From a virus, in the IMG/VR virus record IMGVR_UViG_3300030060_004387, positions 652-45,608 of that record: DNA of 44,957 nt; one strand, given 5' to 3'. Below, in pieces: positions 1 to 44,957 of this stretch. Each line of letters begins with the position of its first letter. The stretch's first letter is position 1. The position numbers were made by a program, and so were the translations under genes. Below the pieces are notes generated by a model. The model had not been told where the DNA came from and ran no database searches. It saw only the letters and a program-made list of their open reading frames with translations.

Positions 1-2
1 TT

Positions 3-302
3 ACCCGTAACGAATTTATCGAGGGTGCTTACACATATTCTTGGGATAAGAAAAGGTGGGAGAAACTCCGATCGGCTGGGTGGATAGAAGTTTGGCGACA
101 TAGGAATAGAACTAGTATTAAGTACTCTGTATTCAAAACTTCATTCAAATGTTCTCAGCTAGTTAGTAGGATATACCGTATCTTACTAGGTGAAGAAGAT
201 ATGCCAACTTCTGAGCGAAGTATTTTTTACAATAATAAGTCGTATACAGATAAGGTCTATAATAAGGCTATAGACGATATGATACGAGATAAAGATAGAT
301 AA
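3..302 (+). CDS. C-terminal part of an unrecognised phage protein (5' truncated)
   Basis: An open frame runs from the left edge to a TAA at 300-302 and gives 99 residues without a start. The fragment is basic and rich in Arg, Lys, Tyr and Trp (for example WDKKRWEKLRSAGWIEVWRH), which would suit a small helical nucleic-acid-binding or winged-helix-like region, but I do not recognise the family. The stop overlaps the ATG of the next gene by one base (TAATG), as in many gene pairs of this operon, which supports it being a real coding frame. Function unknown. Confidence 0.6.
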   Translation, partial: TRNEFIEGAYTYSWDKKRWEKLRSAGWIEVWRHRNRTSIKYSVFKTSFKCSQLVSRIYRILLGEEDMPTSERSIFYNNKSYTDKVYNKAIDDMIRDKDR

Positions 303-679
303 TGGCTTTTAAACTCAACAGATACAAACCTCTTCCTGGTATTGCTAGAAATGGTGAGCTTAATAAAAAGCTTAACATCAAACGTAAAGACCTTGAAAAA
401 GGTGTAGTTGCTGAAGCTATTAATGAAAGTGAGATTGTTGTAGATAAAAACGTACCTAGAGATAGTAAGCTCTACAAAGAAGCTATAGCTCACGAAAAAG
501 TTCACTGCGAAGAAATGGCTAGTGGACGAATAGCTTATGGAGATGATTGGGTTAGAAGTGACGGTAAAACTTACCCTAGAAAAGACGGTAAAATAAAATA
601 TAATGGCAAGTGGTACCCAGAAGGAGATAAGGTTTTTCCTTGGGAGAAACGCGCTATGAAAGCAGAAAAAAATGTTTGA
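302..679 (+). CDS. Small HExxH-motif protein, putative metallopeptidase-like
   Basis: A 125-residue basic protein with AHEKVHCEEM at residues 63-72. His64, Glu65 and His68 form an HExxH zinc-protease motif, and Glu70 or Glu71 could be a further ligand. The C-terminal half is rich in Lys, Gly, Tyr and Trp. The family is not recognised, and HExxH can occur by chance, so protease activity is an inference. The start overlaps the upstream stop (TAATG), and the end overlaps the next start by 8 nt. The N-terminus MAFKLNRYK resembles those of the proteins starting at 892 and 37653. Roles in virion maturation or host takeover are both possible. Confidence 0.6.
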   Translation: MAFKLNRYKPLPGIARNGELNKKLNIKRKDLEKGVVAEAINESEIVVDKNVPRDSKLYKEAIAHEKVHCEEMASGRIAYGDDWVRSDGKTYPRKDGKIKYNGKWYPEGDKVFPWEKRAMKAEKNV

Positions 680-890
680 AATATTTAAAGACAACAACGA
701 ATGGAACGAAAAAGCAATAGTGGGCTTTGTAGCCTTTGCCCTTATGGTGGTAGTAATGCTTGTGGACACTGTGTCTGGGGCCGTAGGTAAAGATTTAGTA
801 ATTAATGAATTCGTATACAACTCTTTTGTATGGGTGGTTCTAGGGTCGTTTGGTATTAGTGGTGTAGAAAAATTCGCGAACAAGAAATAG
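672..890 (+). CDS. Small two-TM membrane protein
   Basis: 72 residues with two predicted membrane helices, at about residues 13-34 (GFVAFALMVVVMLVDTV) and 46-64 (FVYNSFVWVVLGSFGISG), and a short Lys-rich tail. It overlaps the upstream gene by 8 nt and lies one base from the next, so it belongs to the operon. Size and topology would fit a class II holin or another small phage membrane protein. A second, more convincing holin-like gene lies at 1816, so this one could be a holin partner, an antiholin or unrelated to lysis. No family was recognised. Confidence 0.6.
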   Translation: MFEIFKDNNEWNEKAIVGFVAFALMVVVMLVDTVSGAVGKDLVINEFVYNSFVWVVLGSFGISGVEKFANKK

Positions 891-891
891 T

Positions 892-1815
892 ATGGCATTT
901 AGAATGAAAGGCTTCCCCAAGCATAAAGGAGCCAAAGCGCACGTAGGTAATCGTAAAGGATCTGCGGTATTTGAAAAGCAATACGGGTCAGCTTTTCCAA
1001 AACCAGGCGATCCTAAGGAAAGGAAAGGCGAAACTACAACTACTGTTGGCGATAAAGTTTATACTGATTGGGAAACAAACCCAGAGGGTACCGAAGAAAG
1101 TAGATCGTGGACGCAAGACACAACCTATACAACGCCTCATACAGCGAAGGGTGATGCGTATTACGCTAGTTTAACTGACGAACAAAAAGCTGAAGCTGAT
1201 AGAAAAGAAAGAGAAAGGCTAGAAAGATTAAATAAACAAGATACAGGAGTAGAAACAAGGCCGATAGAGCAGCCAGTAGAAGAGGCTAGAGGAAACTTAT
1301 ATGGACGCGGTGGAACTTCTAATGTAAGAGTTCACGGAAGCGGTGCTGATGTAGGTTACACTGGTAGCATGGAGTACGACCCTGACCAAGATTACCATAT
1401 GAATCAAGCAATTAGTAGTTATATACCAGAAATATACGACGAATCGGGTAAATACAAAGGTCAAGGTAAAAGAGTTAACTTTAAAGACTTTGAGTTTTAT
1501 GACGACCCTGAGTTCCAACAGCTATTAACAAACGTCAACTTTGAAATGGCGGTAAGTGGGGGCGGTCGTGATGCAATGAAAGGAGCTAGAGATTCTGATT
1601 ACGGAAAAGCACTTAAAGCAATAGCATCTGCAGAAGATAAGCAAGCTGCTTACGAACAGATAAAAAAAGATTTTCCTGAGCTTGTTAGAGAAGGAGATTC
1701 AGCACCAAGTGTAAATCCTTTGCAAAACCAAAGTACTGGAGAGTTTGTGACAAGCGGCCAAGCTAGAGACGCAGCTAGCAGAGGAAGTGGTTATAAAAAA
1801 CGTAAAACATACTAA
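892..1815 (+). CDS. Hydrophilic low-complexity phage protein, possible virion component
   Basis: 307 residues, highly hydrophilic, rich in Gly, Lys, Glu, Asp and Thr, with a very basic N-terminus (MAFRMKGFPKHKGAKAHVG) and basic C-terminus (GSGYKKRKTY). There is a charged helical stretch at about residues 95-115 (KAEADRKERERLERL). No catalytic motif or membrane segment is visible. From memory, proteins with similar MAFKMKG-type N-termini and GDKVYTDWETNPEG-like segments occur in uncultured marine phage genomes, but their function is not established to my knowledge. It lies between two small membrane proteins. A capsid-associated or DNA-associated role is only a guess. Confidence 0.6.
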   Translation: MAFRMKGFPKHKGAKAHVGNRKGSAVFEKQYGSAFPKPGDPKERKGETTTTVGDKVYTDWETNPEGTEESRSWTQDTTYTTPHTAKGDAYYASLTDEQKAEADRKERERLERLNKQDTGVETRPIEQPVEEARGNLYGRGGTSNVRVHGSGADVGYTGSMEYDPDQDYHMNQAISSYIPEIYDESGKYKGQGKRVNFKDFEFYDDPEFQQLLTNVNFEMAVSGGGRDAMKGARDSDYGKALKAIASAEDKQAAYEQIKKDFPELVREGDSAPSVNPLQNQSTGEFVTSGQARDAASRGSGYKKRKTY

Positions 1816-2208
1816 ATGAACTTTCTTAGCAAAGTATTCTCTGGAGGCGCAACTGAACTTGTTGAAGGTGTAGGTGGAGTATTAGACAACCTTATCACAT
1901 CGAAGGACGAAAAGCTTGAGGCTAAAAGAAAAGTAAAAGAATTAATAGCCAACTACGAGGTTGAGATGGAGAAGAATATTACATCTCGATGGGAGGCAGA
2001 TCTTAAGTCTGACTCATGGCTTTCAAAGAACGTAAGGCCATTAACCCTTGTGTTCTTAATAGTGTGCACGATGCTATTGATATTCATTGATGCTGGTGCA
2101 ATCAATTTTAACGTGAAGGATTCATATGTGGACCTTCTTCAATTAGTATTAATAACAGTGATCGGTGCATACTTCGGTGGTAGATCACTAGAAAAAGTAA
2201 AAAAATAA
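1816..2208 (+). CDS. Putative holin (three-TM holin family-like)
   Basis: 130 residues. The N-terminal half has a weakly hydrophobic segment and a charged helix (LEAKRKVKELIANYEVEMEK), followed by WEADLKSDSWLSKNVRPLTL at about residues 59-78. Two clear membrane helices follow: LTLVFLIVCTMLLIFID and VDLLQLVLITVIGAYFGG. A central WLSK-x-RP segment leading into hydrophobic helices is characteristic of the Holin_3TMs family as I remember it. Such proteins permeabilise the inner membrane so that the peptidoglycan enzyme reaches its target. The likely partner, an M15 peptidase, is at 42929. The gene abuts the upstream stop exactly. Confidence 0.65.
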   Translation: MNFLSKVFSGGATELVEGVGGVLDNLITSKDEKLEAKRKVKELIANYEVEMEKNITSRWEADLKSDSWLSKNVRPLTLVFLIVCTMLLIFIDAGAINFNVKDSYVDLLQLVLITVIGAYFGGRSLEKVKK

Positions 2209-2209
2209 A

Positions 2210-2572
2210 ATGGGAGTAAATTCAACAGAAGTTGCATATAACTTCGGACAATTAGGCAGTGTACACATGCACGCCGACAACGGTGAGACTTTAACCCCGC
2301 CAGACGATATGGTTATTGTTGCTATTACTATGCTTGGCAACACAAATTTTGATGTGCTAACAGCCGATACTAGCAATTCGGTAGTGTACGGTGGGACAGA
2401 GAGTAACAACGCATACTTTGGTATTACAAACGGAAATACTGGAGGTAATGGCGAAGTAGTAGACACTGGTATAATTTTTCCAAGAGGTTTAACTATATAT
2501 GGTAGATGGACTGCGGTTAGTCTTAACGGTGCTGATACCGATGGAGGTATAATCTGTTACTTCGGTAAATAA
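2210..2572 (+). CDS. Small beta-rich putative virion protein
   Basis: 120 residues, rich in Gly, Thr, Asn and Val, with no signal peptide or membrane segment. Alternating hydrophobic strands (MVIVAITMLGNTNFDVL) and short GGT/NTGGNG turns suggest an all-beta fold such as a small decoration or fibre-associated protein. The ending GGIICYFGK is compact. Similar short proteins, as far as I recall, sit beside structural genes in marine phages, without an assigned function. It overlaps the next gene by one base (TAATG), so the two are probably translated together. Confidence 0.55.
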   Translation: MGVNSTEVAYNFGQLGSVHMHADNGETLTPPDDMVIVAITMLGNTNFDVLTADTSNSVVYGGTESNNAYFGITNGNTGGNGEVVDTGIIFPRGLTIYGRWTAVSLNGADTDGGIICYFGK

Positions 2573-3162
2573 TGTTAGGATTAGGTCACGCAATTACAGG
2601 CAGTCCGCAACCGATAAGCTGGAAACTAATAGAGACATATACGGCTGACTGGTCTTCCGGTGTAGATGGCTGGGCAAGTCACTCAAATAATGATAGCGCG
2701 GCAACGTTAACTTATGGTGTTACTTTTGATGGAAAATCAAACGCGCTAAGGGTACAATTTAATGCAGACGAAACAGGTACAGGAAGCTCTGGACCGGGAA
2801 TTATAAAGAGTAACGTTTTCTCAACTACGATACAAACATTTGATTTCGCAGAAGTAACATGTGATATATATTTACGTAGCGCATACGACGCACTAACAGA
2901 TCTCTGGGATGGAACAGACGTGGTTCATATGCGCTTTGAGATGATTGCAGGAAGATATGATGGTGTCAATGTAAGCCAAAATGCATGGGTTGGCATAGAT
3001 ACAACATTTGATCGTCCTCCTGATTATGATGAAGCTCGCGGGTCGATCAGCGATGACTTAGCAATAATATTTGATTACGGCGAAGATCTACCACAAAATG
3101 GCGCGAGATTTTACGTGCACAATTATGTTGCAAAACTATATAGACCAACATCGTTTGGATAA
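2572..3162 (+). CDS. Beta-sandwich-like putative virion or fibre protein
   Basis: 196 residues beginning MLGLGHAITG. The region at about residues 23-180 has the composition of a carbohydrate-binding-module or concanavalin-like jelly roll: WSSGVDGWASHSNND near the start, then alternating beta strands such as TLTYGVTFDGKSNALRVQF, and a final strand near FYVHNYVAKLYR. Such modules often sit in phage tail fibres and bind surface glycans. That is an inference from the pattern; no binding residues were identified. The start overlaps the upstream stop by one base. A 35-nt AT-rich spacer follows, one of the few real gaps in the operon. Confidence 0.5.
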   Translation: MLGLGHAITGSPQPISWKLIETYTADWSSGVDGWASHSNNDSAATLTYGVTFDGKSNALRVQFNADETGTGSSGPGIIKSNVFSTTIQTFDFAEVTCDIYLRSAYDALTDLWDGTDVVHMRFEMIAGRYDGVNVSQNAWVGIDTTFDRPPDYDEARGSISDDLAIIFDYGEDLPQNGARFYVHNYVAKLYRPTSFG

Positions 3163-3197
3163 ACATAAACAACAAACAATTTTAATTTAATTTAATT
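3163..3197 (+). promoter_or_regulatory. AT-rich spacer and translation leader
   Basis: Thirty-five bases almost free of G and C between two genes, ending in three overlapping TTTAA units just before the ATG at 3198. No purine-rich Shine-Dalgarno sequence is present. Low-structure AT-rich leaders are the usual arrangement upstream of Bacteroidota starts. A promoter could lie here, but I see no convincing -33/-7 pair. Confidence 0.25.
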
Positions 3198-3479
3198 ATG
3201 GGAAAAAAGAAAAAAGAAGAGGTCGTAGACCTAAAGCCAGAGAAGATCTCTGAAGAAGAGTTAAAAGAACTTCAAAACGTAGTTTCAGCAATTAACAAAC
3301 TACAGTTTGACATCGGTACAATGGAAGTGCAAAAGCATAACGCTTTACACGCTTTGTTTCAAGGTAACGAAAAGCTTACTGATATTCAAGAGAAGTTTAA
3401 AAATAATTACGGCACGAATAATATTAATATTCAAACAGGCGTAATAAACTATAAAGAAGATGAGCCATCTGATTCGTAA
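3198..3479 (+). CDS. Small coiled-coil phage protein
   Basis: 93 residues: a Lys/Glu-rich head (MGKKKKEEVVDLKPEK), a helical region of about 60 residues with heptad-like hydrophobics (LQNVVSAINKLQFDIGTMEV, then a segment around HNALHALFQGNEKLTDIQEK), and a short beta-like tail (NNINIQTGVINYKEDE). The order ELQ-xxx-INxLQ-xx-IG-xx-E-xQK followed by YG-x-NIxIQ-xG-I recalls small conserved proteins near terminase and capsid genes in marine phages, whose function I do not know. Prefoldin-like or structural-accessory roles are possible. It overlaps the next gene by 20 nt. Confidence 0.6.
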   Translation: MGKKKKEEVVDLKPEKISEEELKELQNVVSAINKLQFDIGTMEVQKHNALHALFQGNEKLTDIQEKFKNNYGTNNINIQTGVINYKEDEPSDS

Positions 3480-3681
3480 GATCACGATAGGTAAAGATTA
3501 CAAAAATGATGCTATGCACTATTCTGTTGGACAGGAAGTGTATGGCGGTCATACGATTTGTGATATACTAGAAGAAACTGATAAGTATTCTATATATATT
3601 AGAAAAAATAAAACAGTTATACCGTGGAAAGATTTTAATAAAAACATGGCTATATCTGTAGAATATAACTTAGAATACTAA
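3460..3681 (+). CDS. Small conserved phage protein of unknown function
   Basis: 73 residues starting MSHLIRKITIGKDYKNDAMH. The pattern is mostly beta strand: KITIGKDYKN, then SVGQEVYGGHTICDIL, then YSIYIRKNKTVIPWKDF, ending SVEYNLEY. This would suit a small barrel or SH3-like fold. I recall proteins with an IRKITIGKDYKNDAMHY-like N-terminus in marine phages, always without a known role. The chosen start overlaps the upstream gene by 20 nt; a later Met (MHYSV) would shorten it but would remove the strongest part of the pattern. The stop overlaps the next ATG by one base. Confidence 0.6.
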   Translation: MSHLIRKITIGKDYKNDAMHYSVGQEVYGGHTICDILEETDKYSIYIRKNKTVIPWKDFNKNMAISVEYNLEY

Positions 3682-4271
3682 TGGAATCGCTTTACAACTT
3701 TGTTGTAGAGCCTATAGGTGAAAGATATAACAATACTACTAAAGTAGGCGATAAAGAGCTTATATTGAATACTGAAGTATACAATCATGAGCACGTAAAT
3801 AGATTAGCTAAAGTTACATCTGTACCAAAAATAGGTGATACAGAAATACAAATAGGTGATACTGTTGTGGTTCACTTCAATGTATTTAGGCGGTGGCACG
3901 ATGTAAAAGGTAAGGAAAGGAACAGTAGATCATACTACAAAGAAAATAAGTATCTTGTAAACCACGATCAGATATTCTTGTACAAACGTGACGCTGAATG
4001 GATATGTCCTAGAGGTTATTGTTTTGTGCAACCTATTAAAGACAATAGCGAACTAAGTGTTGAAACTGAAAAACCTTTAGTTGGTATTGTTAAACATACT
4101 GATGGCAGAGCAGGGCTAAACTCTCTTATAGGTTTTAGACCTAATATAGAGTGTGAGTTCGTTATTGATGGTAAAAGGTTATACCGTATACCATCTCAAT
4201 TTATTACAATTAAATATGAATATCAAGGAGACGAAGAAGAATATAATCCAAGCTGGGCACAGAGCGGTTGA
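3681..4271 (+). CDS. Putative tandem GroES-like co-chaperonin protein
   Basis: 196 residues that read as two related halves. Half one runs from NFVVEPIGERYN through LAKVTSVPKI and IQIGDTVVVHFNVFR to DQIFLYKRD. Half two runs from GYCFVQPIKDNSEL through KPLVGIVKHTDG and IGFRPNIECEFVIDGKRLYR to IPSQFITIKYEYQ. Each half has the order typical of GroES: an opening strand ending in a xxP-xx-x-R/D motif, a xGxV strand pair, a GD-x-V-x-F strand, and a final xx-xI/F strand. Phage GroES-like proteins (T4 gp31 is the classic case) help fold the capsid protein with the host GroEL. The position just before the terminase and capsid genes suits that job. The fold is an inference from the pattern. Confidence 0.5.
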   Translation: MESLYNFVVEPIGERYNNTTKVGDKELILNTEVYNHEHVNRLAKVTSVPKIGDTEIQIGDTVVVHFNVFRRWHDVKGKERNSRSYYKENKYLVNHDQIFLYKRDAEWICPRGYCFVQPIKDNSELSVETEKPLVGIVKHTDGRAGLNSLIGFRPNIECEFVIDGKRLYRIPSQFITIKYEYQGDEEEYNPSWAQSG

Positions 4272-4491
4272 GGAATTAATCAAAGTAGCTAAAGAAGCTA
4301 TTGTTGATTCAGATGATGATATATCAGCTGATAGACTTAAAAATGCCGCTGCTACAAAAAAGCTTGCGATCTTTGACGCCTTCGAGATATTGAACAGAAT
4401 CCAAGAAGAAGAGAATCTTTTAGAAGGTAAAGCACCTGAAGAAAAAAAAGAGAGAGTATTCAAGGGTTTTGCTGAGGGTAGATCTAAATAA
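4216..4491 (+). CDS. Candidate small terminase subunit
   Basis: 91 residues, almost wholly helical and charged, beginning MNIKETKKNIIQAGHRAVEE, with the core DRLKNAAATKKLAIFDAFEI and an acidic/basic tail. It lies directly before the large terminase and overlaps its ATG by one base (TAATG), the usual place for TerS. The frame is open back to an ATG at 4153, but that would overlap the upstream gene by 119 nt and add a segment of different character. Starting at 4216 leaves a 56-nt overlap. DNA-binding residues cannot be picked out, so the TerS call rests on position, size and helical content. Confidence 0.5.
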   Translation: MNIKETKKNIIQAGHRAVEELIKVAKEAIVDSDDDISADRLKNAAATKKLAIFDAFEILNRIQEEENLLEGKAPEEKKERVFKGFAEGRSK

Positions 4492-6707
4492 TGTACGAAC
4501 AGACTTTATATAAGATAATAGAACCTATAAAGAAAACTACTCTTACTAGACTTAATAGAGGTAAGAAGTGGAAATACGGTTATAACAAAGAGCACGACTT
4601 AGTGGTTCTTTCGCATAACGGGGTTATAGGTGATATATATGAAATACAAGGTTTTAAGATAGCTTTACCTAAACAACCTAAAGATGTGTTTAAGCACGAG
4701 AAGAATAAGTGGGTTAAGGCAGAATATCCTAAAGAATTATCTCGTATTAAAAATATATTCGACTGGAGGAATTATCCAGAAGAGCAAAAGGAAAAGTGGT
4801 ACGACTATATTGACGAAGAATTCAAACGTAGAGAAGAAGGATTCTGGTTTACAAATAACGGAGTACCAACTTGGATAACGGGTACACATTATATGTATCT
4901 GCAATGGAGCAAGATTGACGTTGGAGCTCCAGACTTTAGAGAGGCGAACAGACTATTCTTTATATTCTGGGAAGCCTGTAAAGCTGATAAGAGATGCTAT
5001 GGGATGTGCTACCTTAAAAACCGTCGTTCAGGTTTCTCGTTTATGTCATCAGCTGAAACAGTTAACTTAGCCACTATATCGAGTGATAGTAGATATGGGA
5101 TCCTTTCTAAGTCTGGTGCCGATGCGAAGAAAATGTTTACTGATAAAGTAGTACCTATATCAATAAACTATCCATTCTTCTTTAAACCTATACAAGATGG
5201 TATGGATCGTCCAAAATCCGAACTTGCGTATAGAGTTCCAGCTAGTAAGTTTACTCGTAAAAAAATACAGAGCAACGAACAGCTTGAAGAGATTGCAGGT
5301 CTTGATACCACGATTGACTGGAAGAATACTGGTGATAATAGCTACGACGGTGAAAAGCTAAACTTGCTAGTACACGACGAAAGTGGTAAGTGGGAAAGAC
5401 CTGATAATATATTAAACAACTGGCGAGTTACTAAAACCTGCTTAAGGTTAGGTAGTAGAATCGTTGGTAAGTGCATGATGGGTAGTACCAGTAATGCTCT
5501 TGATAAGGGTGGGGATAACTTTAAAAAATTATACAATGATTCTGACGTATCAAGACGAAATGCTAATGGACAAACGAAGTCTGGCCTTTATTCTCTCTTT
5601 ATCCCAATGGAATGGAACTATGAAGGATTTATTGACGAACACGGACTTCCAGTCTTTGATAGTCCAGGTCATGATGTACGATATGGACCAGACGGTGAAT
5701 TAATAGACGTAGGTGTCATTGAGCACTGGGATAATGAGGCTGCGGGATTAAAAGACGATCAAGATGCGTTAAACGAATTTTACAGACAGTTCCCACGTAC
5801 TGAAGAGCATGCGTTTAGAGATGAGACTAAAAATAGTATATTTAACTTAATAAAAATATACGAACAAATAGATTACAACGAGGGTAGTAGATACAACTCT
5901 CATACCACGACTGGTAGTTTTGGGTGGGTTAATGGAGTTAAGGACACTGAAGTTATATTTTATCCAGATCCTTGCGGAAGATTTAATGTGACTTGGGTGC
6001 CACCATCGCATTTGCAAAACAAACAAATAATAAAAAATGGAGTTAAATACCCGGGTAACGAGCATGTTGGGGCCTTTGGTTGTGACAGTTACGACATTAG
6101 TGGTACTGTTGATGGCCGCGGTTCAAAAGGCGCTTTACACGGATTAACTAAATTTTCTATGGAAGACGCACCATCAAGTACGTTTTTCCTAGAGTACATA
6201 GCGAGACCACAAACCGCAGAGATGTTTTTTGAAGATGTTTTAATGGCGCTGGTATTTTACGGCATGCCGCTGTTAGCAGAGAACAATAAACCAAGATTAC
6301 TGTACTACCTACGCCGTAGAGGTTATAGAGGTTACAGTATGAACAGACCAGACAAAAGCTGGAAAAAACTTTCTACAGCAGAAAGAGAGGTGGGTGGTAT
6401 ACCAAATTCAAGTGAAGATATTAAACAAGCTCACGCTGCGGCAATTGAAATGTATATTCAAAACCACGTAGGTCATATTGATGATGGCAACTACGGCACA
6501 ATGTACTTTAACGAAACGCTAAACGATTGGGCTAGATTTGATATAAATAAAAGAACTAAACATGACGCATCAATAAGTTCTGGTTTAGCTATTATGGCTT
6601 GTAACAGACACTTATATGCGCCAAACGCAAAAACAGAAAGATCACCTTTGAATTTAAATATAGCTAAATACGATAATAAAGGGTTTACATCCCAAATAAT
6701 TAAATAA
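4491..6707 (+). CDS. terL: Terminase large subunit (DNA-packaging ATPase and nuclease)
   Basis: 738 residues. It would drive DNA into the prohead and cut the concatemer. Visible motifs in order: a Walker A-like KNRRSGFS at residues 176-183, in the degenerate form common in TerL; Walker B with Asp296-Glu297 in LLVHDESGKW; a coupling-type GSTSN segment shortly after residue 325; and a C-terminal RNase-H-like nuclease starting at Asp532 in GCDSYDISG. A further conserved acidic residue is likely Asp692 in KHDASISSGLAIM. The length is on the large side for TerL and like crAss-like phage enzymes. The gene is coupled to the candidate TerS upstream and lies 3 nt before the portal gene. Confidence 0.9.
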   Translation: MYEQTLYKIIEPIKKTTLTRLNRGKKWKYGYNKEHDLVVLSHNGVIGDIYEIQGFKIALPKQPKDVFKHEKNKWVKAEYPKELSRIKNIFDWRNYPEEQKEKWYDYIDEEFKRREEGFWFTNNGVPTWITGTHYMYLQWSKIDVGAPDFREANRLFFIFWEACKADKRCYGMCYLKNRRSGFSFMSSAETVNLATISSDSRYGILSKSGADAKKMFTDKVVPISINYPFFFKPIQDGMDRPKSELAYRVPASKFTRKKIQSNEQLEEIAGLDTTIDWKNTGDNSYDGEKLNLLVHDESGKWERPDNILNNWRVTKTCLRLGSRIVGKCMMGSTSNALDKGGDNFKKLYNDSDVSRRNANGQTKSGLYSLFIPMEWNYEGFIDEHGLPVFDSPGHDVRYGPDGELIDVGVIEHWDNEAAGLKDDQDALNEFYRQFPRTEEHAFRDETKNSIFNLIKIYEQIDYNEGSRYNSHTTTGSFGWVNGVKDTEVIFYPDPCGRFNVTWVPPSHLQNKQIIKNGVKYPGNEHVGAFGCDSYDISGTVDGRGSKGALHGLTKFSMEDAPSSTFFLEYIARPQTAEMFFEDVLMALVFYGMPLLAENNKPRLLYYLRRRGYRGYSMNRPDKSWKKLSTAEREVGGIPNSSEDIKQAHAAAIEMYIQNHVGHIDDGNYGTMYFNETLNDWARFDINKRTKHDASISSGLAIMACNRHLYAPNAKTERSPLNLNIAKYDNKGFTSQIIK

Positions 6708-6710
6708 AGC

Positions 6711-9086
6711 ATGGCTGAGTCAGTATATGTTAATTTTCCATCACAGGCAGTTCCTGATCTAGAAAAAATGAGTTCAAAGTATGGACTCAAAGTAGCTAGA
6801 GCAATAGAACAAGAGTGGTTTAAAGACACGCATAGTAATAGATATAGAAACACGCAACACAAGTTTCGTGATCTTAGGTTATACGCGAGAGGCGAGCAAT
6901 CTGTACAAAAGTATAAAGATGAGTTGTCTATTAATGGTGATTTGTCTTATCTAAACTTGGATTGGAAACCAGTGCCAATTATACCTAAATTTGTAGATAT
7001 TGTAGTCAATGGTATGTCAGAGCGTATGTTTAACGTTAAGGCTTACTCTCAAGATCAGTACGGCGTAGATAAGCGTACTGAGTATATGGAATCTATGATG
7101 AGAGACATGGATACTAAGGTATACAACGACCAAGCTGCAAAGATGTTTAGCATGGATCTTTACGAAAACAGTAAGGAAGAGTTACCAGATACTAAAGAAG
7201 AATTAGAACTACATATGCAGCTTAATTATAAGCAAGCTGTAGAAATTGCAGAAGAGCAAGCTATTAACGTTTTGTTAAGGGGTAATAACTACGATCTTGT
7301 TAGACGTAGAATGCTATATGATTTAACTGTATTAGGAATAGGTTGTGTAAAAACAGGTTTTAATTGGAGTGAAGGAGCGACCGTGGAATACGTTGATCCG
7401 GCTAATTTAGTTTATTCCTACACAGAGTCTCCGTACTTTGAAGATGTTTATTACATAGGTGAAGTAAAGACAATACCTATTAACGAGCTAGCTAGAGAAT
7501 TCGATAATTTAAATGAAGGTGATCTTAAAGAAATTCACGATAATTCCACTAGAAGATATGGAGTTACTAGAAAAATAAAAGAATCAGACAACAACAAAGT
7601 TCAGGTTTTATATTTTAACTATAAAACGTACATGAACGATGTTTATAAGGTAAAGGAAACTAAAACTGGCGGATACAAAGCTATAGAGAAAACAGATCAA
7701 TTTAACCCACCTGAAGACAAACAAGAAGGCTATAGCAAGCTTCAAAGAGTTGTAGAGGTTGTTTTTGAAGGAGCGTTAGTGTTAGGCACGGATAAGTTAT
7801 TAAAGTGGTGTAAGTGCGAAAACATGATGCGCAATAAATCTGACTTTAATAAAGTTAAAATGAACTACAGTATTGTAGCTCCAAGAATGTACGAAGGGCG
7901 TATAGAATCTTTAGTTGGTAGAATAACAGGTTTTGCCGACATGATTCAGTTAACCCACTTAAAGTTACAGCAAGTTATGTCGCGTATGGTACCTGATGGA
8001 GTGTATCTTGATGCGGATGGTCTTGCTGAAGTTGATTTAGGTAACGGTACAAACTACAATCCTCAAGAAGCGCTTAATATGTTCTTCCAAACTGGTAGCG
8101 TAATTGGTAGATCATTTACTCAAGACGGTGAGCAAAATCCTGGCAAAATACCTATCCAACAAATATCTAACGGAGCAGGCGCTGGTAATAAACTACAAGC
8201 TTTAATCGGTAATTACAACTATTATCTGCAAATGATCCGGGACGTAACGGGTCTTAACGAAGCAAGAGATGGTAGTATGCCTGATCCAAAGTCTTTAGTT
8301 GGTGTTCAAAAGCTAGCTGCTGCAAATTCAAACGTGGCAACTAGGCATATATTACTCGGGTCTATGTTCTTAACCGCCGAAGTTGCAGAAGCTTTATCAC
8401 TTCGTATATCAGATATATTAGAGTACTCACCAACAGCAGATGCATTTGTTCAATCAATAGGTGCTCACAATGTAGCTACGTTAAAAGAAATGAAAGAGCT
8501 ATATTTATATGACTTTGGTATATTTATAGAACTCGAACCTGATGAAGAAGAAAAACAACTACTTGAAAACAATATACAGACTGCTTTAGCTCAACAGTTA
8601 ATAGATTTAGACGACGCTATAGACATACGTGAAATAAGAAACGTAAAACTAGCAAATCAACTATTAAAAATAAAGAGAAAGAAAAAGCAGGAACGTGATC
8701 AAAAAATCCAACAAGAAAATACGAAAGCTCAGGCAGACGCGAATGCACAGGCTCAACAAGCCATTGCTCAAGCTGAGATGCAAAAAAATCAGGCAAAAGC
8801 TCAAGCAGACACGCAACTAGAACAAGTTAAAGCTCAGTCAAAATTAGCGCATCTTCAAGAAGAGGTAAGACTCAAAAAAGAGCTTATGCAATTTGAGTTT
8901 GATCTAAACCAAAGCTTAAGAAACCAAGATCGTATAGAGAATAGAAGTTTAGAAGGTATGAAAGAGCAGGGCAAGGATAGGAGAGAAAAAATGAAAGCAG
9001 ACACTAAAAGATTTGAATCTTCAGGTAATGATATACTTGGAGGCGGAATGGGTTTAGATAAATTTAACCCACAAATAGGTAATTAA
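6711..9086 (+). CDS. Portal protein
   Basis: 791 residues. It would form the dodecameric ring at the capsid vertex through which DNA passes and on which packaging and tail assembly occur. Evidence: it directly follows TerL; the N-terminal half has the mixed alpha/beta pattern of portals (KYGLKVARAIEQEWFKD; PIIPKFVDIVVNGMSERM); and the segment LVGRITGFADMIQLTHLK onward to DVTGLNEARDG matches the stem and clip arrangement of P22/crAss-type portals as I know them. About 150 C-terminal residues are Gln/Ala/Lys-rich coiled coil, which fits the long barrel helices of P22-like portals. A 17-nt AT-rich gap follows. Confidence 0.85.
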   Translation: MAESVYVNFPSQAVPDLEKMSSKYGLKVARAIEQEWFKDTHSNRYRNTQHKFRDLRLYARGEQSVQKYKDELSINGDLSYLNLDWKPVPIIPKFVDIVVNGMSERMFNVKAYSQDQYGVDKRTEYMESMMRDMDTKVYNDQAAKMFSMDLYENSKEELPDTKEELELHMQLNYKQAVEIAEEQAINVLLRGNNYDLVRRRMLYDLTVLGIGCVKTGFNWSEGATVEYVDPANLVYSYTESPYFEDVYYIGEVKTIPINELAREFDNLNEGDLKEIHDNSTRRYGVTRKIKESDNNKVQVLYFNYKTYMNDVYKVKETKTGGYKAIEKTDQFNPPEDKQEGYSKLQRVVEVVFEGALVLGTDKLLKWCKCENMMRNKSDFNKVKMNYSIVAPRMYEGRIESLVGRITGFADMIQLTHLKLQQVMSRMVPDGVYLDADGLAEVDLGNGTNYNPQEALNMFFQTGSVIGRSFTQDGEQNPGKIPIQQISNGAGAGNKLQALIGNYNYYLQMIRDVTGLNEARDGSMPDPKSLVGVQKLAAANSNVATRHILLGSMFLTAEVAEALSLRISDILEYSPTADAFVQSIGAHNVATLKEMKELYLYDFGIFIELEPDEEEKQLLENNIQTALAQQLIDLDDAIDIREIRNVKLANQLLKIKRKKKQERDQKIQQENTKAQADANAQAQQAIAQAEMQKNQAKAQADTQLEQVKAQSKLAHLQEEVRLKKELMQFEFDLNQSLRNQDRIENRSLEGMKEQGKDRREKMKADTKRFESSGNDILGGGMGLDKFNPQIGN

Positions 9087-9103
9087 TTATATAATATTTT
9101 ATC

Positions 9104-10315
9104 ATGGAAAATAACCAAACAGACCTTGAGGATGCAATCCAAGAGGTCGAAAACGAAACACCACAAGAAGAGGTTGTAGCAGAAGAAGCTTTGCCTCAAG
9201 AACCAGAGGTTGATCTTGAAAAATTTGAAAGTAAAGACGACCCTGATATTATTAAAGTAGATTTAAGTAAACCACCAACTAATGAAGTTGAAGAAAGTAA
9301 CACTAACGACCCAGGAGTGGCTAGAGTCGATGAAAGTCCCGAGCCCACACAAGAACAAGAAGAAGTACAACCGCAAGGAGAAGTACAAGGAGAAGTACCA
9401 GTACTAGAGGAGGTTAGTAACGCTGCCGAAGAGCTTGCGGAAGAGGCTGCTGAAGCTATAGAAGAAGCTCAAGCAACTGGTGAAGCACTTCCAGAAAACG
9501 TGCAAAAGTTAGTTGATTTCATGCAAGACACTGGTGGAGATCTTGAAGATTACGTGAGGCTTAATAGAAATATTGAGTCAATTGACGATCAAGATGCGTT
9601 ACGCGAATACTACAAGAGTACTAAACCTCATTTATCTCAAGAAGAAGTAGATTTTTTGATGGAAGATCAATTTGCTTACGATGAATCAATAGATGATGAG
9701 CGTGATATAAAGAGAAGAAAATTAGCCAGAAAAGAGCAAGTTGCTGAGGCTAAAGCCTACTTAGACGGGCAAAAGTCTAAATACTACGAAGAAATTAAAG
9801 CTGGAAGCAAGCTCACACCTGAGCAACAGAAAGCAATTGATTTCTTTAACCGATACAATAAAGAGTCGGAGCAAAAGCAAAAGTTAACAGAACGTCAAGT
9901 TTCTGAGTTTCAAAAAAAGACTGACAAGGTTTTTAACGACAAGTTCAAAGGTTTTGAATACAACGTCGGAGAAAAGAAATACAGGTTCAATGTTAATAAC
10001 GCGGATCAAGTTAAACAAAACCAAAGTGACATTAACAATTTCATCAAAAAGTTTTTGAATGAGCAAAACACGTTAGAGGACGCTAAGGGTTATCACAAAA
10101 GCTTGTATACTGCAAACCATGCTGACGCAATCGCTCAACACTTTTACGAACAAGGCAAGGCAGACGCTATAAAAGAAAGCGTAGCTAAGGCTAAAAACAT
10201 TAACACAGACCCAAGATCATCTCACGGTGTTGTTGAGGCAGGTGGAATTAAAGTAAGAGTTTTAGGTGATGACAGCGACTCTTTTAAGTTCAAAATTAAA
10301 AGAAATAAAAAATAA
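9104..10315 (+). CDS. Probable capsid scaffolding protein
   Basis: 403 residues. The first 160 or so are strongly acidic and Glu/Gln/Pro-rich (EDAIQEVENETPQEEVVAEE). A helical middle follows (LVDFMQDTGGDLEDYVRLNR), and the tail is basic (FKFKIKRNKK). An acidic, helical, low-complexity protein with a basic C-terminal end, encoded between portal and major capsid protein, is the standard picture of a scaffolding protein that guides shell assembly and then leaves. The basic tail would be the capsid-binding part. No protease motif is visible. Gaps of 17 and 19 AT-rich bases separate it from its neighbours. Confidence 0.7.
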   Translation: MENNQTDLEDAIQEVENETPQEEVVAEEALPQEPEVDLEKFESKDDPDIIKVDLSKPPTNEVEESNTNDPGVARVDESPEPTQEQEEVQPQGEVQGEVPVLEEVSNAAEELAEEAAEAIEEAQATGEALPENVQKLVDFMQDTGGDLEDYVRLNRNIESIDDQDALREYYKSTKPHLSQEEVDFLMEDQFAYDESIDDERDIKRRKLARKEQVAEAKAYLDGQKSKYYEEIKAGSKLTPEQQKAIDFFNRYNKESEQKQKLTERQVSEFQKKTDKVFNDKFKGFEYNVGEKKYRFNVNNADQVKQNQSDINNFIKKFLNEQNTLEDAKGYHKSLYTANHADAIAQHFYEQGKADAIKESVAKAKNINTDPRSSHGVVEAGGIKVRVLGDDSDSFKFKIKRNKK

Positions 10316-10334
10316 CATTTAAAACTATTTAAAA
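10316..10334 (+). promoter_or_regulatory. A-rich translation leader of the major capsid gene
   Basis: The 19 bases before the capsid ATG at 10335 are nearly all A and T, with an A-run just before the start and no Shine-Dalgarno-like purine motif. This is the arrangement expected for highly translated Bacteroidota genes. It fixes the start at 10335. Confidence 0.4.
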
Positions 10335-11774
10335 ATGGCAATTACTCCTAGAACGTCGTTTCAGGCTGCTCCAGTGCAGCAGGTTACGTCGGCAAACTAT
10401 CTAGACATCCAGAACAACGGATGGGCTCAGCAGTATCTTCCGGACCTAATGGAAAAAGAAGCAGAAGTATACGGACAACGTACTATCTCTGGTTTCCTTT
10501 CTCAAGTTGGTGCTGAAGAGGCTATGGCAGCTGATCAAGTTATCTGGACAGAGCAGGGACGTTTACACCTATCATACGAGTGTGATATGGTAGATGTTAC
10601 TGCAAGTACAATTAATATCACTAAGGACATTGATGGTGTAACAAGAACTACAGACCACGGTATCCGTGTAGGTGACCAAGTATTAATCTCAGGTGGATCT
10701 GGTCCTACTGTTACGGCTCGTGTAAAAACAGCTGCTGCAAGTAACCAAACTATCACAGTAGAGCCTTACGGCTACGAGCACATGACTAACGCAAGTTACG
10801 TAAACGGTGACAACGCTTGTAAGATCTTAGTATTTGGATCTGAGTACGCTAAAGGAACTGCATACCTTGGTGGACGCGCTAACAAACCTGCATTCACAAC
10901 ATTTACTAACAAGCCGATTATTCTTAAGGACATGTACGAAGTATCAGGTTCTGATGTATCGCAAGTTGGTTGGGTTGAGATCTCAGGTGAAGACGGCGAA
11001 AGCGGTTACTTATGGTACCTAAAAGCTGAAAGTGAGACTCGTTCTCGTTTCGGTGACTACCTAGAGATGAGCATGATTGAATCTGAGCTTACACACGCTG
11101 ATTCTACTATTGCTCTTCCAACTGACGGTGGTGCTGGTACAGCAGGTACTCAAGGTTTATTTGCGGCTATTAAAGCTCGTGGACACCAGTCTTCTGGTAT
11201 CAGCGGAGTTAACGCTGCTACAGACCTAGCTGAGTTCGATGCTATCCTAGCTGAGTTCGACAAGAACGGCGCTATCGAGGAAAACATGATCTTTGTAGAT
11301 CGCTCAACAGCTCTTGCTATTGACGATATGCTAGCATCAATGAATTCTTACGGTGCTGGTGGTACTTCTTACGGAGTGTTTGAGAATGACGAAGATATGG
11401 CACTTAACCTAGGTTTCTCTGGGTTCCGTCGTGGATCTTACGATTTCTACAAGTCTGACTGGAAGTACTTAAACGATCTAGCTACTCGTGGTGGAATTAA
11501 CGCTGCGGCTTCTTCTTATGGAGACGATATCCGCGGAGTATTTATCCCAGCTGGTACTACTTCTGTATACGATCAATCATTAGGTAAGAACCTTAAGCGT
11601 CCTTTCCTACACGTTCGTTACAGAGCATCGAAAGTAGAAAGCAGAAAAATGAAGACTTGGATTACTGGTTCTGTTGGAGCAGTTACATCTGATCTTGACG
11701 CTATGACTGTAAACTTCTTATCAGAAAGATGTTTAGTAACTCAAGGCGCTAACAACTTTATGTTGTTAAACTAA
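10335..11774 (+). CDS. Major capsid protein
   Basis: 479 residues beginning MAITPRTSFQAAPVQQVTSA. Evidence: position after portal and scaffold, length, no Cys-rich or catalytic motifs, and a pattern like HK97-fold capsid proteins of crAss-like phages (an N-terminal arm, GWAQQYLPDLMEKEAEVYG, then FLSQVGAEEAMAADQVIWTE, with the chain ending in a long beta/alpha domain). Codons are visibly more biased than in neighbours, with more C-ending codons such as TTC, TAC, GAC and ATC, as expected for the most abundant virion protein. It is followed by a strong terminator at 11790-11820, so its transcript may end there. Confidence 0.88.
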   Translation: MAITPRTSFQAAPVQQVTSANYLDIQNNGWAQQYLPDLMEKEAEVYGQRTISGFLSQVGAEEAMAADQVIWTEQGRLHLSYECDMVDVTASTINITKDIDGVTRTTDHGIRVGDQVLISGGSGPTVTARVKTAAASNQTITVEPYGYEHMTNASYVNGDNACKILVFGSEYAKGTAYLGGRANKPAFTTFTNKPIILKDMYEVSGSDVSQVGWVEISGEDGESGYLWYLKAESETRSRFGDYLEMSMIESELTHADSTIALPTDGGAGTAGTQGLFAAIKARGHQSSGISGVNAATDLAEFDAILAEFDKNGAIEENMIFVDRSTALAIDDMLASMNSYGAGGTSYGVFENDEDMALNLGFSGFRRGSYDFYKSDWKYLNDLATRGGINAAASSYGDDIRGVFIPAGTTSVYDQSLGKNLKRPFLHVRYRASKVESRKMKTWITGSVGAVTSDLDAMTVNFLSERCLVTQGANNFMLLN

Positions 11775-11789
11775 TAACTATATTTGACG

Positions 11790-11820
11790 AAACTACCTCA
11801 CCTTCGGGTGGGGTAGTTTT
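11790..11820 (+). terminator. Strong intrinsic terminator after the capsid gene
   Basis: Arms 11792-11802 and 11807-11817 form an 11-bp stem with a single G-U pair, extendable by two A-T pairs, closed by a TTCG tetraloop. The sequence continues with a T-rich stretch (TTTTATATT). It lies 15 nt after the capsid stop and would end or attenuate transcription there. Confidence 0.88.
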
Positions 11821-11845
11821 ATATTAACTTTTATTATATTATATT

Positions 11846-12685
11846 ATGGCAAAAAAGAAAACAGCAGAGGTTGTAGAAGAACCTCTATTAGAAGATACAA
11901 TCGTAGCGGAACCGCAACCAGTGGTTACTAAACCAAAACCAGTTGCTAAAAAAGAAAGCGCTAACGAATGGGAAATTAAAGATAGGACATATATACTTCG
12001 ACACGGTTTATCACCTCTTAGTAAATCTATTAAGAGTGCTAACGTGTACTATTTCGACGAAGAAAAAGGATACGAAAGAGAGTTAAAGTACTGTTCTAAT
12101 CAAAGAACCTGCTTTGTTGACGAGATGCAAGGTGATCAACGTTTAGATCACATTGTTTTTAGAAATGGGGTTTTAATGGTACCAAGAAATAAAGTTACTT
12201 TACAGAAACTATTGTCTTTATACCACCCAAGTAGAAACAAAGTTTACATGGAACTTAAACCTCAAGTTATCGCTGAATACGAAATCAGTAATCTTGAATT
12301 AGAAATTAACGCTTTAAACGCGGCTCAAAACTTAGATATTGAGATGGCTGAGGCGGTGTTAAGAGTAGAGGTTGGTTCTAAGGTATCAGAGATGAGTTCT
12401 AAGGAGCTTAAGCGAGATATACTACTATACGCTAAGAGAAATCCTAAATTGTTCCTAGAACTTGTTAAAGATGAAAACGTAATGCTTAGGAACTTTGGTA
12501 TTAAAGCTGCAGAGCTTGGTATTATAAGGTTATCACAAGATCAGAGAACGTTTAAGTGGGCTTCTAATGATAGAAAGCTAATGACTGTTCCTTTTGATGA
12601 GCATCCTTACTCAGCGCTTGCCGCGTGGTTTAAGACTGACGAAGGCATGGAGGTTTACTCCAATATTGAAAAAAGATTAAAATAA
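11846..12685 (+). CDS. Conserved capsid-adjacent protein, possibly head-neck structural
   Basis: 279 residues. The N-terminal 40 or so are Lys/Pro/Glu-rich and probably disordered (VVTKPKPVAKKESANEW). A beta-rich domain follows (EIKDRTYILRHGLSPLSKSI; SANVYYFDEEKGYERELKYC), then a helical C-terminal part (ELEINALNAAQNLDIEMAEA; AKRNPKLFLELVKDENVM). From memory the FDEEKGYERELKY and FVDEMQGDQRLDHIVF segments occur in marine phage proteins beside capsid genes with no assigned function. It sits alone between two hairpins (11792-11817 and 12695-12730), so its expression may be set separately from the capsid gene. Confidence 0.65.
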   Translation: MAKKKTAEVVEEPLLEDTIVAEPQPVVTKPKPVAKKESANEWEIKDRTYILRHGLSPLSKSIKSANVYYFDEEKGYERELKYCSNQRTCFVDEMQGDQRLDHIVFRNGVLMVPRNKVTLQKLLSLYHPSRNKVYMELKPQVIAEYEISNLELEINALNAAQNLDIEMAEAVLRVEVGSKVSEMSSKELKRDILLYAKRNPKLFLELVKDENVMLRNFGIKAAELGIIRLSQDQRTFKWASNDRKLMTVPFDEHPYSALAAWFKTDEGMEVYSNIEKRLK

Positions 12686-12694
12686 TAATCACTT

Positions 12695-12730
12695 AGTTGG
12701 GTGGCCACCCTTCGGGGTGGTCACTAAACT
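12695..12730 (+). promoter_or_regulatory. Long TTCG hairpin between genes, without a U-tract
   Basis: Arms 12695-12710 and 12715-12730 form a 16-position stem with one G-A mismatch and two G-U pairs around a TTCG loop. It is as stable-looking as the capsid terminator, but the downstream sequence (ATAAAAACG) has no T-run on either strand. A role as an RNA processing or stability element, or as a partial pause, is more likely than termination. Confidence 0.6.
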
Positions 12731-12743
12731 ATAAAAACGAATT

Positions 12744-13478
12744 ATGGCAATAAGTGTAGATACAGTTTATCAAAGAGTTTTAGCTCTAGCCAACAAGGAA
12801 CAAAGAGGCTACATTACTCCTCAAGAGTTTAACTTATTGGCCAACGCGGCTCAAATGGCAATATTTGAGTCGTATTTTTATACAAAAAACCAGAGAGAAA
12901 GATCAGAGCCAGATAGAACTAACGAAGTTACTGAGACTGATGTATCAGAATTAATGGATGCTAAATTAGCTCCATTTCAGTCTTTTGAAGCTGTTACCAG
13001 TGGACATACGTTTCCAGCTACCGTTACTGTAGATGGAACTGCTTATGATGTTTTCCAGACGGGTATTGTATTTCTAGGAGATGAGCCGTGTCAAAAAGTT
13101 TCAATGTTTGACGCGCAGAGGTTGCTTAAGTCTACTAGGCATATGGCAACAACTGATGGGCAATCTCCTATATATACTAACAATAGGGTTAGTGGAAGAG
13201 ACATAGTAGTTTACGCTGGTGATACGCAAGAAGAAACATCAAATGTGACGGTTGAGTGTTTTAGAGTCCCAGTAACCGCTAATTGGGCTTACGTGGTAGT
13301 TAACGATAAGGCTTTGTATAACTCAACACTAGCAGTAGATTTTGAACTACATAAATCCGAAACAGATACGCTAGTTGCTAGAATACTTCATTTAGCCGGT
13401 ATTGTGTTAAATAAAGTAGGGTTATCACAAACGGCGGCTACAATATTTACGTCAGAGGGTCAAACGCAAAATACATAA
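12744..13478 (+). CDS. Head-completion / neck protein (crAss-like phage type)
   Basis: 244 residues. The N-terminus VYQRVLALANKEQRGYITPQ followed by EFNLLANAAQMAIFESYFY is a pattern I associate with a head-tail connector protein conserved in crAss-like and related marine podoviruses. The rest is beta-rich (TVTVDGTAYDVFQTGIVFLG; DIVVYAGDTQEETSNVTVEC) and ends with a helix (DTLVARILHLAGIVLNKVG). Its place between the capsid group and the next ring protein supports a structural role at the portal vertex. The start follows the long hairpin by 13 nt and has no visible Shine-Dalgarno sequence. Confidence 0.7.
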   Translation: MAISVDTVYQRVLALANKEQRGYITPQEFNLLANAAQMAIFESYFYTKNQRERSEPDRTNEVTETDVSELMDAKLAPFQSFEAVTSGHTFPATVTVDGTAYDVFQTGIVFLGDEPCQKVSMFDAQRLLKSTRHMATTDGQSPIYTNNRVSGRDIVVYAGDTQEETSNVTVECFRVPVTANWAYVVVNDKALYNSTLAVDFELHKSETDTLVARILHLAGIVLNKVGLSQTAATIFTSEGQTQNT

Positions 13479-13482
13479 TTAA

Positions 13483-14400
13483 ATGGGTGTAACAATAGAT
13501 AGATATCATCAATACTATGCCGATGGCGGTGATCATGGTTCTTATAGACAAATAAGTTTACAAGAAATTATTGACTCATTTAATGCGACGTATGTTGGCG
13601 AAGATAAAATATGCGAAAAAGTAACGCTAAATGATGTTACGTTTCATGCGATTCGAGGTTTACAAGAGCTTAGTTATGACACTCTTAGATCTGCTAAAGA
13701 TTGGGAGATCGTAGTACCGTCTACGTTGGTTATGGTTATGCCAGTTGATTACGTTAATTACATAAAGGTTTCTTGGAGCGACGGTAACGGTATTGAAAGA
13801 TTACTTTATCCAGAAACAAAAAGCAGTAACCCTAGAGATATAAATACTGCTATGACGGATTTTGGCGCGTTTGCAGCTCTTGGCGACGATACTGATTTAG
13901 CTGATGATGAAGAATCAGCAATGTGGGATTCTTACAAATCACAATCAGTAAGTGACATAGGTTCTGTAGACGCTGACGACATGGACGACGAGTACGGAAG
14001 ATTAGTTGGTGGTAGATATGGTTTAAACGCACAGTTTGCCCAGGCTAATGGATCGTTTTATATTGACGAAGACGCCGGTAGATTTCATTTTAGTTCAAAT
14101 CTAGCTGGTAAAACATTAGTGCTAAAATATCTTAGTGATGGTATTATTTCAACAAGCGCTGTTAACTCAACTATACAGTTAAACAACAGTTATGTACCAA
14201 AGCTTGCTGAAGAAGCAATATACACACACATACTATACGGGGTTTTATTTGCCCGTAAAGACACACCTCCTGGTTTACTATCGGAAATAAAAAGAAGAAA
14301 ATTTGCTGAAACTAGAAAAGCAAAACTTAGACTCTCAAATATAAAGATTGAAGAATTAACTCAAGTGTTTAGAGGAAGCTCTAAAATAATTAAACATTAA
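13483..14400 (+). CDS. Ring / tail-tube adaptor-like protein
   Basis: 305 residues. After a short N-terminal arm comes SLQEIIDSFNATYVGEDKIC, then VTLNDVTFHAIRGLQELSYD and VPSTLVMVMPVDYVNYIKVS. The order 'YVGEDK, VTFHAIRGLQELSYD, P-x-DYV-x-Y-K-V' recalls adaptor or tubular-tail-A-type proteins of crAss-like podoviruses, which form rings under the portal. A middle acidic loop (about residues 130-170) is rich in Asp. The C-terminal half ends in basic helices (EIKRRKFAETRKAKLRLS). It is spaced 4 nt from both neighbours, so it is co-translated with the neck and nozzle genes. Confidence 0.65.
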   Translation: MGVTIDRYHQYYADGGDHGSYRQISLQEIIDSFNATYVGEDKICEKVTLNDVTFHAIRGLQELSYDTLRSAKDWEIVVPSTLVMVMPVDYVNYIKVSWSDGNGIERLLYPETKSSNPRDINTAMTDFGAFAALGDDTDLADDEESAMWDSYKSQSVSDIGSVDADDMDDEYGRLVGGRYGLNAQFAQANGSFYIDEDAGRFHFSSNLAGKTLVLKYLSDGIISTSAVNSTIQLNNSYVPKLAEEAIYTHILYGVLFARKDTPPGLLSEIKRRKFAETRKAKLRLSNIKIEELTQVFRGSSKIIKH

Positions 14401-14403
14401 TAT

Positions 14404-17400
14404 ATGGCAACTTTTTCGAGAAACTTCTCTAAAGCCAAGATGAACAAAGATCACGATGAGAGAATTGTTCCTCCTGGAGAATATAGAGACGCGACAAATA
14501 TAGAAATAGCTACATCAGAAGGTAGCAACGTTGGTGCTGCTCAAATATTGATGGGTAATACACTGCGCAATAACATAGACGCTCAGGTTTTTACAGGACA
14601 GCCAGCGGAAGTTGATGCGTCGGATAACGCAACATGTGTTGCGTCAGTTGAATCTTTAGATAGAGATAAAATATATTACTTTGTGCATGACGGCGCTACT
14701 ACAACTGGTAGTTATGTTAAAAAAGACTACATTATCGAGTATAATCCCGTACTTGAAGTAAATAAATATGTATTTGTAGATATTTATGAGGTAAACACAA
14801 CTAACGCGTTTGGTAATGAAACACCTATAGATGGCACAAACTACCTGTACATACCAATTGACGACCCTGTTACAACTCCGCTGCCACAAGCTCCACACAT
14901 TAACAATAGCGGAGTAAGAATAGGTATGACCATGACAGGTGGAGGTCATACAACCTCAGATAATATGGAGGTTAGTGATATTCAAATTACATCTGTAACA
15001 GTTGGTAACGCGCAAACGTATTATTGGAAAATCTACTTTACTAAAAACCTAACGTGGACAAGTTTAACTGCTGGGGTTGCGCTACAGTTTAAAGCGCCTA
15101 GGGTGTTAGAGTTTGATCCCAATGTTTATATATCTGGCATAAATATATTAGACGATTTTATATTTTGGACTGACAATGTTAACGAGCCAAAAAAGATAAA
15201 CATACCTAGATCGATAGCTGGTACAGGAGGAATTTATTACTTAAATAACGGTGGCGTAAATGGCTACGCTAACGGAAGTCCTGATTCTGCTACCTTTAAT
15301 GGTGAATATGAGTTTTTTCATACTAGATTAACAAAAGGCGAAGCAAGTGCTTTACGAATAACTACAAAAGATAGCGAACGTAAGGCTGTATACGTAGAAA
15401 AGAAACATGTTACAGTAATTAAAAAATCTCCTACACAACCGTTAGAGCTTAACATGTATACCAGCTCTACACCAAGATTTGCTGAAGGCGCAACTACGCC
15501 AAACTCAACAACAGGATTTATACCTAATTTAAATTTATTTGAGTTCGTGACTTTTGGTTTGCCTTTCCAAGTAGGTGACCAGTTAGTGCCAACTTTTTCA
15601 GACGTCAATACTACGGGTATTACACTAGAGGCTTCATCAGCTAGCACGACGTTGTTTTTAGCTGGTGCAAATCCAAACATTGTAGCTGGGGTTACTGTTA
15701 GTGGTACAGGTATATCTGGTTCTCCATATGTCACCGCTGTAAGTGGTAATCAAATTACACTATCTTCAGCGCAAACAATAGATGTAGGCGTTACGTTAAC
15801 GTTCGCTGGATCTCCTCACCAAGCGGGCACAGGGATAGAGTTTACTGAGCCTAAAGATTTTAGAGTAGGTGATATATTAAGATTAATACCCGCAGAGTCA
15901 GACGGTAATAATATAACATCAGATAGTTATGCTCTTAGGGTAAAAATACTTGCTGACGAAGACGGAGTTGGGCCGTCTAATAATCCAAACGAACTTCAAT
16001 CTTTATATAAAGGCGTTATTTTAAGTATAAGAGGTAATGTTACACCCGCTCAAAAAAGCTTTAAAGCTGTGCTAGAAGACACTGACAGTTTGTTTGAGTT
16101 TAAGTTTCCTAGATTTTCTTACAGATATAAGTATCAAGACGGTGAGTATTCTACTTTTGCTCCGTTTTCAAGAGTGGCTTTTTTGGCTGATACATATAAC
16201 TTTTCTCCTTCTCAAGGATACAACCTTGGTATGTCTAATCAACTAAGATCTTTGGTGTTAAAAGGATATCACGCTGGAGAAGATAGAATGATGGAGGACG
16301 TAGCAGAAATTGATATACTTTACAAAGAGACAAACAATCCCACTGTATATACCGTTACCACCATAACGCCTAAAGACACTACGCCAGGACTTTGGCCAGT
16401 GCCAGGCCAATTAGACGGTGAGCACGAGCAAAGAGGTTCTATAGAAATAACAACAGATTTAATACATGCTGTAGTGCCTTCAAATCAGCTTTTAAGAGCT
16501 TGGGATAATGTTCCTAGAAAAGCTTTGGCACAGGAAATTAGTGCTAATAGATTAATATACGGTAATTACTTACAAAATTTTAATGTACCTTCTCTGCCAG
16601 AAGTTATAGCTGGTTACGACGCTTTATCTATTAACACTGAAAGCGATATAATATCACCATCAGTTAAGTCTATGCGAACGTACACTCTTGGTGTAGTCTA
16701 CAGTGATGAGTATGGCAGAGAAACTCCTGTACTATTTAACGGAGATAGCACCAATGGTGTCATGATACCTAAAGACGCATCAGGTAAGAAAAACTTGTTA
16801 ACTTGCAAATTACATCCTAACACCAGTATACCTAGTTTTGCCACTCACTTTTCTTATTATATTAAGGAAACTTCTACGGAATACTACAACCTTATTATGG
16901 ATAGGTGGTATAACGCGGAAGATGGTAATATATGGATATCATTTCCTTCTTCTGAAAGGAACAAGATTAAAGAAGAAGATTTTCTTATATTAAAAAAGAG
17001 CAACGGAAGTCAGGAGCCTGTAGGAGGCGCTTCTAAGTACAAAATTATATCTATAGAAAATGAAGTTCCAGACTTTGTAAAGACAGAACACTTACCTATA
17101 GGTACAATTTACGACGAAGGGCAAACTGCTATAGCGGCCAATGGAGATGGTTATCCTTTAGAAGATACTACGTATTTTATAATACAAAAGTCAGCTGTAC
17201 ACGATGCTATGGGTGATGATTTTAACGAGAATACACCTGGCTTGTCTGTGTCTTTTTCCGGTGGAGATACTAGTACAAAAAAATATATTATAACCAAAGT
17301 GTCTGATATGGGTAATCAAAAATATAGATTCCATATCGCAGGTAAATTTGAAAGTGATATTGGCTTTGCAACTAACTACACAGACCTGCTTTCAAACGCT

Positions 17401-20400
17401 ATAGATTATTTAGTGATAAGATTTTTCAAAATAGAAAAGACACAAAAACCAGAATATCAAGGAAGGTTTTTTGTAAAAATAAATAGAGACGGTGACTTAG
17501 AAAGACACGTTATTGGCGCTGGTGATATGGCCGACCCTGTTGTTGTTAACGCTTGGAAATTTACTTATATTAATAACAACTGGTGTATTAACAATGGTCC
17601 TCAAGGCTCTTTAATGCCTGATGATCCAAGATCAATATACAATCCCGATATACAAAACGAAGACATATCAAGCGAACTAAGAAGCGTTCATCCAACGGAG
17701 CATCAATATCACTTTAACCAAGGAGGTACAAATGTTACTAGGTATTATTTTGGTGGGCTAACTGGCGCTAGTGCTGAAACAGTAGTTACTCAAGACGCTG
17801 GAAGCCAAAGTTTTCTTGGGTTTGAGCACGAGTGGAAGGAGGAGGCGGATGAAAACCCAATTAGGATGTTGAACGATTCGTGGAGTAGTTCAAGGGCTGG
17901 TGGTTTTTGGATTACTAAAGCGGGTTGGAATACAGGAGAATGGGGAGCTGGACACCCATTTTTTATAGACGCGGCGTCAGCATACACCTTCACGTCATTT
18001 AACGGTTTTGACGGTTATAGCCCAGCTGTATATAGTAGTAATGGATATCAAACTCTTGAAGATGAAATTATAGTAGGTACTAAAACAGGTTCTTTTGGTA
18101 TGGACAACTACTTTGAGACGCCTGGTGTAAATCCTGTAACAAACCAAACTGTCGTAGGTCTGGATGGCACTAGCACTGGCGCAACTGGACAACAAGACTT
18201 ATTTGGACTTGACGGGTTTATTTACGAAGGAAGAGCGAATTACAAATGGGCAGATGGTACAGATGATCACCCTTGGTGGAAGTTTTATGATGAAGAATAT
18301 TGGGGACCAGACGACGAATCTTTTGGCAGTTTGTCTGGTGAGGCGTATTACAACTCTATATACCAATCAATAGATCCTTTTCCTAATCCTAATACAAACA
18401 CTATAGGAAACGCTATAGGTTTTGAAACACATTGCGCGCCATTTGGTAACTCAGACGCGGTTGCTGCGAATATGAAACAGCTCAGAGGTTTACCAGGTAG
18501 AGGTATAAGAGACTGTATGTTTACAGATCCAAGCACTTATCAAACAACACAAGCTAGTTACATGGATTTTTCATGTATGCTTGCTTCTCCTAGCGACAGC
18601 CTTAACAATATAGCCGGAATGATTCAAGACAACACGTCAACTTCAGGCTCAGGAGTTACTTGGGGTCTTAGGTGGGAATTTGCTCAAAAAATGGTTACAC
18701 CTGGAACAAGGTTTAGGTTTAGAAATGATCCAGATGAAATAGTATACACCGTTCAGGATTATACACATACTCCAGAAGGTTATAGCAACGATTTCTTTTG
18801 GAAACCAGGATCAAGTAGATTTACAGGAGCATTTGGAATCAGGAACTGGAGACCTCCAGCACACTCAAATGTTTATAATTGGATGGGTAACAACATTGGC
18901 GTTGGAGGAGGTAGTCCAAACTTTGATTTATTAGGCTCTCCTTACGCACAGTTTCGAAGCTGGAACATGCGTCAGCGCTGGTCTATAGTAATAACACCTA
19001 GAATAGGTAGCGGGCCCGCTGGTTATAATCCAGTTCAAGGTACTAAACCGCCAGATCAAGGCGGACCAGAATACGCTGACTTAGACTACAGAAGAGCTTT
19101 ACACCATGATGGAACAGGCTTTGATTACGTTGAAATACTAAGTACATACAACGAAGACGGAACTAACTTTACTCCTAACGCAGCTGTGTTTGAGGTCTTA
19201 CCTAGAGAAGCTGCGGAGCTTGATATATACTACCAAGCAAGTCCAATAGTGCCGCTAAAACTTACTAAGAAAACAAATGAAGAATTACTTCCGCTAGGAA
19301 CCACGTTTGAGTACGTGGCGTATAGTGGTGGTGGCACCGCCGAAATTGGTGGCACTGGTGGTGGTGCGTTTATAGACAGTATAGCTACGCATTCAACCCA
19401 CACTATAACAAGCTGGGATGATGAAAGAACTATAAGATTTACACCTGCTTTGCCTACGTCCACTTTAAGTACAAATAATACTTTTTCTCCCGCTCCTGGC
19501 GTAATTACTTTTACAAGACCTGATGGTTATAAAATAGACAGTAGGCTAGCGGTGTCTATTCCGGCGCAAGCGGTGGGTACGGTCACCATGGCACTGGCCG
19601 GCTCTGATGATAGCGAACCTAATAACGCTAAAATATACTCTCAAAAACACCGCTTAAATTGGAGTAACTGTTGGACCTTTGGTAATGGCGTAGAGTCAGA
19701 TAGAATTAATGATGATTTTAACGCAGCTCAAATGGATAATGGCGTTAAAGCTTCATCAACTATAGCTACTCAAGTTAAAGCTGAAAGAAGAAAGCACGGT
19801 GTTATTTGGTCTGGTATTTACAACTCTATATCCGGGATTAATGATACTAATCAGTTTGTTATCGCGGAAAATATAACTAAAGATCTTAATCCAATATACG
19901 GTAGTATACAAAAGCTTTACAATAGGAATACTCAATTAATCATGTTCTGTGAAGATAAAATATTACAGGCCGTTACTAATAGAGATTTACTGTACAAAGC
20001 GGATGGATCTGCAGACGTAGTGGCTAGTAACACTGTTGTTGGAGAAGCTACGCCGTATCAAGGTGATTACGGTATCTCTAAAAACCCAGAGTCTTTTGCT
20101 GCAACACCTAATACTTTATATTTTTCAGACGCTATGAGAGGCAAAATATTAGCTCTACACTCTAACGGCGTGCATGATATATCTAGGAAAGGTATGAAGG
20201 ATTACTTCGCTGATTTATGCGCGGAGCACGTATGGAGAATTATGGGTAGTTATGACGAAAGGAAGAACGAGTATAACGTTTCTGTTCAAAAGAAATACCA
20301 CCCAACACAAACATCGTTTACCAACGCTGCTACTGTTTCTTTTAGTGAAGCCGCAGATGGTTGGGTAAGCTTTAAGTCATTTGCGCCTGAAGACGGTGTT

Positions 20401-20994
20401 AGTATTAACAACAAATACTACACGTTTAATAATGGTGATATATGGCAGCATCACTCAAACGATGTTCACAACAACTTCTACGGTACTCAATACACATCTG
20501 ATTTAACTTTACTAGTTAATGATAGCCCAGAGTCTGTTAAAAGCTTTGGTCTAATAAACTATGAAGGTTCTCAAGGCAAGATATCAGCGTTTACAGATGC
20601 TGATGGTGTTAGCATGCTAAATGGCGTGTACTCTACCAATGACGGTATAACGTCTACTGATAATGTCTACGACGGAGAATACTTTAATTTAACCGCGTCT
20701 AACGGTTGGTATATTGATAATATTACTACAGATCAACAGACTACGGGTAATATAGAGTTTAAAGAAAAAGAAGGTAAGTGGTTTGCGTATCCTAGTGGTG
20801 AGCAAACTTTATTAACAAATCTAGACGAAAAAGAGTTTACGGTACAAGGATTAGGTACTGCTAGCATGGCGCACAGTAATCCTAGTCTTGGAGAACAAAT
20901 AACAATAACAATAGCCAATAACACTAGTACCTCTTACTCTGGAAACGGAGGCTGGGGCAACACGGGTGCTTGGGACGAAACAGCAGACGAATAA
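14404..20994 (+). CDS. Giant tail stabilisation / nozzle protein
   Basis: 2196 residues. N-terminal block: RIVPPGEYRDATNIEIATSE and SGINILDDFIFWTDNVNEPK. C-terminal block at about residues 1880-1960: QGDYGISKNPESF, TLYFSDAMRGKILALHSNGV and IMGSYDERKNEYNVSVQKKY. These match the stabilisation proteins of crAss-like phages, related in role to P22 gp10 and T7 gp12: a six-fold nozzle below the portal. Between the blocks lies an unusual Trp/Gly/Asn-rich insertion at about residues 1120-1600. Residues about 405-470 form a small beta module repeated in the next gene. The protein is very long for the family, and the insertion may be a receptor-binding or glycan-binding elaboration. It ends one base before the next start. 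Confidence 0.75.
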   Translation: MATFSRNFSKAKMNKDHDERIVPPGEYRDATNIEIATSEGSNVGAAQILMGNTLRNNIDAQVFTGQPAEVDASDNATCVASVESLDRDKIYYFVHDGATTTGSYVKKDYIIEYNPVLEVNKYVFVDIYEVNTTNAFGNETPIDGTNYLYIPIDDPVTTPLPQAPHINNSGVRIGMTMTGGGHTTSDNMEVSDIQITSVTVGNAQTYYWKIYFTKNLTWTSLTAGVALQFKAPRVLEFDPNVYISGINILDDFIFWTDNVNEPKKINIPRSIAGTGGIYYLNNGGVNGYANGSPDSATFNGEYEFFHTRLTKGEASALRITTKDSERKAVYVEKKHVTVIKKSPTQPLELNMYTSSTPRFAEGATTPNSTTGFIPNLNLFEFVTFGLPFQVGDQLVPTFSDVNTTGITLEASSASTTLFLAGANPNIVAGVTVSGTGISGSPYVTAVSGNQITLSSAQTIDVGVTLTFAGSPHQAGTGIEFTEPKDFRVGDILRLIPAESDGNNITSDSYALRVKILADEDGVGPSNNPNELQSLYKGVILSIRGNVTPAQKSFKAVLEDTDSLFEFKFPRFSYRYKYQDGEYSTFAPFSRVAFLADTYNFSPSQGYNLGMSNQLRSLVLKGYHAGEDRMMEDVAEIDILYKETNNPTVYTVTTITPKDTTPGLWPVPGQLDGEHEQRGSIEITTDLIHAVVPSNQLLRAWDNVPRKALAQEISANRLIYGNYLQNFNVPSLPEVIAGYDALSINTESDIISPSVKSMRTYTLGVVYSDEYGRETPVLFNGDSTNGVMIPKDASGKKNLLTCKLHPNTSIPSFATHFSYYIKETSTEYYNLIMDRWYNAEDGNIWISFPSSERNKIKEEDFLILKKSNGSQEPVGGASKYKIISIENEVPDFVKTEHLPIGTIYDEGQTAIAANGDGYPLEDTTYFIIQKSAVHDAMGDDFNENTPGLSVSFSGGDTSTKKYIITKVSDMGNQKYRFHIAGKFESDIGFATNYTDLLSNAIDYLVIRFFKIEKTQKPEYQGRFFVKINRDGDLERHVIGAGDMADPVVVNAWKFTYINNNWCINNGPQGSLMPDDPRSIYNPDIQNEDISSELRSVHPTEHQYHFNQGGTNVTRYYFGGLTGASAETVVTQDAGSQSFLGFEHEWKEEADENPIRMLNDSWSSSRAGGFWITKAGWNTGEWGAGHPFFIDAASAYTFTSFNGFDGYSPAVYSSNGYQTLEDEIIVGTKTGSFGMDNYFETPGVNPVTNQTVVGLDGTSTGATGQQDLFGLDGFIYEGRANYKWADGTDDHPWWKFYDEEYWGPDDESFGSLSGEAYYNSIYQSIDPFPNPNTNTIGNAIGFETHCAPFGNSDAVAANMKQLRGLPGRGIRDCMFTDPSTYQTTQASYMDFSCMLASPSDSLNNIAGMIQDNTSTSGSGVTWGLRWEFAQKMVTPGTRFRFRNDPDEIVYTVQDYTHTPEGYSNDFFWKPGSSRFTGAFGIRNWRPPAHSNVYNWMGNNIGVGGGSPNFDLLGSPYAQFRSWNMRQRWSIVITPRIGSGPAGYNPVQGTKPPDQGGPEYADLDYRRALHHDGTGFDYVEILSTYNEDGTNFTPNAAVFEVLPREAAELDIYYQASPIVPLKLTKKTNEELLPLGTTFEYVAYSGGGTAEIGGTGGGAFIDSIATHSTHTITSWDDERTIRFTPALPTSTLSTNNTFSPAPGVITFTRPDGYKIDSRLAVSIPAQAVGTVTMALAGSDDSEPNNAKIYSQKHRLNWSNCWTFGNGVESDRINDDFNAAQMDNGVKASSTIATQVKAERRKHGVIWSGIYNSISGINDTNQFVIAENITKDLNPIYGSIQKLYNRNTQLIMFCEDKILQAVTNRDLLYKADGSADVVASNTVVGEATPYQGDYGISKNPESFAATPNTLYFSDAMRGKILALHSNGVHDISRKGMKDYFADLCAEHVWRIMGSYDERKNEYNVSVQKKYHPTQTSFTNAATVSFSEAADGWVSFKSFAPEDGVSINNKYYTFNNGDIWQHHSNDVHNNFYGTQYTSDLTLLVNDSPESVKSFGLINYEGSQGKISAFTDADGVSMLNGVYSTNDGITSTDNVYDGEYFNLTASNGWYIDNITTDQQTTGNIEFKEKEGKWFAYPSGEQTLLTNLDEKEFTVQGLGTASMAHSNPSLGEQITITIANNTSTSYSGNGGWGNTGAWDETADE

Positions 20995-20995
20995 T

Positions 20996-23104
20996 ATGGC
21001 AAAGTGGCAAGCAACATCAGCTGAATTTACAGCGACAGGAGGATCTGCAACTTCTCAGCAGACCGCCGTTATGTATATATATAATCTTGTGTCACCAAAC
21101 GGAAACCCACTTGACGGCGGTGTGTACTCTGGGTACAATATACAAGCAAAAAACTTTAAAGTTGGTCTGGGTAAAGAACTAGTTGATAATGAATGGACAC
21201 CGACTGCAGGGGTGTTTTTTAATGCTGACTCTCAAATTAGTAAGGTCAAATTTATTGATATGGGTACGCCTGGCGATCCTTTAAACTTCGTAAAAGTAGA
21301 GGTTACTGTAGATGCTTTTACGCCATCTGTCGCCACGACGTTATACGTTGATATAGATGAAAACTCTGCAGAGCACCCTATAGTACCAGCTGACGGAGGA
21401 GATTTAAACTTATATTTTGAGTTTAGATACAGAGACCCTGATCATTCTAGCAATAATCACACAGTAACTCAAAGCAATCTTTTGTCTGGATTTACATCTA
21501 CTACTTCGGTTGGTAGTGCCTCGCACTTAGAAGTAAACGATATCTCTGGGGTCATACAAGGCATAGGTGTACACGATATAGCTAAGTATACTTTTACCGC
21601 CGAAACTGGGTATCATTATCCTGATAGCGTTTTAACAGCGCCACCCACCCAATTCTTAAGCTCCCCGAATGCTGGTGTTTTGTCGCAGAATCTTAATGCC
21701 ATTGTAACAAATGTTGTTTATACTAATAGTTTAATAACAAGTTTTACTCTTGACATACAATTTGTGCACCCAATGACACCCGGACTTAGCTTATCAGAAA
21801 TCACCGACGAAAGTTTAGCTGGTCTTCTAGAAGTGGAGATGCTGACTATTGAATTGATGAATATACGCATAATTCAATATGTAAATACTATTCAAGATCC
21901 CATAGAAGATCCTGAAACGATTAATCATGTTGCTGCTGTTGTACATTCTACAACCGCTACGGCAAGTGGTGGTAGTGCTTTTTGCCACGTATTTGGTTAT
22001 CCAGGTTCTCCGTATCAAATATCTTTTCAGAAAAAGACTAGTGTAACATCAGACGTCACTGCTGCCACAGGCGGTTACTATAACTTTGCTACAAATCAGT
22101 TTCAAGATAACGAGTATTGGTTAAACTCTTTCGTACCAACTACGGGAGGAGCCCAATCTCATAATATGATTTTACCACCTGCTACAAGTCAAACTAGATT
22201 TGATTTTATGTTTTTACCTACTGTAGATGGCGTAACCTCAAGTTTTGATGGTAGCATACCTGTGGATCCAGGACAAGCATCATTAATACAACAAGGCGTA
22301 CAGACATTAACAATAACGCCTATAACTAATAACGCGGGTAACTTTGGCGCTCTACCGTCAAACGTGACTGTTACTAAATCAGCGCTATATCAAAACTCGG
22401 GATACGTGCAGAATTACAAGCAAGACATATCACTTCGAGGAGGCACTGGCGGATCTTCAAGTACGCGTTTAGTATTATCAAAAACATACGGAAGTTCATA
22501 CGCAAATATATTACCCGGCATGATAATTAGTTGTACTGGTATAGCGCACAATACTACTGTGTCAAAGATTGTTGATAATGTAGTTACTATGAGCGGGGCT
22601 AATACTATAGCTGATAATTCATATATTAATTTTTACGACTCTAGAGCGTTAACACCTTTTTCTTTCACAATAACTCCTAACGGTAACACGCTAAACGTAA
22701 ATACTGCCAACGAACCTATAAGTCAAGTAGGTGGCGCAAAAGAATTTAAAACAACGGTGTCAAGTTCTGCTGCTAAAACAAACACACACACGTTAACTTC
22801 TACTCAAGGCATTGTTCCTGGTATGGTAGCTATAGGAGATGGTATTGGACGCCATGGTGGTAACGGTACTGTAGCGAGTATTACAAACGCTACTACAATT
22901 GTGTTTGACGATGTCCAATCTTTAGTGTCAGGAGATAAGATAAGATTTGTAAACGGAAACGTAAGGGGACAAACAGAGCTTAAAAGCGCTAAGGCTGAAA
23001 AGGTAGGTAGTAACATAGTAATATCTGGATACGTAAGATCAAGCTCGGTAAATGAAACAGCGCAACTTAGAATATATATTGACCCACTAATAACAGTAAG
23101 CTAA
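20996..23104 (+). CDS. Fibre-like virion protein
   Basis: 702 residues, all-beta in appearance, rich in Thr, Ser, Val, Asn and Gly. It starts MAKWQATSAEFTATGGSATS. The frame is open 30 nt further upstream, but starting at 20996 gives the standard spacing after the TAA at 20992-20994. Residues about 480-550 and 580-657 are two copies of a small beta module (pattern L-x-x-G-M-x-x-x-x-x-G-I followed by V-x-x-I/V-x-x-x-x-x-x) also seen in the upstream nozzle protein. The C-terminal strand-rich end resembles fibre modules. It probably attaches to the nozzle as a collar or side fibre. No enzymatic motif was seen. Confidence 0.6.
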   Translation: MAKWQATSAEFTATGGSATSQQTAVMYIYNLVSPNGNPLDGGVYSGYNIQAKNFKVGLGKELVDNEWTPTAGVFFNADSQISKVKFIDMGTPGDPLNFVKVEVTVDAFTPSVATTLYVDIDENSAEHPIVPADGGDLNLYFEFRYRDPDHSSNNHTVTQSNLLSGFTSTTSVGSASHLEVNDISGVIQGIGVHDIAKYTFTAETGYHYPDSVLTAPPTQFLSSPNAGVLSQNLNAIVTNVVYTNSLITSFTLDIQFVHPMTPGLSLSEITDESLAGLLEVEMLTIELMNIRIIQYVNTIQDPIEDPETINHVAAVVHSTTATASGGSAFCHVFGYPGSPYQISFQKKTSVTSDVTAATGGYYNFATNQFQDNEYWLNSFVPTTGGAQSHNMILPPATSQTRFDFMFLPTVDGVTSSFDGSIPVDPGQASLIQQGVQTLTITPITNNAGNFGALPSNVTVTKSALYQNSGYVQNYKQDISLRGGTGGSSSTRLVLSKTYGSSYANILPGMIISCTGIAHNTTVSKIVDNVVTMSGANTIADNSYINFYDSRALTPFSFTITPNGNTLNVNTANEPISQVGGAKEFKTTVSSSAAKTNTHTLTSTQGIVPGMVAIGDGIGRHGGNGTVASITNATTIVFDDVQSLVSGDKIRFVNGNVRGQTELKSAKAEKVGSNIVISGYVRSSSVNETAQLRIYIDPLITVS

Positions 23105-23469
23105 TGCCATCATTAACATTAACATTTTCAGCGCCGCTCAACGCTTCGTGCCAAGTCGGAGATACCGCGTACTATGTAGATACTAGTTCTAGCGGAGGGT
23201 TTACCACTAATGGTGATAATAACATAGTTGAAATCGGTCAAATAAGACAAATATCAAACGCTCAAAGTAATACGCCTAGTATTATATGTGAAACAGTTTT
23301 ACCTGGAGCTTTAAACGGTCAAACAAAGTTTATATTATTTAGCAAAGACAATAAAGCAAACCTAAGTTCTATACTTGGTTATTATGCTAGCGTTAAGTTA
23401 TCTAACAATGCGACAGTAGCTTCAGAGTTGTTTTCTGTTACCATGGATGCTTTTGAAAGTAGTAAATAA
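23104..23469 (+). CDS. Small beta-rich structural protein
   Basis: 121 residues starting MPSLTLTFSAPLNASCQVGD, with alternating strands and a VGDTAYYVDT turn early on. The middle has EIGQIRQISNAQSNTPSIIC and the later part KFILFSKDNKANLSSILGYY followed by ASVKLSNNATVASELFSVTM. I recall similar short proteins following fibre genes in marine phages. It could be a small tail or fibre-base component; there is no catalytic motif or signal peptide. The start overlaps the upstream stop (TAATG), so the two are translated together. A 46-nt AT-rich gap follows. Confidence 0.55.
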   Translation: MPSLTLTFSAPLNASCQVGDTAYYVDTSSSGGFTTNGDNNIVEIGQIRQISNAQSNTPSIICETVLPGALNGQTKFILFSKDNKANLSSILGYYASVKLSNNATVASELFSVTMDAFESSK

Positions 23470-23515
23470 CTACTAAAAAGTGTAACTATATATCAGTATA
23501 CTATAATTAAATTTA
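23470..23515 (+). promoter_or_regulatory. AT-rich spacer with a possible -10-like box
   Basis: Forty-six bases between the small structural gene and the cupin gene, one of the few gaps in the cluster. A TATAAT lies at 23502-23507 with a TGTAAC at 23481-23486 (15-nt spacing). In such AT-rich sequence this may be chance, and it is not the TAnnTTTG form typical of Bacteroidota. No hairpin was seen. Confidence 0.2.
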
Positions 23516-24013
23516 ATGACTGATAACAAGTTACAAAAAAAGACTAAATCAGAGATAGCGCAGGACTTTAGATCAAAAGTTGTTTTACTAGAAAATTCTT
23601 TAAAAGAGTTAGCAGACGGCGTTGATATAGTTGTTGGCACAGAAGATAAGCCTATTGTAAGTAATAGCGAGTTAGTACCTATTAAACACCATTTTATGGA
23701 CGGCGTTTACGTAAGGGAAATGCATATGAAAAAAGGCAGCGCAGTTGTTGGTGCTATACATAAACACCTTCACATGTGTTTTTTATTGACTGGTAGAATA
23801 ACTGTGGTTAATGAACACGACACAATAGATCATATTGCACCTTGTTTTATAGTGTCAACACCAGGTGTTAAAAGAGTTTTATATGCCCACGAAGATTCTA
23901 TATGGATTAATACGCATAAAAACCCGAGTGGCACGGAAGATTTAGATCAACTAGAAAAAGAAATTGTAGCTATAAGTTATGAAGAATACGAAGAATACAT
24001 TAAAAATAAATAG
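23516..24013 (+). CDS. Cupin-fold protein
   Basis: 165 residues with a single cupin barrel at about residues 60-135. Cupin motif 1 is visible as GAIHKHLHMCFLLTGRITVV, with His82, His84 and His86 as likely metal ligands. Motif 2 is FIVSTPGVKRVLYAHEDSIW, with His125. The usual Glu of motif 1 is not clear. The N-terminal 50 residues are a charged helix (LLENSLKELADGVDIVVG). Cupins of this kind occur in phage structural clusters, where enzymatic, scaffolding and baseplate roles are all possible; I cannot pick one. It is the only enzyme-like fold in this stretch of structural genes, and its start follows a spacer that could hold a promoter. Confidence 0.7.
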   Translation: MTDNKLQKKTKSEIAQDFRSKVVLLENSLKELADGVDIVVGTEDKPIVSNSELVPIKHHFMDGVYVREMHMKKGSAVVGAIHKHLHMCFLLTGRITVVNEHDTIDHIAPCFIVSTPGVKRVLYAHEDSIWINTHKNPSGTEDLDQLEKEIVAISYEEYEEYIKNK

Positions 24014-24016
24014 ATC

Positions 24017-24691
24017 ATGAGTTTTGTAATGGCAGCCGTTACTGTTGGTATGGGTGTATATACAGTAGTGCAAGGCAAAAAAGCTGCGGATGCAGCTAAA
24101 GCAGAGGCCGACAAAGCTCGTGCCGAAATGGAGAAGCAAAAAGATGCTTTTCGTAAATTAGACACCTCTAACCCGTATTTAAATATGGAAAACACCATGG
24201 AGGATCTTACAGTAAATCAACAACAAGCTGATTTTGAAAAACAACAAATTATGCAGCAACAGGCTAATGTGTTAGCTCAAAATAGAGCTGCAGCTGGTTC
24301 TTCTGGTATAGCTGCACTAGCTCAAACCTTAGCTAACCAAGGCGCCTTAGCTGCTCAAAAATCATCAGCAACTATTGGCCAACAAGAGGCGGCTAATCAA
24401 AAAGCAGCGGCAACAGAGGCAGGGAAATTACAGGGTCTTGAGCGTGAAGGTGAACTTAAGTCTAGGCAAATGGAAGCTGATAAAATTAGCGGGCTTATGG
24501 GTATAGCTGCTGGTGAAACCCAGCAAGCTCAGGCTATGCAAGCAGCCGCTATGCAACAACAACAAGCTGGCATGCAGCAAATTGGCCAAGGCGCTGGACA
24601 AATAGGTGGCGCTTTAGCCGCGGGTTCAGGCCCAGACTTTGCTAATATGAGCTCAGAGCAATTTGAACAATGGCTACAAACACAAGGATAA
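24017..24691 (+). CDS. Ala/Gln-rich internal virion protein
   Basis: 224 residues. A hydrophobic N-terminal stretch (MSFVMAAVTVGMGVYTVVQG) is followed by long Ala/Gln/Lys helices (DAAKAEADKARAEMEKQK; QQADFEKQQIMQQQANVLAQ) and a Gly/Ala-rich end. The segment AQNRAAAGSSGIAALAQTLA is typical of the small internal protein of T7-like and other podoviruses (T7 gp14-like), which is ejected and forms a channel in the outer membrane. It precedes two larger probable ejection proteins, which fits a gp14/gp15/gp16-like set. Low-complexity sequence limits certainty about homology. Confidence 0.65.
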   Translation: MSFVMAAVTVGMGVYTVVQGKKAADAAKAEADKARAEMEKQKDAFRKLDTSNPYLNMENTMEDLTVNQQQADFEKQQIMQQQANVLAQNRAAAGSSGIAALAQTLANQGALAAQKSSATIGQQEAANQKAAATEAGKLQGLEREGELKSRQMEADKISGLMGIAAGETQQAQAMQAAAMQQQQAGMQQIGQGAGQIGGALAAGSGPDFANMSSEQFEQWLQTQG

Positions 24692-24692
24692 C

Positions 24693-25925
24693 ATGGCAGA
24701 ATCAACAACAACACCAGACTATAGTTTAGACGCAGCTACGTTAAGAGCTGTTAGTGGCGCAAGCGTTGGCGGAGACGCTATGGACGCGTATATTAAGTCA
24801 ACACAAGTAGGTAATGTAGGCTCCGCGGTAACCGCTGGTGCAGAAGCTTTTTATCAAGCAAGAGCAGATAAAGAGGCTAGGAACGAGGCTGCCGCTCAGG
24901 TAAAAATTTCTGCTGCAGCAAAGTGGGATGAAGCCTTTGACGCTATGGGTGAGAGAGGTGCGTGGGCGTCTCCTGAGCTACATGATCAGTTTATGCAGAT
25001 GGAAGAGAAATATAAAAAAGATTATTTAGAAGCTGTAAGAACTGGCGATAAGAAAGAGCAATCTAGAATATTAAAAGAGCAGGGCGCTAGATCTAACTCT
25101 CTTCAGAGTTGGAAAAGCACCATGGAAACCGCGGCTGAAATAAACAAAGAGTATGGTTGGGGAGAAATATTAAACGGAGATGATGAAGAAGCTATAGCCA
25201 ACAGAGGTATATTAGAGGCTATAGCTAAAAATGATGGTACTGCTATCGCTGTTGTTGACGCTGACACTGGTGAAATAGGGTTTACGGTTGGTGAAGTTAT
25301 TACAGATCCAGAAACAGGCGAGCGTATACCCCAAGGTAGAGTTTGGACTAGAAGGGAGATAGATGAAATGGTTGCTACTGGTACAGCGCCTGTGGTTAGG
25401 CAAGAAAGCTTCATGACCACGAGTATCGAACAACAAAACCTTGGTATTCAAGGCAAGCCGTTTCAAAAGCAAGCGCAGCATTACAGTAACTTAAAAGGTA
25501 TAAAGAAAGAATTAAGAACTAATCCAAAGGCAACTACGTCTATACTTAGAGACGTATGGGCTGGGGAGACATCTTTAGAAGCTGATTTGCGAGAAGCTAT
25601 AGCTACGCCTGGGGCTGGCATACAATTTAGCGTTACACTACCTGAAGGCTCTACTCTTGATCAAAATAACGACGGAGTTTTAACTGAAGCTGATCTAAGC
25701 GCTGATAGCGTAGACGTAATCATTAGTGCTTTAGAAGCAGATCCAGATTTGCTTTCTGAAGTTGCTGCTGACTGGATGACCATGAAGCAAGAAATCTCTC
25801 ACTCTGGTGGTTTAGAAGAATATAATAAAAACAAGTCGCTTACAATGTTTTCGAACATGACAAAGGAGCAAAAAAACGCATTGACATCTGATCAACTTCT
25901 TAAATTATTAATGGGACAAAGATGA
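24693..25925 (+). CDS. Probable internal virion (ejection) protein
   Basis: 410 residues, soluble, mostly helical and acidic, starting MAESTTTPDYSLDAATLRAV. The frame is open to an ATG at 24663, but 24693 lies one base after the upstream stop region and removes a low-complexity overlap. It contains SAVTAGAEAFYQARADKEAR near the N-terminus and a DxNxDGxLTxxD-like loop (DQNNDGVLTEAD) at about residues 327-338 that could bind calcium. No lytic domain was recognised. It lies between the small internal protein and the 3472-aa giant with a 4-nt overlap (ATGA) at its end, so a shared role in DNA ejection is likely. Confidence 0.6.
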   Translation: MAESTTTPDYSLDAATLRAVSGASVGGDAMDAYIKSTQVGNVGSAVTAGAEAFYQARADKEARNEAAAQVKISAAAKWDEAFDAMGERGAWASPELHDQFMQMEEKYKKDYLEAVRTGDKKEQSRILKEQGARSNSLQSWKSTMETAAEINKEYGWGEILNGDDEEAIANRGILEAIAKNDGTAIAVVDADTGEIGFTVGEVITDPETGERIPQGRVWTRREIDEMVATGTAPVVRQESFMTTSIEQQNLGIQGKPFQKQAQHYSNLKGIKKELRTNPKATTSILRDVWAGETSLEADLREAIATPGAGIQFSVTLPEGSTLDQNNDGVLTEADLSADSVDVIISALEADPDLLSEVAADWMTMKQEISHSGGLEEYNKNKSLTMFSNMTKEQKNALTSDQLLKLLMGQR

Positions 25926-28900
25926 GTTTAGAACAGGAGATAAAGGCTATCATACTAGAAATGTCTCAGCAACCTGGCGTTACTGAGGAACAGATTATAG
26001 AAGCTGTTGAACTTTATAGGCTAAAAAAAGCTGAGGAAAGCCAGGGGTCTACTTCAGGTTCATCTGTATTAAGCCCAGTTGGTCAACTAACGAATGAGTT
26101 AAATACTTATGCAGCGGCTGACAATATAGTAGGTGGGGTTGAGTTAGGTGTTCTCGGTTATGAAGACAATCAAGAGGACACAACAACAGGGCTTTTTGGA
26201 ACTCCGATAAGAAATACTTTTGATATTTCGCGAAACATACAGATGCCAGATCTTTCTTTGGAAACAGACGCCTTATCTACCACTGGAGTTATTGATTTTG
26301 ATCAATCGCTACTTAACTTAAGCTTAGATGTACCAGAGACAACAACTTCACGAGACGTTGAATATACAGAAGAAAACGATCCGATTGGCTTAGCTGCCAG
26401 CTTTGGTATAGACACGGGCACCCCTGAGTATCAGAGAGCGATGGAACTTGCAGATCTTTTACGTAAAGCGGAAGAAGAGCGCTTAAACGGCCCTACGCCT
26501 CGCCAGATTTCTGAAGAAGAGCAAAGGTTGATGGACTTAATAATGTACGGAGAAGAGCCGGTAGAAGAAGAGTTGTCAGAAGAAGAGAAAGAAAAACAGG
26601 ATCGTCTAGCTGAAATGAGACAGGGTTGGGAGCAGGGTTATAGTTCAGAAGAAAATCTTACTAGAGCTAAGAACGCTGAGGAACCTGAAATGCAGGGTAT
26701 TAACAACTGGTTTGATGAAAACCGCGAGCGATTGACTAACATTGAACTTGATAAACCTGTGGTGCCACCTAACGCGACAGCTGAAGATCTTAAAAAGATT
26801 CAAGAGGACATGCAAGAGCAGTGGTCTAGCAAGGTAGAGGAGTTGTATAATCAAGAGGTCGTAGAGCCTTATAACGAATCTATCAAGATATATCGAGACG
26901 CTGTAGCTAAAAAAGAAAAGAAAAAAGCTAGAGATGTTGTAACTACGGTTATTAACAACAATATTGGGGGATGGTGGTCTGAAGAAAATATCGCAAAAAA
27001 CCTTAAAAGCGTTCTTCCTGTTGAATACAAAATAGAGGAAGGTATTGGAGAAGACTCTACCGGTAGTGGTACGCGCCTTAGTGTTAACAACATAACTATA
27101 ACTAATTCTCACGGCGTAGCAAGGAATTTTAATCTTAGAAGTAGTACAGAATTTGCCAAAGAGTTATTTGCGTTTTTAGAGGAAGATCCTACTTTAACTG
27201 ATGAAAAAGGAGAGGAGTGGGTACAGCAAAAAGAGTCGTTTGAAAGAATTTGGTTAGACAATTATTTTGGAGATGGCGGAAGCGGTGCACATGCTTTTAT
27301 GAAAGACCCAAAGCGTATTGCAGATATACAAGCTGGGATTGTTACAATAGACGATGCTATTAAAGAAATAAAGGGTCGCTTGGGCACTGAAGACGCTTGG
27401 ACTTTGTTTGGTGAAAAAGTTAGAAAGGCTTTTCCTGCTTTATCTGATTCAGATATAGATCACATTATTAAAGAAAGATATCACGCTGAAATTGAGGCTT
27501 ACCAACACAAAGCCTTTGACAATCTTAATGCTGGCTTTGATGAAAGATTACTACAAGGAGACATAACGCTTACCGAGCTCCATCCTGGTATGGCTGTTGG
27601 TGAGTATGATCCAACTTTAGACAGAGGAGAAACTAATAAACCGGGTGGAACAGTACATTTGTATCGAGCTAAAGAAGGGCGAACTGTAAGTATAAAAAAC
27701 GCAGAGCAATTCTTTAAAACATACACAGTTTCTCAGATTAATACTATTGAAGATCCTTTAATGAGAGAGTTAGCTAGTATTAACGTGCAATTAGATAATC
27801 AAGAAAACCTGCGTTATTCTGAGGTTCAATTTTTTCTAAACAGAAGAAATCAACTCCTACAGCAAATTAAAGAGGAAAGTGGAGAATATGAGATGCTGTT
27901 TGATTTAACTACAGGACAATTAATTAGACCAGTTGGTAAAGACAACCCATTTGTTACTGAAAATACTGAAGACGTTACTGGGGAAATACAACAGCAAGAA
28001 AAAGAATTAAGAGCAGAATTTGCAAATAATCCAAACTTAACGCCAAGAGATTTGGCTAGAGAGGCTTATGAAAAAAACGCTAAGGCTTTAGCTGTTTTAA
28101 ACGCAAAGTTAAACGAAGTTGTAACATATGCGGTTGATTACCCAAAACGAGAGGGTTTTATTGGTTACCCTGGATTTGAAGGTACTAAAGAAATGACTTT
28201 GCGCGAAGCGTTAATTAAGTCTGAGCGCTCTGATAGTGAGGGACGGTTTTTTACGGGAAACCCAACAGAGTGGCATCACACTTTTCCTGAAGACGATGTT
28301 GCAGAGAGAAATATATTGAGGCAGCAAATGCGAGACCTTAAAATAAAGCAAGAGGCATTAAAAAGAATATATCTTTTAAACGAAGATGTTATATCTATAG
28401 AAAAGAACAACGTCCAAAACTACCTTAAGTTAGCTGTTAAAAGCTTGCCTTTTATAAATACTCTAGCTATTTCTGACTTCCAAAAAGCTGCTCAGGATGA
28501 TATTATCTATACAGAAAGAGAAGTTATAGATGAGTATATTCCTACTTTAACTAACGCTGGCATTGAAGTTACAGGAGGTCAAAAAGCTTATATTGATCGA
28601 AGTTTTGGCGAAACATTTGGTGAAGGGCTTGCTTCTAGCGCAGGTATACTTGTTGAGTTTGCTATAGCAAACAAACTTACAGCTGCGTTAAGAGGTGCTG
28701 CGTTTTTTGCCCGTGGTACTAAAAGCCTAGACACGATACTTAAAGCGCATAAAGCTAAGAGATATTGGAACGGAAAACAAGCTTTAACAACAGCTCAAGC
28801 AACCGCAGCGGCAGCAAATAACGGTTTACCTTTGTCAACGTATTTAGCTATAAATGGTTTTAACGCAACTAAAGGTCCTAGCTTAGCTTCTAGAGTTGGA

Positions 28901-31900
28901 GTTTTTCTAACTGAAGCTTCTATTGAAGGAGCGAAGTTTGCTTCTTTACCCTCTTCTGAGGGTAGAAGAGGAGAGGCTTTTGCTACTGGTTTTGGGTTTG
29001 GTGGTGCAACGCAGATCTTATCACCAATGCTAGGTACTATAAGCGCAAACACGTTTAGCCCAGCCTTTCAAAACACTAGATTTGGGGCTATGATGGCTAA
29101 CAACGCTCCAAGGTTAGAAAAAATATATAACTTAGGGTTTAAAGGACCTTTAAGCTTTACGGTTGGTAGTGAGGTTGGAGAGCTTGGACTTGCTTTAACT
29201 GACGACTTAATGGGTTACGAAGAGTTTAGCGGCATGATAGAAGAGCATTATGGCGATGGAACACGTAACTTACAACGCTGGGCAAACAACTGGGCTATGG
29301 GTACTGCTTTTGGTTTTACGCATAAAGCTGCTTACAAAAAAGCCGGTACAATAGAAAGTTTAAGAGAAGCTAAAAAAGAAGCAGAAGACGCTATCTTTGA
29401 AAAACGAAACAACTACGTTATTAGAAATAAAAAAACAGGTGAAGTTTTTGAAGCATCTAGTAAGAAAAACTACCAGACAAAAGATTTCGAGATAATTGAA
29501 AGACCTGGTATGAGGAAGTGGCGTACGAAGAAAAAGAATGGAGAACCTATGACTCAAGAGTATCTCTTGGACATGTATCAGTTAAGTCAAAACCTAGGGC
29601 TACAATTAAGAAGAAGTGAAGATGGTTTAGATTTAATGGATAGAACTATCGGTGCTTCAAAATTAAAGACTAGAACTTTAGATCAAGTTAAGCACTATAA
29701 AGATAAAGGCGCTAACGTTGAAGTTGAGTATGGTAGTCCTGACACGTATCTAATACGAGATAAAAGAACCGGCAAAATAAGAGAGGTTAATAAAAAGCCT
29801 AGTGGATCAGGCGCTGCTAACTACGAGATCTTAATGGAACCTATGGGTAATAGAAACGCAGAGGTTTACTATAAAGATAAAGACGGTAATATAATGGACG
29901 TCGGCTTAATGGGTAAAAAAGTTAAAGGCTCAACAGTAGTAATAAGATATAACGTAGAAAAATTTGCGGAAGGATATGCTCCTCACGAGCTAGGCCACTC
30001 AGGTATGGAAATACTATTTGGCACTAACGCTAGATTTAAAAGTGAGTTTGTAATCGACATGATGAAGATAGCCAAGCAAATTAAACTTGGCGTAGGTCCA
30101 AATGGAGAGCTACCGCTTTTTGATAATCTCTATGATCAAATAATAGAGCAAAACCGTCAGTTTGATGTAGAAAAAACACCATGGGAAGCCGCTAAAGCAA
30201 AAGACTGGGAGCTATTTAGCCATATAGCTGAGCACTTATCTAAGCCAGAAAACCTAAGAGAGCTAAGAAAGGCAAATGCGTTTGGTAAAATTAAAAATTT
30301 AGTTGAGCGAACTGTAGGAAAAGAATTAAACCAAAAGTATAATCTTACAAAAGAGGCGGATATAGTAGAGTTTTTCGGTGACTACATTCAAAGCATTAAT
30401 AGAGGCACAAATAGTTTAAAAGTACTTGAGCATTTGCAAGATGTTATAGCTGAGCCAAGTAGCCCTGAAGCTAGAGAAATGGAAAAACTGTTAAACGAGC
30501 AGGGTATACATTTTACTGAAACAAGTAGATTAGCTTCAGAGGCAAAAAGAAAAAAAGACCTTATTAAAGAGAATGTTGATTTATTCAACAATAAGCCAGA
30601 AGGTTATGAGGCTAAAATGCAGGAAAATATAAAAGCTATTAGATCAATAGATGATCTCTTGGTAATAAATAGACCTGCGCAAAACGAATCAGATGACGCT
30701 AGAAAAGACAGGGTAAATAAAATACACGCTGGTCACAAAGACGTTATATTCGATAAAACTATTAACTCTGAGTCGCGAGAAGGTCAACGACAAGGTGAAG
30801 CTATTGATGCTATAATAAGTTCTTACAGAGGCAAAACTATAGCGGTGGCAAAAAGCCAAGGTAGATTTGAAACACCTACGTTTGAAGACATGTCAAAGGA
30901 AGCAAAAGAAGATTTTGCATGGGACATTACTAGACCAGAGTTGTTAAAGCATTTAGATGCTTTTAATAGAAAGTTTAGAGAGACAGATGGGAAAGAAGGT
31001 ATTGAAAATGATGATCTTGATGCTTATTTAAACTCATATGTTGAGAGAAAACTAGGTACAGCTTTAGAGAAGCCAGGTATTCAAAAAAAGGAATTTACTG
31101 GTACTACAACAGATTTAAGACCGGGTCAAGAGCCAGTATACACTCCTTCAGAAATGAAGCTAAATAACAAGACTGATGCTAGACTTAAAATAGATATAAG
31201 AGAAAGACTTACTGACAATGCCCCTGAAGGAAGAGAGTCGCAAATAAAAAAGGGTATTAAAGAGCATGGCGAGTTTGTTAAAAATTATATAGAAACAACG
31301 TCTGACGCGCCTACTTCATACCGTGATTTAAAAAATATAAAAACTCCAAAAGAAATAGTTGACAAAGTATTTGGTAAGAATACTGCAGAACGCGTTGAAA
31401 CTATAGGTAGAACGCTAGATATAGCTAAAAAATCTGCATTACCAGAAGGAACATTATCTACTAGAACTGGTAACGTAGAACTAGAAGGTAAAACTATTGG
31501 TGTAGCTAATACTCTACAAACAATTAATATAGCTAAGAAAGGTCAACCAGCAAACTACAAAGAGGTTTTATACGGTACTCCTAAAAAATTCGCAGAGTTT
31601 GTGTCTAAAGAGACTGGTAGACTTACAGCTGAAGCAGATCCTACTGGTCAAGGTAATACACCTAAAGAATTACTTAAACTAAATAGAGCTGAAACACTTA
31701 AGAGATTGGGTATAAAAGAGGTTGAACTTGGTGGTGGTGAAGTTAGATACGATATTGACAATACGTTAGCTAAGGAATACGCTAGTGAACCTGGTTCTAA
31801 GAGCGAGAAGGCTATTGCGCGAAACATAGAAGGTATTAGAAAGAACTACATGGAGGAAGTAGTTAGAGGTATGACGTACCAGGTTGCCATGGAAAACTTG

Positions 31901-34900
31901 CCTGCTGTGTCTCAAAAGCTAGGTATTGCTACAGAGATTTTAGCTAATCAGATTAGCGCGGGTAAAGCTAGACTTGCTAGTAAAACTTTAGAGATGAAAG
32001 ATTTTACTGAGCAAATGGAGTTTTTAGATCAAATCGAAAGTAAAGAGTTTAAAGATCTGTACGAAAAAGCTGTTGCTGAAGGACAAGAAAAAGCTTTTGA
32101 GCACGCTATGATAACTCACTTTGCAAACAACCCTATTGAAAATATAAGCAAGGCAGACATCAAAAACATTGCAAAGCAACTTGAAGCGCAGTTTGTATTT
32201 ACAACCATGACGCCTAAGAGGGCTATTGAAGCGTCTACGAAAGCTGTTGCGTACCCAAAAAGCTTGCAATCGATAGAGGCTAAGTATGGATTTGAATCTA
32301 TTGAAACGGTAAATCTGTATGATAGTATAGAGGGTATTAGAGAGGGACAAGCCGCTTTTACTATGGAAGGTGGTATTATAGAAACTTTAACTCGAACTAA
32401 GGGTAAAGGAGCGTTTGAAGCTTTAATAAAAGAAGGTATAAGTAAAGGAGCTGGACTCGGAACGTATAGAGCAGAAAGAAGAAACGAAAAAGGCGATTTA
32501 GTTGACGTTGGCGGAACTATTATTAAAACTGCAGAGCAAAATATGATTGAGGGTAATACTCAGTTTAGAAGTAGTAATAGATTCGCTTTGTTTGAAACAG
32601 CTGCTAAAGCGCAAGAGGCTGCTGATGGTGTGTACGCTAGACTAGAGTCTGAAGGTGTTAAGCTAAAAGACTACGAAGGATCTTCACGTGCAAATTCAGA
32701 CGCGGTTGGTAAGAAGAAAAGAGTATTAGAAGGAGTTACAAAAAAAGACGGAGCGTGGGATTTAGAAGCCCGCGAAGAATTTGATAGGATAGGCGAAGAA
32801 AATAAAAAAGCTTTGTTTGATGGTAAAGGAAAGTCATCTGTAGTAGAGGTAATGAAAGACATGTACGTTAATGGCGACATAACATACCGTCAAGTTAGGC
32901 AGATCGTTGAAGGGCAGGGAGGTCCTATGGAAGGCTTAATTAAAAAATCAGCTTCACTAGCCGTGCTACCTGAAATGAGTAGAGCAGATATAGAGGCTAA
33001 ATACGGAAAGAACTGGGTGCTAGAACACACTACTCCAGCTCAGTATGTGAAAGCTAGAATATATGATTACATATTGTCTGGAGGTAAAGCGCAGCAAGCT
33101 AAAGCCTTAGAACTCACTCTTAGAGATTATCATACTACTCTTATACCAGAGTCGCTAGATACAATGGTAAATAAAATATTAAAAACTGATTTACCATCGT
33201 TCCACGTGCCAGGTATGGATCCTATAGAATCTAGGTATTATATGGCTAACCATAAATCTCCTTTTGATTTATCACTGGTTAACTATAGAAACGGCAAAGT
33301 CTATAGCAAAACAGGTTTATCTGCTGCTGAAGTGTCTAAAAGAGGTGCTATGCTTAGAGAGTCTTACGCAGAAATGATAAGCCCTCGTTTAGCATCAAAA
33401 AATTTAGAGCCTACTCGCATGCTAGAGCAAATGGAAACTATGAAGAAGGCGGTTGCTAATTCTAGAAATCCTCGCGCTAAGAAGAAAGGTATGAGCACGT
33501 TTGATTTTGACGAGACCTTAATTGTAGATGGAGAAAATTTTGTTGTAGCAACTAAAGACGGTAAGCGCATAGAGATTAGTAGCGAACAGTGGCCTATAGA
33601 AGGTCCTAAGTACGCTGAACAAGGGTATGAATTTGATTTTTCTGACTTTGCGAACGTAAGAGGTGGTGCCGATGGACCACTGCTACAGAAAATGAGAAAT
33701 CAAATAAGCAAGTATGGATCGAACAATGTATTTGTGTTAACAGCTAGACAGCAGGCATCGGCTGAACCGATACATAATTGGCTTAGAAGCAAAGGCATAG
33801 ATATACCTTTAGAAAATATTACTGGCTTAGGTAAGAGCGAAGGCGCGGCAAAGGCTCAGTGGATGTTAGAAAAGTTTGCTGAAGGTTATAACGATATGTA
33901 CTTTGTTGACGACGCTTTGCCTAACGTTGAAGCTGTTAAAGAAGTGCTAAGCCAACTTGATGTTAAGTCTAACGTTCAACAAGCACGTAGACTAGCCTCA
34001 AAAGACATGAACTTGGAGTTTAATCAAATGATTGAGCGTAAAACTGGCATTGGTTACCAAAAGATGTTTAGCGGAGCTAAAGGTAAAATGCTAGGTAAGC
34101 GTAGGTATACTCAGTCAATTGTGGCACCTGGCGCTCAAGACTTTATGGGTCTTATGCAAAACTTCATGGGTAGAGGTAAACAAGGTAATGCTGATAGAGC
34201 TTTCTTTAAGAAAAACTTAGTAGATCCTTTTGCAAGAGCTACAAAAGAAATGAATGAAGCTAGACAAAGATCTTCTGAAGATCTTAAGGCTTTATATAAA
34301 GATATACCTAGTGTTAAAAGAAAATTAAACAAACGACTACCTGGATCTGCTTTTACGTATGATCAAGCTATTAGGACTTACTTATGGGAGAAAAACGGAT
34401 TTAATATTCCTGATCTATCGATGAGAGATTTAAAGTCTCTGACTGATATTGTTAACAAAGACGTTGAATTACGTAACTTTGCCGAGCAATTAAATATGAT
34501 AGGTAAAGGCACGTGGGTTGAGCCATCTGCTAATTGGATTGGTGAAACTATTGTGTCAGACCTGTTTAACTTGAATAACAAAGCTAGAAGAGCTGAACAC
34601 CTACAAGAGTGGCAGGAAAATATCGACATTATATTCTCGCCAACTAATCTAAATAAAATTGAGGCTACTCAAGGTAGTAAATTTAGAGAAGCTCTTGAAG
34701 ATATTATATATAGAATGAAGACGGGTTCTAATAGACCCACAGGTGCTAATAGGTTAACTAATCAGTTTAACAACTGGATCAACGGTTCTGTTGGAGCTAC
34801 AATGTTCTTAAACATGAGATCTGCAATGCTTCAAACTATATCTGCTACTAACTATATCAATTGGTCGTTTAACAATCCAGTTGCTGCGGCAAAAGCGTTT

Positions 34901-36340
34901 GGTAACCAAAAACAATATTGGTCAGACTTTTCTATGCTATGGAACTCGCCAATGCTTAAGCAGAGGCGTGCTGGTTTAGAATATAACGTACAAGAAGCTG
35001 AGCTTGCTGCGGCTATGGCAGGTCAGAAAAACAAGGCTAAAGCTGCGGTAGCGTGGTTAATAAAGAAAGGTTTTACACCAACGCAGATCGCAGATAGTTT
35101 CGCTATTGCGTCCGGCGGCGCTACGCATTTCCGTAACAATGTTAGGCGCCTCATGAAGACAGGTTTGTCTAAAGCTGAAGCTGAACAGCAAGCGTTTTTA
35201 GAATTCCAAGAGTTAACAGAAACTAATCAGCAATCATCGAGAGCAGATCTTATATCTCAACAACAAGCTTCAGGTTTAGGTAGAACTATATTAGCTTGGT
35301 CTAATACGCCAATGCAATATATGCGTATACAAGAAAAGGCGGCTAGAGATATTGTAAACGGTAGAGGCGATCTTAAAAGTAATATGTCTAAGATAGCTTA
35401 CTACGGAGTTATTCAAAGTGTAATATTCTCTTCATTACAAAACGCTTTGTTTAGATGGGGACTAGAGGAAGAAGATGAAAACAACGAAGCTGATAATAAA
35501 GATCTCAATTCAGCTATTGATAGAACAGTGAACACAGTTATTGACTCTCAACTTAGAGGTACCGGTGTTCTTGGAGCTGCGCTAAGTGCTATACGTAACA
35601 CGGTACTCGAGTTTGAAAAGCAAGAGGCGAAAGCTTATGACGATAGTTTTTTGAGCTCTCCCGATCACAGTAGAACTGTTCTTCAGCTAACTAGTTTTTC
35701 TCCTGTTATAAGTTCTAAGTTACGTAAACTATACTCAGCAGGTAATGAATGGAACTACAATAGAGAGGCTATAAGCGAGATGGGTTTTGATATTGATAAT
35801 CCTGCTATACACGCTGGCGCAAACGTTATAGAAGCTACAACTAATTTACCTATTGCTAGACTTGTGCAGAAAGTGGATAACATACAGGGTATGCTAGACA
35901 GCAATAACGAAAATTGGCAACGCGTAGCGTTATTAATGGGTTACCCTAAATGGCAGCTTGGTATTGAAGATACGGAAGTTGAAGAAGCTAAACAAAGAGG
36001 TAGAGATAAGATTAAAGCTATAAAAGATGCTGAAAGAGAAATAGAAAAACAACAAAAAGAAGTAGTAAAAGCAGATGAAGAGCTTGCGGAGATAGAAGAT
36101 AATATACTTGACCAAGACGAGGAGAGAGAACAAGGCGCAGAAGAAGTTCAATGTGCTGCAGTAAGTAGATCTGGTAAGCGATGTTCAAATATGGCTTTAC
36201 CTGGTAAAAACTTTTGCACAATACATCAGCAGGTTGCTCAACAAGAAGAAGAAGTGCAATGCTCGCATATAAAGAAAGACGGCAAACAGTGTAAAATGAA
36301 AACAAAAAATAAATCAGGAAAATGTTACTATCACGATTAA
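25922..36340 (+). CDS. Giant multidomain virion/ejection protein with HELGH, HAD-like and zinc-knuckle domains
   Basis: 3472 residues, probably packaged and ejected with the DNA. In order: an acidic, helical N-terminus; hydrophobic Ala/Gly-rich segments at about residues 895-930 and 1020-1045; a zinc-protease-like motif at His1355-Glu1356-x-x-His1359 (APHELGHSGMEILF); a long helical middle; a HAD-type domain with DFDET (Asp2528, Asp2530), VLTAR (Thr2607) and FVDD (Asp2663-Asp2664); an amphipathic region at about 2950-3200 with NQQSSRADLISQQQASGLGR, of the kind seen in giant phage ejection proteins; and a charged coil followed by two C-x9-C-x10-C-x2-H motifs (Cys3411-His3435, Cys3447-His3471). 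Its size is close to the N4 virion RNA polymerase, but I found no single-subunit polymerase motifs. Confidence 0.7.
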   Translation: MSLEQEIKAIILEMSQQPGVTEEQIIEAVELYRLKKAEESQGSTSGSSVLSPVGQLTNELNTYAAADNIVGGVELGVLGYEDNQEDTTTGLFGTPIRNTFDISRNIQMPDLSLETDALSTTGVIDFDQSLLNLSLDVPETTTSRDVEYTEENDPIGLAASFGIDTGTPEYQRAMELADLLRKAEEERLNGPTPRQISEEEQRLMDLIMYGEEPVEEELSEEEKEKQDRLAEMRQGWEQGYSSEENLTRAKNAEEPEMQGINNWFDENRERLTNIELDKPVVPPNATAEDLKKIQEDMQEQWSSKVEELYNQEVVEPYNESIKIYRDAVAKKEKKKARDVVTTVINNNIGGWWSEENIAKNLKSVLPVEYKIEEGIGEDSTGSGTRLSVNNITITNSHGVARNFNLRSSTEFAKELFAFLEEDPTLTDEKGEEWVQQKESFERIWLDNYFGDGGSGAHAFMKDPKRIADIQAGIVTIDDAIKEIKGRLGTEDAWTLFGEKVRKAFPALSDSDIDHIIKERYHAEIEAYQHKAFDNLNAGFDERLLQGDITLTELHPGMAVGEYDPTLDRGETNKPGGTVHLYRAKEGRTVSIKNAEQFFKTYTVSQINTIEDPLMRELASINVQLDNQENLRYSEVQFFLNRRNQLLQQIKEESGEYEMLFDLTTGQLIRPVGKDNPFVTENTEDVTGEIQQQEKELRAEFANNPNLTPRDLAREAYEKNAKALAVLNAKLNEVVTYAVDYPKREGFIGYPGFEGTKEMTLREALIKSERSDSEGRFFTGNPTEWHHTFPEDDVAERNILRQQMRDLKIKQEALKRIYLLNEDVISIEKNNVQNYLKLAVKSLPFINTLAISDFQKAAQDDIIYTEREVIDEYIPTLTNAGIEVTGGQKAYIDRSFGETFGEGLASSAGILVEFAIANKLTAALRGAAFFARGTKSLDTILKAHKAKRYWNGKQALTTAQATAAAANNGLPLSTYLAINGFNATKGPSLASRVGVFLTEASIEGAKFASLPSSEGRRGEAFATGFGFGGATQILSPMLGTISANTFSPAFQNTRFGAMMANNAPRLEKIYNLGFKGPLSFTVGSEVGELGLALTDDLMGYEEFSGMIEEHYGDGTRNLQRWANNWAMGTAFGFTHKAAYKKAGTIESLREAKKEAEDAIFEKRNNYVIRNKKTGEVFEASSKKNYQTKDFEIIERPGMRKWRTKKKNGEPMTQEYLLDMYQLSQNLGLQLRRSEDGLDLMDRTIGASKLKTRTLDQVKHYKDKGANVEVEYGSPDTYLIRDKRTGKIREVNKKPSGSGAANYEILMEPMGNRNAEVYYKDKDGNIMDVGLMGKKVKGSTVVIRYNVEKFAEGYAPHELGHSGMEILFGTNARFKSEFVIDMMKIAKQIKLGVGPNGELPLFDNLYDQIIEQNRQFDVEKTPWEAAKAKDWELFSHIAEHLSKPENLRELRKANAFGKIKNLVERTVGKELNQKYNLTKEADIVEFFGDYIQSINRGTNSLKVLEHLQDVIAEPSSPEAREMEKLLNEQGIHFTETSRLASEAKRKKDLIKENVDLFNNKPEGYEAKMQENIKAIRSIDDLLVINRPAQNESDDARKDRVNKIHAGHKDVIFDKTINSESREGQRQGEAIDAIISSYRGKTIAVAKSQGRFETPTFEDMSKEAKEDFAWDITRPELLKHLDAFNRKFRETDGKEGIENDDLDAYLNSYVERKLGTALEKPGIQKKEFTGTTTDLRPGQEPVYTPSEMKLNNKTDARLKIDIRERLTDNAPEGRESQIKKGIKEHGEFVKNYIETTSDAPTSYRDLKNIKTPKEIVDKVFGKNTAERVETIGRTLDIAKKSALPEGTLSTRTGNVELEGKTIGVANTLQTINIAKKGQPANYKEVLYGTPKKFAEFVSKETGRLTAEADPTGQGNTPKELLKLNRAETLKRLGIKEVELGGGEVRYDIDNTLAKEYASEPGSKSEKAIARNIEGIRKNYMEEVVRGMTYQVAMENLPAVSQKLGIATEILANQISAGKARLASKTLEMKDFTEQMEFLDQIESKEFKDLYEKAVAEGQEKAFEHAMITHFANNPIENISKADIKNIAKQLEAQFVFTTMTPKRAIEASTKAVAYPKSLQSIEAKYGFESIETVNLYDSIEGIREGQAAFTMEGGIIETLTRTKGKGAFEALIKEGISKGAGLGTYRAERRNEKGDLVDVGGTIIKTAEQNMIEGNTQFRSSNRFALFETAAKAQEAADGVYARLESEGVKLKDYEGSSRANSDAVGKKKRVLEGVTKKDGAWDLEAREEFDRIGEENKKALFDGKGKSSVVEVMKDMYVNGDITYRQVRQIVEGQGGPMEGLIKKSASLAVLPEMSRADIEAKYGKNWVLEHTTPAQYVKARIYDYILSGGKAQQAKALELTLRDYHTTLIPESLDTMVNKILKTDLPSFHVPGMDPIESRYYMANHKSPFDLSLVNYRNGKVYSKTGLSAAEVSKRGAMLRESYAEMISPRLASKNLEPTRMLEQMETMKKAVANSRNPRAKKKGMSTFDFDETLIVDGENFVVATKDGKRIEISSEQWPIEGPKYAEQGYEFDFSDFANVRGGADGPLLQKMRNQISKYGSNNVFVLTARQQASAEPIHNWLRSKGIDIPLENITGLGKSEGAAKAQWMLEKFAEGYNDMYFVDDALPNVEAVKEVLSQLDVKSNVQQARRLASKDMNLEFNQMIERKTGIGYQKMFSGAKGKMLGKRRYTQSIVAPGAQDFMGLMQNFMGRGKQGNADRAFFKKNLVDPFARATKEMNEARQRSSEDLKALYKDIPSVKRKLNKRLPGSAFTYDQAIRTYLWEKNGFNIPDLSMRDLKSLTDIVNKDVELRNFAEQLNMIGKGTWVEPSANWIGETIVSDLFNLNNKARRAEHLQEWQENIDIIFSPTNLNKIEATQGSKFREALEDIIYRMKTGSNRPTGANRLTNQFNNWINGSVGATMFLNMRSAMLQTISATNYINWSFNNPVAAAKAFGNQKQYWSDFSMLWNSPMLKQRRAGLEYNVQEAELAAAMAGQKNKAKAAVAWLIKKGFTPTQIADSFAIASGGATHFRNNVRRLMKTGLSKAEAEQQAFLEFQELTETNQQSSRADLISQQQASGLGRTILAWSNTPMQYMRIQEKAARDIVNGRGDLKSNMSKIAYYGVIQSVIFSSLQNALFRWGLEEEDENNEADNKDLNSAIDRTVNTVIDSQLRGTGVLGAALSAIRNTVLEFEKQEAKAYDDSFLSSPDHSRTVLQLTSFSPVISSKLRKLYSAGNEWNYNREAISEMGFDIDNPAIHAGANVIEATTNLPIARLVQKVDNIQGMLDSNNENWQRVALLMGYPKWQLGIEDTEVEEAKQRGRDKIKAIKDAEREIEKQQKEVVKADEELAEIEDNILDQDEEREQGAEEVQCAAVSRSGKRCSNMALPGKNFCTIHQQVAQQEEEVQCSHIKKDGKQCKMKTKNKSGKCYYHD

Positions 36341-37365
36341 GCTTATTATTAACCTTACTATTTAGCTGTACAGCGATACAAGCACAAGAGCTAAAGAAAG
36401 CGTTTAAGTTTTCTACATTCTATGCAGCTGTTAACGGAGGTAACTCTATATCAGATCAGACTATATATTCTGTTACTGACGGGCTAACTCAGGAGACTAT
36501 AGCAACACCGTTTGATTATAGTTTATCTATGGGTGTTCGTAAGATTGCTAGATTTGGTTACGAGAATAGAGCCAATGCTTTCTATGACGGTACAGAGACA
36601 TCTTACTCTGCTGACGCTAATATAGGTAAGCGTAACGGTATAGAGTTTCTTGGGGAGGTTACATATGAAAGACAGCAAGGCCGGGAGTTCTTCAATCAAC
36701 ACCACTTTTTTCGTTACATCGGAGATAAAGTTATGGCAAAAGTTGAATACCTTGAAGACGGATTTGCAGACATTGAATACTTCGAGGCATCTCAAAGATA
36801 TAGACTTAAGCTCGGTAAGAAGTTTTCTATCCACGCAGGAGTTGCTCAACGTATCTCAGAACCCTATGGATACGATCCACTCGCTGAATGGAAGCTTGCA
36901 AACGGAGATATTCACTACACTTACCTCGCGCTTCAAGAAGGATATACTCACAACCTTACAACTGGAGAATACATGGCTCCAGACGGAACAGTTGTCGCTT
37001 CAAACACTGAGGTCTGGGAAGCAGTCACTATCCCTGAAGTCTTATCTGAATACTCTGCTAGAAAAAGAAATGAACTTGCTCGCCAGTGGAATTACTCAGT
37101 GGTTGCCGGGTTCGACTTCTATCACTTTACAGAGGACTTCTGGTTCCACACTTGGGGAAATGTTATGCCCTACCATTACGACACAGGTGGGGAATATATG
37201 TATCACAACACAGTGGACGGCCAGTGGCTTGACTACTCGGGCGGACTTATTTTCGGGCACAGATTCAACAAACACATTGGAGTTTTTCTTGAAGGTAGAT
37301 ATAACAAATACTGGAATAGGGAATGGTATAACTTTAAGTGTGGTGCAAACTATGTAATCTTCTAA
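36322..37365 (+). CDS. Exported outer-membrane beta-barrel-like protein
   Basis: 347 residues with a signal peptide (MLLSRLSLLLTLLFSCTAIQ, probable cleavage after AIQA). The mature part alternates polar and hydrophobic residues, is rich in Tyr, Trp and Phe (KVMAKVEYLEDGFADIEYFE; YRLKLGKKFSIHAGVAQRIS; HIGVFLEGRYNKYWNREWYN) and ends in Phe, the usual terminal residue of outer-membrane barrels. It would sit in the host outer membrane, not the virion. The ATG lies 19 nt inside the giant gene. Codon use changes sharply near 36640: before it 6 of 7 Ile codons are ATA and 11 of 12 Leu codons are TTA/CTA; after it 0 of 9 Ile are ATA and 12 of 13 Leu are CTT/CTC. Possible roles include superinfection exclusion and altered uptake. 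Confidence 0.65.
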   Translation: MLLSRLSLLLTLLFSCTAIQAQELKKAFKFSTFYAAVNGGNSISDQTIYSVTDGLTQETIATPFDYSLSMGVRKIARFGYENRANAFYDGTETSYSADANIGKRNGIEFLGEVTYERQQGREFFNQHHFFRYIGDKVMAKVEYLEDGFADIEYFEASQRYRLKLGKKFSIHAGVAQRISEPYGYDPLAEWKLANGDIHYTYLALQEGYTHNLTTGEYMAPDGTVVASNTEVWEAVTIPEVLSEYSARKRNELARQWNYSVVAGFDFYHFTEDFWFHTWGNVMPYHYDTGGEYMYHNTVDGQWLDYSGGLIFGHRFNKHIGVFLEGRYNKYWNREWYNFKCGANYVIF

Positions 37366-37368
37366 GAT

Positions 37369-37653
37369 ATGGCTATTTATAAATACAATAAAGGTCCTTT
37401 AAGAATGACTGACGCGCAATACGCTAAGAAAAATAAAAAGATGCGCGAGGATAATCCTGGTATGGCTAGCAGAAAAACAAAAGGCAGTCATGTTGATCGA
37501 GTTAAGTTTGCGTGTAGGTTCGGACCTCAAAACCACCCTATGAAAAACGATAAAGGAGAACCAACTGGTTATGCACACGCATTAAAAAACTGGGGCTTTA
37601 GCAGCGCAGCTGAGGCTAATGCGTTTTGTAGAAAACATAAAAAGAAGAAGTAA
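37369..37653 (+). CDS. Small basic phage protein
   Basis: 94 residues, strongly basic. It begins MAIYKYNKGPLRMTDAQYAK and continues with KMREDNPGMASRKTKG, VKFACRFGPQNHPMKNDKGE and a C-terminal helix (SSAAEANAFCRKHKKKK). Two cysteines and several His could bind a metal, but no classical zinc pattern is complete. The combination FACRFG, MKNDKGEPTGYA and LKNWGFSS recalls small proteins in uncultured marine phages, function unknown to me. It overlaps the next gene by one base (TAATG). A DNA-binding or minor virion role is possible. Confidence 0.55.
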   Translation: MAIYKYNKGPLRMTDAQYAKKNKKMREDNPGMASRKTKGSHVDRVKFACRFGPQNHPMKNDKGEPTGYAHALKNWGFSSAAEANAFCRKHKKKK

Positions 37654-38000
37654 TGGCATTTAAAATGAAATACAAAAACCTCAAAGCGGTTGTTGAGGAA
37701 TTACGAGGTGCAGTTAAAGCACATGGTAAGCAAGCGGATACTATTGAAAAGCATATTGATGATATGGAAGATAGTCCGATCAAAAAAATGCTTACTGAAA
37801 AACAGTCTAAACATATCGATACTAACAAAGACGGTAAGATAACTGGCGCGGATTTTCCTTTGAAGAAGCGTGGGCTGTGGGACAACATACATGCTAAAAG
37901 AAAAAGAATTAAAGAAGGTTCAGGCGAAACAATGAGGAAGCCTGGTGATAAAGGAGCTCCTTCGGCAAAAGACTTAAAAGACTCTCAAACAAAAAAATAA
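37653..38000 (+). CDS. EF-hand-containing small phage protein
   Basis: 115 residues. After an N-terminus that begins MAFKMKYKNLKAVVEELR and a helical region comes one canonical EF-hand loop, residues 56-67 (DTNKDGKITGAD), with Asp56, Asn58, Asp60, Thr64 and Asp67 as calcium ligands (Asp instead of Glu at the last position). The C-terminal part RGLWDNIHAKRKRIKEGSGE, followed by MRKPGDKGAPSAKDLKDSQ, is a motif I associate with many marine phage proteins. Calcium-stabilised capsid decoration or packaging accessory roles are plausible. It overlaps both neighbours by one base. The EF-hand is clear; the function is not. Confidence 0.65.
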   Translation: MAFKMKYKNLKAVVEELRGAVKAHGKQADTIEKHIDDMEDSPIKKMLTEKQSKHIDTNKDGKITGADFPLKKRGLWDNIHAKRKRIKEGSGETMRKPGDKGAPSAKDLKDSQTKK

Positions 38001-38284
38001 TGGCTAAGCAAATAGGTGAGGATACTAAAGTAACGTTTGACCTCAAAACAATAGGCATGGGCGTAGCAGGGTTAGCTGCTCTTATAGGTATGTGGTTTAC
38101 ACTACAAGCAGATATAGCAGAAGCAAAAGAACTACCTGAACCACTACCTCCAGACATTACTCGTATGGAGTTTGATATGAAAGATCAACTAGTGCGTCAG
38201 ACTATTATGACTACACAAGAAGATGTATCTGAGCTCAAGGAAGATCTTGATCGTATTGAAGAAAAAATAGATAAGCTGAACTAA
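38000..38284 (+). CDS. Single-TM coiled-coil protein
   Basis: 94 residues. One membrane helix lies at about residues 18-36 (IGMGVAGLAALIGMWFTL), preceded by a charged N-terminal tail (GEDTKVTFDLKT). It is followed by a Pro/Glu-rich linker (KELPEPLPPDI) and a C-terminal coiled coil (EDVSELKEDLDRIEEKIDKL). Topology resembles spanin-like or holin-accessory proteins, but no lipobox or outer-membrane partner motif was found. It overlaps both neighbours by one base and sits in a run of small membrane or exported proteins. A role in lysis or in the envelope is inferred from topology only. Confidence 0.55.
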   Translation: MAKQIGEDTKVTFDLKTIGMGVAGLAALIGMWFTLQADIAEAKELPEPLPPDITRMEFDMKDQLVRQTIMTTQEDVSELKEDLDRIEEKIDKLN

Positions 38285-38436
38285 TGAAAGAGTTTACGCA
38301 ACACTTCTTTGGTATGTGTGATAGTCATACATGTGATTACCACGGACACCCAAGTATTATATACGCTATAGCTTTTATAGCTATATGCTCTATTAGTAGT
38401 ATTGTAATTAATAAGAAAGCATGGAAGAGACAATGA
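38284..38436 (+). CDS. 50-residue Cys/His-containing single-TM protein
   Basis: A 50-residue frame, MKEFTQHFFGMCDSHTCDYH and on to a membrane helix (IIYAIAFIAICSISSIVI) and a basic end (NKKAWKRQ). The ATG overlaps the upstream stop (TAATG) and the TGA overlaps the next ATG (ATGA), so it fits the operon perfectly despite its small size. The N-terminal C-x4-C with three nearby His (HTCDYHGH) could bind a metal or heme-like group. It lies between a coiled-coil membrane protein and an exported thioredoxin-fold protein. No family was recognised; it may be a membrane partner of one of these. Confidence 0.55.
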   Translation: MKEFTQHFFGMCDSHTCDYHGHPSIIYAIAFIAICSISSIVINKKAWKRQ

Positions 38437-38789
38437 ACTTTAAAACAGTAATAGCATACGTGCTTTTAATGTTATGTATGTTCGCGGCCGGTACGGCGCT
38501 TAGCCAGAACATGTGCAACAGTGATATCTGTGTAGTACAGTTTAACGCTAGCTGGAATCAAAGCAATAGCGTAGATTATCTTGACAAGCTAACTGATTGC
38601 GAGATTATGAATATTAATATTGACGAAGGTACTTACCAGTCTGATTATAAGATCGTAGTAGTACCTACAATCATAGTGTTTAACGGTAAAGAGGTTGAAA
38701 GGTTCCAAGCAAATATAATGATGGAAATGGAAGCTACACGTAAAGATGTGCAAAGTGTAGTTGATGAAATAATATATAGCGATTTTTAA
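38433..38789 (+). CDS. Exported thioredoxin-fold protein lacking the catalytic CxxC
   Basis: 118 residues. A signal peptide (MNFKTVIAYVLLMLCMFAAG, probable cleavage near ALSQ) sends it to the periplasm. The remainder matches a compact thioredoxin fold: CVVQFNASWNQSNSVDYLDK, then INIDEGTYQSDYKIVVVPTI with the cis-Pro at residue 78, then VFNGKEVERF. The active site WCxxC is replaced by Trp41-Asn42-Gln43-Ser44-Asn45, so it cannot do dithiol-disulfide exchange. Such folds can act as chaperones or binding modules (T7 uses host thioredoxin as a processivity factor). I chose the start at 38433 (ATGA overlap); an ATG 12 nt earlier is possible. It is adjacent to the secreted protein gene. Confidence 0.6.
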   Translation: MNFKTVIAYVLLMLCMFAAGTALSQNMCNSDICVVQFNASWNQSNSVDYLDKLTDCEIMNINIDEGTYQSDYKIVVVPTIIVFNGKEVERFQANIMMEMEATRKDVQSVVDEIIYSDF

Positions 38790-41093
38790 ATGAAGAAGTT
38801 AACGTACGTATTTGTAGTAATATTTTGGCTACTAGCAAGTTGTGTATTTTCTCAAGTAGATACTATACCGCCGCCACCTTGTGGTATAACAAATTTACAA
38901 GGTGAGATATCTTGTTTTCCATGGTCGCCTAATCAAGGTGAACTAAGCGTAAACTGGGAGGCGCCACCAGGTTGTCAGCCTGTAGGGTTTCATAGAGGCG
39001 ATGACTTAAATAACTTACAGTTTATACCTTATGGCCCTTGGTTTGGTAATTACTTTTATGGCTATGCACAGTCTACGCCTGTATCTAGTAGTGAGTATTA
39101 CTTTATAGTAGAATCACCTGGCGGTATTATGGACACTCTTATATTAGACAATCCTAACTGTGGGCTTGGTTGTATGGATCCGCTAGCGTCTAACTATAAT
39201 CCATTTGCTGGTATAGAGTCTGAGTTTGAAGAGTCTTGTTTATATGGTAACGTATCTGAGTGCGGTGACACATTAACTCAGAACGTTTATGTAAGCATAA
39301 CCGGTGATACGTTTTCACAGTGGGAAACTAGCTGGGAAATATTAACTACAGACAGCGCGCCTATTGTTTTAGCTAGCGAAGAGCAGGGGTTTTATGAAAC
39401 CGCTGGACTTAATGTAACTACAGAGTATTGTATACCGTTAGGCGTAGAGTTTACATTTAATATATACGACTCGTATGGTGATGGTCTTGCTGGCTCTACT
39501 ACAGGTGGATCAGCTGATGGTGATGTATTAGTTTATACAGAGTGCGGTAACGTTATATACAGCATACTACCGTTTGAAGGACAAAACCCAGACTTCGGTT
39601 ATGAAGCTAATAGCGTGCCTAACTTGCTTAACCCTTGTCTACCAGAAAACCCACCGTTTGGTTGCTTAGACCCTAACTATTTAGAGTTTAACTCTCTTGC
39701 AGAAAACAACGATCAAAGCCAGTGTATAACACCTGCAATACCAGGTTGTATAAACGAAAACGCTTTTAACTATGATTCACTGGCTAACACTATGGACTTA
39801 GTGCCTGAGTGTGAATATACGTTAATGTTGTTTGATGGTGGTGGTGACGGTTGGGATAACTCATACTTAGGTGTAGTGCAAGACGGCGAACCTATTGGTG
39901 CGTTTACATGTACAGATCAAGATGCGTTTTATAATATTACAGTAAGCTCACTAACACATGTTGAGTTTACGTTTTATCCTGTAGAGTTTGGCGGCTTCTT
40001 TGGTCAAGGTGGAACTGTAACAGATATATCGCAAGTAGGATTTAAACTTATTAAGCCTAACGGAGATATTGTATTTGATAAAGGTACTAATCCTTGGCTT
40101 GATCCTGTAGAACCTAATAAAACCTATACGCCATATTTAAGATGTGGTAACTACTGTGAGCCATACTCATATGGTTGCACAGATGAAACAGCGCAGAACT
40201 ATAACCCTGAAGTAAACACAGAAGACGGTAGCTGTTACTACCAAGCTGGTTGTACGCAAGCAGGTTATTTAGAATATTACACACAAGGCTATGAAGCTGA
40301 TTACGATAACGGAGACTGTCAAACGTTAGCAGTATTTGGTTGCATGGACGAAGAAGCATTTAACTATAACCCAGAAGCAAACGTTGATAACGAGGGTTGT
40401 ATACCTGTAGTGTTAGGCTGCATGAACCCACTTGCTTTTAACTATAACCCGGCCGCTAATACCGATGATGATAGCTGTATACCTTTCATCTACGGTTGCA
40501 CGGACGCAACAATGTTTAACTATGATCCGGAAGCTAACGCTGAAGATGGTAGCTGTATTCCTTACATTTATGGCTGTACTGACAGTAGCGCCTTTAATTA
40601 TGATCCAGCTGCTAATACTGACAATGGCTCGTGCGAGGAAGTGGTGGTCGACTGTATGGACCCGCTAGCCTATAACTACAATGAGCTTGCAAACGAACCT
40701 GCAGACAACTGTTTATATGATGCTGTTTGTATTGGTGGACCCGGTGAACCATATTGGTTAAACGATTTGTGTTACGCATGGGTAATTGAAGCAGATCCAT
40801 ATTGCTGTAGCGATGAGTGGGATAACACTTGTCAAGCAACATACGATTATTGCAGTGTAACAGGTATAGAATCCGTGCTAGCTGGTGAAGACTTAGTTGT
40901 CTACCCAAACCCGGTGGGCAATGTGTTAAACATAAATCAAAACGTTGACGTAGACGTGATCGATTCAAATGGACGTATCATAGTATCTAAAACAAATACG
41001 AACGCGATAGACGCGTCCCTATGGCCTCCAGGAATGTATATGGTACGTATTATTTGGAACGGTCGCGTCGTAGTCAATAAAGTTATTAAATGA
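38790..41093 (+). CDS. Secreted T9SS-type surface protein with Cys/Asn-Tyr repeats
   Basis: 767 residues. A signal peptide (MKKLTYVFVVIFWLLASC) precedes a mostly beta region. The LASC could also be a lipobox, though T9SS cargo is normally cut by signal peptidase I. From residue 127 to 645 about ten repeats of G-C-x-D/N-x-x-A-x-x-Y-N-x-x-x-N/A, ending in C, are seen, closest together at 462-645. Next comes a Cys-rich module with DPYCCSDEWDNTCQATYDYC. Residues about 704-767 form a type IX secretion sorting domain (VYPNPVGNVLNINQ, then the usual short beta strands). Such proteins are exported to the cell surface of Bacteroidota, often as adhesins. It ends with a 4-nt overlap with the fibre gene. 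Confidence 0.85.
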   Translation: MKKLTYVFVVIFWLLASCVFSQVDTIPPPPCGITNLQGEISCFPWSPNQGELSVNWEAPPGCQPVGFHRGDDLNNLQFIPYGPWFGNYFYGYAQSTPVSSSEYYFIVESPGGIMDTLILDNPNCGLGCMDPLASNYNPFAGIESEFEESCLYGNVSECGDTLTQNVYVSITGDTFSQWETSWEILTTDSAPIVLASEEQGFYETAGLNVTTEYCIPLGVEFTFNIYDSYGDGLAGSTTGGSADGDVLVYTECGNVIYSILPFEGQNPDFGYEANSVPNLLNPCLPENPPFGCLDPNYLEFNSLAENNDQSQCITPAIPGCINENAFNYDSLANTMDLVPECEYTLMLFDGGGDGWDNSYLGVVQDGEPIGAFTCTDQDAFYNITVSSLTHVEFTFYPVEFGGFFGQGGTVTDISQVGFKLIKPNGDIVFDKGTNPWLDPVEPNKTYTPYLRCGNYCEPYSYGCTDETAQNYNPEVNTEDGSCYYQAGCTQAGYLEYYTQGYEADYDNGDCQTLAVFGCMDEEAFNYNPEANVDNEGCIPVVLGCMNPLAFNYNPAANTDDDSCIPFIYGCTDATMFNYDPEANAEDGSCIPYIYGCTDSSAFNYDPAANTDNGSCEEVVVDCMDPLAYNYNELANEPADNCLYDAVCIGGPGEPYWLNDLCYAWVIEADPYCCSDEWDNTCQATYDYCSVTGIESVLAGEDLVVYPNPVGNVLNINQNVDVDVIDSNGRIIVSKTNTNAIDASLWPPGMYMVRIIWNGRVVVNKVIK
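39168..40721 (+). repeat. About ten diverged Cys/Asn-Tyr protein repeats in the T9SS protein
   Basis: In the protein these read G-C-x-D-x-x-A-x-N-Y-N-P-x-A-N-x-D-x-x-S-C in their best copies (for example GCTDSSAFNYDPAANTDNGS). Copies start at about residue 127, and six of them follow each other in the last 550 nt. Spacing and sequence vary, so the DNA itself is only weakly repetitive. Confidence 0.75.
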
Positions 41094-42625
41094 AGTTTAT
41101 AGGCGAGCACCGTATACAAGAAGATACTAGATTTGCACGTTGTAATGTTTATCTACCTGATAACATTGCTGACCCAGGAGCTGACACCGATAAATTCCTT
41201 GTGTATGGTACTAATGGTTTGCTAGGGTATAGAACTGGAGCAGAGGTATTATCTGATATAGGTGGTTTAGGTACGTCAGCAACAGCTGCTGCCGCTTCTT
41301 TGGTGGCCCATGTCAATCAGGCTTTAGATTCAACTTGCTTTGTTACTTTCGCTACAGCTGCTACAGGTAATCTAGCCGCAAGTACTAATGCTGCACTTAC
41401 CTTCAATTCTACTAATGGAGATTTAGGAGCAACTACAGTTACAACAACTAGCGGTATTAACGCGGTGGGTACAATACATGTAGACGGGAATGCGAGCAGC
41501 TCAGCTAGATTAGAATTGTCAGAGGACACAGATGAAGGCGCTCATTTTGTTAGAATAGCAGTGCCAGCGTTAGCAGCGTCTATTAACTTTACACTACCTA
41601 ATGATGAAGGAACTGACGGTTATTTTCTAAAAACAGACGGTAGTGGAAATACTAGTTGGGCCGAAGCGGCAGGCGGTGGCGGTATTGCTTTTGATGGATC
41701 TACGGCGAACGGTGTCTTAACTTACAAAGACGCAGACGAAGCTACTGTTGAAGCTAATTTAACATATGATGGCGATGATTTAACATTAACATCTAGTAAC
41801 GCAAGTCAACCGGTTTTAAAAATGCAAACAACGCATACGCATGGAGGTAGAGCTGCAGAGCTAAGATTTATAAAGGATGCTGCTGACACTTCTAACGGAG
41901 AATCTATGGGGTTTATAACCTGGTATGGTGATGATGATGCGGGTAATAACCAACAGTTTATAAAAATAAAAGGCGAGATTGAAGAGTCTGGAAGTGGAAA
42001 TGAAGGCGGTAAACTTACTGTATACGTAGCCTCACATAATGGTACAGAAACGCAAGGTTTAGTTGTTGAAGATGGAGACGCATCAGGTGAGGTTGATGTA
42101 ACTTTAGGTAATGGCGCTAAGTCAATAGTAACTTGTCCAGGTAAATTAGTTGCAAAAACTATACAGTGTTTTTCTGCAAACTTCTTTGACGATCTTGGAA
42201 CAACAAAACACTACGTACCTTTAAGTACACAAAGTACTTCAGAGCAAACAAGTGACGGTAATACTTTAGTAGATTTTTTAGCCCCTTGCGATCTTTCAAT
42301 ACGTGAAGTTATGTTAAAGCTACCCGCGTCTACCACAGGCAGTGGTGATATAACAGCTGGCATAGAAACTTCTAATATTGGATCTACACCTACGACAAAG
42401 AGTTCGGTAGAAACTGAAACAGTATCTGTTACATCTTCAAATGATAATGATATTGTTCACTTTAGATTCAATGAAGCAACTCACGCTACGCTAGGCCAAA
42501 ACGTTTGTGTTACAATACAAAGCGATACAGATTTAAGTAGCTCGCAAAATTGGTATGTAAATGTAATAATGGAGCTAGACTGGAATACTATGCACACAGG
42601 CTCTAGTTCAGTACAAACAAGTTAA
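41090..42625 (+). CDS. Tail-fibre-like protein
   Basis: 511 residues starting MKFIGEHRIQEDTRFARCNV. The chain is rich in Ala, Thr, Gly, Ser and Asn in beta-like patterns. A central run of strands includes FTLPNDEGTDGYFLKTDGSG then NTSWAEAAGGGG, of a type often found in marine phage tail fibres and host-recognition proteins, where a repeated 'LPxDxGTxGQxLxxDGxGNxxW' segment is common. The C-terminal part, with CDLSIREVMLKLPASTTGSG, looks like a trimerising or receptor-binding tip. It has no signal peptide, in contrast to the upstream protein. It overlaps the upstream stop (ATGA) and lies one base before the next small gene. Confidence 0.65.
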   Translation: MKFIGEHRIQEDTRFARCNVYLPDNIADPGADTDKFLVYGTNGLLGYRTGAEVLSDIGGLGTSATAAAASLVAHVNQALDSTCFVTFATAATGNLAASTNAALTFNSTNGDLGATTVTTTSGINAVGTIHVDGNASSSARLELSEDTDEGAHFVRIAVPALAASINFTLPNDEGTDGYFLKTDGSGNTSWAEAAGGGGIAFDGSTANGVLTYKDADEATVEANLTYDGDDLTLTSSNASQPVLKMQTTHTHGGRAAELRFIKDAADTSNGESMGFITWYGDDDAGNNQQFIKIKGEIEESGSGNEGGKLTVYVASHNGTETQGLVVEDGDASGEVDVTLGNGAKSIVTCPGKLVAKTIQCFSANFFDDLGTTKHYVPLSTQSTSEQTSDGNTLVDFLAPCDLSIREVMLKLPASTTGSGDITAGIETSNIGSTPTTKSSVETETVSVTSSNDNDIVHFRFNEATHATLGQNVCVTIQSDTDLSSSQNWYVNVIMELDWNTMHTGSSSVQTS

Positions 42626-42626
42626 A

Positions 42627-42929
42627 ATGCAATACGGATTATATCACATAACATCGGCAACAACAACAGTGCTTATACCTAAAAACGGCACTAGAGGTTT
42701 GGTTAATAGTATACGTATATCTAATCAACACGCTAGTGATGTTGTTACCTTAGATTTATATTTAGATGACGACACAAATCAATCTTACTTTTTTAAAAAC
42801 TTAAGGCTGTATCCTGGTACTAGCGTGTTTCTTGATGAAAATGATGACGTTTCGTTTGATAACTCGGTCTTAGGTTTAAAGCTAACCACAGCAGGTAGTG
42901 GATTACCTGTGTCAGTAATTATAAGATAA
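42627..42929 (+). CDS. Small fibre-associated protein
   Basis: 100 residues, all-beta, starting MQYGLYHITSATTTVLIPKN. The pattern is GLVNSIRISNQHASDVVTLD, then LYLDDDTNQSYFFKNLRL, YPGTSVFLDENDDVSFDNSV and LGLKLTTAGSGLPVSVIIR, a compact jelly-roll-like unit. I recall such proteins next to fibre genes in marine phages, with no known function. No signal peptide or catalytic residues were seen. It is 1 nt from the upstream gene and overlaps the next ATG by one base (TAATG). A fibre cap or adaptor role is inferred from neighbours. Confidence 0.55.
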   Translation: MQYGLYHITSATTTVLIPKNGTRGLVNSIRISNQHASDVVTLDLYLDDDTNQSYFFKNLRLYPGTSVFLDENDDVSFDNSVLGLKLTTAGSGLPVSVIIR

Positions 42930-43390
42930 TGGATAAAATAAGTAAACATATAAGCTACAAAGAAGCTACACGTAGTAACACGGCGTTGCGTAGAGGTATA
43001 GAAAACATACCCGATGTAGAAGAGTTAGAAAACATGAAGCTTATAGCTGAAAAAGTTTTTGAACCACTGCGTAAGCACGTTGGAGGACCTATTAAGATTA
43101 ATAGTTTTTACAGATCGCCTGAGCTAAATGTAGCTATAGGTGGTAGTAAAAAATCTCAGCACTGCAAAGGCCAAGCAATAGACTTAGATGATACATACGG
43201 ACATAGGAGTAACGCAGCTATGTTTCAATGGATGCGCTATCATTTAGATTACGATCAAATGATATGGGAATTTGGCGACGATAAAAACCCAGCGTGGGTG
43301 CATATAAGTTATGTATCAGAAGACGAGAACAGGCATAGGTGCTTACGAGCCGTCAAGAAAAACGGTAAAACACATTACGAATTAATGTAA
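42929..43390 (+). CDS. M15-type peptidoglycan peptidase (endolysin candidate)
   Basis: 153 residues forming a single Peptidase_M15 (VanY/D-Ala-D-Ala carboxypeptidase-like) domain. The zinc-site signature SxHxxGxAxD is seen as SQHCKGQAIDLD with His78 and Asp85, and WVHIS gives His125. The chain starts with a typical YKEATRSNTALRRG segment, followed by RSPELNVAIGG. The enzyme would cut peptide cross-links in peptidoglycan at lysis. There is no signal peptide, so it needs a holin; candidates lie at 672 and 1816, 40 kb away. It is the last gene of the long + strand operon, followed directly by a bidirectional terminator. Confidence 0.85.
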   Translation: MDKISKHISYKEATRSNTALRRGIENIPDVEELENMKLIAEKVFEPLRKHVGGPIKINSFYRSPELNVAIGGSKKSQHCKGQAIDLDDTYGHRSNAAMFQWMRYHLDYDQMIWEFGDDKNPAWVHISYVSEDENRHRCLRAVKKNGKTHYELM

Positions 43391-43396
43391 AATAAA

Positions 43397-43426
43397 AAAA
43401 GGGGACTTGCGTCCCCTTTTCTGTTT
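43397..43426. terminator. Bidirectional intrinsic terminator
   Basis: Arms 43397-43406 and 43411-43420 form a perfect 10-bp stem (AAAAGGGGAC with GTCCCCTTTT) around a TTGC loop, with an A-run on the left and T-run on the right. Read from either strand it ends in U-rich RNA, so it can stop both the + strand operon and the convergent reductase gene, whose stop is at 43440. Confidence 0.92.
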
Positions 43427-43439
43427 CCGGTAGTTTAGG

Positions 43440-44957
43440 TTATGTAACCTCACACGATCCGCCTGAGCAAGCTAGCTCACCAGAAAGATCTGTATTATCC
43501 TCGGTCTCCATTACATTTGATAAGTCAACAGTATCTAGTGACTTAACCATTTCATTAAATTTAGTTTTAGTAATGTCCTCAAATGGAGCTTGAGTATATG
43601 TACCACCGTCGTATGGTAGAACAGATAAACCGTTATAGTATTCTCTGTTCTTCCACATCCATTCACCAGCCTCATCCCACTCGTTAGCTTTTAAACTAAT
43701 AGTAGCAGAAACGTTGTGAGTGTTTGAACCAGTCCTATGACCAGGCGACACCCAATTGGTTGACACTTTCTTTACTCTTTCAAGTAAATCAAATGCAGAC
43801 TCAGTTCTTACAATACAACCATCAGGCGCCGCTTGCGGCACACTAATCACTGCTGTATCATGAGGTCTGAAGTATTCATCTTCGATCAACTCAGGGTGGT
43901 TCTTAACTAGGTAAGAATAAATAGCTTCGTTCTTACCAACTCGTAGTCTACGTACGTAGTGCTTGTTATGCCAAGCGTGTATACCAGATGATGTACCTAA
44001 TACTAACGACGTAGTACCTGCTGGCTTAACACACGTTGTACGCGCTGCTTTGTTAATACCTATAAGCTTAGCAACTCTAGTGTTTTCACGCTTAACTATA
44101 TCAGCAGCTTTCTTCATATCAAGATTCATAACCTTGTTAGAGCCGATGCCTGTCATTGATACACCGATCAAAGCGTCTTTCTCAGTTGTATCTTTCCATA
44201 TCTCACGTAGATAGTGAAAGTCTGTATAGCCTGCTTGTAGTGTACCTATAAAGGCAGCAATTTTAACTCTAACATTTAAATCATCTTGATCAACTATATC
44301 TGATACGTTAACTTCACATAGGTTACAGAACTGATAAGGACGAAGAGCAATCTCGCAACACGGGTTTGTTCCCCAGTCCTTATCATTGTTTAGATATATA
44401 CCAGGCTCGCCAGCTCCTGATGCTTCAACTCTTTTCCATAAATCCATAAAGAAGTTCTTCTTAACTTTATGTCTCATTAATACGGCAGAGTTGTTAGCTC
44501 TACCACGTTGCGGGTTAAGTTCCCACCAGTTACCTGACTTGCACGATATCATCTCTTCATCCGTAGCGCTAAATAACGATATAAGTGCTGCACGTCGTAT
44601 GCCACCAGCCAAGACAGCATCAGCAACGTGACAGACAATATCGTGCACTTCAAGACTTGTAAGCTGTGTACCATCTTCTTTATCATTTAATATACCTTGG
44701 ATTTTAACTAAACACTCTTTGAGTGGCTGTGGGCCAGGAGCTTTACCTCCTGACGTCACTAGCCTTGCACCTTTAGGTCTAATATCTGAGTAATCAAACT
44801 TTACTTTAGAACATCTACGACCACCAAGGTACGACTCAATAAGCACTTTAACCGCATCAGCCCAACCTTCAATACTATCGCCAATTACAAAACGCCTGTG
44901 TCGCTTTTCAAACGGTTTAATGATGTGTGGTAGTCTTCCAACGTGGTGCTGCTGCAC
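43440..44957 (-). CDS. nrdJ: Class II (adenosylcobalamin-dependent) ribonucleotide reductase, 5' truncated
   Basis: The C-terminal 505 residues of a monomeric B12-dependent reductase; the frame is open to the window edge, so the start lies beyond it. It converts ribonucleotides to deoxyribonucleotides for phage DNA. Fragment residues Cys200-Cys201-Glu202 (NPCCEIAL) match the thiyl-radical Cys408 and Glu410 of the Lactobacillus leichmannii enzyme, and Cys211 falls exactly 11 residues later, as Cys419 does. The C-terminal tail has Cys497 and Cys502 (ACSGGSCEVT) in the C-x4-C spacing of the reducing Cys731/Cys736 pair. The missing part is about 200 residues, including the partner of Cys419. It faces the + strand operon and shares its terminator. 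Confidence 0.93.
   Translation of the reverse strand: MQQHHVGRLPHIIKPFEKRHRRFVIGDSIEGWADAVKVLIESYLGGRRCSKVKFDYSDIRPKGARLVTSGGKAPGPQPLKECLVKIQGILNDKEDGTQLTSLEVHDIVCHVADAVLAGGIRRAALISLFSATDEEMISCKSGNWWELNPQRGRANNSAVLMRHKVKKNFFMDLWKRVEASGAGEPGIYLNNDKDWGTNPCCEIALRPYQFCNLCEVNVSDIVDQDDLNVRVKIAAFIGTLQAGYTDFHYLREIWKDTTEKDALIGVSMTGIGSNKVMNLDMKKAADIVKRENTRVAKLIGINKAARTTCVKPAGTTSLVLGTSSGIHAWHNKHYVRRLRVGKNEAIYSYLVKNHPELIEDEYFRPHDTAVISVPQAAPDGCIVRTESAFDLLERVKKVSTNWVSPGHRTGSNTHNVSATISLKANEWDEAGEWMWKNREYYNGLSVLPYDGGTYTQAPFEDITKTKFNEMVKSLDTVDLSNVMETEDNTDLSGELACSGGSCEVT

Follow-up and report, generated by a model that had tools for sequence, protein, structure and literature searches.

The window analyzed here, a 44,957-nucleotide stretch of viral DNA (positions 652 to 45,608 of IMG/VR record IMGVR_UViG_3300030060_004387), carries a gene for a small thioredoxin-fold protein, here called Trx, that is predicted to be exported (38421..38789, plus strand). 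The open reading frame was verified at 38433-38789, where a preliminary description had placed it, and would yield 118 amino acids from the ATG at 38433. Another in-frame ATG lies upstream at 38421 (MEET-MNFK), and since most close relatives keep this upstream methionine, translation probably starts there, giving a product of 122 amino acids. The N-terminus contains a hydrophobic stretch that ends, in most relatives, with a G/S/A-Q site. Judged by eye, this pattern points to a Sec signal peptide (38421..38504, plus strand) with likely cleavage before Gln25 (TALS/QNMC), in agreement with the earlier view of Trx as an exported protein. The predicted signal peptide changes faster than the mature part, which comprises 94 residues (38505..38786, plus strand).

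Three neighboring genes on the same strand accompany Trx. Immediately downstream (38790..41093) lies the gene for a secreted protein of 767 residues with GCTD-type repeats and 38 cysteines, whose type A sorting domain for the type IX secretion system (T9SS; 40899..41090, plus strand) matches both TIGR04183 (44.7 bits, cut-off 23) and PF18962 (E 1.5e-10, 41.6 bits against a cut-off of 27). Upstream are genes for a 94-residue protein with a single transmembrane segment and, as its sequence pattern predicts, a coiled coil (38000..38284), and for an exported 347-residue protein (36322..37365) that, again judging by sequence pattern, is a putative outer-membrane beta-barrel. The barrel family, 111 members of which were aligned, gave no useful match in Pfam (29 members), NCBIfam (3 members) or PDB profiles. 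An M15 peptidase endolysin gene is found nearby (42929..43390, plus strand; PF08291, E 1.9e-15; phrog_894 endolysin).

Several other features of the window deserve mention. A 50-residue open reading frame between the coiled-coil and Trx genes (38284-38436), seen in 4 of 130 loci, encodes one transmembrane segment and a Cys/His-rich head (MCDSHTCDYHGH). A 3472-residue protein (25922-36340) has two short C-terminal Cys/His motifs (CAAVSRSGKRCSNMALPGKNFCTIH and CSHIKKDGKQCKMKTKNKSGKCYYH) resembling zinc-binding tails. At 1816-2208, there is a holin-like gene with three transmembrane segments, which scores slightly under the cut-off for PF11351 (22.7 bits); a holin-like gene family adjoins the Trx gene module in other phages.

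Fold, active-site positions and cysteines

The preliminary description had recognized a well-kept thioredoxin fold, and the motifs on which it relied are all present, with FNASW at positions 37-41 and VVVPTIIVFNG, including Pro78, at positions 75-85. Structure prediction agrees with this assignment. AlphaFold modeling of the mature 94 residues with 71 homologs in the alignment gave a pLDDT of 90 and a pTM of 0.83; a model from a shallow alignment of 19 sequences (pLDDT 50) was uninformative and set aside. The predicted structure follows the strand and helix order of thioredoxins, with the central beta-alpha-beta and beta-beta-alpha elements in place, but lacks the strand and helix with which classical thioredoxin begins. 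Its top Foldseek matches in the PDB are nearly all thioredoxins (probability 1.00, TM-score mostly 0.55-0.70), and a profile built from 21 family members likewise matches PDB thioredoxins (E 8e-8). As a single sequence, the Trx of the window stays under the cut-offs of the Pfam family Thioredoxin PF00085 (15.6 bits against 23.5) and of TIGR01068 (19.0 bits against 96.8). As modeled, Trx has a thioredoxin fold that is ordinary as a fold; it shares with thioredoxin the cis-Pro-Thr motif and its best PDB and profile matches, but differs in its predicted export, its truncated N-terminal part, its scores under the family cut-offs and, above all, the residues at its active site.

In place of WCxxC, the protein carries W41-N42-Q-S-N45 (38553..38567, plus strand), as had been pointed out before. 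Asparagine occupies both catalytic positions in 174 of 176 distinct relatives aligned, reaching down to 37% identity, and none of the 176 contains the CxxC motif that had been proposed as a sign of sequence error. Because the NxxN pattern is kept so widely and CxxC never appears, the replacement is neither chance nor a sequencing error, and a one-off change is likewise ruled out. The earlier search patterns included CVVEFNA and could have introduced an ascertainment bias, which was countered by a scan with patterns from the C-terminal part; recruiting Trx genes via the barrel gene, as a second control, gave the same outcome at the active site. For a thioredoxin, it is unusual that asparagine has become fixed at the two catalytic positions. 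Among module-linked relatives, the only clear departure from NxxN is found in L319:10402-10755 (APFSGTQCEY), which has a new cysteine near the site.

Several other positions are fully conserved. Pro78, which precedes the third core strand, is found in all 176 aligned sequences, and the cis-Pro78-Thr79 loop (38664..38669, plus strand), Glu87, Arg90 and Gln107 are all invariant. For pairs with estimable dS, the dN/dS ratio of the mature domain is about 0.01-0.08, with several pairs saturated at synonymous sites. The mature domain is thus under strong purifying selection.

The mature protein of the window has three cysteines, none of them at the active site: Cys28 (38514..38516), Cys33 (38529..38531) and Cys56 (38598..38600), all on the plus strand. 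Cys28 is present in 99 of 176 relatives. Overall, three cysteines occur in 96 relatives, two in 44, one in 30, none in four and four in two, and Cys56 is present in 136 of the 137 relatives that have Cys33 (Fisher test without correction for relatedness, p 6e-9). This co-occurrence suggests that Cys33 and Cys56 may serve as a structural disulfide, an arrangement that is plausible because their positions, which we take to correspond to I23 and L53 in the register of E. coli thioredoxin, sit on neighboring parallel strands. By contrast, a shared thiol redox chemistry is ruled out by the 34 relatives with at most one cysteine, and the family, as far as its aligned members indicate, has no thiol redox function in common.

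Distribution of the family and its gene module

IMG/VR scans with a progressively widened query returned 29, 279, 356 and then at least 548 Trx relatives. They are carried by uncultured phages that form a large group with ties to flavobacterial podoviruses and whose nearest cultured relatives by terminase infect Flavobacterium, Cellulophaga, Tenacibaculum and Maribacter. No match to the Trx of the window (E up to 1), or to its coiled-coil and barrel partners, turned up in 50,697 annotated phage records, and a divergent Trx used as query hit nothing but ordinary phage thioredoxins, matched along a part of its sequence. The BFVD contains unnamed viral relatives with 30-34% identity, and our literature search found no paper on phage-encoded, exported, redox-dead thioredoxins. 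Trx thus belongs to a large protein family, with at least 548 viral loci, that has no named function in the libraries searched; what is new here is a module-bound, phage-encoded thioredoxin family with fixed NxxN.

When 84,980 species genomes were scanned twice, the family was detected on three contigs of metagenome-assembled genomes (MAGs) only, which are probably phage contigs binned with bacteria. Among 148 genomes from the order of the Flavobacteriales MAG, Trx was found solely on the phage-like contig of that MAG. With three probable phage contigs as its only occurrences in the 84,980 genomes, a host origin of Trx was rejected. The contigs L272 (in a Maricaulis MAG) and L273 (in a Nitrosopelagicus MAG) are probably phage contigs that were assigned by mistake to unrelated bacterial and archaeal MAGs. 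Contig 3300030330_003594 contains two non-identical Trx copies (L129 and L137), and a homolog in L029 (G008:33004-33285) has one in-frame TAA near its C-terminus, reflecting truncation or recoding.

Clustering of 130 distinct loci revealed four linked genes, labeled 0 (Trx), 1 (the putative barrel of approximately 347 residues), 2 (the T9SS-tagged, Cys-rich protein) and 3 (the 94-residue coiled coil). Among 79 loci flanked by 4 kb or more in both directions, gene 2 is present in all 79 and genes 1 and 3 in 77 each, so that the co-occurrence of Trx with the gene found downstream of it in the window extends across all adequately flanked loci. The gene orders at 98 loci (2-1-3-0 in 63, 1-3-0-2 in 24 and 3-0-2-1 in 11) are rotations of a single order. 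A reciprocal search starting from the barrel recovered Trx in 68 of 80 loci, the coiled coil in all of these 68, and relatives of gene 2 in 68 of the 80, the remaining loci being short. Of the 12 barrel loci without a nearby Trx, one has Trx elsewhere in the record and the other 11 are fragments of 15.9-46 kb, most of which carry the module at a contig end.

The tightest pair within the module is formed by the coiled-coil and Trx genes. The coiled-coil gene is the nearest or next-nearest gene upstream of Trx in 116 loci (the immediate neighbor in 106), with a median gap of 3 nucleotides. The position of Trx upstream of a disulfide-rich secreted protein, as reported for the window, is borne out there by the adjacency of the two genes, the 38 cysteines and the TIGR04183 match, but gene 2, although close to Trx almost without exception, lies directly downstream of it in 34 loci only and more commonly upstream. 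In the clade formed by L056, L061, L064 and L068, the T9SS-type protein has a degenerate tail (ITDILGRP...FFIYKDGTVEKKFIK) rather than a type A domain of the YPNP type.

A divergent version of the module is found on L362, a phage-like contig of 64.6 kb in a Maricaulis MAG. Here, the coiled-coil, Trx and barrel genes are contiguous and followed by genes for an M15-type endolysin and a holin-like protein. The Trx of L362 is 29% identical, has TxxN at the active site and lacks CxxC. No T9SS sorting domain was detected in the whole L362 assembly, although a tail may have escaped recognition. Since this phage keeps the trio without a detected T9SS domain, coiled coil, Trx and barrel may represent the conserved core of the module, as suggested by this one contig.

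Possible roles in the host envelope

We lean towards the view that the phages encode an envelope module in which Trx acts as a periplasmic adaptor without catalytic function. This reading draws on its fold, the family-wide loss of the catalytic cysteines, purifying selection on the mature domain and the co-conservation with three partner genes. We infer that, after Sec export, the domain would hold a partner peptide without forming a disulfide, gripping it with the old substrate groove, whose conserved residues at the former active site (N38, N42, N45, cis-P78-T79 and A93-N/D94) would provide the binding surface. The partner would most likely be the inner-membrane coiled-coil protein or the presumed barrel, so that Trx could bridge the inner and outer membranes within a module made late in infection, although the linkage of the phage genes may have its origin in common timing and not in a complex. 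A good precedent by analogy, with no homology claimed, is TraF of the F plasmid, a periplasmic thioredoxin-fold protein without CxxC that is part of an envelope machine, the F-type type IV secretion system, with Cys-rich and coiled-coil partners (PMC7555446). Unlike TraF and TrbC, Trx is phage-encoded and consists of a single short domain, and it shows no significant sequence match to either protein (TrbC_Ftype profile, E 0.009, below cut-off).

The preliminary description had instead proposed that Trx serves as a chaperone or anchor for the downstream protein. A dedicated chaperone, escort or anchor that promotes the folding or type IX passage of the Cys-rich protein would fit with the abutting of the two genes in the window (38789, then 38790), their joint presence in 79 of 79 loci and the fact that the T9SS signal is real. 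It would also have a precedent in ERp29, a PDI-type protein that is redox-inactive and escorts secreted clients (PMC7506106). Trx resembles such redox-inactive PDI relatives, which among the Foldseek matches also include TMX2 and Wind, in a thioredoxin fold serving binding or escort rather than redox chemistry, but, in contrast to ERp29 and Wind, it lacks a C-terminal D domain, is encoded by a phage and would reside in the bacterial periplasm. However, the T9SS-barrel-coiled coil-Trx order (63 of 98 loci) is more frequent than one with the T9SS gene directly downstream of Trx, Trx has a closer partner in the coiled-coil gene, and L362 maintains its trio without a detectable T9SS sorting domain. 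Because of this variable order, the closer coiled coil and the situation in L362, a component of an envelope module is better supported than a dedicated chaperone or anchor for the downstream protein, which we consider unlikely. The general direction of the earlier interpretation, a non-redox envelope protein with a T9SS neighbor, therefore stands, but the downstream protein as its client is too narrow a reading.

Rather less probable still is a function as a lysis accessory, in which coiled coil, Trx and barrel act together in a spanin-like manner to break the outer membrane. The coiled-coil protein resembles an inner-membrane spanin in having one N-terminal transmembrane segment, a higher K/R content before this segment and a predicted periplasmic coiled coil. 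In the place taken by an outer-membrane lipoprotein in spanin systems, the module offers a putative barrel. In addition, 47 of 80 loci have a holin, M15 or amidase gene in the vicinity of the module, the L362 trio precedes endolysin and holin genes, and an amidase endolysin gene follows Trx in L274. Yet no curated spanin matched above chance level, and 33 of 80 loci have none of the three lysis gene clusters within range. Moreover, this scenario leaves the near-constant T9SS protein unexplained. Although the catalytic cysteines are lost, the residues of the substrate groove (cis-Pro-Thr, RFQA strand) are strongly conserved, which would also be compatible with a decoy. By binding the partners of a thioredoxin-fold enzyme or secretion component in the host periplasm, Trx would then block this host protein, for example to exclude superinfecting phages. 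A free decoy would not need to be locked to the coiled-coil and barrel genes, and since the gene module is tight, an assembled complex is preferable; we therefore regard a decoy as very improbable. Hardly credible, finally, is a redox enzyme whose cysteines have moved to other positions (C28-x4-C33 or C33/C56). While C28, C33 and C56 are common and the latter two co-occur, this possibility was rejected because of the relatives with one or no cysteine, which are otherwise conserved, among them L274, with one cysteine and an intact module.

If Trx indeed acts as an adaptor, candidate purposes of the finished module are surface display via the host T9SS, disruption of the outer membrane at lysis or the exclusion of other phages. 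The T9SS gene favors surface display with the help of the host, whereas the neighboring holin and endolysin genes favor lysis. As a speculative though not far-fetched possibility, marine Bacteroidota phages may encode an envelope-spanning apparatus of their own, composed of an inner-membrane coiled coil, a redox-dead thioredoxin-fold linker and an outer-membrane barrel. Coupled to the type IX system of the host, this apparatus would display a large, Cys-rich protein of the phage at the surface of the infected cell before lysis. Individual aspects of this scenario have parallels in known systems. Host barrels of the PorP/SprF family, which shuttle type B T9SS cargo, are similarly encoded next to genes for T9SS-secreted surface proteins (PMC12618676), but the phage barrel has no PorP/SprF profile match, and its putative cargo has a type A tail, which normally takes the PorV route. 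Phage-encoded cargo with T9SS type A sorting domains has been described for the cryoconite 'Cryophage', although this cargo consists of enzymes and a PA14 protein, and the paper mentions no thioredoxin (PMC7468147).

Trx and its partners mark a conserved module that uncultured flavophage-related phages apparently use in the host envelope, raising the testable question of how such phages affect or exploit the envelope of Bacteroidota and the type IX secretion system within it. Additional exported proteins are encoded near the module in L096 (8351-9283, minus strand), L050 (13917-15116) and L093 (9286-11040, minus strand); two of these bear type B T9SS signals (CHU_C), and another is a pappalysin-like metallopeptidase of family M43.
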